From Gemmatimonadota bacterium (lineage in GTDB: Bacteria > Gemmatimonadota > Gemmatimonadetes > Gemmatimonadales > Gemmatimonadaceae): a stretch of 43,283 nucleotides of DNA. The notes below the pieces were generated by a model, which was given only the letters and a program-made list of their open reading frames with translations, had not been told where the DNA came from and searched no databases. The DNA lies in contig VHBP01000019.1 of NCBI GenBank assembly GCA_016871915.1, forward strand, positions 1 to 43,283. Reading direction: 5' to 3'. Positions within the stretch are counted from its first letter, which is position 1; each line of letters opens with the position of its first letter. This document shows, in pieces, positions 1 to 43,283 of the stretch. The position numbers and the translations under genes are program-made.

Positions 1-98
1 GCCAGCAGGCACAAGAGGGAGGATCGATCCCCAGCGGTGAGGCGTCGGAGCACCGCATCCATCTCAGCGGGGCTCTGCGCTGACGTCAGCTCGGTCAT
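1..98 (-). CDS. Unidentified gene, 5' fragment
   Basis: Only the first 32 codons are inside the window; the gene runs off the left edge. It begins MTELTSAQSPAEMDAVLRRL and is hydrophilic, with no signal peptide. The ATG overlaps the stop of the lptA-like gene in an ATGA arrangement, the same coupling used throughout this cluster, which is the main reason to believe it. In many Gram-negatives lptB (the LPS-export ATPase) or rpoN follows lptA, but neither start resembles this one, and no Walker A motif is reached before the edge. I do not recognise the family. Confidence 0.5.
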   Translation of the reverse strand, partial: MTELTSAQSPAEMDAVLRRLTAGDRSSLLCLL

Positions 99-1477
99 GG
101 TACCCGCCGCCCGGAGACCGGGGTGGTTGAGGTCTTGGGGGCTGGAGGCTCGGACGCAGGTTCGAGATAGAGTCCCGAGGCACGATCCTGGACATCCACG
201 CGTACGACCTCACCCGCCTCGAAGCGAACCACGATGATCCGCCCGCGATTGTAACTCAGATTGGGACGGTCCTTCCCGCGCTCCGCCGACGCCAGTTGCT
301 GGAAGGCCCGTGCCGACCCGATGGCCTGCACCTCAGTGAGTCGCGTGGTGGACGCGGTGTCCGTGGGGGTTCGCGGGACGGTTTCGAAACGCGCGATCAC
401 CGTGTCCCCGGCGATCCAGTCGGGATCGGGTGAGGTGATGCGCGCGGTGTCGACCTCCGCTCGGGTCATCGCCCGTCCGAAGGCCTGCACCTGTTCGAGG
501 ATCTGCCTCGGCATGCGCATGTCGATCGAATCCGCCTCCATCTGCTGGCGCTGCGCCTCGGCGAACGCGCGCGTCCCCCACGCCATCACGTGGTCCATCT
601 GCTCATCTGCGATCCGCACGTCGACGGTATCACTTCGCAGGACCACGGAGTCCCCATCGACGCGGGCCTCACCAGCGGCAAGGACGCGCTCGAGCGCCTG
701 GGCCCGCGACCAGAGATCGATCTCACGTCCCACCATCGTGAACGCACGCTCCCCCGAGCCCATGATGCGCGGCGCCCGCCGGAGACGTACATGTTCCGTC
801 CCCTGATCCAAGAAGGCGGAGTCGGCGGTCGCTTGGAGATCATGCCGGTCCATGACGACGCGACCTCGTGCCCAGACCAAGGAGTCGTTCTCCGACCAGA
901 CCTCATCGGCTGTCACGTCCATGGAATCGGCGGGGCTTGCGGTGAGCCGCTCCGCGCGGACCTCATCGGTGCGCGCCGTCGCGAACCGGACCGTCGGCCG
1001 TCCCGGCGCACGCCATGACGTCACCGATCGCACGCCCGGACGCGCCCGAAGATAGGTCAGCTCGGGCCCCGCGAATCGTGCCCCCCCCAAGGAGGTTCCG
1101 CTGACCGCTCCCGCCGCGATCAGGCGCTCCGTCTCGAGAAAATATGTCATGCGATCGGCGTCAAGCCGCATCCGCTCATCGCGGTAGCGGACCTTCGAGA
1201 TCAAGATCAACTCCTTTCGATCGGCATAGTGCTCCGCACTGTCGGCTAACAGACGATTCCCCTGCCCACGACAGGTCGCGTCCACGCCGCCGCTGATGTA
1301 CGTGTACTTCGCGCCATCCGCCATCGTGGTGACCCGCATGGAGGTGGTCAACACTCCCTGGCGCACGACGCCGGTGAACTCCAGCACGCAGGGCCGCTTG
1401 GCGCCGGTCTGCGCGAAGGCCCCCGAGCCGCAGAGCGTCAGAGCACACCCCACCAGGAGCGGACGCAGACGACTCAC
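95..1477 (-). CDS. lptA: LptA/OstA-like periplasmic LPS-transport protein
   Basis: Probable periplasmic protein of the LPS transport bridge. Residues 1-22 form a signal peptide (hydrophobic core LLVGCALTL, likely cleavage after AFAQ). The mature part is a long series of short beta-strand-like units with recurring ADS/DAD and 'A-G-A-V' turns, as expected of the OstA/LptA beta-jellyroll. At 460 residues it is more than twice E. coli LptA (about 185) and nearer the long OstA-like proteins of Bacteroidetes. The start is GTG, overlapping the lptC stop (GTGA). Position directly after lptC and the Kdo genes supports the role; sequence similarity alone is weak, so another OstA-fold outer-membrane factor remains possible. 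Confidence 0.72.
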   Translation of the reverse strand: MSRLRPLLVGCALTLCGSGAFAQTGAKRPCVLEFTGVVRQGVLTTSMRVTTMADGAKYTYISGGVDATCRGQGNRLLADSAEHYADRKELILISKVRYRDERMRLDADRMTYFLETERLIAAGAVSGTSLGGARFAGPELTYLRARPGVRSVTSWRAPGRPTVRFATARTDEVRAERLTASPADSMDVTADEVWSENDSLVWARGRVVMDRHDLQATADSAFLDQGTEHVRLRRAPRIMGSGERAFTMVGREIDLWSRAQALERVLAAGEARVDGDSVVLRSDTVDVRIADEQMDHVMAWGTRAFAEAQRQQMEADSIDMRMPRQILEQVQAFGRAMTRAEVDTARITSPDPDWIAGDTVIARFETVPRTPTDTASTTRLTEVQAIGSARAFQQLASAERGKDRPNLSYNRGRIIVVRFEAGEVVRVDVQDRASGLYLEPASEPPAPKTSTTPVSGRRVP

Positions 1478-2028
1478 GAATCGTCCGGGAGAGTGAAGGT
1501 CCCGCCCTTCCCACTGCGTATCCGAAGCACCTCGATCGCACTCAGGCTCGGGTCCGTCCGGAAACCTATCCCGCGCATCTCTCGCTCCCCTGGCTCGGTG
1601 AGTACGAACGACGAATCGGAGTAGACCTGATTCGACGACCGGTCATACCGGATGTACGGGGTCCGCAACACCCGGCCATCGACCGAGGTGATTACCACAT
1701 CGCCGAAGGCCTCGAGGGTGCTCGTGCGCGTATCGAACGTCCCGCGCTGGGAGGTCGCCGTCGCCGCCTTGGCCCCGGTCGCACCGAAGAAATCCCCGGT
1801 CACGCGCAGCAGGACGATCTTCGTGTTCTGGTTCTGGAAGAGCGCTGTGTCCGCGAAGATCTCCGCGCGAAGCAGCCCCCCATCGGTCACCAGCGTCCGG
1901 AAGCCGAAGGCCACCTGGTCCGCCGTATCGAGCAACCCGCCTGAGACCGCCGAGGAGGTGCGATCCTCCCCGCGACCACAGGCCGCCCCGAGGAGCGATG
2001 CGACCAGCAAGAGTCCGTGGAGACGCAT
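1474..2028 (-). CDS. lptC: LptC-like LPS export protein
   Basis: Probable LptC, the membrane-anchored periplasmic component that passes LPS from the LptBFG transporter to LptA. The N-terminus has a hydrophobic segment ending in LLGAAC (Cys17), lipobox-like although Gly rather than Leu/Val/Ile sits at -3, so a lipoprotein anchor is likely but not certain. The body (about residues 35-175) shows features of the LptC/YrbK fold: a 'FADTALF' strand, a 'DTRTSTLEAFGDVVI' segment and a 'RTPYIRYDRSSNQVYSD' segment typical of OstA-like jellyrolls. Length 184 aa fits LptC (about 190). Its ATG shares one base with the kdsD stop (TGATG), and it overlaps the lptA-like gene downstream. Confidence 0.8.
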   Translation of the reverse strand: MRLHGLLLVASLLGAACGRGEDRTSSAVSGGLLDTADQVAFGFRTLVTDGGLLRAEIFADTALFQNQNTKIVLLRVTGDFFGATGAKAATATSQRGTFDTRTSTLEAFGDVVITSVDGRVLRTPYIRYDRSSNQVYSDSSFVLTEPGEREMRGIGFRTDPSLSAIEVLRIRSGKGGTFTLPDDS

Positions 2029-2993
2029 CAGGCGGCCCCCGCACGCAGGAGATCATGCAGATGCACCACACCGACGATCCGTCGCGACCCATCGAGGACG
2101 GGGACCGCGACGACACCCTTGGTCTCCATCAGATGCACGGCGGCGCTGGCCAAGGCATCCGCATCGATCACCTTCGGTGTGCGATGCATGACCTCAGCGA
2201 CCGGGATCGCGAAGATCTCCCGGCCGGACTCCATCAGACGCGAGAGATCGCCGGTGGTGATCACGCCAAGCAGCTGCTGTGCCGCGTCAGCGATCAGGCA
2301 GATCCCGCGTCGCTTCGCCAGCTCGACCACCGCCTCCCGCATCGTCGTTGCGAGCGGAAGGATGGGAAGATCCTCAGATACCATCACATCGCGGACGCGA
2401 AGCAGGAGCTTCCGTCCCAACGCACCACCGGGATGGAACCGCGCGAAGTCCTCGCGCCGGAATCCCTTGGCCTCGAGGAGTACGACAGCCAGCGCGTCGC
2501 CGAGGGCGAGGGCGAGCGTGGTGCTCGTCGTGGGCGCGAGATCGTGTGGACAGGCTTCCTCACGCACGGCGGCATCGAGCGCGACGCGCGCATGCCGGCC
2601 CAGGGTGGAGTCGACCGTTCCCGTGATCGCGATCGTCGGGACGCCAAGCCGCGTGAGCTGCTCCATCAACGGGAGGAGCTCAAACGTCTCGCCACTCTTG
2701 GAAAGGAGGATCGCCACATCGTGGGCGCCGACGATCCCTAGATCACCGTGCAGACTCTCCGTCGGGTGCAAGAAGGTCGCGGGGGTCCCCGTGCTGGTGA
2801 GGGTCGCGGCAATCTTCCGCCCGATCAGTCCCGACTTCCCGACGCCAGAGACGATAACGCGTCCCGTGCAGGCGTGCAGGAGCTGGACGGCATGCGCGAA
2901 GGACGCATCCAGGCGTTCGGCGGCGACCGCGACCACGTCGCGCTCGAGCTCGAGGACCTGCCGCCCGCGGGCGATCATCTGCTCCACGTTCAT
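2028..2993 (-). CDS. kdsD: Arabinose-5-phosphate isomerase KdsD (KpsF/GutQ family)
   Basis: Cytoplasmic aldose-ketose isomerase converting D-ribulose 5-phosphate to D-arabinose 5-phosphate, the first step of Kdo synthesis. An N-terminal SIS sugar-isomerase domain (about residues 35-170) carries GVGKSG (50-55, with the active-site Lys53) and HPTESLHGD (76-84). The family hallmark FHPGGALGR lies at 186-194. Two CBS repeats follow (about 200-260 and 265-321), usual for KdsD. Length 321 aa is near the E. coli enzyme (328). The ATG overlaps the kdsC stop by 4 nt (ATGA), so the two steps are likely translationally coupled. Confidence 0.97.
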   Translation of the reverse strand: MNVEQMIARGRQVLELERDVVAVAAERLDASFAHAVQLLHACTGRVIVSGVGKSGLIGRKIAATLTSTGTPATFLHPTESLHGDLGIVGAHDVAILLSKSGETFELLPLMEQLTRLGVPTIAITGTVDSTLGRHARVALDAAVREEACPHDLAPTTSTTLALALGDALAVVLLEAKGFRREDFARFHPGGALGRKLLLRVRDVMVSEDLPILPLATTMREAVVELAKRRGICLIADAAQQLLGVITTGDLSRLMESGREIFAIPVAEVMHRTPKVIDADALASAAVHLMETKGVVAVPVLDGSRRIVGVVHLHDLLRAGAA

Positions 2994-3576
2994 GCCTCAC
3001 GCTCCCGACTCGCGACATACGCCTCGACCTGCGTCACCCATTCGCCGCGGGCCGTGAGGAGGAGCTCCACGAACTCGCGCACCGCCCCCGCCCCGCCATG
3101 CCGCGTCAGCTGCACCGACGCCACGCGCCGCACTTCGGCGGTCGCATTCCCGACGCAGACCGGAAGCCCTACACGCCGCAGCACACCAAGATCCGGGAGA
3201 TCATCCCCGACGAACGCGACCTCGTCCCACGAGAACCCGAGCCGTTCGATCAGCGCGGCGAGTGCCGGCACCTTGCGGGCGTGTCGATCCTGGATCACAT
3301 CATCCACGTGGAGCTCTTCGGCCCGGAGCGCCACGCTCTGCGACTCACGGCCGGTGATGATCGCGGTCCGAATCCCCGCCTGACGGAGGAGCACCACGCC
3401 GAGTCCGTCCTGGATATCGTAGCGCTTGAGTTCTACGCGGGAGCCGGCGGCATCGCCGAGGATGATCCCGCCGTCGGTGAGGACGCCGTCCACATCGAAG
3501 CAGACGAGCCGGATCCGCCGCGCGAGTGCGGGAGTGATCGCGGCCGTCGCCGACGCGGGGGCCGGTGAGGTCGCGC

Positions 3577-3580
<4 letters not shown>
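2990..3580 (-). CDS. kdsC: Kdo-8-phosphate phosphatase KdsC
   Basis: HAD-superfamily phosphatase removing the phosphate from 3-deoxy-D-manno-octulosonate 8-phosphate. The nucleophile motif is FDVDGVLTDG with Asp29 and Asp31; Lys103 and the acidic GDDLPD (Asp126/127) complete the HAD active site, and there is no cap domain, as in KdsC tetramers. Length 196 aa is typical (188 in E. coli). The first 20 residues are Ala/Ser/Pro-rich and lie before the fold. The ATG overlaps the kdsA stop (ATGA), placing it between the enzymes just before and after it in the broader Kdo pathway. Confidence 0.96.
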
Positions 3581-6823
<3,243 letters not shown>

Positions 6824-6872
6824 GAGGGCCTCACCGAGAGGGGCCGCGCGGACGCAAAATCCACGCCAGAGC

Positions 6873-6900
6873 AATCTATGGTCCGCTAGCGGACTTACAA
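6873..6900 (-). promoter_or_regulatory. Candidate sigma-70 promoter of kdsB with palindromic spacer
   Basis: On the minus strand TTGTAA (6900-6895, 4 of 6 matches to -35) and TAGATT (6878-6873, 4 of 6 to -10) are separated by 16 nt. Transcription would begin near 6866, leaving a leader of about 43 nt to kdsB. The spacer contains the perfect 14-bp palindrome GTCCGCTAGCGGAC (6881-6894), where a dimeric repressor or activator could bind. No run of T follows the palindrome on either strand, so it is not an intrinsic terminator for xerD. Both assignments are pattern matches only. Confidence 0.5.
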
Positions 6901-6924
6901 GAGCGAACGCCCCTCTGGAGCCCC

Positions 6925-7833
<909 letters not shown>

Positions 7834-7838
7834 CCCGC

Positions 7839-8474
7839 TCACCGCCGGTGGCGACGCCGCCACCAGATCACCCCACCGACCCCGACCAGCACGAGGGCGA
7901 CGATCGACGCACCCGTCCCCATCTCGCGCAGCACCCGTGTCACGGTGGCCTGGACCACCGCCCAATCGCTCCCCATCCGGAAGGAGAGCCAGGTGATGGT
8001 CCCATACCAGACAGTGGAGACCGCGGTGAGGATCGCGGCGACCTCCCAGAAGGGGATGCGCAGGACACCTGCAGCCGCCGGGACCACGGCCCGCAGCCCA
8101 GGCACCATGCGGGCGACGAGCAGGGCGATCCACCCGTACTTCCGATAGGCGTCCTCGACCTTCCCCTCAGCCGCCTCCATCCCTTCGCCCGTCTTCTGGA
8201 AGCCGATCTCCTCGATCGTATGCGTCAGACGGGTCGGACCGAATCGGATGCCCAGGTACCAGAGCGTGAGCGCGCCACTCACACTACCGACCACGACGGC
8301 GATCATCGTCGGCGGGAAGAGCCCCCCGGCGCGCGCCGCGAGGAAGGCGAAGAACGCCGTGGCGATGTCGCCCGGCACGATCGGCAGGAGTCCCTCAAGA
8401 TACGAGGCGACGAAGATCAACGCGTAGAGCGCGACGGGGGGGATCCCGTCGAAGTACGCGAAGAACTGTTCCAT
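7839..8474 (-). CDS. DedA family membrane protein
   Basis: Inner-membrane protein of the DedA/SNARE-associated (VTT) superfamily; members act in membrane homeostasis, and some are undecaprenyl-phosphate or phospholipid flippases. The conserved first re-entrant region YLEGLLPIVPGD supplies the acidic pair (Glu and Asp) essential in E. coli DedA proteins. The later ARMVPGLRAVVPAAAG supplies the two essential arginines. Hydrophobic segments lie near residues 12-50, 55-75, 118-140, 140-165 and 185-203, ending in a basic tail WWRRRHRR. Length 211 aa is usual. It sits 4 nt after ispF and 5 nt before xerD. Substrate cannot be inferred from sequence. Confidence 0.92.
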   Translation of the reverse strand: MEQFFAYFDGIPPVALYALIFVASYLEGLLPIVPGDIATAFFAFLAARAGGLFPPTMIAVVVGSVSGALTLWYLGIRFGPTRLTHTIEEIGFQKTGEGMEAAEGKVEDAYRKYGWIALLVARMVPGLRAVVPAAAGVLRIPFWEVAAILTAVSTVWYGTITWLSFRMGSDWAVVQATVTRVLREMGTGASIVALVLVGVGGVIWWRRRHRR

Positions 8475-8478
8475 GGGA

Positions 8479-8970
8479 CTACGGGGTGAGGCGAGCGAGC
8501 GTCGCGACGGCCATGCAGGCGATCCCCTCGCCGCGGCCGATGAACCCCATCCCCTCGTTGGTCTTCCCCTTGATCATCACGTCGGCGGCGGGGATCCCGA
8601 GCGCCTCCCCCAGCCGCTCCCGGATCGCCGGTCGATGCGCCCCGACCTTCGGCGTCTCCGCGATCACCGTGAGATCGCACTGCACCGGGGCCCACCCCGC
8701 CGCGCGCACGCGCGCCACGGCCAGACGGAGCATCTCGATGCTGTCGCGGTCCTTGTTCTCGGCGGCCGTATCGGGGAACATCTCGCCGATGTCGCCGAGC
8801 CCCGCCGCGCCCAGCAGGGCGTCGGTGAGCGCATGGCAGGCCGGATCGGCATCGCTATGCCCGGTACACCGCACCGTCGCCGGGATCAGCACGCCGCCCA
8901 GCAAGACGCCATGCCCCGCCACGAAGCGGTGCGAGTCGTAGCCGATTCCGACGCGCATGGGAGCTGACAT
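8479..8970 (-). CDS. ispF: 2-C-methyl-D-erythritol 2,4-cyclodiphosphate synthase IspF
   Basis: Fifth step of the non-mevalonate (MEP) isoprenoid pathway, cyclising CDP-methylerythritol 2-phosphate with loss of CMP. Metal ligands Asp12, His14 (GYDSHRF) and His46 (DADPACHAL) are present, as is the C-terminal KGKTNEGMGFIGRGEGI region. Length 163 aa fits the family (about 159). Two ATGs are possible: 8970, used here and 8 nt after the mqnC stop, or 8958 (MRVGIGYDSH), which begins right at the fold; neither has a clear Shine-Dalgarno. Placement beside menaquinone genes is sensible because menaquinone needs an isoprenoid tail. Confidence 0.97.
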   Translation of the reverse strand: MSAPMRVGIGYDSHRFVAGHGVLLGGVLIPATVRCTGHSDADPACHALTDALLGAAGLGDIGEMFPDTAAENKDRDSIEMLRLAVARVRAAGWAPVQCDLTVIAETPKVGAHRPAIRERLGEALGIPAADVMIKGKTNEGMGFIGRGEGIACMAVATLARLTP

Positions 8971-8978
8971 CGGGGCGC

Positions 8979-10025
8979 TCAGGCGGCCACCGTCTCGGGG
9001 GTCACCGGGATCAACGAGTAGTCCTGGAACCGCCGCCGCGGCGTGAACCCCGCCTCACTAATCAGCCGCTCCATCTCGTCGGTCGTCGTGCGATAGGTCG
9101 TGTTCGCCGCCGAGACCACATTTTCCTCGAGCATCAGCGAGCCGAAGTCGTTGCACCCGTAGTGCAGCGCGGTCTGGCCGACCTTCATCCCCATCGTCAC
9201 CCAGCTCGCCTGGATGTTCGGGATCGAGTCGAGCACGGTGCGCGCGAAGGCCGTCGTGCGGAGGTACTCCACCGCATCGGTCTTCGGCATGTGGCTCATC
9301 TCCGGCGTGTTCTCCGGCTGGAGCGGCCAGCAGATGAAGGCGGTGAAGCCCTTGGTGCGGTCCTGTACCGCCTTCAGCCGCAGTAGATGCTCGATGCGCT
9401 CCGCCATCGTCTCGCCGATCCCGTACATCATGGTGCATGAGGTCCTGAGCCCCTCGCCATGCGCGATCTCCATCACCTCGAGCCAGCGGTCCGCACCCGC
9501 CTTCTTCTTGGCGACGTTGTCGCGCACGCGCTGCACGAGGATCTCACCGCCCCCGCCCGGGATGGAATCGAGCCCTGCCTTCACCAACTCCTGGATCACG
9601 GTCCGCGCATCCATGCGGTAGAGCGTCGCCCAGAAGTCGACCTCGCTCGGCGAGAAGCCGTGTACGTGGATCGGATGATTCCGCTTGATGTACCTGAGGA
9701 GCTCGAGGTACCACTCGAACGGGATGTACGGGTTGTGCCCGCCTTGGATCAGGATCTGCACCCCGCCCAACGCCTTCACCTCATCGATCTTCGCGCCGAT
9801 CTCCTCGTAGCTGAGGGTCCACCCCTCGCCATCCTTCGGGCGACGGTAGAAGGCGCAGAAGCCACAGTCAGCGACACAGACGTTGGTATAGTTGATGTTC
9901 CGATCGACGATGTACGTGACGACGGGCTCGGGATGGAGCCGACGACGCACCGCATCGGCGTCGGCCCCGAGCTCGAGGAGCGGGGCCTTCGTGTAGTAGT
10001 CGAGGAGATCGGATTCGTAGGACAT
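8979..10025 (-). CDS. mqnC: Cyclic dehypoxanthine futalosine synthase MqnC
   Basis: Radical-SAM enzyme of the futalosine menaquinone pathway that cyclises dehypoxanthine futalosine. The [4Fe-4S] ligands are canonical CX3CX2C: Cys50, Cys54 and Cys57 within NYTNVCVADCGFCAFYR, a sequence typical of MqnC. GGVQILIQGG, the HGFSPSE segment and SIPGGGGEI further match the family. Length 348 aa is usual. A 48-nt gap separates it from mqnA, while ispF follows after 8 nt. It is the normal counterpart to the odd cluster motif in the nearby MqnE. Confidence 0.96.
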   Translation of the reverse strand: MSYESDLLDYYTKAPLLELGADADAVRRRLHPEPVVTYIVDRNINYTNVCVADCGFCAFYRRPKDGEGWTLSYEEIGAKIDEVKALGGVQILIQGGHNPYIPFEWYLELLRYIKRNHPIHVHGFSPSEVDFWATLYRMDARTVIQELVKAGLDSIPGGGGEILVQRVRDNVAKKKAGADRWLEVMEIAHGEGLRTSCTMMYGIGETMAERIEHLLRLKAVQDRTKGFTAFICWPLQPENTPEMSHMPKTDAVEYLRTTAFARTVLDSIPNIQASWVTMGMKVGQTALHYGCNDFGSLMLEENVVSAANTTYRTTTDEMERLISEAGFTPRRRFQDYSLIPVTPETVAA

Positions 10026-10073
10026 GCGCAGGATCGCTGAGATGGACGGTGTCGCGGGTGACGCTCTCGAATA

Positions 10074-10934
10074 CTACCCCGCCCGCCGCGTGGCAGGCAG
10101 GAACGCCAGTCGGCCCTTCGGGACCTTCCCCGCGAGCTCGAGCCGGCGGAAGAACTCGGTGAGCCCCTCGAGGTCGCGCAGGCCAAGCCGCCAATCGAGG
10201 CCGTCGAAGTACCGGCGGCACTCGGCGACCGGGACCCCGGTCACCTCGGCGGCCTGCGTGGAGAGGAGGTCGAGATGCCGGACGCCCCACTCGCGTGAAC
10301 GGATGAGCGAGGCATGGACCGCCAAGGCCTGCTCCACCGGCGTGGTCCGCTGCGCCACCCAGACGGCGAAGACGAAGGGGAGCCCCGTCCACTCCCGCCA
10401 GACCGCGCCGAGGTCGTAGACGTGCGGGTAAGCCCGACCGTGGGCCTCGGCGAGCGGATGGCCCGGGCTCTGCAGCATGAGCGCGGCATCCCCGATCACG
10501 AGGCGGGCCACGCAGGGGTCGCCACCGTCACGCGCGATGGCATCGGCCTCCGCATCGCCCGGGACGAAGACCGGCTCCGACTTCCAGACATGCGTGAAGA
10601 GCAGCTCGAGCAGATGCACCGAGGTCATCGAGCTGCGGCTCACGAGCACGCGCTGGCCGGAGAGCGACTCCGCCGGCACGCTCGAGAAGAGGAGCACGCT
10701 CCGCACCGGTCCATCGCAGGAGATCGCGAGATCGGGGAGGAGGAGATAGCGCTCGGAGTCGCGAGCATACTCCACCGCCGAGACCACGGAGACGTCGAGC
10801 GTCCCCTTGGCCATGCGCCGATTCAGCGCCGTCGGGACCCCATCGACCAGCGTCGCATCCAAGGGCACCAGCCCACGGTCGATCGCCCCGTAGACGGGAT
10901 AGGTGTTGATGTAGGGGATGCGGCCGACGCGCAT
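10074..10934 (-). CDS. mqnA: Chorismate dehydratase MqnA
   Basis: First step of the futalosine pathway: removes water from chorismate to give 3-[(1-carboxyvinyl)oxy]benzoate. It has the MqnA/MqnD periplasmic-binding-protein-like fold, recognised from GRIPYINTYPV at the N-terminus, DVSVVSAVEYARD, the SRSSMTSVHLLELL segment and LVIGDAAL. Length 286 aa is typical. The ATG at 10934 shares one base with the mqnE stop (TGATG); a GTG directly before it is possible and would add one residue. Coupling to mqnE is logical, since MqnE uses the MqnA product. Confidence 0.95.
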   Translation of the reverse strand: MRVGRIPYINTYPVYGAIDRGLVPLDATLVDGVPTALNRRMAKGTLDVSVVSAVEYARDSERYLLLPDLAISCDGPVRSVLLFSSVPAESLSGQRVLVSRSSMTSVHLLELLFTHVWKSEPVFVPGDAEADAIARDGGDPCVARLVIGDAALMLQSPGHPLAEAHGRAYPHVYDLGAVWREWTGLPFVFAVWVAQRTTPVEQALAVHASLIRSREWGVRHLDLLSTQAAEVTGVPVAECRRYFDGLDWRLGLRDLEGLTEFFRRLELAGKVPKGRLAFLPATRRAG

Positions 10935-12103
10935 CACGCGGCCTGGTCCGCCGGCTCGTCGAAGCGCCGGATGATCCGATAGAAGCTGTCCCGCTCCGCG
11001 GGGATCTTCCCCGCCCCGCGGATCAGCGCGAGGATCTCGTCGAGCGACATCGCCTGGCGCGTCTGCGCCCCGACCGCGTGATAGATCTTCTCGCGGACCA
11101 CCGTCCCCTCGAGGTCATTGACGCCGTAGTGCAGCCCGAGCTGCGAGAGCGCCGGCGTGACCATGATCCAGTGACTCTTCACATGGTCGAAGTTGTCGAG
11201 GAAGAGCCGTCCGATCGCGAGCATCTTGAGATCCTCGACCCCCGACGTGGCGGTGCCGCGACGGCCGAGCTTCTCCCCGAGGACGTTGTCGTCGGGGTGA
11301 TAGGCGAGCGGGATAAAGGCGAGGAAGCCCCCGGTCTCGTCCTGGAGCGAGCGCAGCATCGCCATGTGCTCGATGCGGTCCTCGTAGGTCTCGATATGCC
11401 CGTAGAGGAGCGTGCAGTTCGAGCGGATTCCCAATCCATGCGCCGTCCGGTGGACGCCGATGTAGTCGGCCGCCCCCAGCTTCTTGTTGGCGATCTCCTC
11501 CCGCACCGCGGCGCTGAAGGTCTCGGCCCCGCCGCCAGGGAGCGTGTCGAGCCCCGCCTCCTTGAGCGCGCTCAGGACCTCGGCCCAGCTCATCTTCTCG
11601 ATCCGCGCGATGTGCGCGATCTCGACCGCCGTCAGCGCCTTGATGTGCACGTGGGGCATCTCGGTCTTCAGCGCGCGGAAGATCTCTTGGTAATAGGCGA
11701 GCCCCGCCTTCATGTCGAGCCCACCGACGATATGAAACTCGCGCGTCATCCCACCGTTGCCCGTCCGAGCCTCCTGCAGCACCTCATCGAGGGTGTAGCG
11801 ATACGCCCCCTCCTCCTTCGGCAACCGGGCATAGCCGCAGAAGACGCAGGTGGTGCGCAGGGTGCAGATGTTGGTCGGGTTGATGTGCTGGTTCGCGGCG
11901 AAGGTCACCACGTCGCCATGCTTGGCGTGGTTCACCGCGTCCGCAAGCAGGCCGATCCCCGTGAGATCCGTCGAGCGAAAGAGGGCCAACCCGTCGGCAG
12001 TCGAGAGCCGTTCCCCTGCCGCGATCTTCTCGGCGACCCGTCGCACGACGGGATCCGAGAGGCGCGTGAGGGGGAGCTGGAGACCCGTCACCACCGCGCT
12101 CAT
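10934..12103 (-). CDS. mqnE: Aminodeoxyfutalosine synthase MqnE, atypical cluster motif
   Basis: Radical-SAM enzyme joining the MqnA product to the adenosyl group of SAM to form aminodeoxyfutalosine. Family features include the FAANQHINPTNIC lead-in, the REFHIVGGLDMK region, LDTLPGGGAETF, the YGHIET segment and LGLHYGVNDLEGTVV. The iron-sulfur ligands are unusual: Cys80, Cys86 and Cys89 are spaced CX5CX2C (CTLRTTCVFC), whereas MqnE is expected to have CX3CX2C. The reading frame is clean through the motif, so this is not a simple frameshift. The ATG at 12103 follows GGGTGAGG; a GTG one codon earlier is possible. It lies 4 nt after fabF. Confidence 0.93.
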   Translation of the reverse strand: MSAVVTGLQLPLTRLSDPVVRRVAEKIAAGERLSTADGLALFRSTDLTGIGLLADAVNHAKHGDVVTFAANQHINPTNICTLRTTCVFCGYARLPKEEGAYRYTLDEVLQEARTGNGGMTREFHIVGGLDMKAGLAYYQEIFRALKTEMPHVHIKALTAVEIAHIARIEKMSWAEVLSALKEAGLDTLPGGGAETFSAAVREEIANKKLGAADYIGVHRTAHGLGIRSNCTLLYGHIETYEDRIEHMAMLRSLQDETGGFLAFIPLAYHPDDNVLGEKLGRRGTATSGVEDLKMLAIGRLFLDNFDHVKSHWIMVTPALSQLGLHYGVNDLEGTVVREKIYHAVGAQTRQAMSLDEILALIRGAGKIPAERDSFYRIIRRFDEPADQAA

Positions 12104-12107
12104 CACC

Positions 12108-13361
12108 TCACCCGATCAGGCGGCGCAGCGCGATGCTGGCGTTGTGGCCGCCGAAGCCAGAGGAATTCGAGAGCACCGCGTGTACCTCACGACGCACCGG
12201 CGTGTTCGCCGTGCAGTCGAGGTCGCACTCGGGATCTGGGGTCTGGAGGTTGATCGTCGGCGGGATGATCCCGTGGCGGATCGCGAGGGCGGAGAAGATC
12301 GACTCGACCGCCCCGGCGGCGCCGAGCATGTGCCCCGTGCTCGACTTGGTCGAGCTGACGTTCAGTCCCGTGGCGTGCGGTCCGAAGACCGCCTTGATGG
12401 CGCGGATCTCGTTCGAGTCGTTGAGCGGCGTCGAGGTGCCGTGCGCGTTCACATATTGCACATCGGACGGCGCGAGCCCCGCATCCTCGAGGGCCCGACG
12501 CATCGCGCGCTGGAGACCGGCGTGATCCTCCGGCTGCCCGGTGAGATGGTAGGCGTCCCCCGTGGCACCGTAGCCCACGACCTCGCAGTAGATCTGCGCG
12601 CCGCGCGCTCGCGCATGCTCCAGCTCCTCGAGGATCACGACCCCTGCACCCTCGCCGAGCACGAATCCGTCACGCGTCTGGTCGAAGGGGCGTGAGGCCG
12701 TCTCCGGTGACTCGTTGCGCGTGGAGAGCGCCTGCATGTTCGCGAAGCCGCCGATCGCCATCGGCGAGACCGCCGCCTCCGCCCCACCGGCGATCATGAA
12801 GTCGGCGTCGCCGTAGGCGATCAACCGAAAGGCATCCCCGATCGCATGCGCACTGGAGGCGCAGGCCGACTGGGTCGCGTAGTTGGGGCCCTTCGCCTGG
12901 AAGCGCATCGAAACCACACCAGCCGCGATGTCGCCGATGAACATCGGGACGAAGAAGGGAGAGATCCGGCCGGGCCCGTCCTGCATCAGCACCGTGTGCT
13001 GCGCCTCGAAGGTCTCGATCCCGCCGATCCCCGAGCCGATGATCACGCCGAGGCGATCCGGGTCGTACCCGGTCCCCTCTCCGAGCCCGGCATCGCGCAT
13101 GGCCTGCACCGCGGCGGCCATCGCGTACTGCGTGTAGCGGTCGGCGCGCTTGGCCTCCTTGCGGTCCATGTACGCGCCGATGTCGAACCCCTTCACCTCA
13201 TGCGCGAACCGGACCTTGAAGCCCGACGCGTCGAACCGGGTGATCGGCCCACCCCCGGAGCGGCCCTCGAGTAGCGCCGCCCACGTGGAGGCCACGTCGT
13301 TCCCGACGGAGGTCAGACAACCGGCCCCCGTGAGGACCACCCGGCGACGCAGACCCGCCAT
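12108..13361 (-). CDS. fabF: 3-oxoacyl-ACP synthase II FabF
   Basis: Elongating condensing enzyme of type II fatty-acid synthesis, adding malonyl-ACP units. The catalytic triad is Cys167 (TQSACASSAHA), His307 (VNAHGTSTPLND) and His344 (KSSTGHMLGAAGAVE), the C-H-H set of KAS I/II. Length 417 aa and the RRVVLTGAG start match FabF rather than FabB. The start is one base after the acpP stop (TGAGATG), giving the common acpP-fabF pair. A GHN segment near the C-terminus (SSGFGGHNASI) is also diagnostic. Confidence 0.98.
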   Translation of the reverse strand: MAGLRRRVVLTGAGCLTSVGNDVASTWAALLEGRSGGGPITRFDASGFKVRFAHEVKGFDIGAYMDRKEAKRADRYTQYAMAAAVQAMRDAGLGEGTGYDPDRLGVIIGSGIGGIETFEAQHTVLMQDGPGRISPFFVPMFIGDIAAGVVSMRFQAKGPNYATQSACASSAHAIGDAFRLIAYGDADFMIAGGAEAAVSPMAIGGFANMQALSTRNESPETASRPFDQTRDGFVLGEGAGVVILEELEHARARGAQIYCEVVGYGATGDAYHLTGQPEDHAGLQRAMRRALEDAGLAPSDVQYVNAHGTSTPLNDSNEIRAIKAVFGPHATGLNVSSTKSSTGHMLGAAGAVESIFSALAIRHGIIPPTINLQTPDPECDLDCTANTPVRREVHAVLSNSSGFGGHNASIALRRLIG

Positions 13362-13362
13362 C

Positions 13363-13602
13363 TCAGCCGGCGAGCTTGGCGTTCAGGTAGCCGATGGCGT
13401 CACCGACCGTCTTCAACTTCTCGGCATCCTCGTCGGGGATGTCGATGTTGAACTCCTTCTCGAACTCCATGACGAGCTCGACGATGTCGAGCGAGTCGGC
13501 CCCGAGATCGTCGATGAAGCTAGCGCCGTCGGTCAGCTTCTCACGCTCGACCCCGAGCTCCTTCTCGATGATGTCCTTCACCTTCGCAGTATGATCAGCC
13601 AT
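13363..13602 (-). CDS. acpP: Acyl carrier protein AcpP
   Basis: Carries acyl chains on a 4'-phosphopantetheine arm attached to Ser37 in the [11 protein letters not shown] motif. A 79-residue acidic four-helix protein, normal for AcpP. The ATG at 13602 is preceded by TTGGAG; a longer in-frame extension upstream would cross the probable promoter and leader hairpin and adds no recognisable sequence. It lies between fabG (110-bp gap, with its own promoter) and fabF (1-nt gap), the classical fabG-acpP-fabF order. Confidence 0.98.
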
Positions 13603-13634
13603 GCGTCGAGAACTCCAAGAGGGTGGAACCACGA

Positions 13635-13662
13635 GGGCCGCCGGAAGTCGCTCCGACGGCCC
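13635..13662 (-). promoter_or_regulatory. Leader hairpin upstream of acpP
   Basis: On the minus strand GGGCCGTCGG and CCGGCGGCCC pair over 10 bp around an 8-nt loop (AGCGACTT). One pair is G-U on the minus-strand RNA and would be an A-C mismatch on the other strand, which favours function in the acpP-sense transcript. No T run follows (TCGTGG), so it is not a standard terminator of fabG. It begins 3 nt after the -10 box, so it could form at the extreme 5' end of acpP mRNA or in read-through from fabG. Confidence 0.5.
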
Positions 13663-13665
13663 AGA

Positions 13666-13671
13666 AATATA
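13666..13671 (-). promoter_or_regulatory. Candidate -10 element of acpP promoter
   Basis: TATATT (5 of 6 matches to TATAAT) lies in the AT-rich island AAATCGTTATATTTC, conspicuous in such GC-rich DNA. No convincing -35 box lies 16-18 nt upstream. Start of transcription would be near 13659, about 57 nt before the acpP ATG. The 110-bp gap between fabG and acpP, in a cluster otherwise packed at 0-50 bp, also argues for a promoter here. Confidence 0.5.
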
Positions 13672-13712
13672 ACGATTTGACAGGGGGCAGCGGCACGGAA
13701 TGCGCGCCCGGT

Positions 13713-14453
13713 TCACATCGCCAGACCACCATCCACGGCGAGGACCTGCCCGGTGATGTACGCCGCATGCTCCGAGGCGAGGAAGGCCACCACGCCGGCC
13801 ACATCCTGGGCCGCCCCGAACCGCTCCAGCGAGATCTGTGCCGCGAGCGCCTCGACCGCCTGCGGGGTCATGGCATCGGTCATATCGCTGGTGATGAACC
13901 CCGGCGCGACCACGTTGCAGAGGATGTTCCGGCTAGCCAGCTCCTTCGCCACCGACTTGCTGAGGCCGATCATCCCCGCCTTGCTGGCCGCATAGTTCGC
14001 CTGCCCTTTGTTCCCGAAGATCCCCACCACCGAGGCGATGTTGATGATCCGCCCCCAGCGCCGCTTCATCATCCCGCGCTGGGCGGCCCGGATCGCCACG
14101 AAGGCCGACCGTAGGTTCGTATCGAGCACCGCGTCCCAATCCTCTTCCTTCATCCGGAGCATGAGCTTGTCACGCGTGATCCCCGCATTGTTCACGAGGA
14201 TATCCAACGACCCGAAGGCGTCCTCCACCGTCTGCACGAGCATCGTCACCGAGGCGGGATCGACCACATCACAGGCGAAGCCGCGGGCCTCCCCCAATTC
14301 CTCCGCCACCTGTTCCGCCTTCGCCAGATCGCGCCCCACCACGGCGACCTTCGCCCCGGCGTCGACCAGCGTCTTCGCGATCGTGCGCCCGATCCCGCGC
14401 GTGGAGCCGGTGACGAGCGCGACCTTGCCAGTGAGATCGATAGGGAGTGCCAT
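13713..14453 (-). CDS. fabG: 3-oxoacyl-ACP reductase FabG
   Basis: NADPH-dependent short-chain dehydrogenase reducing beta-ketoacyl-ACP. The Rossmann dinucleotide motif TGSTRGIG is at 15-22, NNAG at 88-91, and the catalytic Ser141, Tyr154 and Lys158 (YAASK) are in place. Length 246 aa is standard. The ATG at 14453 opens [16 protein letters not shown]; the frame remains open 73 codons upstream, into fabD, but without FabG-like sequence. No good Shine-Dalgarno is visible. A 53-nt gap follows fabD. Confidence 0.97.
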
Positions 14454-14506
14454 GAACCGTCCGGTGGAGGGTGAGCACGACGGGGCGCGGGACGCCCCGA
14501 CTGGAA

Positions 14507-15433
14507 TCAGAGCTGCAGGAGCGCCTCGACCTCGGCCGCGGTGCCGCAGGTCAGATACTGACACCCCGGGGCGAGACGCTTCACGAGGCCGGTCAGCACC
14601 GCCCCAGGGCCCATCTCGACGAAGGAGACCGCGGGATGTGTGACCGCGATCGCCCGCACCTGCTCGACCCACCGGACCGGTGAGGTGAGCTGCCGGACGA
14701 GGAGTTGGCGCGCGGTCGCGACATCGGTCACCGCTTCGGTGGTCACATTGCTCCAGACCGGGAAGCGCGGGGCGTGCCAGGCCGCCGCATCGATCGCCGA
14801 CGCGAGTCCCGCCTCGGCGGGCTGCATCAGCGGACTGTGGAAGGCCCCGCTCACCGGGAGCCGCAGTGCCCGCTTGGCCCCCGCCGCCTTGGCCCCCTCC
14901 ATCGCCGCCTCCACCGCCGCGACCTCACCCGAGATCACGATCTGCTCGTCGGCATTGAAGTTCGCCGGCACGCAGATCCCATGCGCGGAGGCCGCCTGAC
15001 AGATCTCGCCGATCGGCGTCGTGAGGGTCCCGAGGATCGCCGCCATCGCGCCAGGACGTTCGACCCCGGTGCGGTACATGAGCTCACCGCGCGTGCGGAC
15101 GAGCCGCACCGCATCGTCGAGCCCCAGTGATCCCGCCGCCTGATACGCCGTGAACTCGCCAAGCGAGTGCCCCGCCGCCCCGACCACCCGACCCGCGAGA
15201 TGCCCCTGCACCGTGCTCCACACCGCCGCGCCATGCGCCAGCAGCGCCGGTTGCGCATTGTGGGTGAGCGTCAACTCGTCGGCCGGTCCGTCAAAGCAGA
15301 GGGCGCTGAGCGACGTGCCGAGGGCGGCGTCGACCGCGGAGAAGGTCGCACGTGCCGCCGGATAGGTCTCGACGAGATCCTTGGCCATCCCGGGCTTCTG
15401 CGAGCCCTGACCGGGAAAGAGGAGGAAGAACAT
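14507..15433 (-). CDS. fabD: Malonyl-CoA:ACP transacylase FabD
   Basis: Loads malonyl groups from CoA onto ACP. Signature motifs: FPGQGSQ at 6-12, the nucleophile Ser90 in GHSLGEF, the substrate-binding Arg in the RTRGELM segment, and His199 in GAFHSPLM. The 308 residues match E. coli FabD (309). The ATG lies 3 nt after the fabH stop. It feeds FabH and FabF encoded on either side. Confidence 0.97.
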   Translation of the reverse strand: MFFLLFPGQGSQKPGMAKDLVETYPAARATFSAVDAALGTSLSALCFDGPADELTLTHNAQPALLAHGAAVWSTVQGHLAGRVVGAAGHSLGEFTAYQAAGSLGLDDAVRLVRTRGELMYRTGVERPGAMAAILGTLTTPIGEICQAASAHGICVPANFNADEQIVISGEVAAVEAAMEGAKAAGAKRALRLPVSGAFHSPLMQPAEAGLASAIDAAAWHAPRFPVWSNVTTEAVTDVATARQLLVRQLTSPVRWVEQVRAIAVTHPAVSFVEMGPGAVLTGLVKRLAPGCQYLTCGTAAEVEALLQL

Positions 15434-15436
15434 CGG

Positions 15437-16426
15437 CTAGAACCGGACGATCATCGAACCCCAGGTGAAGCCCGCGCCAAAGGCGACGAACATCACCGTC
15501 GAGCCCTCCTTCACCAGCCCCTGCGTCTGCGCCTCGCTCAGCGCGATCGGAATCGAGGCGGCCGAGGTGTTCCCGTAGCGGTCGACGTTCACGAACACCT
15601 TGTCCATCGGGATGCTCGCGTGCTTCGCGGTCGCCTCGATGATGCGGATATTCGCCTGATGCGGGATGAGGAGATCGACGTCGGTCGAGGAGAGCTTCGC
15701 CCCATCGAGCGCCCGATCCGCCGCGTCCGCCATCGACCGGACCGCATTCTTGAAGACCTCGCGCCCCGCCATCGTGATGAAGTGCGATCCCTCCGCGAGG
15801 ATCTCGTTCGTCATCGGGCAGGCGCCAGCGCCCTTGGGCCGCTGGAGGAGATCGGCCAGGGTGCCGTCGGAGCGCATGTACGCCGAGAGGATCCCGCGCT
15901 GCTTGGTGCTGCGCCGGATGATCGTCGCGCCCGCACCATCGCCGAAGAGGACGCAGGTGTTGCGATCCTTCCAGTTGATGATGCGCGAGAGGACCTCGCC
16001 GCCGATCACGAGGATCGTCTCGTAGTTCCCGGTGGCGATCAATCCTTCCGCGACCTGACAGCTATAGAGCCACCCCGAACAGGCGGCATCGAGATCGAAC
16101 GCCGCCGCACGCGAGGCCCCGAGCGCCGCCTGGACCTCGACCGCCGTCGCCGGCAGGAGCCGATCGGGGCTCGCGGTGCCGAGGATGATGAGATCGAGCT
16201 CGGCGGCCGTCACGCCGGCCATCGCCATCGCCTGGCGCGCCGCCTCGGTGCAGAGAAAGGTGAGGGTCTCCCCCTCGCCAGCGATGTAGCGCTGCCCGAT
16301 CCCGGTGCGCTCGCGGATCCACTCGTCGGAGGTCTCCACACCGATCGACGCGAAGTCGTCGTTGGTGAAGACCCGCTTCGGCACCGCATATGCGGTCGCC
16401 GCGAGCATCGCGACGGGGCGCTTCAT
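15437..16426 (-). CDS. fabH: 3-oxoacyl-ACP synthase III FabH
   Basis: Initiates fatty-acid synthesis by condensing an acyl-CoA starter with malonyl-ACP. The Cys-His-Asn triad is complete: Cys116 (LDAACSGWLYS), His256 (IPHQANIRI) and Asn286 (YGNTSAASIP). The ERTGIGQRYI segment near residue 40 is also characteristic. Length 329 aa is normal. The ATG overlaps the plsX stop by 4 nt (ATGA), the usual plsX-fabH arrangement. Starter preference (acetyl versus branched) cannot be read from the sequence. Confidence 0.97.
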   Translation of the reverse strand: MKRPVAMLAATAYAVPKRVFTNDDFASIGVETSDEWIRERTGIGQRYIAGEGETLTFLCTEAARQAMAMAGVTAAELDLIILGTASPDRLLPATAVEVQAALGASRAAAFDLDAACSGWLYSCQVAEGLIATGNYETILVIGGEVLSRIINWKDRNTCVLFGDGAGATIIRRSTKQRGILSAYMRSDGTLADLLQRPKGAGACPMTNEILAEGSHFITMAGREVFKNAVRSMADAADRALDGAKLSSTDVDLLIPHQANIRIIEATAKHASIPMDKVFVNVDRYGNTSAASIPIALSEAQTQGLVKEGSTVMFVAFGAGFTWGSMIVRF

Positions 16427-17424
16427 GCGCCGAGCTGTTCGCCGACGTGTCGGCTCATCTCGGACTCGAAGGCCCGGAGCCCAGCCAGGATCCCGTTCTT
16501 GATCGCCTCGGGGCTCGACTTCCCATGACAGATGATGCTCACCCCCTTCACGCCGAGGAGCGGAGCGCCGCCGTACTTGGCGTAGTCGAGCGACTGCATC
16601 GCCATCCCGAACTGCTCCTTGGTGACGCCGACCTGCTTGAGCAGACCATACATCATCGGGGCGACCGATTCGTAGAACTTGAGGAGGACGTTGCCGGTGA
16701 AACCGTCGCAGACGACGACATCGATCGGGCCACGATCACAGGCCCCCATCGGGATATCACGCCCTTCGACGTTGCCGATGAAGTGCAGGCCGGCACCGAG
16801 AAGCGCCTGATGCGCCTCCTTCACGGCGGTATTCCCCTTCTCCGCCTCCTCTCCGATCGAGAGCAGGCCGACCGCGGGCGTCGGGCGACCGAGGATGTCC
16901 TTGGCGAAGACATGCCCGAGGCGGGCGAACTGCACGAGCTCGGCGGAGGCACAATCGACGTTGGCTCCGGCGTCGAGCATCACGATCGGCTGCCGCGCGG
17001 TCGGGAGGACCGTCGCGATCGCGGGGCGCGAGAGCCCCTCGTGGAGCCGCAGGATGAAGGTCGAGGCCGCCATCTGGGCCCCGGTGTTCCCCGCCGAGAC
17101 GAAGGCATCCGACTGCCCCTCGGCTTGGAGCCGGAGTCCGACCGCCGTCGAGGAGTTGGGCTTGCCGCGGATGGCGACGGAGGGCTTATCCGTCATCTCG
17201 ATCGCCTCTGGGGCGTCGATGATGGCGAACTGGGAGACGGCCTCGCGCAGGAGGGGCGTGGCGCCGACGAGCTGGCGGCTCAGTTCCTCACGGATGACGG
17301 CCTCGCGGCCGACGAGCTGCAGCTCATGCGACGGCGCGAGCTCCTGCGCGGCGAGCAGCGCGGCGGCGACGGGCGCTTCGGGGGCATGATCGCCCCCCAT
17401 GACGTCCAGCGCGATCCGCGCCAT
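16423..17424 (-). CDS. plsX: Phosphate acyltransferase PlsX
   Basis: Converts acyl-ACP to acyl-phosphate, the donor used by PlsY for the first acylation of glycerol-3-phosphate. The N-terminal DVMGGDHAPEAPV is the PlsX signature (usually DAMGGDHAP), followed by a Rossmann-like core with DAGANVDC and the FTGNVLLKFYE segment. Length 333 aa is within the family range. It starts 3 nt after rpmF, giving the widespread order DUF177-rpmF-plsX-fabH. Confidence 0.96.
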   Translation of the reverse strand: MARIALDVMGGDHAPEAPVAAALLAAQELAPSHELQLVGREAVIREELSRQLVGATPLLREAVSQFAIIDAPEAIEMTDKPSVAIRGKPNSSTAVGLRLQAEGQSDAFVSAGNTGAQMAASTFILRLHEGLSRPAIATVLPTARQPIVMLDAGANVDCASAELVQFARLGHVFAKDILGRPTPAVGLLSIGEEAEKGNTAVKEAHQALLGAGLHFIGNVEGRDIPMGACDRGPIDVVVCDGFTGNVLLKFYESVAPMMYGLLKQVGVTKEQFGMAMQSLDYAKYGGAPLLGVKGVSIICHGKSSPEAIKNGILAGLRAFESEMSRHVGEQLGA

Positions 17425-17427
17425 GGC

Positions 17428-17610
17428 TTACGCGTCGCGAGCCGCGACGCGCTGTGTGCCGGCGTAGAAGCCGCAATCCTCGCACACATGGTGCGGGCGC
17501 TTCATCGCGCCGCACTTCGGGCACGCCTGGATGTTGATCGCCGGGGCGACCTTGTGGGTGTTGCGGGCGCGCTTCTTGCGCTTGGAGGTGCGACGCTTCG
17601 GGACGGCCAT
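17428..17610 (-). CDS. rpmF: Ribosomal protein bL32
   Basis: Small basic protein of the large ribosomal subunit. It opens MAVPKRRTSKRKKRARNTH, the classic L32 start, and retains the zinc-ribbon form with Cys30, Cys33, Cys43 and Cys46 (CPKC...CEDC). Zinc-free versions lose these residues, so this is the zinc-dependent paralogue. At 60 residues it is complete. It sits 30 nt after the DUF177 gene. Confidence 0.97.
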   Translation of the reverse strand: MAVPKRRTSKRKKRARNTHKVAPAINIQACPKCGAMKRPHHVCEDCGFYAGTQRVAARDA

Positions 17611-17640
17611 CGGAGGAACCTATCGGCTAAGGGACATGGA

Positions 17641-18102
17641 TCAGGACAGACTGCAGGCGCAGGGACTCGTGTTCCGGTCGGCCCCGCACGTCGGACAGAG
17701 CCCGAGACACTCGGGCCGGCACAACGGGAGGACCGCGGTCTCGAGCACCCACTGTTCGCGGACCGCGGGACGCAGATCGACTGTCAGCCCTCCCTCACCC
17801 AACGGGAGCACATCGGGTTCATCGGCATTCTCGTCGCTCGCATCGGCGAAGATGGCATGCAGATCCGACTGCACCGCGATCTCCACCGGCGCGAGGCACC
17901 GACGGCACTCCCCACCGGCGACCCCCGAGAGGGCCCCACTGAAGTAGAACCGCCCGCTGCCCGCCCCGCTGATGCGCCCGGTGACATGGACGCCCCGCAC
18001 GGGACGACTGTCGCCCTCCAACCAGACCGGGTCGTCGGGAGCGAGGTCGCCATCGACCTGAACAGCCCCCTGCGACAGCACGCGGACGGGAAACGACAGC
18101 AT
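17641..18102 (-). CDS. DUF177 (YceD-family) protein
   Basis: Member of the DUF177/YceD family, encoded immediately before rpmF in most bacteria; the E. coli and plant members are linked to accumulation or processing of 23S rRNA. The central GECRRCLAPVEI segment and the C-terminal PLCRPECLGLCPTCG provide cysteine pairs likely to bind zinc, typical for non-proteobacterial members. An acidic stretch (about residues 86-102) separates them. Length 153 aa fits. AGGA 9 nt before the ATG may be the ribosome-binding site, but it also overlaps a possible -10 box. Confidence 0.9.
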   Translation of the reverse strand: MLSFPVRVLSQGAVQVDGDLAPDDPVWLEGDSRPVRGVHVTGRISGAGSGRFYFSGALSGVAGGECRRCLAPVEIAVQSDLHAIFADASDENADEPDVLPLGEGGLTVDLRPAVREQWVLETAVLPLCRPECLGLCPTCGADRNTSPCACSLS

Positions 18103-18110
18103 AGCTTTGA

Positions 18111-18140
18111 ATCCTAACGAAAAGGCCCCCGCCGAAGCAA
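18111..18140 (-). promoter_or_regulatory. Candidate promoter for DUF177-rpmF-plsX-fab genes
   Basis: TTGCTT (18140-18135) and TAGGAT (18116-18111, 4 of 6 to -10) are 18 nt apart on the minus strand. They overlap the terminator of the preceding operon, so a new transcript must start about here or further upstream within ndk. If used, the start would fall 0-3 nt before the DUF177 ATG, producing a nearly leaderless message. The match is weak and TAGGAT can equally be read as an AGGA ribosome-binding site. Confidence 0.3.
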
Positions 18141-18145
18141 GGGCC
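18120..18145 (-). terminator. Intrinsic terminator after ndk
   Basis: On the minus strand GGCCCTTGC, a TTCG tetraloop and GCGGGGGCC form a 9-bp stem (two G-U pairs), followed at once by TTTT. The exceptionally stable UUCG loop plus a U run is textbook Rho-independent termination. It lies 35 nt beyond the ndk stop and marks the end of the long nuo-to-ndk gene array. Confidence 0.88.
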
Positions 18146-18179
18146 CAACCTACGGTCTGACAGGCACTTAGGCCTGCAA

Positions 18180-18596
18180 TCAGACGACCTCGGCCTCGGT
18201 GAAGAAGAAGCGGCTTTCCCGCACCGCATTATCGTCGGAATCCGAGGCATGGATCGCGTTCCGCCCCTTGGACTCGGCGTAGAGCTTCCGGACCGTGCCC
18301 GCCGCGGCCTCCGCCGGATCCGTCGCGCCGATGGCGTCACGGAGCGCATGCACCGCGCCGGCCTTCGCGAGGATGAACGGCAGACAGGGGGCCGAGCTCA
18401 TGAACTCGACGAGCTCCGCGAAGAAGGGACGGCCGCGGTGCACGGCGTAGAACTCCTCCGCCTGGCGCTTGGTCATGTGGATCACCCGGCACGCCTTGAG
18501 GGTGAAGCCCTGCCCCTCGAGATGGGCGAGGATCTTCCCCGCCTTGCCGGAGTTGAAGGCGTCGGGCTTGATGATCGAGAACGTATAGTCAAGCAT
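18180..18596 (-). CDS. ndk: Nucleoside diphosphate kinase Ndk
   Basis: Transfers the gamma-phosphate between nucleoside triphosphates and diphosphates through a phosphohistidine. The active site is His116 in GRNAIHASDS (commonly NAVHGSDS). The N-terminal FSIIKPDAF and the phosphate-binding region are intact. At 138 aa it is complete. Start is 48 nt after sucD, without an obvious Shine-Dalgarno. As the last gene before the terminator and next to sucCD, it is well placed to exchange GTP or ATP made by succinyl-CoA synthetase. Confidence 0.97.
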   Translation of the reverse strand: MLDYTFSIIKPDAFNSGKAGKILAHLEGQGFTLKACRVIHMTKRQAEEFYAVHRGRPFFAELVEFMSSAPCLPFILAKAGAVHALRDAIGATDPAEAAAGTVRKLYAESKGRNAIHASDSDDNAVRESRFFFTEAEVV

Positions 18597-18644
18597 CGGA
18601 AGGTCGTGTTGAGAGGTGAGTGAGCGGAGGTTCTACCAGACGAA

Positions 18645-19514
18645 CTAGAGACGCGCCTTGAGGAGTTCCACGAAGTCGATCGGGCGCTTCGCGATACCCA
18701 TCCCGGCGGCGGCGAAGGCCTCGAGCTTCTCCTGCGCGGTCCCGGACGAGCCCGAGATGATCGCGCCGGCGTGGCCCATCCGGCGGCCTGGCGGAGCGGT
18801 CTGCCCCGCGATGAAGCCGACCACCGGCTTCTTCATCTGCAGGCGGATGAACTCAGCGGCCTCCTGCTCATCGGTCCCGCCGATCTCCCCCATCATCGCG
18901 ATCGCCTTCGTGGCCGGATCCTTCTCGAAAGCCGCGAGGCAGTCGATGAAGTTGGTCCCATTGATCGGGTCGCCGCCGATCCCGACGCAGGTCGTCTGTC
19001 CGATCCCCGCGCGCGTGAGCTGGTAGACCACCTCATACGTGAGCGTGCCTGAGCGCGAGACCACGCCGACGGGGCCCGGGGTGCAGATGCGGCCCGGGAT
19101 GATCCCGACCTTCGACTCGCCTGGCGTGATGAGCCCCGGGCAGTTGGGGCCGATGAGGCGGACGCCGCGCTCCTTCACGAAGGGGTAGACCTTCGTCATG
19201 TCGAGGACGGGGACGCCCTCGGTGATGCAGACCACGAGGGAGACGCCGGAAGCCGCCGCCTCCATGATGGCATCGGCAGCGAATGGCGGCGGCACGTAGA
19301 TGACGCTCGTGTTCGCGCCGGTGGCCTGCACGGCGTCGGCGACGGTATTGAAGATCGGCACCGTTCCCTCGAACTGCTGTCCCCCCTTCCCGGGGGTGAC
19401 GCCGGCGACGACCTGCGTGCCGTACTCCATCATCTGCTTGGCATGGAACGAGCCGTCCCGGCCCGTGATCCCCTGCACCACCAGCTTGGTGTGCTTGTCG
19501 ATGAAGACGCTCAT
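18645..19514 (-). CDS. sucD: Succinyl-CoA synthetase alpha subunit SucD
   Basis: TCA-cycle enzyme subunit that binds CoA and carries the catalytic phosphohistidine: His248 in [12 protein letters not shown]. The CoA-binding Rossmann part includes [11 protein letters not shown] (14-24) and [13 protein letters not shown] (121-133). Length 289 aa is the same as E. coli SucD. A strong GGGAGG ribosome-binding site precedes the ATG, which is one base after the sucC stop (TGAGATG). Confidence 0.98.
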
Positions 19515-19515
19515 C

Positions 19516-20655
19516 TCACTTCCCTCCCTTGGCGAGCGCCACGGCCTGCTGCACGGCGGTGTCCATGTCGCTCGACGCCGAGAAGCCGTTGTCCTTGAGG
19601 ATCCGCATCGCGATCTCCTCGTTGGTGCCGGTGAGACGGATGACGATCGGTACCTTGAGCGGATTCGCCTTGGTCGCGGTCACGATCCCGTTGGCGACGT
19701 CGTCGGTGCGCGTGATGCCGCCGAAGATGTTGAAGAGGATCGCCTTCACGTTCGGGTCGGCGGTGATGATGCGGAGCGCGTTCACGACCTTCTCGGGGTT
19801 CGAGGACCCGCCGATGTCGAGGAAGTTCGCCGGCTCGCCGCCGTAGTACTTCACGAGGTCCATCGTGGCCATCGCGAGCCCCGCGCCGTTCACCACGCAG
19901 CCGACGTTGCCATCGAGCTTGATGAAGGTCAGGTTGGCGTTGCGCGCGTCGACCTCGGAGGGCTCCTCGCTCCGCTCGTCGCGCAGCGCTGCGATCTCAG
20001 GGCGCCGATTGAGCTCGTTGTCATCGATCACCATCTTGCCGTCGACCGCCACGAGCTCACCGGCCGGCGTCACGACCAGCGGGTTGATCTCCGCCAGCGA
20101 GCACCCACTCGCCATGAAGGCGGCATAGAGCTGCTGCATGATCTTTGCCGCGCCCCGCGCGAGCTTCACATCCGAGTAGAGGAAGAATCCCATGCGCATC
20201 GCGTCGTAGGTCGGCAGACCGTAGCGCACATCGACCGGGACATAGAGGATCTTCTCCGGAGTCGAGGCCGCCACCTCCTCGATGTCGATCCCGCCAGCCG
20301 CCGAGACCATGAAGACCGGTTTCTTGGTCGCGCGATCGACGATGATCCCGACGTAGGCCTCGGTCCCGATATCCGCGGCCACGGTGACCAGCACCTGCTC
20401 GACGGTAAGCTCCTTGATCTTCATCCCGAGGATCGCGGTGGCCTTCTCCTTGACCTCCCCCGAGGTCTTGCAGAACTTCACACCGCCGGCCTTCCCACGC
20501 CCACCGGCATGGACCTGCGCCTTCACCATCACAGGGACACCGTACTCCTTCGCGATGGCCTCCGCCTCGGCGGGGGTGGTCGCGATGCGACCCGGCGGGA
20601 TGTTCACGCCATGCGCGCGGAGGATCTCCTTGGCTTGGTATTCGTGGAGGTTCAC
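19516..20655 (-). CDS. sucC: Succinyl-CoA synthetase beta subunit SucC
   Basis: Nucleotide-binding subunit of succinyl-CoA synthetase with an N-terminal ATP-grasp domain. The start [12 protein letters not shown] is the family signature and is encoded from a GTG at 20655, preceded by GGAG at 5 nt. This GTG overlaps the stop of the UPF0182 gene (GTGA). Further matches are [17 protein letters not shown] (ATP-grasp) and [14 protein letters not shown] near the C-terminus. The 379 aa compare with 388 in E. coli. Specificity for ADP or GDP cannot be decided from inspection. Confidence 0.97.
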
Positions 20656-22283
20656 ACGGTCTCCAGAGAGGGGAAATGGGACGGCGGCGAAAGATAGTCG
20701 AGGCGAAGGAACGAGTGCAGTGTGCTCTCGCCATGCGTACTGTCCATCGCCGACCGATCGATCCCCCGCCCGAGCGACGCCCCCGCCGAAAACACATCGG
20801 GGACGAGGGCCATCCAGGCACGCAGCACCGGATCGGGATCCGCCGGTGGGAGGATGCGAACGACACCCGTCATCGCATCGACCAGTGCGACCCCTGCCGA
20901 CCGGCGATAGCGGACGACCGTGCCGCGGTGGGGGAGCGGGGTGGCCAAGGGATACCATTCGCCCGCGACCTCGAGATCGACCACCCAGAGCGCACCTCCT
21001 TCACGGATCACGAGTCGAGGCATCGTCGCGGGACGGAGGAACGGGGCGACGCGCGCGATGCGGGACCACGGATTCGTGCCCACCAGAAGGCGATCACCCA
21101 TCGCGCCCCCATCCATCGCGAGGCGCGGGTTCTGCATCGCCCACGCCTGGCTGATGCGCTGCCCCCACGTCTCGAGCGCCGCGGCCGCGACCTGGCCCGT
21201 CGTGTCATGGACCACGCGGTATCGACCGCCGTCGGGGAGGATCACCGCGCGCGGTGGGATCAGCCGTCGCAGGGAGTCGAGCGCGATCGGGGCACGATCG
21301 GTGCCGGCTGCCACAGCGCCGCTGGCGCGGGCCGTGAAGCGCGCCCGGGTCGCCACATACGCGAGCTCACGATCGCGAATCCCACGCGTCGTCGCGCCCA
21401 AGCTCGGGGCGAAGGTCACGATCGCCAGTCGTCCTAACGGCCCGATCACGAGGAAGCTCAGGAGCAGACCGACCGCCACACGCGTGGCCCGCTGCCAGAC
21501 CGCCACGATGAAGACCCCCGCGGCCCCCGCCATCACGATCGAGAGCGTCAGGAGATACGGCAGGACCAACCGATGGTCGACCGCACCGAACCCCTCGGAT
21601 GCGCCACTCCCCGTGACGAGCACCTCGTACCGCGCCAGGCGCCAGTGCCACGCGAGGAGGAGCATCGCCACACCACCCAGCACCCCCAGATGCCGACGGG
21701 CCCAATCCGTGACCATGAGGCGTCCCTCACGCACACGGAGGCTCGGCGTGGCCGCGTAGAGCACGAGCGTGAACAGACTCGCGACCATGACGATGCGGAC
21801 GACCGTCTCCCAGAGCGCCCGCTCCACCGGGAACCCGATCAGATACCAGCCGATATCTCGCTCGAGAAAGGGATCGCTCTCGCCGAAGCGGACGCCATGG
21901 AGCGCAAGAAGTACCTGCTGAACGTCCAGATCGACGAGGGCGAAGAGGGCTCCGATCGCCACGGCGACGGCGGCCGCCCCGAGCGTGAGTAGCCGCATCG
22001 GGATCGCCTCACCGATGCGGAGGTTCCCGATCTGCCGCGGGAGCACCACGGAGACGATCGAGTGACGAACCCCGAGCAGATTCACGAAGAGCACGAGCGC
22101 GGCGACCGCCGCGACCAGCGTACGCAGGAAGAGGTCCATCGCGGTGAAGAGCCGCCAGCTGGGTCGCACACCGAGCGCCTCCGCCTGGGCGGCCCCCGCG
22201 ACCACTCCGGAGATCCCTCGCCCCACCGCGAGGGCAACGAGGAGCCCGAGGATCCACCGCCAGCGGCTGCGCCGCTGGGTCAT
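20652..22283 (-). CDS. Short UPF0182 family membrane protein
   Basis: Integral membrane protein of the uncharacterised UPF0182 (COG1615) family. Seven hydrophobic segments lie near residues 10-30, 48-72, 98-118, 158-180, 198-216, 239-263 and 268-290, followed by an extracytoplasmic domain. Family-like blocks are DPFLERDIGWYLIGFP (137-152), GIRDRELAYVATRARF (301-316), a VAPFLRP...LWVVDLEVAGEWYP block (412-445) and GVALVDAMTGVVRI (464-477) with DPDPVLRAWMALVPDVF after it. Usual members have about 900 residues; this has 543, apparently lacking much of the middle and the C-terminal third, without frameshift signs. It starts one base after manB and overlaps sucC. Function unknown. Confidence 0.75.
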   Translation of the reverse strand: MTQRRSRWRWILGLLVALAVGRGISGVVAGAAQAEALGVRPSWRLFTAMDLFLRTLVAAVAALVLFVNLLGVRHSIVSVVLPRQIGNLRIGEAIPMRLLTLGAAAVAVAIGALFALVDLDVQQVLLALHGVRFGESDPFLERDIGWYLIGFPVERALWETVVRIVMVASLFTLVLYAATPSLRVREGRLMVTDWARRHLGVLGGVAMLLLAWHWRLARYEVLVTGSGASEGFGAVDHRLVLPYLLTLSIVMAGAAGVFIVAVWQRATRVAVGLLLSFLVIGPLGRLAIVTFAPSLGATTRGIRDRELAYVATRARFTARASGAVAAGTDRAPIALDSLRRLIPPRAVILPDGGRYRVVHDTTGQVAAAALETWGQRISQAWAMQNPRLAMDGGAMGDRLLVGTNPWSRIARVAPFLRPATMPRLVIREGGALWVVDLEVAGEWYPLATPLPHRGTVVRYRRSAGVALVDAMTGVVRILPPADPDPVLRAWMALVPDVFSAGASLGRGIDRSAMDSTHGESTLHSFLRLDYLSPPSHFPSLETV

Positions 22284-22284
22284 C

Positions 22285-23667
22285 TTAGTGCCCGACGCCG
22301 GGCGTGACGTCGATCCCCTGCGCGGTCAGCCACGACTCGACCTCCGCACGAATCATCGCGAGGCGCTCGGCGGAATCGGCCTCGAAGCGCATCACGAGGA
22401 TCGGCTGCGTGTTCGAGCTCCGGATGAGCCCCCAGCCCCCCTCGAAGAGGATGCGGACGCCGTCGACATCAGAGACCTTGTAGCGTACCGCGAAGTGCGC
22501 GAGCGCGTCGCGGACCACCCCTTCCTTGCGATCATCAGCGCAATCGATGCGCAACTCGGGTGTCGAGACGAGGCGCGGGACGTCGGCGAGGAGCGCCTGC
22601 ACCGATTGCTTCGCATCGGCGATGATGCGCAGGAGGCGCGCCGCCGCGTAGAGCGCGTCGTCATGCCCGTAGAACCCCTCGGTGAAGAACATGTGGCCCG
22701 ACATCTCGCCGGCGATCGGGGCGTGGAGCGCCTTCATCTTATCCTTTATCAGGGAGTGCCCCGTCTTCCACATCACCGGCGTGCCACCCGCCTGTGCGAT
22801 CCCATCAGCGAGCGCCTGGGAGCACTTCACGTCGAAGATGATCGACTGGCCCTTCCCGGTCCGCGCCAACACATCACGGGCGTAGAGGAGGAGCAGATAA
22901 TCACCCCAGACGATCGTCCCATCCTGATCGACGAGCCCGATACGATCCGCATCGCCGTCGAATCCGATGCCGAGCTGGCTCCCCGTCTGGCGGACGACGG
23001 CGATGAGGTCCTGCAGGTTCGCCTCGACCGTCGGATCGGGATGGTGGTTCGGGAAGGTCCCATCGCTCTCGGCGAAGAGCATCGTGGCCTGTACGCCGAG
23101 GGCCTTGAAGAGCTGCGGCGCGACGATCGCGCCGGCCCCGTTCCCGCAGTCGATCACGATCTTCAGGTCATGGGGGAGCGGTCCGATGCGGTCGACGATA
23201 TCCGTCACATAGCGATCGACGATCGCCTCGTGGCGCACCGTGCCCTGTCCCGTCGGGAAGGCACCGGCGGTGATGAGGTCGCGCAGCCGCGTGATTCCCT
23301 CGCCATGCAGCGACCCGGTCCCGATGCAGCACTTGAAGCCGTTGTACTCGGGCGGATTATGTGAGCCGGTGATCTGGATCCCCGCCGCCACCGGGAGGTG
23401 GTGCAGGCTCCAATAGAGGAGCGGCGTCGGAACCTCGCCCACGTCGATGACATCCACGCCACTCGCCGTAAGCCCCTTCACGAGCGCATCGCGGAGCGCC
23501 CGACCACTCGGCCGGTTGTCGCGGCCGACGGCGACCGCACCCTGCACGCCGCGCTCGGCCATGATCAGCGGATAGGCGCGGCCGATGGCCTCCGCGGCCT
23601 CCACGGTGAGATCCTTGCCGTAGATGCCGCGGATGTCGTACTGCCGGAAGATGCCCGGCGCGATCAT
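22285..23667 (-). CDS. manB: Phosphomannomutase/phosphoglucomutase
   Basis: Alpha-D-phosphohexomutase of the AlgC/ManB type, interconverting hexose 1- and 6-phosphates for sugar-nucleotide and LPS synthesis. The phosphoserine is Ser102 in TGSHNPPEYNG; the metal loop DGDADR is at 237-242; sugar-binding GEMSGHMFF and the C-terminal phosphate-binding RSSNTQPILVMRFEA are intact. Length 460 aa is standard for the four-domain enzyme. The ATG overlaps the nuoN stop (ATGA). Which sugar it prefers, and so the symbol, is uncertain; the AlgC-like dual-specificity form is most likely. Confidence 0.93.
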   Translation of the reverse strand: MIAPGIFRQYDIRGIYGKDLTVEAAEAIGRAYPLIMAERGVQGAVAVGRDNRPSGRALRDALVKGLTASGVDVIDVGEVPTPLLYWSLHHLPVAAGIQITGSHNPPEYNGFKCCIGTGSLHGEGITRLRDLITAGAFPTGQGTVRHEAIVDRYVTDIVDRIGPLPHDLKIVIDCGNGAGAIVAPQLFKALGVQATMLFAESDGTFPNHHPDPTVEANLQDLIAVVRQTGSQLGIGFDGDADRIGLVDQDGTIVWGDYLLLLYARDVLARTGKGQSIIFDVKCSQALADGIAQAGGTPVMWKTGHSLIKDKMKALHAPIAGEMSGHMFFTEGFYGHDDALYAAARLLRIIADAKQSVQALLADVPRLVSTPELRIDCADDRKEGVVRDALAHFAVRYKVSDVDGVRILFEGGWGLIRSSNTQPILVMRFEADSAERLAMIRAEVESWLTAQGIDVTPGVGH

Positions 23668-25184
23668 GGTTGCGCGGGGATCGAGAGGAGCGTGGGATCG
23701 ACCGGATGCGGGGCGAACCCCGATCGCGCGGTGAGCGGGGTGATCTGGCCCGGGAGGATCCCGAGCGCGACGATCAACACCGCCGCCACCACGAGCACCG
23801 TACGGGTCAGCGGTCCGGCCGCCGGGATCTCCGGCGCGTCAGCCGCCCGCGGCTTCATGAACATCGCGCGGATGATCGAGAGGTAGTAGCCAGCGGAGAT
23901 CACCGAGGTTAGCACCACGATGACCGAGATCAGCACCAACCGGCCGGGGGAGGCGATCGCCGCCGAGAGGAGATACCACTTCGCGAAGAAGCCCATCCCA
24001 CCGAAGACCGGGAACCCAAGGAAGGCGAGGAGATAGATCGCCATCCCGACGGCCAGCCAGGGCCGCACCGTCCAGAGCCCCTCGTAGGACGCGATCGGCG
24101 CATCGGTCTCACCGACGGGCTGCATCGCCCCGACGACCGCGAAGGCGCCGAGCGTCGCCAGCGTGTACGCCATTAAATAGAAGGCCACCGCCCCGCTCGC
24201 GACCGCGGTCCCCGCCGTCACCGCGACGAGGAGATAGCCCGAGTGCACGATGCTCGAGTAGGCGAGCATCCGCTTGATGTTCGTCTGCGAGAGCGCGACG
24301 ACGTTGCCGACGACCATGGTGATGATCGCGACCCAGGCCACGGCGTTGGCCCACAGGCCATAGACGCTGTAGAAGGTCTCGTACCAGATGCGGAGGAAGG
24401 TCGCGAACGCGGCCGCCTTCACCGAGGCCGCCATGAATCCGGCGATCGGAGCCGGTGCGCCGTCATAGACATCCGGGGCCCACATGTGGAACGGCACCGC
24501 CGCGACCTTGAAGGCGAGGCCAATCAACAGGAGCCCCATCCCGATGAGGAACATCGGGTCCAGGGCAAGCGAATGGCGGATCAGGGCGGTCACGATCTCT
24601 TGAAGCCGTGTCTCGCCCGTAGCGCCATAGATGAGCGCCATCCCATAGAGCAAGAAGCCGGTCGCGAAGGCCCCAAGCAGGAAATACTTGAGCGCCCCCT
24701 CCGCCGCCCGCGCACTGCGGCGATTCAACCCGGCGAGCACATAGACCGCGACCGACATGATCTCGATCCCGAGGAAGATCACCATCAGGTCGCGCGCCGC
24801 CGCGAGGATCATCATCCCCGACGCCGCGAAGAGCACGAGCACATGCGACTCGGGATGCTTGATCCCGTCACGCGCATGCTGCTCGGTGGAGATCGCGATC
24901 GTCCCGAGCGCGCCGAGGAGGATCACGAGGTCCATCGTCCAGCGGAAGCCGTCCATCGCGATCGGACCATCGGTGACCGTCGCGCCACGCAGTGCGGTCG
25001 CGATGACCGACCCCATCGTGAGGACGACGAGCGCCATCGCGCCACGGCCGATGAGCCGCTGATGCGTATCCGACTCCGGGCGCCAGGCGGCGGCGAGGAG
25101 CAGGAGGATCGCCCCACCCATGAGGGTGAGATCCGGGAGGAGCGCCGCCAGCAGCTGCGACGGCACGGCAAGATCGTATGTCAT
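23664..25184 (-). CDS. nuoN: NADH-quinone oxidoreductase subunit N
   Basis: Antiporter-like proton-pumping subunit of the complex I membrane arm. About 14 hydrophobic helices are visible. Conserved charges include Glu141 (LGIEIMSVAVYVL), Lys226 (AFKVAAVPFHMWAPDVY) and Lys256 in the next helix. Length 506 aa is near E. coli NuoN (485). Start and stop overlap neighbours by 4 nt (ATGA with nuoM and with manB), so the mutase gene is tied directly to the nuo array. Confidence 0.97.
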   Translation of the reverse strand: MTYDLAVPSQLLAALLPDLTLMGGAILLLLAAAWRPESDTHQRLIGRGAMALVVLTMGSVIATALRGATVTDGPIAMDGFRWTMDLVILLGALGTIAISTEQHARDGIKHPESHVLVLFAASGMMILAAARDLMVIFLGIEIMSVAVYVLAGLNRRSARAAEGALKYFLLGAFATGFLLYGMALIYGATGETRLQEIVTALIRHSLALDPMFLIGMGLLLIGLAFKVAAVPFHMWAPDVYDGAPAPIAGFMAASVKAAAFATFLRIWYETFYSVYGLWANAVAWVAIITMVVGNVVALSQTNIKRMLAYSSIVHSGYLLVAVTAGTAVASGAVAFYLMAYTLATLGAFAVVGAMQPVGETDAPIASYEGLWTVRPWLAVGMAIYLLAFLGFPVFGGMGFFAKWYLLSAAIASPGRLVLISVIVVLTSVISAGYYLSIIRAMFMKPRAADAPEIPAAGPLTRTVLVVAAVLIVALGILPGQITPLTARSGFAPHPVDPTLLSIPAQP

Positions 25185-26767
25185 GGCTGGCCTCCGACCC
25201 GACGTGCATTCGACACGGCGACATCGACCGCCCGCACCAAGCGCGCGGCAGCCGCCTCGGTCTTCTGCAACACCGGCTTGGGATAGACCCCGAGCCAGAG
25301 GATCCCGATGAGGAGCGGGGTGATGAGCCCGATCTCACGCCAGTTGAGATCGAACCCCTTGAGGGCCTGATTCTCCAGCTTGGTGAGCGGGTTGTAGATC
25401 ACCCGCTGCACCGCCCAGAGGAGATACGCCGCCGCGAAGATCACGCTCGTCGCGGCGATGACCGCATGGACCGGCTGGGTGGTGAACGACCCCAGCAGCA
25501 CGAGGAACTCGCTCACGAAGCCATTGGTCCCCGGGACGCCGATCGAGCTCAGCGCCACGATGGTCAGCATCACCGCGAAGACCGGCATCACCTTGGCGAT
25601 CCCACCGAAGTCGGCGAGCTGCCGCGTATGGCGTCGCTCGTAGAGCATCCCGATCAGGAGGAAGAGCGCCCCCGTCGAGATCCCATGGCTGATCGTCACC
25701 ATGAGCGCCCCCTGCATCGCCTCGACCGTCATGGCGAAGATCCCGAGCATGACGAAGCCCAGGTGCGAGACGGAGGAGTACGCGACGAGCTTCTTCACAT
25801 CAGGCTGCACGAGGGCGACGAGGGCCCCGTAGACGATCCCGATCACCGCGAGCGCGAGGATCACCGCCCGCACCGTCGGGTGCATCGCGACCTCAGGGAA
25901 GAGCGGTACCGCGAACCGCACGAAGCCAAAGGTCCCCATCTTGAGCATGATCGCCGCCAGGATCACCGAGCCCGCCGTCGGTGCCTCGACGTGCGCATCG
26001 GGCAGCCAGGTATGGAAGGGCCACATCGGCACCTTCACCGCGAAGGCCAGCGCGAAGGCGCCGAAGAGCCAGAAGGCCCCCGTCACCTGCGTGGTCCGCG
26101 ACATCTGCAGGATCGCATCGTACGAGAAGGTCGGCGCCCCAGTCGACTCCCCTGCGAGCAACCCGAGCCAGACGATCGCCACCAACATGAGCAGCGACCC
26201 GACCATCGTGTACAAGAAGAACTTGAGGCTCGCGTAGAGCCGGCGCTGCCCGCCCCACACCCCGATGATCAGATACATCGGGACGAGCATGACCTCCCAC
26301 ATCACATAGAACAACACGAGGTCGAGCGCCATAAAGACGCCGAGCATCCCGGTCGTGAGGATCAGCAGCAGGGCGTAGTAGCTATGGGTCCGTTCACGGA
26401 TGCTGGTCCAGCTCCCGAGCACCGCGAGCGGCATCAGGAGCGTGGTGAGCAGCACGAGCATCAGCGCGATGCCATCCAGCCCGACGGTGAAACGGATCCC
26501 CCACTGCGGGATCCACGGGAGGTCGACGAGCCCCTGCCAAGCGAGGTTGTTCACGTCGACGCTCCACCAGAGCCCGAGCGAGAGCACCGCCTCGGCCACG
26601 AAGAAGAGCAACGCGGTCCGCCGCGCCTGCTGCATCTGCACGAGGGCGTCCTGCCCGCGCGCCCCGATCCCCTGCACCGCCACGGTGACCGCCCCGAGTA
26701 GCGGCAACGCCAACAACACGGGGAGCACCCACCCGTTGTAGCCCGTCCCTTGGAGCACTGCGTTCAT
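25181..26767 (-). CDS. nuoM: NADH-quinone oxidoreductase subunit M
   Basis: Second antiporter-like pump of complex I. Glu158 (YVMWEVMLVPMYLIIG) and Lys245 (FAVKVPMWPFHTWLPDAH) are the conserved proton-channel residues. I used the ATG at 26767 (MNAVLQGTGYNGWVLP, 528 aa); the open frame continues 40 codons upstream into nuoL without NuoM-like sequence. A TGAGG 10 nt upstream, formed partly by the nuoL stop, may guide initiation. The usual 14-helix length is present. Confidence 0.97.
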   Translation of the reverse strand: MNAVLQGTGYNGWVLPVLLALPLLGAVTVAVQGIGARGQDALVQMQQARRTALLFFVAEAVLSLGLWWSVDVNNLAWQGLVDLPWIPQWGIRFTVGLDGIALMLVLLTTLLMPLAVLGSWTSIRERTHSYYALLLILTTGMLGVFMALDLVLFYVMWEVMLVPMYLIIGVWGGQRRLYASLKFFLYTMVGSLLMLVAIVWLGLLAGESTGAPTFSYDAILQMSRTTQVTGAFWLFGAFALAFAVKVPMWPFHTWLPDAHVEAPTAGSVILAAIMLKMGTFGFVRFAVPLFPEVAMHPTVRAVILALAVIGIVYGALVALVQPDVKKLVAYSSVSHLGFVMLGIFAMTVEAMQGALMVTISHGISTGALFLLIGMLYERRHTRQLADFGGIAKVMPVFAVMLTIVALSSIGVPGTNGFVSEFLVLLGSFTTQPVHAVIAATSVIFAAAYLLWAVQRVIYNPLTKLENQALKGFDLNWREIGLITPLLIGILWLGVYPKPVLQKTEAAAARLVRAVDVAVSNARRVGGQP

Positions 26768-26777
26768 CGGCCGGGCC

Positions 26778-28967
26778 TCAGCGGAAGGAGAAGGCGGAGA
26801 GGATGGCGACCGCGCCGAGGACGAGCACCCAGGCATAGGTCCCCACGCGCCCGGTCTGCAGCTGGGATCCGACCCAGCCCAACCCACGCATCAGATACGC
26901 ACTGCCGTTCACGAACAGTCCATCGATGACACCGGTGTCGAGCCCCTTCCAGAGGACGGTGCGCGATACCCCGAGCGTCGGCTGGACGACCGCCCGGTCG
27001 TACGCCTCGTCGACATACCACTTGTTGGCGAGCGTCTTCTCGAGCCCCACCTCGGCCGGAGCCTCCGCGGCCGGCACCAGCGCCGCCGGCTTGCAACGAG
27101 TCCAGGCGAGGGCGATGCCGATCACCGCGATCGCGACCGCGGTCCCGATCAGGGCGTACTCCGTGGCATGCGAGAGGTGCGGGGTCTCCCCGAGCGTCAC
27201 CTGCAGCGTCGCCTCGCCCACCACCGGTTCGAGCCAGTGATGGAGGATCTCGGCCATCCCGCCCCCGAAGAGCTTGGGAAGGTTCACGAACCCACCGACC
27301 GCCGAGAGGATGCCCAGGACGACGAGCGGACCGGTCATGATCCAGGGCGCCTCCGCGAGATGCGGACGCTCCGCCTCCCCGGTGCGATTCGGGCCGTGGA
27401 AGGTGTAGAGCATCATGCGCGTCATGTAGACCGCCGTCATGAGCGCCGCGGCGAGCCCGAGCGCGTAGATGCCGTAGAGCACGACGCTCCCCGGGATCCC
27501 GAGCCAGGTCGCCTCAGCGAGGGTTGAGTGATGGGTCCGCGCGAAGACCGCCGCGAGGATCTCGTCCTTGGAGACGAAGCCCGAGAGCGGCGGGATACCG
27601 GCGATCGCCAGCGTCGCGATCCACATGAGGGTCGCGGTCACCGGCATGAAGGCCTTGAGCCCACCCATGTTCCGCATGTCCTGCGCGTCGGCATAGTTGT
27701 GCGTCGCGTGGTAGGCGCAGTGCATGGCGTAGATCACCGAGCCCGACCCAAGGAAGAGCAGCGCCTTGAAGAAGGCGTGGGTCATGAGATGGAAGACGCC
27801 CGCGGTGTACGCCCCGACGCCCACGCCGACGAACATGTAGCCGAGCTGGGAGACGGTGGAGTACGCGAGGACCTTCTTGATGTCCCACTGCTTGAGGCCG
27901 ATCGTCGCGGCGAAGACCGCGGTGAGCACGCCGACCACTGCGACGGTGAGCTGGGCCACCGGGGCGAGCGAGAAGAGGGTCGCGCTCCGCGCGATCATGT
28001 AGACGCCGGCCGTGACCATCGTCGCGGCGTGGATCAGCGCCGAGACCGGGGTCGGGCCCGCCATCGCGTCCGGGAGCCAGACGAAGAGCGGGATCTGCGC
28101 CGACTTGCCGGTCGCGCCGAGGAAGAGGAAGAGGCAGATCGCGGTGACGAGCGCGCCGCCGAAGACGAGCTCTGCGGCGCCGGCCCGGACCCCCTCATAG
28201 CTGAGGGTGCCGAGATTGGCGAAGAGCAAGAACATCGCCACGAGCATCCCGAAGTCGCCGATGCGGTTCATGATGAACGCCTTCTTGCCCGCGTCGGCGT
28301 TGGCCTGCTCGCTGAACCAGAAGCCGATCAGGAGGTAGGAGCAGAGCCCCACCCCTTCCCACCCCACGAACATCAGCGGGTAGCTGGCCCCCATCACGAG
28401 GATCAGCATGAAGAAGACGAAGAGGTTGAGGTACGCGAAGAAGCGCGGGTACCCCGGATCGTCCTGCATGTAGCCGACGCTGAAGAGGTGAATCAGTGTC
28501 CCGATCCCCGTGATGATCAGCATCATCACCATAGAGAGCTGGTCCAGCTGAAAGGCGACGTCGAGCGAAAGCGACCCGGTCGGCATCCACTGGAAGAGCG
28601 TCATCACGAAGGGCGCATGCATCCCCTCGCCCGCCCCGCGCATCGCGAAGAAGACGGCGATGGTCAGGCCGAAGGCCGCGAGGAGCACCCCCGGTCCGAT
28701 GAGCGAGACGAAACCGGCCGCCGGGTGACGCTCGGCATGGTGGCCGTCCTCATGCCCATGGTCGTGGTGCGCGGCAGCATGCCCGCCATGATCGCCGTGA
28801 TGATTCCCACCGGCGGAGGGATCCGCGGGCCCGGGCGTGGCTGCCGCATGCAACGAGAGGAACCCGTTGGCGAGGAAGCCCAGGAGCGGGAGCACCGGGA
28901 TCAGCCACGCGAAGCGCGCGACCGTATCGGCGAGGGGATGCCCCGTGGGGGGAAGATCGGTATGCAT
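26778..28967 (-). CDS. nuoL: NADH-quinone oxidoreductase subunit L, His-rich insert
   Basis: Distal proton pump of complex I, with the long lateral C-terminal helix. Glu204 (FVGWEGVGLCSYLLIGFW) and Lys288 (GKSAQIPLFVWLPDAMAGP) are conserved. The ATG at 28967 shares a base with the nuoK stop (TGATG) and gives 729 aa, clearly more than E. coli NuoL (613). Part of the excess is an insertion between the first two helices: residues 56-81 contain 11 histidines plus Asp/Glu and Gly, like a metal-binding loop. The same segment is not expected in NuoL and does not disturb the pump motifs. Confidence 0.97.
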   Translation of the reverse strand: MHTDLPPTGHPLADTVARFAWLIPVLPLLGFLANGFLSLHAAATPGPADPSAGGNHHGDHGGHAAAHHDHGHEDGHHAERHPAAGFVSLIGPGVLLAAFGLTIAVFFAMRGAGEGMHAPFVMTLFQWMPTGSLSLDVAFQLDQLSMVMMLIITGIGTLIHLFSVGYMQDDPGYPRFFAYLNLFVFFMLILVMGASYPLMFVGWEGVGLCSYLLIGFWFSEQANADAGKKAFIMNRIGDFGMLVAMFLLFANLGTLSYEGVRAGAAELVFGGALVTAICLFLFLGATGKSAQIPLFVWLPDAMAGPTPVSALIHAATMVTAGVYMIARSATLFSLAPVAQLTVAVVGVLTAVFAATIGLKQWDIKKVLAYSTVSQLGYMFVGVGVGAYTAGVFHLMTHAFFKALLFLGSGSVIYAMHCAYHATHNYADAQDMRNMGGLKAFMPVTATLMWIATLAIAGIPPLSGFVSKDEILAAVFARTHHSTLAEATWLGIPGSVVLYGIYALGLAAALMTAVYMTRMMLYTFHGPNRTGEAERPHLAEAPWIMTGPLVVLGILSAVGGFVNLPKLFGGGMAEILHHWLEPVVGEATLQVTLGETPHLSHATEYALIGTAVAIAVIGIALAWTRCKPAALVPAAEAPAEVGLEKTLANKWYVDEAYDRAVVQPTLGVSRTVLWKGLDTGVIDGLFVNGSAYLMRGLGWVGSQLQTGRVGTYAWVLVLGAVAILSAFSFR

Positions 28968-29260
28968 CAGCCCTTGAGCAGGTTGATGTCGTCGAGGTGC
29001 ACCGTCTGGCGATGCCGGAAGATCGAGATGATGATCGCGAGCCCCACCGCGGCTTCCGCCGCGGCGACGGTCATGACCATGATCACGAAGACCTGCCCCG
29101 TGGCCCCGTAGAGCGTGGAGAGCGCCACGAAGGTCAGGTTGACGGCGTTGAGCATGAGCTCGACGCACATGAAGAGGATGATCGCGTTCCGCCGGGTGAG
29201 GACCCCGACGACGCCGATCGTGAAGAGGACCGCGGAGAGGAGGAGGGACTCAGCGAGCAT
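28967..29260 (-). CDS. nuoK: NADH-quinone oxidoreductase subunit K
   Basis: Small three-helix membrane subunit of complex I, homologous to MrpC. The two functional glutamates sit in [12 protein letters not shown] and [11 protein letters not shown]. At 97 residues it is nearly the E. coli size (100). The start lies inside nuoJ, an 11-nt overlap, the longest overlap in this array. Confidence 0.97.
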
Positions 29261-29810
29261 CGGCCGCCCCCCGCTTCCGCCCGAGCACCACCGCCCCGGC
29301 GATCGCCGTGAGCAGCAGGATGGAGGTCAGCTCGAAGGCGAGTAGATGCTCACGGAAGAGCGCGTCGGCGATCGGGGCGATCACCCCGCCCGGCTGATCG
29401 ACCTGCGCCAGCGCCGCCGCAGCCTTCGGGGTGAGCTGCGCCGGAAAGCGCGCCCGCGTCAGCACCGCCACCTCGGCGAGCAGCGCGAGCCCCACCGCCC
29501 CCGCCGCGAGACGTCCCCCGTTCCCGCGGATGTCCGCCAGCTCGCTCGGATGCCCGAGGTTGAGCAGCATCACCACGAAGAGGAAGACCACCATGATCGC
29601 GCCGGCGTACACCAGGACCTGGATGGCCCCGATGAACTGCGCGTCGAGCATCAGGTAGAGCGCCGCGAGGCAGAACATGACGTTCACGAGCCAGAGCGCT
29701 GCCGCCACTGGGCTCTTCCGCGTCACGAAGAGCAGCGCCGAGGCGATCCCGATCAGCCCGAAGAGGTAGAAGTGGAACGAGTAGAACAGCGGGTGGAACG
29801 TGTTGTCCAT
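29250..29810 (-). CDS. nuoJ: NADH-quinone oxidoreductase subunit J
   Basis: Membrane subunit of complex I with five predicted helices; its third helix contains the conserved [20 protein letters not shown] region that forms the pi-bulge linked to coupling. The loop after helix 4 (about residues 118-150) is Ala/Pro-rich and variable, as usual. Length 186 aa matches E. coli (184). It begins one base after nuoI (TGAGATG). Confidence 0.96.
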
Positions 29811-29811
29811 C

Positions 29812-30309
29812 TCACTCCCCTCGCGGGTCAGCGGGATCCCACAGGGTGCTCACGGGGTGGGTCTGCGCGGTCAGGCGCTCGAGGTCGTAGACGAACTGCG
29901 CCCGATTGAACTCGGCGTTCTCGTAGTGCCGCCCGAGATGGATCGCCTCTTCCGGGCAGACCTCCTGACAGTAGCCGCAGAAGATGCAGCGGAACTCGTC
30001 GATCTCGAAGACGAGGGGATAGCGATTCCCAACCTCGTCCTCGCCCGGCACGAGCTTGATGCAGTTCGCCGGGCAGACCGTCGGGCAGAGCCCGCAGGCC
30101 ACGCACTTGGCCTTGCCGTCCTCGGTGGTCAGCATGCGATGCGTCCCACGCCACCGCGGGGAGAGATCCCACTTCTCCTCGGGATACTGGATGGTGACGC
30201 GATGCGGGTCGACGAGATGCTTGAGCGTGAGGGCGAGCCCCTTCAGCGTGGCGCGCACATAGCTCACCTCACCGACGGGCCGCTCCATCACCTTCACGTT
30301 GATGGCCAT
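29812..30309 (-). CDS. nuoI: NADH-quinone oxidoreductase subunit I
   Basis: Ferredoxin-like subunit holding clusters N6a and N6b between the peripheral and membrane arms. Ligands are Cys69, 72, 75, 79 (CVACGLCPTVCP) and Cys108, 111, 114, 118 (CIFCGYCQEVCP). The ATG at 30309 shares one base with the nuoH stop (TAATG) and gives 165 aa (180 in E. coli); a longer open frame upstream overlaps nuoH and is not NuoI-like. Confidence 0.97.
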   Translation of the reverse strand: MAINVKVMERPVGEVSYVRATLKGLALTLKHLVDPHRVTIQYPEEKWDLSPRWRGTHRMLTTEDGKAKCVACGLCPTVCPANCIKLVPGEDEVGNRYPLVFEIDEFRCIFCGYCQEVCPEEAIHLGRHYENAEFNRAQFVYDLERLTAQTHPVSTLWDPADPRGE

Positions 30310-31571
30310 TAGCGAACCTCCCCTGCCGCGATGGATGACCGGGCGGCGGCGACGGCGCGCAGCCGCTCGACGCGCGAACGCTCCAGACGCGATGAGGCCG
30401 GGCTGATGAGCCGCCCCCGATCGAGGATGACGAAGAGCAGACCCATGAGGACCACGTTCAGACCCAGGAAAGCCAGGAAATAGGTCCCGCTCCCCCGCGC
30501 CACACCGGCGACGTCGAGCAGCAGCATCCCCGTCGAGACGATCACGATGTACAGCAGCGCCACCGGGAGCATGAACTTCCACCCGAGCGACATGAGCTGG
30601 TCATAGCGGAACCGCGGCAAGGTCCACCGGATCCAGATGAAGAAGAACATGAAGGCGCCGATCTTCGCGGCAAAGATCGCGAAGGTCGCCAGCGCCTTAG
30701 CGACGGTGGCCGGACCGGTCGTATCCCAGTCGGTGAACGGGATATCCCACCCACCGAGGAAGAGGGTCACGAACATCGCGCTCGCCGTGAGCATGTTGGC
30801 GTATTCGGCGATGAAGAACATCGAGAACTTCATCGCGCTGTATTCGCTGTGATACCCCGCGATCAGCTCCGACTCGGCTTCCGCCATGTCGAAGGGGACG
30901 CGATTGGTCTCCGCGAAGGCCGACACCATGAAGACGAAGGCCGCGACCGAGAGGAGGACCACGTTCCAGCCCCCGGCGGCCTGCAGCGCGACCACCTGCG
31001 GCAACGAGACGTTCCCCATCAAGAGGAGCACCGCGACGACGCTCAGCCCCATCGCGACCTCATAGCTCACCATCTGGGCCGAGGCACGCAAGCCGCCCAG
31101 CAAGGAATACTTGTTGTTCGATGACCATCCGGCGAGCACGATGCCGTAGACGCCCAGCGAGGTGATCGCGAGCGGGTAGAGCACGCCGATGGGAGCATCC
31201 GCGACGATCAGATCGACCTTCCCCCACGGCGTCGGGAGCGGCGCGCCGAAGGGGATCACCGCCCAAGCGGTGAGCGCCATGGTGAAGGCGATCGCCGGCG
31301 CGAGGAGGAAGGTGGGCTTGTTCACATCGCCCGGCATCGACTCTTCCTTCACGAAGTTCTTCACGCCGTCCGCAAGGACCTGAAAGAGCCCCCACGGCCC
31401 CACCCGGTTCGGGCCATGCCGGTCCTGGATCCACGCCGAGACCTTCCGCTCAGCGAGGGTGGAGTAGGCGACGACGACCATGTAGAGGGTGAAGACGACG
31501 AGCATCTTCACCACGGTCGCGATCAGGAAGGGCCAGAAGGCGGGCTCGAGCTGCATCGGATCGAGTGGCAT
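30309..31571 (-). CDS. nuoH: NADH-quinone oxidoreductase subunit H
   Basis: Quinone-chamber membrane subunit of complex I. Conserved loops are AERKVSAWIQDRHGPNRVGP (the amphipathic region near residue 40) and AETNRVPFDMAEAESEL with AGYHSEYS, lining the quinone access channel. Eight to nine hydrophobic helices are present. At 420 aa it exceeds E. coli NuoH (325), mostly through an arginine-rich C-terminal tail of about 35 residues, which is probably cytoplasmic. Start shares a base with the nuoG stop (TGATG). Confidence 0.97.
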   Translation of the reverse strand: MPLDPMQLEPAFWPFLIATVVKMLVVFTLYMVVVAYSTLAERKVSAWIQDRHGPNRVGPWGLFQVLADGVKNFVKEESMPGDVNKPTFLLAPAIAFTMALTAWAVIPFGAPLPTPWGKVDLIVADAPIGVLYPLAITSLGVYGIVLAGWSSNNKYSLLGGLRASAQMVSYEVAMGLSVVAVLLLMGNVSLPQVVALQAAGGWNVVLLSVAAFVFMVSAFAETNRVPFDMAEAESELIAGYHSEYSAMKFSMFFIAEYANMLTASAMFVTLFLGGWDIPFTDWDTTGPATVAKALATFAIFAAKIGAFMFFFIWIRWTLPRFRYDQLMSLGWKFMLPVALLYIVIVSTGMLLLDVAGVARGSGTYFLAFLGLNVVLMGLLFVILDRGRLISPASSRLERSRVERLRAVAAARSSIAAGEVR

Positions 31572-33136
31572 CAGGCGGCCCCCACCGTGGCATCAGCGAG
31601 CGGCGCGCCGCGCAGACCGAGGGTCTCATACGAGAGCCCACGGAAGGCCGGCTCGGCCGAGGCGAGGGCCGCGAAGGCCGCGCTCGGCAGATGGCAGTCG
31701 TCGCTTGGTGCTCCGAGCGCCGTCGCCAGGTCGGCGAGGGCATACCAGCTCGGCCGGGCGAGCCCAGGGGCCGCCTTGGCCTGCAGGAAGCGCTGCACGC
31801 GACCGCGGAGGTTGGTGAAGGTCCCCTCCTCCTCGGCGACGTTCGCGATGGGGAGGATCACATCCGGAACAAAGCCAGCAGGGAGCGTGGTCCCGACGAC
31901 GATCACGGCCCCGGCGCGGCGCACCGCGGCGGTGTCGAGACCCTCGACCGCGTCATCTGCCAGGATCAGGAGGTCGCCATCACGCAGGCCGGAGAGCGGA
32001 CCGTCGTCGCGGCGCGCGAAGCCCAACCGCTCGGCCCCGGCGACGTTCGGAGCGCGGTCGGCGCGCAGCGACAGGTCAGTCACCCCTGGGAGCGGGGCCT
32101 CCGGACCGGTCGCACACCGGAACACCCCCTCGCCTCCGGTCTTCGTGATGATGCGCTTGAGGAGGAAGAGCGCTTCGTTCGAGAGCGTCGGACTCGCGAC
32201 GACGAAGGCGCGCTTGCTCGCGGCGAGTCGCGCCGCCTCATCGAGGGCGATGCGCCAATCGACGAGGGTGAGCACGTCGTGCATCTTCATCGCCGGGGAC
32301 TGCAGGCGATCCGGCCGATTCATCCACCGGTAATCGAGCCGCCCCACGTCGCACATATAGAACTGGTTGACCGCGTCGTTCGCGCGCGGCTTCTGGCGCA
32401 CGATGACGTTGTCTCGCGTCTCGAGGACGGTGTTGCACCCCTGCGAGCAGCCGGTGCAGACCGAGGCGGTGCGATCAAGCTCCCAGGCACGCGCCTTGTT
32501 CAGGAAGTCCTTGGAGACGAGTGCCCCGACCGGGCAGAGGTCGATCACATTCGCGGCCCAGGGCTGCGTGAGCCCCTCATCGCCGGTCCGCGCGATCATC
32601 GCGCGATCGCCGCGCTCCGAGACGCAGAGCACCGGGGCCTCATGCACGTCGTCCATGAAGCGGACACAGCGGGTGCAGAGGATGCAGCGGTTCGCGACGA
32701 AGAGCACGTCGCCGCCGAAGTCCTCGACCGGGTTGAAGCGCTTCGGCTCGTGATACCGCGAGTCGGCGCGCCCTTCCTGGAAGGTGTAGTCCTGCAGCTC
32801 GCACTCCCCGGCCTGGTCGCAGATCGGGCAGTCGAGCGGATGATTGATCAGCAGGAGCTCGAGCACCCCCTTACGGGCCTCGAGTGCCTTGTCCGAGAAG
32901 ACGTGCACCACCTGCCCATCCGCCGCCGCCGTCGCGCACGAGGGCGCGAGCTTCGGCATCTTCTCGACCTCCACCAGACACATGCGGCAGACGCCGGCTA
33001 CCGGGAGCCCCGGGTGGTAGCAGTAGTGCGGGACGAGCACCCCCGCCGCCTTCGCCGCCTCGAGGATCGAGGTGCCCTCGGGCACGCTCACCGTGCGCCC
33101 CTCGATCGTCAGGTTCACCAGCTTCACGTCGGCCAC
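31571..33136 (-). CDS. nuoG: NADH-quinone oxidoreductase subunit G, short form with N7 ligands
   Basis: Iron-sulfur subunit of the peripheral arm. Ligands visible: N1b, Cys39/50/53/67; N5, His99 with Cys103/106/112; N4, Cys151/154/157/201; and the optional N7 cluster, Cys227/230/234/262. The molybdopterin-oxidoreductase-like domain after residue 220 is strongly reduced, giving 521 aa against 780-910 in Thermus or E. coli. The start is GTG directly after the nuoF stop, preceded by a G-rich ribosome-binding site (GGGGGGAT). Confidence 0.96.
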   Translation of the reverse strand: MADVKLVNLTIEGRTVSVPEGTSILEAAKAAGVLVPHYCYHPGLPVAGVCRMCLVEVEKMPKLAPSCATAAADGQVVHVFSDKALEARKGVLELLLINHPLDCPICDQAGECELQDYTFQEGRADSRYHEPKRFNPVEDFGGDVLFVANRCILCTRCVRFMDDVHEAPVLCVSERGDRAMIARTGDEGLTQPWAANVIDLCPVGALVSKDFLNKARAWELDRTASVCTGCSQGCNTVLETRDNVIVRQKPRANDAVNQFYMCDVGRLDYRWMNRPDRLQSPAMKMHDVLTLVDWRIALDEAARLAASKRAFVVASPTLSNEALFLLKRIITKTGGEGVFRCATGPEAPLPGVTDLSLRADRAPNVAGAERLGFARRDDGPLSGLRDGDLLILADDAVEGLDTAAVRRAGAVIVVGTTLPAGFVPDVILPIANVAEEEGTFTNLRGRVQRFLQAKAAPGLARPSWYALADLATALGAPSDDCHLPSAAFAALASAEPAFRGLSYETLGLRGAPLADATVGAA

Positions 33137-34447
33137 TTATCCCCCCACCACGACGGTCGCGGTGCGCTTGCCGGTGATCAGCGCCTCGAACTCCCCGCGG
33201 AACTTCTTGATCCCGCTCGTGACCGGGGCCGCGCACGAATCGCTCAGCACGCAGATGGTCTTCCCCGTCATCGACTCGGCGAGATCGAAGATCGTGTCGA
33301 GGTCCTCGAAGGTCCCCTGCCCCGCGACGATCCGCTCGAGGATCTTGGTCATCCACGCCGTGCCCTCGCGGCACTGCGTGCACTGCGCGCAGCTCTCATG
33401 GGCATAGAAGCGGGCGAGACGCGCGAGCTGCCGCGGCATCGACTGCGCGTCGTCGAAGATGATGACGCCGCCGGAACCGAGCATCGTCCCCTGCGCGATG
33501 AAGCCCTCGTAATCCATCAGGACGGCCTCGGCCTCCTCGATGGTGATCACCGGGACGGAGGAGCCGCCCGGGATCAATGCCTTGAAGCGCCGGCCGGGAA
33601 GCGGGCCACCGCAGAGGTCATAGAGGAATTCCTTGAACGGGAATCCCATCACGACCTCGTAGTTCCCCGGGCGCGCGACGTTGCCGCAGACCGAGAAGAG
33701 CTTGCTCCCCGTGCTCTTGGGGCTGGAGAGCGACATCGCCTTGTACCACTCCGCCCCGTTGTTCAGGATGTGCGGGACGGCGGCGAGGGTCTCGACGTTG
33801 TTGATCGTGGTCGGCTGCCCGAAGAGGCCAGCGACCGCCGGGAAGGGGGGCTTGATGCGCGGGTTGCCGCGCTTCCCCTCGATCGAGTTCATGAGGGCGG
33901 TCTCCTCACCGCAGATGTACGCCCCCGCTCCCGTGTGCACCCAGACGTCGATGTTCTTGCCGGAGCCCATCGCGTTCCTCCCGATGACCCCAGCGGCCCG
34001 CGCCTCGGCGAGCGCCGCCTCCATCACGCGGATCGGCTCGGTGAACTCGCCGCGGATGTAGATGTAGGCCGTCTCCGCCCCGATCGCATACGCACCGATC
34101 GCCACCCCTTCGATGAGGGCGTGCGGGGTCCAGCGCATGATCTCACGATCCTTGAAGGTGCCCGGCTCCGATTCGTCGGCGTTGCAGCAAAGGTAGTGCG
34201 GCTTGCCATCATCGAGCTTCATGAACGACCACTTGAGCCCGGTCGGGAAACCGGCACCGCCGCGCCCGCGGAGTCCGGACGCCTTCACGACATCCTGGAT
34301 CGCGGTCGGGGTCGAATGGAGCGCCTGCGCGAGCGCCTTGTAGCCCCCGCGCGCCTTCCACCCTTCCAGGGTCTTCGCCTCGAGATCGCCGAAGTGCTTC
34401 GAGAGCACCGGCGTCTCGCGCGGATGGGATTGATGCGGATAACCCAT
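33137..34447 (-). CDS. nuoF: NADH-quinone oxidoreductase subunit F
   Basis: NADH-oxidising flavoprotein of complex I. GRGGAGFPTG (61-70) binds NADH/FMN, CNADESEPGTFKDRE follows, and GAGAYICGEETAL is the FMN loop. Cluster N3 is bound by Cys in ESCAQCTQCREGT plus the Cys of TICVLSDSC. Length 436 aa fits (445 in E. coli). It starts 2 nt after nuoE. Confidence 0.97.
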   Translation of the reverse strand: MGYPHQSHPRETPVLSKHFGDLEAKTLEGWKARGGYKALAQALHSTPTAIQDVVKASGLRGRGGAGFPTGLKWSFMKLDDGKPHYLCCNADESEPGTFKDREIMRWTPHALIEGVAIGAYAIGAETAYIYIRGEFTEPIRVMEAALAEARAAGVIGRNAMGSGKNIDVWVHTGAGAYICGEETALMNSIEGKRGNPRIKPPFPAVAGLFGQPTTINNVETLAAVPHILNNGAEWYKAMSLSSPKSTGSKLFSVCGNVARPGNYEVVMGFPFKEFLYDLCGGPLPGRRFKALIPGGSSVPVITIEEAEAVLMDYEGFIAQGTMLGSGGVIIFDDAQSMPRQLARLARFYAHESCAQCTQCREGTAWMTKILERIVAGQGTFEDLDTIFDLAESMTGKTICVLSDSCAAPVTSGIKKFRGEFEALITGKRTATVVVGG

Positions 34448-34449
34448 GA

Positions 34450-34998
34450 TCAGTCCTTGAGCCCGGCAAGGATCGCCGGGACCTTCTCGGGGGTCACGTT
34501 CTCCACGTAGTCCTCATTGATCTGCACCGGGGTCGCGAACCCGCACGCCCCGAGGCACTCGACCTCGATCACCGTGTACTTGCCGTCGGGCGAGGTCAGC
34601 CCGAGCTCCTTGCACCCCGTGTGCTCCAGGAAGGCCTCGACGACCTTGTCAGCCCCCGCGCAGAGGCAGGGCGAGGTGGTGCACACCTGGATGAAGTGCT
34701 GCCCGACCGGGTGCTGGTGATACATGGTGTAGAAGGTCACGACCCCCTTCACGTAGGCCGCGGTGCACCCGAGCTGCTCGCCGACCTCCTGCATCGCCGC
34801 CTCGCTGATCCACCCGCGATCCTGCTGCACCATCCAGAGCGCCGGAAGGAGCGCGGCCCGCTTCTCCGGATAGCGGCGCATCAACTTCGCGAGCTCATTC
34901 GCCCGCGCCGAGCCCGGTGTGAAGACGGGAACGTAGGGGCCGTGATCATGCGCGGCGTGGCCACCACCCTGCGATGGGGCCGAAGGGCCATGGCTCAT
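34450..34998 (-). CDS. nuoE: NADH-quinone oxidoreductase subunit E
   Basis: Thioredoxin-like [2Fe-2S] subunit (cluster N1a). Ligands Cys106, Cys111, Cys148 and Cys152 lie in VCTTSPC and ECLGAC. The helical N-terminal part (about 35-95) is typical. The first 25 residues are an added Gly/His/Pro-rich tail (GGGHAAHDHG). Length 182 aa (166 in E. coli). Start overlaps nuoD by 4 nt (ATGA). Confidence 0.96.
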   Translation of the reverse strand: MSHGPSAPSQGGGHAAHDHGPYVPVFTPGSARANELAKLMRRYPEKRAALLPALWMVQQDRGWISEAAMQEVGEQLGCTAAYVKGVVTFYTMYHQHPVGQHFIQVCTTSPCLCAGADKVVEAFLEHTGCKELGLTSPDGKYTVIEVECLGACGFATPVQINEDYVENVTPEKVPAILAGLKD

Positions 34999-36290
34999 CG
35001 ATCGATCTCTCCCATGACGATGTCGATGGACGCGTTGATCGCGATCACGTCGGAGAGGAGATGCCCCTCCACCATCCGGGGGATGGCCGACAGGTTGACG
35101 TAGCTCGGGGGCCGGATGCGCCAGCGCACCGGCTTCGCAGTCCCGTCGGAGACGAAGTAGTACCCCTTCTCCCCCTTCGGGCTCTCGACCGGCACATAGG
35201 CCTCACCGATCGGGGGCCGCGGGCCCTCCATCACGAGCTTGAAGTGATGGATCATCGATTCCATCTCGCTCGTCGCCTTGTGCTTCGGCGGGAGGATGAC
35301 CCGCGGGTCATCGACGTTCACCGGGCCCTCAGGGAGCCGCGCGAGCGCCTGCTCGAGGATCCGCACCGACTGCCGCAGCTCCTCGAAGCGCACGAGGAAG
35401 CGATCGTACACATCGCCGTTGGTCCCGACCGGGACATCGAAGTCGTAGGTCTCGTAATCGAGGTACGGCACATCCTTGCGGACGTCGTAGGCCACACCGG
35501 AGGCGCGAAGCATCGGCCCCGACAGCCCGTAGTTGATCGCCTCCTCCGGCGTCATCACCCCGATCCCCACGGTGCGCCCCACCCAGATCGCGTTCCGGGT
35601 GAGCATCCGATCGACCTCATCGAGGGTCTTCGGGAACTGGCGCAGGAAGGCGCGGAGCCCATCGGTCCATCCGGCCGGCACATCGGCGATCATCCCACCG
35701 ACGCGCGAGCCGCTCGTCGTGAGCCGCGCCCCGGTCCACCCCTCGAGGAGCTTGTAGACGTTCTCCCGTTCCTGGAAGCACCAGAGGAAGGGCGTGAAGG
35801 CACCGATGTCGATGCAGGTGGTGCCGAGCCAGACGAGGTGCGAGATGATGCGGGAGAGCTCCATCGCCATCACGCGGAGCACGGTGCAGCGCTCCGTGAT
35901 CTCGATCCCGAACAACCGCTCCGCGCCGAGCGCAAAGGCGACGTTGTTCCCCATCGAGTTCAGATAGTCCTCGCGATCGGTCCACGGGATGATCTGATTG
36001 TATTGACGGTACTCGCCGATCTTCTCGAACCCGCAATGCAGGTAGCCGACATGCGGGATACACCGCACCACGGTCTCGCCATCGAGCTCGAGCACGAGGC
36101 GGAGCACGCCGTGGGTCGCCGGGTGCTGTGGCCCGATGTTGATCAGCATGTGCTCACCCTCGAGCTCCGGCTCGAGGGAGGGCGGCGCACTGGTCAGCCC
36201 TTCGGCGCCGAGTGGGATCCGGATCGGCCGCCCATCGGGGCCGAGGCCGGTGGTGGAGAGGGCGACTTCGATCGTCTTGGTCACGGCCAT
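34995..36290 (-). CDS. nuoD: NADH-quinone oxidoreductase subunit D
   Basis: 49-kDa-type subunit forming the quinone-binding pocket with NuoB, related to NiFe-hydrogenase large subunits. INIGPQHPATHGVLRL contains the conserved His pair, followed by PHVGYLHCGFEK and the C-terminal VMGEIDR ending, where Asp is conserved. About 45 residues precede the conserved core. Unlike the E. coli NuoCD fusion, NuoC and NuoD are separate here (3-nt gap). Length 431 aa is usual for unfused NuoD. Confidence 0.97.
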   Translation of the reverse strand: MAVTKTIEVALSTTGLGPDGRPIRIPLGAEGLTSAPPSLEPELEGEHMLINIGPQHPATHGVLRLVLELDGETVVRCIPHVGYLHCGFEKIGEYRQYNQIIPWTDREDYLNSMGNNVAFALGAERLFGIEITERCTVLRVMAMELSRIISHLVWLGTTCIDIGAFTPFLWCFQERENVYKLLEGWTGARLTTSGSRVGGMIADVPAGWTDGLRAFLRQFPKTLDEVDRMLTRNAIWVGRTVGIGVMTPEEAINYGLSGPMLRASGVAYDVRKDVPYLDYETYDFDVPVGTNGDVYDRFLVRFEELRQSVRILEQALARLPEGPVNVDDPRVILPPKHKATSEMESMIHHFKLVMEGPRPPIGEAYVPVESPKGEKGYYFVSDGTAKPVRWRIRPPSYVNLSAIPRMVEGHLLSDVIAINASIDIVMGEIDR

Positions 36291-36293
36291 CGG

Positions 36294-37022
36294 CTACTCT
36301 CCCACCCGCTCGCCGCCACCGAGACGCTTGCGCATGTCCTCGGGGAGGGAGGCGAAGGCATCGGCCACCGAGAGCTCTTCCATGGAGTAGCGGGCCTCGG
36401 GATCGGCGGCGAGGGCGTTGGTCAGTTGCTCCGCGCGCGAGAACCGGCCGCGCAGCGGGAAATCCTTCCGGAGGGGGAAGCCCTCCTTGTAATCCTCCCA
36501 GAGGAGGATGCGGCGGAGATCGGGGTGGCCAGCGAAGCGGATGCCGAACATGTCGAAGCACTCGCGCTCGAGCCAATCGGCCCCCTTCCAGATCCCCCAC
36601 ACACTCGGCACCTCGAGCGGGGTGACCCCATTCTTCGGGAGCTCCGTCTTGAGGCGGAGGAAGCGGCGATACGAGAGCGACCGGAGATGCCAGACCACCT
36701 CGAGCGGCCGCACCTCGTCGCGATACTCCACGGCGGTCACGTCGACGAGATAGTCGTAGCGCTGGGTCGGATCGTCGTGGAGCCACTGCGCGATCTCGGC
36801 CAGGCGCTCACGCGCCACATAGACCGTCGTATCACCCCAGACCACCTCGTGCCGACCGATCGCTACCCCGAACCTCGTGCGGAGCGCCTCGACCGAGGGG
36901 TTTGCCTCCCCACCTCGATGCGGCAGGTTTCGTGGGCTCTTGGGGGCCGGCGCACCGGGCTGGCCGGTGTGGACCACCGCGAAGGCCGGGGCCCCCGGAT
37001 CCTGCGATGCGAACTGGCTCAC
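36294..37022 (-). CDS. nuoC: NADH-quinone oxidoreductase subunit C
   Basis: 30-kDa-type peripheral subunit. The diagnostic stretch [22 protein letters not shown] with [17 protein letters not shown] is present (about 155-195). The first 40 residues are Pro/Gly/Ala-rich and look disordered. Start is GTG, overlapping the nuoB stop (GTGA); 242 aa. Confidence 0.96.
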
Positions 37023-37648
37023 GGCGCCGACCGGGTCTGATGTACCGAGTTGCCGAAGGGCTCGGAGAGCTCGTCGATTCGGCTCGGCGGGATATAGAGC
37101 TGGGAGGTCGGATCCGGCACCATCTCGTCACGGAGCGTCTCGTTGGACATCCGCTCCTCCATGATCTTCTTCTGCAGCATCATGATCCCGTGGATCAGTC
37201 CCTCGGGACGCGGCGGGCAGCCGGGAACGTAGACATCGACGGGGATGATGGTGTCGATTCCCTGCACCACGGCGTAGGAGTCGAACATCCCCCCCGACGA
37301 GGCGCAGGCACCCATCGAGATCACCCACTTGGGCTGATGCATCTGCTGATGGATTCGCCGGAGCACCGGGGCGAGCTTGAAGGGGACGCGCCCGGCGCAG
37401 ATGAGGACATCGCTCTGACGGGGCGAGAACGCCATCCGCTCCATCCCGAAGCGCGCGAGGTCGAAGTGCGAGGCGGCGCTCGCCATGAACTCGATCGCAC
37501 AGCAGGCGGTGCCGAAGGGCATCGGCCAGAGAGAGTTCGCTCGGCCCCAATTCACCAGGAAGTCGAGCCGGGTGGTGATCCACCCTTCCTGCGAGACCGG
37601 GTTAAAGGAGACCGCACCGCTGCGGTCGGGCTGCGCCATCAATCCCAT
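37019..37648 (-). CDS. nuoB: NADH-quinone oxidoreductase subunit B
   Basis: Holds terminal cluster N2 next to the quinone site. The ligands are the tandem Cys49-Cys50 ([10 protein letters not shown]), Cys115 (GACASSGG) and Cys144 (VPGCPPRPE). I use the ATG at 37648 (209 aa, GGGAG 8 nt upstream, 10-nt overlap with nuoA). An ATG at 37639 would share a base with the nuoA stop and start at MAQPD; the choice is uncertain. Confidence 0.96.
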
Positions 37649-38043
37649 TGCAGGGCTCCCTTCTTCCAGATGTAGACGTAGCCGGCGAGCAGGATCGCCA
37701 TGAAGACCAGCATCTCCCCGAGGCCGAAGAACGAGGCCTGGCCAGCCGGGCAGGCGCCGGCGACGAGGGGGACGGCACAGGAGAGCTGCGTGTAATACGC
37801 GCTCCACGGGATCATGAACACCGTCTCGATATCGAAGACGATGAACAGCATCGCCACCAGGTAGAACTTGACCGAGAACCGCTCCCGCGCGTCGCTGAGG
37901 ACGGGCATCCCCGATTCGTACGGTTGCTGCTTGACGGGGGTGGGACGGTGGCGCGTGATGAGGTGCGACGCGCCTAAGATGGCCACCGCGTTCACCGCGG
38001 CGAAGCCGAGCAGTAACAGGATCGGGAGATACGTCCGTTCCAT
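37639..38043 (-). CDS. nuoA: NADH-quinone oxidoreductase subunit A
   Basis: Three-helix membrane subunit at the quinone entry. [10 protein letters not shown] (Glu) and the second-helix motif [11 protein letters not shown] with conserved acidic residues are clear. Length 134 aa. First gene of the nuo array. The leader just before its ATG reads CTCTCCCCCCCA and has no Shine-Dalgarno; a perfect palindrome lies 35-52 nt upstream of the start. Confidence 0.97.
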
Positions 38044-38077
38044 TGGGGGGGAGAGCGGATCGTGATCGGGGAAGGGT

Positions 38078-38095
38078 TCGTGAAAAATTTCACGA
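38078..38095. promoter_or_regulatory. Operator-like palindrome in the nuoA-dcd intergenic region
   Basis: TCGTGAAAAATTTCACGA is a perfect inverted repeat of 8-bp arms around AA. The inner GTGA-N6-TCAC spacing is that of CRP/FNR-family sites (CRP consensus TGTGA-N6-TCACA). It lies in the 193-bp gap between divergent nuoA and dcd (38044-38236), 35-52 nt before nuoA, so a bound regulator there could act on nuo transcription. The rest of the gap holds only weak promoter-like pairs. The regulator is unknown; as RNA the repeat could form at most a short AU-rich stem. Confidence 0.55.
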
Positions 38096-38236
38096 GCCCA
38101 TACTTTCGGGTGGGGAAGCTAGCGCGCGCCCAGCACACAAGCAACTGCCCCATCGCACCTTGCACCGTGGTCCGCGGCGCCCAGTTTTCAGACTATCGGA
38201 CGCGTGCGGCTCCCGACTCCCCTACCGACCCCACCC

Positions 38237-38791
38237 ATGTCGATCAAGAACGACCGCTGGATCACCGAGATGGCCACCAAGCACGGGATGATCGAGCCGT
38301 TCGAGAGCTCGCAGCAGCGTGATGGCGTCGTCTCCTACGGCGTCTCCGCGTACGGGTACGACATGCGCGTGGCCCCGGAGTACAAGATCTTCACCAATGC
38401 GCTGAGCTCGATCGTCGACCCCAAGCGCTTCGATCCGAAATCGTTCGTGGAATTCGAGGGGGACGTCTGCATCGTGCCGCCGAACTCGTTCGCGCTCGCG
38501 CGGAGCGTCGAATACTTCCGCATCCCGCGCAACGTCATGACGATCACCGTCGGCAAGTCCACCTATGCCCGTTGCGGGATCATCACGAACGTGACCCCCT
38601 TCGAACCAGAGTGGGAGGGGTATGTGACCCTCGAGATCAGCAACACCACCCCGCTCCCCGCCAAGATCTACTCCAACGAGGGGATCGCACAGGTCCTCTT
38701 CTTCGAGGGGGACGAGGGCCCACTCGTCAGCTACAAGGACAAGAAGGGGAAGTACCAGGGCCAGGTCGGGGTCACGCTGCCGAAGATCTGA
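38237..38791 (+). CDS. dcd: dCTP deaminase Dcd
   Basis: Deaminates dCTP to dUTP, supplying dUMP for thymidylate; a trimer of the dUTPase-like fold. The N-terminal [14 protein letters not shown], the nucleotide-binding [10 protein letters not shown] and the catalytic Glu133 in [15 protein letters not shown] are intact. The ATG at 38237 gives 184 aa; an upstream in-frame ATG would add 11 Pro/Thr-rich residues and is unlikely. The leader is C-rich without a Shine-Dalgarno. Whether it is the bifunctional deaminase/dUTPase cannot be told here. It is the only supported plus-strand gene, with its stop 4 bp from the stop of the convergent phytase-like gene. Confidence 0.96.
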
Positions 38792-38795
38792 GACA

Positions 38796-39875
38796 TCAGG
38801 GCAGGCCGAGGGTGCGAAGCACCTCCGCCCAGTCGAACGCGGCGAGCCCCTTGTCGTCATGGATCGCGTACAGGGTGCCACGTGGACGCCCAACGACCGG
38901 GGTCGGATCGAACCAGATCCCGTCGGTGTTCTGCGTGGTGCGGCCCGCGAAGGTGCCCACATGCGCCAGCGTCATGCGGTCGAAGAGATGGAACCGGTTC
39001 GCCCGAGGATCCTGATCGGTCGCGATCCAGTATCCCGAGCCGTCGCTCCGCGCATCGAGGGCGATTCCCTCCGCCTGATGCCGGAAGGTCCCCGCCCCGA
39101 CCGAGCGGTCCCGGAAGGTCCCATCCAAATCGTAGAGCCGGAGCGCCTGACCGACCGTCCGGTCCTCATCGGCGATGAGGAGATGGCCGGTGACCGTGTC
39201 GCCCCAGAGGCTCTCGACGATATGGAGCACCCCCTCCCCGCTCGTGTCCCCGAAGGCACGCGCCGAGTCGACGTGAAGGCCCCCTGCGCTGATGCCGAGC
39301 CAGAACCGATGGACCCGGCGGCCGAGCGCCTCCGGGGTCCCCTGCACCGTACGCTCATCGGCGTCGGCCGGATCGTCCGTGTCAGCGTAGGTGTCGGTGA
39401 CGTAGACCGAGTACCGACCGCTGCCCTGCGGCCGCACCCAGAGCCCGTATGGCTCCTTCAGGGCCTCCTCTCCGAACGATCCGATAGAACGGAACGACGG
39501 CAGCGCCAGGACCTGCACGCGCCGGTGGTCCCGCTCCACGACAAAGAGCAGCGAATCGACGGCGGCGATCCCGTTCGGCCGGCTGAAGCGAACGGTGGAG
39601 TCGGCCACCCCACCCACGCCACGCAGGTACGTCCCCGACGCGGCGTCGAGCACCACCAAGCGATCGGTCACCTTGGCGGTGACGATCGCCCACGCCTCCC
39701 CGTCCGGCCCCCGCCAGATCGTCGGCGAATCGATGTTGTCCTCGGCGAACCCCTCAGTGACCCAACGCTCGACGACCACCGCCGCTCGATCGGAGCGACA
39801 CGTGGCCGTCGAGAGCACGAGGGTGCCGAGGGTGGTCGCGGCGCGCAGCGACCGGAGCACCACCCTCGTGTCCAT
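38796..39875 (-). CDS. Beta-propeller phytase-like secreted protein
   Basis: Probable secreted or membrane-anchored six-bladed beta-propeller resembling the 3-phytase (BPP, alkaline phytase) family. A hydrophobic N-terminal segment ends in STATC (Cys26), a signal peptide that is not a canonical lipobox. Phytase-like elements in order: NIDSPTIWRGPDG, AKVTDRLVVLDAASG, FSRPNGIAAVDSLLFVVERD, LKEPYGLWV, GHLLIADEDR, HQAEGIALDARSDGSGYW and TQNTDGIWFD. These acidic turn motifs match the calcium/phosphate-binding pattern of BPP enzymes only partly, so activity is unproven. The ATG at 39875 has GTGAGG 7 nt upstream; a GTG at 39887 would overlap the receptor stop. It follows the TonB receptor by 8 nt. 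Confidence 0.72.
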   Translation of the reverse strand: MDTRVVLRSLRAATTLGTLVLSTATCRSDRAAVVVERWVTEGFAEDNIDSPTIWRGPDGEAWAIVTAKVTDRLVVLDAASGTYLRGVGGVADSTVRFSRPNGIAAVDSLLFVVERDHRRVQVLALPSFRSIGSFGEEALKEPYGLWVRPQGSGRYSVYVTDTYADTDDPADADERTVQGTPEALGRRVHRFWLGISAGGLHVDSARAFGDTSGEGVLHIVESLWGDTVTGHLLIADEDRTVGQALRLYDLDGTFRDRSVGAGTFRHQAEGIALDARSDGSGYWIATDQDPRANRFHLFDRMTLAHVGTFAGRTTQNTDGIWFDPTPVVGRPRGTLYAIHDDKGLAAFDWAEVLRTLGLP

Positions 39876-39883
39876 CGGTATCC

Positions 39884-42667
39884 TCACATGTCGAACTTGA
39901 AGCCCGTCTGCAGACGGAAGCCGTAGTACTCGTCCTGCATGATGCGGGACGGCGCGCCTTGATAAAAGCGGAGGGGCCGGTTGGTCAAATTGTTCGCCTC
40001 AAAGAAGAAGCGCGCCTTCGGGGTCAGCGTGAAGGTGCCGTTCATGTCGACGTCGGTGCGCGGCGCGGACCATCGGTCGAAGAACGCCTCCTCGTTGTAC
40101 CCACCTTCCACCGCATCGAGCGAGTTGGACTGATAGTTCACCGCCAGACGCACCGAGGTCTTCTTGGTGTCGTACGAGAGGGAGAGGTTGCCGCTGTGCT
40201 TCGCCGTGCCCAGGAGCGGCAGCGTCTCATCCTCGCGGCTCGCGATCCCGAGACCGGTCACGCGAGACTCGTTGAACGTGTAGTTGAGATAGAGCCCAAG
40301 GTTCCGCAACGCCCCGGGGAGGAAGCCCAGCTGCCGCTGGGCGGCCACCTCGAAACCTGTGAGGGTCGCCGACGGGCCGTTCTGCGGCGCGCTGATCCGC
40401 TGGAAGGTCTGCCCGGTGAGTGCGTCCACCGCATTGGATCGGGTGAAGCGATAGATGAAATCGGAGATCTGCTTGTGGAAGACCCCAACCGAGAGGAGCC
40501 CGACCGACTCGTAGTACCGCTCCAGCGAGAGGTCCAGATTGGTCGCACGGGTCGCCTTGAGGTCAGGATTGCCCGTGGACAGGGTGCTGTCGTCTACGCT
40601 GACGGTGCGATACGGGACGAGGTCGAAGTAGTTAGGCCGCGCGAGCGACGTCGTCGCGGCGAACCGGGCGACCGTCTGCCGATCGATGTCCCACCGGAGG
40701 TTCAGACTCGGCAGGAGGTTGCCGTAGCGGCTCGAGGCCGCCGGGGTGCGTGCGACCTGATCGGTCTTGATGTTGTACTCGTACCCCTGATAGTCCACCC
40801 GCGTCCCCTCATAGCGCACCCCGGCGATCAGCTGCACGGTCGGACCGAAGCGACGCTCGACCTGCGCGTACCCAGCCGAGATCGCCTCGGTGGCGTCGAA
40901 GTTGCCGGCAGCGAACTCCTCGGGGCGATCATCGCGCCGGAAGACCGCGGTGTCGAACATCGCGAGTCGCCCGAGGTACGTCGGCGTGGAGAAGGTGCCG
41001 TACTCGTAGGGACCGCTGTAGTTGGTGCTCGTGGTGAAATCCCCGCTCCCACGGAGCGCGAGGTTCGCGAAGTCCGCCGTGATGCGCGGCGTGAGACGAT
41101 CGAACCGGTTGTTCCGGAGCTTCTCCTTGCCGCGGTACCGCACGCCGAACTTGATCCGCGTCTCATCGGCCCCGGTCCCGAGCGGGATCGTGAGATCAAG
41201 GCGCCCGTTCCGGTCCTCGTCCTTCGTGTAGCTGTCGAGCTGCTCCATGCGCCTGAAGGTGAAGGCGGACGGGGCGACGAGGGTCGGGTTGACCGGCGCG
41301 TACGTCGGGGTCCCCTCGGTGCCACGATAACCCGGGGTCACCGCGACGCCGGTCCGCCGCCACTCGATGTAGCGCTCGTCGGGACGGGTCTCGGAGGCCC
41401 GGGCGATGCTCCCCGACCAGGTGAGACCGATGCGCCCGAAGAGATGCTCACCGGAGAGCTGGTGGCTCTGCGTGCGCTGATCCTCGAGGCGCGCCCCGCG
41501 GCTCCGCGCATCATCGATACCGCCCTTGGTCTGCCGGCGGATCTCCGCTGTCTGCTGCCCCAACGCGTTCGGCACAGAGAGGACGAAGCGGGTCCGATAC
41601 CGGTTCTCCCAGTCGTCACGGGAGTTATAGAGCGAGCGGAGCATGATCGAGCTCGTCTCGGAGAACCGCCAATCGAAAGAGCCGGAGACGGAGCGGCGCA
41701 CGCGCTGGATGTCGTAACGGCGGGTGTCGAACTGCTGCATGTACGCCTCGCCCGACGCCGTCTTGTTCCAGATGCCCTCGGAGTTGTCCGAGCCGTAGTC
41801 CTGATCGTTGTAGGAGGCGCTGAGGATCACACCGAGCTTACTGTCGAGGAAACGCCGGCCCGCGATGACATTCCCGACATAGACCGGCTTCTGCCGGATC
41901 ACGTTCTGCCCCGTGCCGATCGACGTCGAGAAGCGCGGCTGCGCGGGCGCAGCCCGCGTCACCAGATTCACCGACCCACCGATCGCATCGGCGTCCATCT
42001 CCGGGGTGAGGCTCTTGTTCACCTCGATCGCCTGCACCATGTCGGCGGGCACGAGGTCGAGCTGCACGTTCCGCACCTCAGCCTCCGCCGAGGGGACGCG
42101 CTCACCGTTCACCATCACCGCGTTGAACCGGGGCTCCGTCCCGCGGATGGACCCGAAGCGGGCCTCTCCTTGGTCGAGGCCGATCGTGATCCCAGGGATA
42201 CGCTTGAGCGCATCACCGATGTTGGCGTCGGGGAAGCGCCCGATCTGGTCTGCCGCCACCACGTTGGTGAGGTTGCCGGCGAACTGCTGCTGGCTGAGCG
42301 CGGCCGCTTGGCCCGTTCGCGGCATCGTCACCACCACGGCACCCAGCACGATCTCAGCGGCCTTGAGTCGGATGTCAGCGGTCACCGTCTGGCCAGCCAC
42401 GACGGTCACCGAGCGGGTGACCGGCGCGTAGCCGAGGTAGCGCGTCGTCAGCACCTGCGCCCCCGCGGGCACACCAGTGAGCACGTAGCGCCCCGTCCGG
42501 TCGCTCAGGACCTCGCGCTGCAAGGTGGGGATCCGCACCGAGACGCCGGTGAAGGCGAGGCCAGTCCCGTCGTTCACGATGGTGCCGACGATGATGCCCT
42601 GCGCGGTGAGCGCGGACGCGGAGAGGAAAGAGGCTACGAGGGCGACGAACAGGCGCGAACGCGTCAT
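39884..42667 (-). CDS. TonB-dependent receptor with carboxypeptidase-regulatory-like domain
   Basis: Outer-membrane, energy-coupled importer. A signal peptide (1-23, ending ALTAQ) is followed by a CarboxypepD_reg-like beta-sandwich (about 25-105), a plug with RFPDANIGDALKRIPGITI (144-162) and SIRGTEPRFNAVMVNGERVP (173-192), and a beta-barrel to residue 927 rich in aromatic turns, ending LQTGFKFDM. The plug resembles the Xanthomonas/Caulobacter TonB receptor group, many of which take up carbohydrates or other large ligands. I used the ATG at 42667; no Shine-Dalgarno is seen. The phytase-like gene follows directly, suggesting a shared substrate. Confidence 0.93.
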   Translation of the reverse strand: MTRSRLFVALVASFLSASALTAQGIIVGTIVNDGTGLAFTGVSVRIPTLQREVLSDRTGRYVLTGVPAGAQVLTTRYLGYAPVTRSVTVVAGQTVTADIRLKAAEIVLGAVVVTMPRTGQAAALSQQQFAGNLTNVVAADQIGRFPDANIGDALKRIPGITIGLDQGEARFGSIRGTEPRFNAVMVNGERVPSAEAEVRNVQLDLVPADMVQAIEVNKSLTPEMDADAIGGSVNLVTRAAPAQPRFSTSIGTGQNVIRQKPVYVGNVIAGRRFLDSKLGVILSASYNDQDYGSDNSEGIWNKTASGEAYMQQFDTRRYDIQRVRRSVSGSFDWRFSETSSIMLRSLYNSRDDWENRYRTRFVLSVPNALGQQTAEIRRQTKGGIDDARSRGARLEDQRTQSHQLSGEHLFGRIGLTWSGSIARASETRPDERYIEWRRTGVAVTPGYRGTEGTPTYAPVNPTLVAPSAFTFRRMEQLDSYTKDEDRNGRLDLTIPLGTGADETRIKFGVRYRGKEKLRNNRFDRLTPRITADFANLALRGSGDFTTSTNYSGPYEYGTFSTPTYLGRLAMFDTAVFRRDDRPEEFAAGNFDATEAISAGYAQVERRFGPTVQLIAGVRYEGTRVDYQGYEYNIKTDQVARTPAASSRYGNLLPSLNLRWDIDRQTVARFAATTSLARPNYFDLVPYRTVSVDDSTLSTGNPDLKATRATNLDLSLERYYESVGLLSVGVFHKQISDFIYRFTRSNAVDALTGQTFQRISAPQNGPSATLTGFEVAAQRQLGFLPGALRNLGLYLNYTFNESRVTGLGIASREDETLPLLGTAKHSGNLSLSYDTKKTSVRLAVNYQSNSLDAVEGGYNEEAFFDRWSAPRTDVDMNGTFTLTPKARFFFEANNLTNRPLRFYQGAPSRIMQDEYYGFRLQTGFKFDM

Positions 42668-42689
42668 GGTCGATGGCAGGATGAGAGAA

Positions 42690-42719
42690 GGGCGCGCACC
42701 CGTGTCCGGATGCACGCCC
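42690..42719 (-). promoter_or_regulatory. Strong hairpin in the leader of the TonB receptor gene
   Basis: On the minus strand GGGCGTGCATCCG and CGGGTGCGCGCCC pair over 13 bp around GACA, followed by TTCTCTC. Two pairs are G-U on the minus-strand RNA and would be A-C mismatches on the opposite strand, so the structure belongs to RNA transcribed toward the receptor. It ends 22 nt before the ATG, too close for a promoter in between. It may be a weak terminator of sdhB, an attenuator, or an mRNA-leader structure. Confidence 0.6.
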
Positions 42720-42748
42720 TGAGGATCCCCCGCCACCGTCACCGCTCG

Positions 42749-42770
42749 ACGACCATTGTGTCACGGTCGT
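42749..42770. repeat. Inverted repeat between sdhB and the TonB receptor gene
   Basis: ACGACC and GGTCGT flank a 10-nt centre (ATTGTGTCAC read on the plus strand), 14 nt past the sdhB stop. No T run follows, so it is not a terminator; it might be a regulator site for the downstream receptor. Arms are short, so chance occurrence in GC-rich DNA is possible. No other feature is seen in 42720-42783. Confidence 0.3.
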
Positions 42771-42783
42771 GTAACGGAGCGCA

Positions 42784-43283
42784 TCACGCCGCCCCGGACC
42801 ACTCCTTGGCCTGGACCGCCGTCGCGCTCGCGCGCACGAAATCGCGGTTCATCTGCATGATGGCATCGATCGAGATCCCCTTCGGACAGGCCTCTTGGCA
42901 CTCGCCGTGGAGGGTGCATCCACCGAACCCTTCCTCGTCCATCTGGGCGACCATCGCCAGCGCGCGGCGATCCCGCTCCGGCTGCCCCTGCGGGAGCGAC
43001 CCCAAGTGCGTGATCTTGGCCGAGGTGAAGAGCGAGGCCGAGGCGTTCGGGCAGGCCGCGACGCAGGCGCCGCACCCAATGCAGGCGGCGTTGTCCATCG
43101 CGAGATCGGCGTCGGCCTTCGGGATCGGAAGGGCGTTCGCGTCCTGCGGCGTCCCCGTCGGCGCGGAGATGTAGCCACCTGCCTGGATGATCCGGTCGAA
43201 GGCCCCACGGTCCACCACGAGATCCTTGATGACCGGGAAGGCCTTGGCGCGCCAGGGCTCGATCCAGATGTCATCCCCGTCCT
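42784..43283 (-). CDS. sdhB: Succinate dehydrogenase/fumarate reductase iron-sulfur subunit, 3' part
   Basis: C-terminal 165 residues of SdhB/FrdB; the 5' part with the [2Fe-2S] domain lies beyond the right edge. The frame is open to the edge, where it reads [20 protein letters not shown] before [17 protein letters not shown]. Cluster motifs are [12 protein letters not shown] ([4Fe-4S], followed by later Cys) and [16 protein letters not shown] ([3Fe-4S] with the shared Cys-Pro). The HGEC form resembles the Bacteroidetes/Chlorobi-type menaquinone-linked enzyme, in keeping with the mqn genes here. Direction of the reaction cannot be told. Confidence 0.88.

Follow-up and report, generated by a model that had tools for sequence, protein, structure and literature searches.

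A CX5CX2C cluster motif in the predicted aminofutalosine synthase MqnE of a Gemmatimonadota bacterium

The mqnE gene of a Gemmatimonadota bacterium (family Gemmatimonadaceae; assembly GCA_016871915.1), located in the 43,283-nucleotide stretch of contig VHBP01000019.1 that was analyzed here (the window), very probably encodes a working aminofutalosine synthase, the sole copy in its genome, with a cluster loop two residues longer than usual that reads CX5CX2C. This assignment draws on sequence comparison and a predicted structure. CX3CX2C is the usual signature for recognizing radical SAM enzymes, and it is absent from the window MqnE. As judged from its fixation through the order and its occurrence in other phyla, the CX5CX2C spacing is no error but a stable natural variant.

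Motif, family identity and predicted fold

The mqnE gene (10934–12106, minus strand) is a frame open over 390 amino acids from a GTG start, and its product is assigned as a radical SAM aminofutalosine (aminodeoxyfutalosine) synthase from TIGR03700, structures 6xi9/6xig and a model. Codon reading of the minus strand from 11866 to 11837 (TGC ACC CTG CGC ACC ACC TGC GTC TTC TGC) gives the cluster motif C-TLRTT-C-VF-C in the context NQHINPTNI-C-TLRTT-C-VF-C-GYARLP. The first-pass annotation, which had placed a CX5CX2C motif of MqnE at 11837–11866, is borne out by these codons and by the open 390-residue frame, and its numbering of the cysteines as 80, 86 and 89 is correct when counted from the ATG beside the GTG start; with GTG as residue 1 they are residues 81, 87 and 90. 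It had further described the neighboring MqnC as CX3CX2C, as we also find, and had seen no second MqnE in the window, which is true and extends to the whole genome: a genome-wide search of the assembly (98.75% complete, 120 contigs) returned a single mqnE, with MqnC as the second and only other match.

The window protein passes the MqnE profile TIGR03700 narrowly, at 435.9 bits against a cut-off of 434.55 (1.3 bits over), six other CX5 members clearing it by larger margins (461.7–512.8 bits), and it scores 56.7 bits on the radical SAM superfamily profile PF04055 (gathering cut-off 29.5). It falls below the cut-offs of the MqnC, CofH and HmdB profiles. Thus, with MqnC (TIGR03699) it shares the CofH-type radical SAM family and the operon, but it reaches 345.2 bits where 428.1 are needed, and MqnC has CX3CX2C. 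With HcgA/HmdB (TIGR03957, [Fe]-hydrogenase cofactor biosynthesis) it shares the CX5CX2C spacing reported for that enzyme and a distant radical SAM kinship (E 4.6e-10), but it reaches 39.2 bits where 320.9 are required, and so is not the same enzyme. The nearest solved structure by sequence is Pedobacter heparinus MqnE (6xi9/6xig, E 2.4e-84), in the alignment to which the sole gap within the motif is a two-residue insertion between cysteines 1 and 2.

The same clean two-column insertion separates 52 CX5 rows from 68 CX3 rows in a wider alignment. Among columns with a conservation of 93% or more in the 68 CX3 MqnE rows, a set that covers the PGGG-E segment as well as all three cysteines, all but four carry the same residue at more than 90% in both CX5 groups (37 and 15 rows); the four departures are mild changes. 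Columns 124, 210, 219, 274 and 277 hold residues common to both CX5 groups and rarer in CX3, a comparison that ignores kinship and from which we claim no coupling. The order-wide clade of the window also shows substitutions of its own where MqnE is otherwise conserved (His312 for Tyr/Phe, Ser321 for Ala and Leu158 for Phe), so that some change of properties is possible. The dN/dS of mqnE against six relatives is 0.06–0.22 (NG86), indicating purifying selection. Full-length sequence, fold, near-invariant residues and pathway neighbors are thus those of MqnE as known from TIGR03700 and the P. heparinus structures, from which the window protein differs in its CX5CX2C in place of CX3CX2C, in a short clade-specific insertion near residue 281 and in a few substitutions of its clade. 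The suggestion in the first-pass annotation that the enzyme tolerates a two-residue insertion agrees well with this conservation of the rest of the protein.

An AlphaFold2 model of the window MqnE (pLDDT 85.2, pTM 0.87; about 80 over cluster loop residues 81–90) superimposes on 6xi9_A with Z 44.2 and an rmsd of 2.5 Å over 358 aligned residues, the prediction containing no cluster; the next family by fold after MqnE in this model comparison is HydE, with Z 28.7. We propose that two residues were added between cysteines 1 and 2 of the cluster loop, which follows the first barrel strand, and that these would bulge out of the loop, lengthening the stretch between the first two cluster ligands. Cys81, Cys87 and Cys90 would ligate three irons, with SAM binding the fourth. 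In known MqnE the 5'-deoxyadenosyl radical is added to the enol ether of 3-[(1-carboxyvinyl)oxy]benzoate, according to the part of the source available to us (PMC5352715), and the radical formed by the window enzyme would add to the same substrate.

Operon and futalosine pathway

The start of mqnE lies one base after a gene that we take from its sequence to be fabF-like (beta-ketoacyl-ACP synthase; 12108–13361, minus strand), and its end overlaps by 4 bases with mqnA (chorismate dehydratase family; 10074–10937, minus strand; PF02621, E 2.8e-66), which is followed by mqnC (cyclic dehypoxanthinyl futalosine synthase with an ordinary CX3CX2C; 8979–10025, minus strand; TIGR03699, 448.6 bits, cut-off 428.1). 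The MqnD candidate is another PF02621 protein encoded elsewhere in the genome, and its gene overlaps a futalosine-hydrolase-like gene that scores 90.5 bits, below the cut-off of 124.7. MenD was not found in the genome, the assembly of which is incomplete; the search was permissive, with 14 of 14 controls positive, and its silence here is therefore informative.

This order recurs. The fabF gene stands upstream of mqnE in 52 of the 60 CX5 loci listed for the phylum, a list that leaves the window's own genome uncounted and from which the locus L009 is absent, and mqnA or mqnC follows mqnE in 59 of the 60; several exceptions to the fabF-mqnE-mqnA/mqnC order are contig ends. In the Krumholzibacteriota CX5 loci, too, mqnC adjoins mqnE, and among the CX3 loci of the gene-order comparison no fabF was seen beside mqnE. 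As a separate observation, within the region 8479–17424 (minus strand) the mqnE-mqnA-mqnC genes come immediately downstream of a cluster for fatty-acid synthesis, whose genes we presume to be plsX, fabH, fabD, fabG and fabF, and upstream of an ispF-like gene; since the gaps are mostly short, the genes for menaquinone and for fatty acids may share a transcript. Pairing of fabF with mqnE is seen again among the CX5 loci of the phylum.

These surroundings bear on whether the window protein might be a radical SAM paralogue that catalyzes a new reaction, aminofutalosine being made in some other way. The clade-specific substitutions and the slender TIGR03700 margin would fit such a protein, but it is the sole MqnE of its genome, mqnA and mqnC adjoin it, the residues conserved in MqnE are retained, and MqnD-type and futalosine-hydrolase-like genes are present, so that we regard a paralogue as very unlikely and keep to the assignment as a working MqnE.

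Spread within and beyond the phylum

A DNA pattern for NxC-X5-C-X-F-C-x-[FY] was scanned on 298 genomes of the phylum, with counts taken from the per-genome table. The CX5 signature is found in 166 of the 298, with a reversed-pattern control giving one match among the matches listed; on these sequence counts the spacing is far beyond chance. Within the window's own order 156 of 172 genomes carry it, and of the 16 others 11 lack any CofH-family match at E ≤ 1e-30 and the remaining 5 show nothing beyond weak matches of MqnC or partial grade. As these 16 have no match of MqnE grade, every own-order genome that has one also has the CX5 signature. Outside the order, CX5 occurs in 10 genomes of the same class (families f4 and f9, and one of f7), and CX3CX2C MqnE is found in families f8 and f10 of that class and in the more distant f11. 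The MqnC proteins beside these genes have CX3 spacing, with one exception in which the first cysteine is altered.

Several details of this survey deserve separate mention. The exceptional MqnC-like protein, from one genome (L061, G005:C140:33049–34056), reads NIR-ISR-C-RF-C, with Arg for the first cluster cysteine, and this could be a sequence error. One single-contig genome of 5.5 Mb (G198) shows the CX5 DNA signature with only a weak protein match (1.4e-39); its mqnE is perhaps frameshifted by long-read errors, or a decaying gene. Several CX5 genes were flagged with one TGA, and selenocysteine through an in-frame TGA was considered and rejected, because the TGA falls at query position 383, the gene end (L033; other flagged rows end at 382/383, just before it), and is an ordinary stop. 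In families f5 and f6 and most of f7, of the same class, most genomes are without a match of MqnE grade, which suggests that the futalosine pathway was lost or that another quinone route is used. If the window's order is taken as Gemmatimonadales, this absence of MqnE from most other families of the class agrees with a genome survey which, in the portion accessible to us, has Gemmatimonadales preferring the futalosine pathway and SG8-23 the classical one (PMC9426454).

Through an error of sequencing or assembly, or through decay of the gene, two surplus codons could in principle have entered the loop, the window coming from a 120-contig assembly, and the first-pass annotation had itself named an indel error as what would overturn its claim. 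However, the same spacing, written in other codons and in part with other residues, recurs in 156 of the 172 genomes of the order and outside the phylum, and the low dN/dS speaks against error and decay alike; the comparative data already refute this explanation, to which we attach a negligible probability. The loop had alternatively been called lineage-specific. This is upheld in that the insertion is fixed through the order, yet other phyla have CX5 too and families f8, f10 and f11 keep CX3.

For the spread beyond the phylum, one genome per species was scanned for 84,980 species with a pattern in which the second residue of the loop may not be L, I, V, M or F; loops of the Leu type outside the phylum were consequently checked only in three sampled phyla and 14 Bacteroidota loci. 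The scan returned 38 stretches, 8 of them chance and 30 encoding MqnE: 27 from Acidobacteriota, one from Krumholzibacteriota, one from another bacterium of the phylum of Krumholzibacteriota and one from a Binatia MAG. A trait of a single phylum, which we had considered, is rejected by the CX5 MqnE of Acidobacteriota and Krumholzibacteriota. Many of the acidobacterial records are Thermoanaerobaculia, with the loop C[VI]YTY[ND]C; the Krumholzibacteriota loop is CVNHGSC and that of the second member of its phylum CVYAKSC. The loops outside the phylum, mostly CVYTY[ND]C, thus differ in composition from those of the window's clade.

How common CX5 is in these phyla was gauged with a context pattern, which needs ACN and NTN codons and Asn before Thr-Asn and so misses MqnE with Ser or Glu variants; spacings were read by eye, with confirmation by alignment for the fetched loci. 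CX5 was seen in 3 of 106 context-pattern genomes of Acidobacteriota (297 sampled), 3 of 31 of Krumholzibacteriota (80 sampled) and 1 of 48 of the phylum of the Binatia MAG (247 sampled), where not all matches are MqnE, since genes resembling MqnC or CofH and a small number of chance sites are among them. CX5 is the minority form in the other phyla sampled. A Bacteroidota draw gave 14 of 61 genomes with MqnE over the cut-off, all 14 of them CX3. The gene of the Binatia MAG (L094, G301:C399:648–1721), the sole CX5 among the 247 genomes, lies on a contig of 15 kb with a loop, CVYTYNC, of the Thermoanaerobaculia type, and is likely due to mis-binning or gene transfer.

Origins and meaning of the longer loop

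For the trees, fragments, low-scoring rows and the majority of MqnC rows were removed from a set of 217, which left 169 rows (165 distinct); of these 165, 126 and then 86 were used once near-duplicates had been taken out. In the 86-row tree without the motif columns the CX5 proteins form two groups, one joining the window's clade with three Krumholzibacteriota (support 95/90) and one made of the acidobacterial CX5 proteins (100/100), which join Bacteroidota CX3 proteins at 100/91. On these sequences the loop would have been gained either once or on two occasions, by the common ancestor of Krumholzibacteriota, the window's order and some of its sister families, and by Thermoanaerobaculia, and been retained from then on. 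We give about an even chance to convergence, that is, at least two independent gains, one by Thermoanaerobaculia and one by the window's clade together with Krumholzibacteriota, and this is compatible with a working MqnE. Besides the two tree groups and the placement of the acidobacterial one with Bacteroidota CX3 proteins, it is favored by the finding that 0% of 200 bootstrap trees put CX5 on one side of a branch and by the unlike inserted residues (LR[NKT]T and YTY[ND]). On the other hand, a tree constrained to one clade of CX5 proteins is not rejected by the AU test (p-AU 0.517) and is 1.2 log units better, and a single origin with later losses or transfer fits equally.

The first-pass annotation had allowed that the motif might prove common in MqnE and already described. 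It is indeed common in some lineages, but we found no description of CX5CX2C in MqnE in the full-text literature, a search with most subscription papers outside its scope and thus not proof of absence. In the sections of the papers available to us, HcgA is credited with a 'unique' CX5CX2C motif (PMC10100467, PMC3087415), HmdB is given CX5CX2C too (PMC4389238), and both a [4Fe-4S] cluster and the conversion of SAM to 5'-deoxyadenosine are described for HcgA with this motif (PMC10100467); as far as these sections go, HcgA is a precedent for a CX5CX2C cluster in MqnE. It is possible, though we think it rather unlikely, that the longer loop was favored by selection two or more times as a functional adaptation, in which reshaped surroundings of cluster and SAM would alter redox potential, oxygen tolerance or the reductase partner, making these enzymes a distinct mechanistic subclass. 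If such an adaptation were true, CX5CX2C would not be unique to HcgA, contrary to the wording in the literature portions cited. An enzyme of primary metabolism in any case has CX5CX2C as its fixed state throughout one bacterial order and in parts of other phyla, which calls for caution in annotating radical SAM enzymes by motif alone, and the natural CX3/CX5 pairs of MqnE, together with the solved CX3 structure, offer material for testing the effect of loop length on the cluster.
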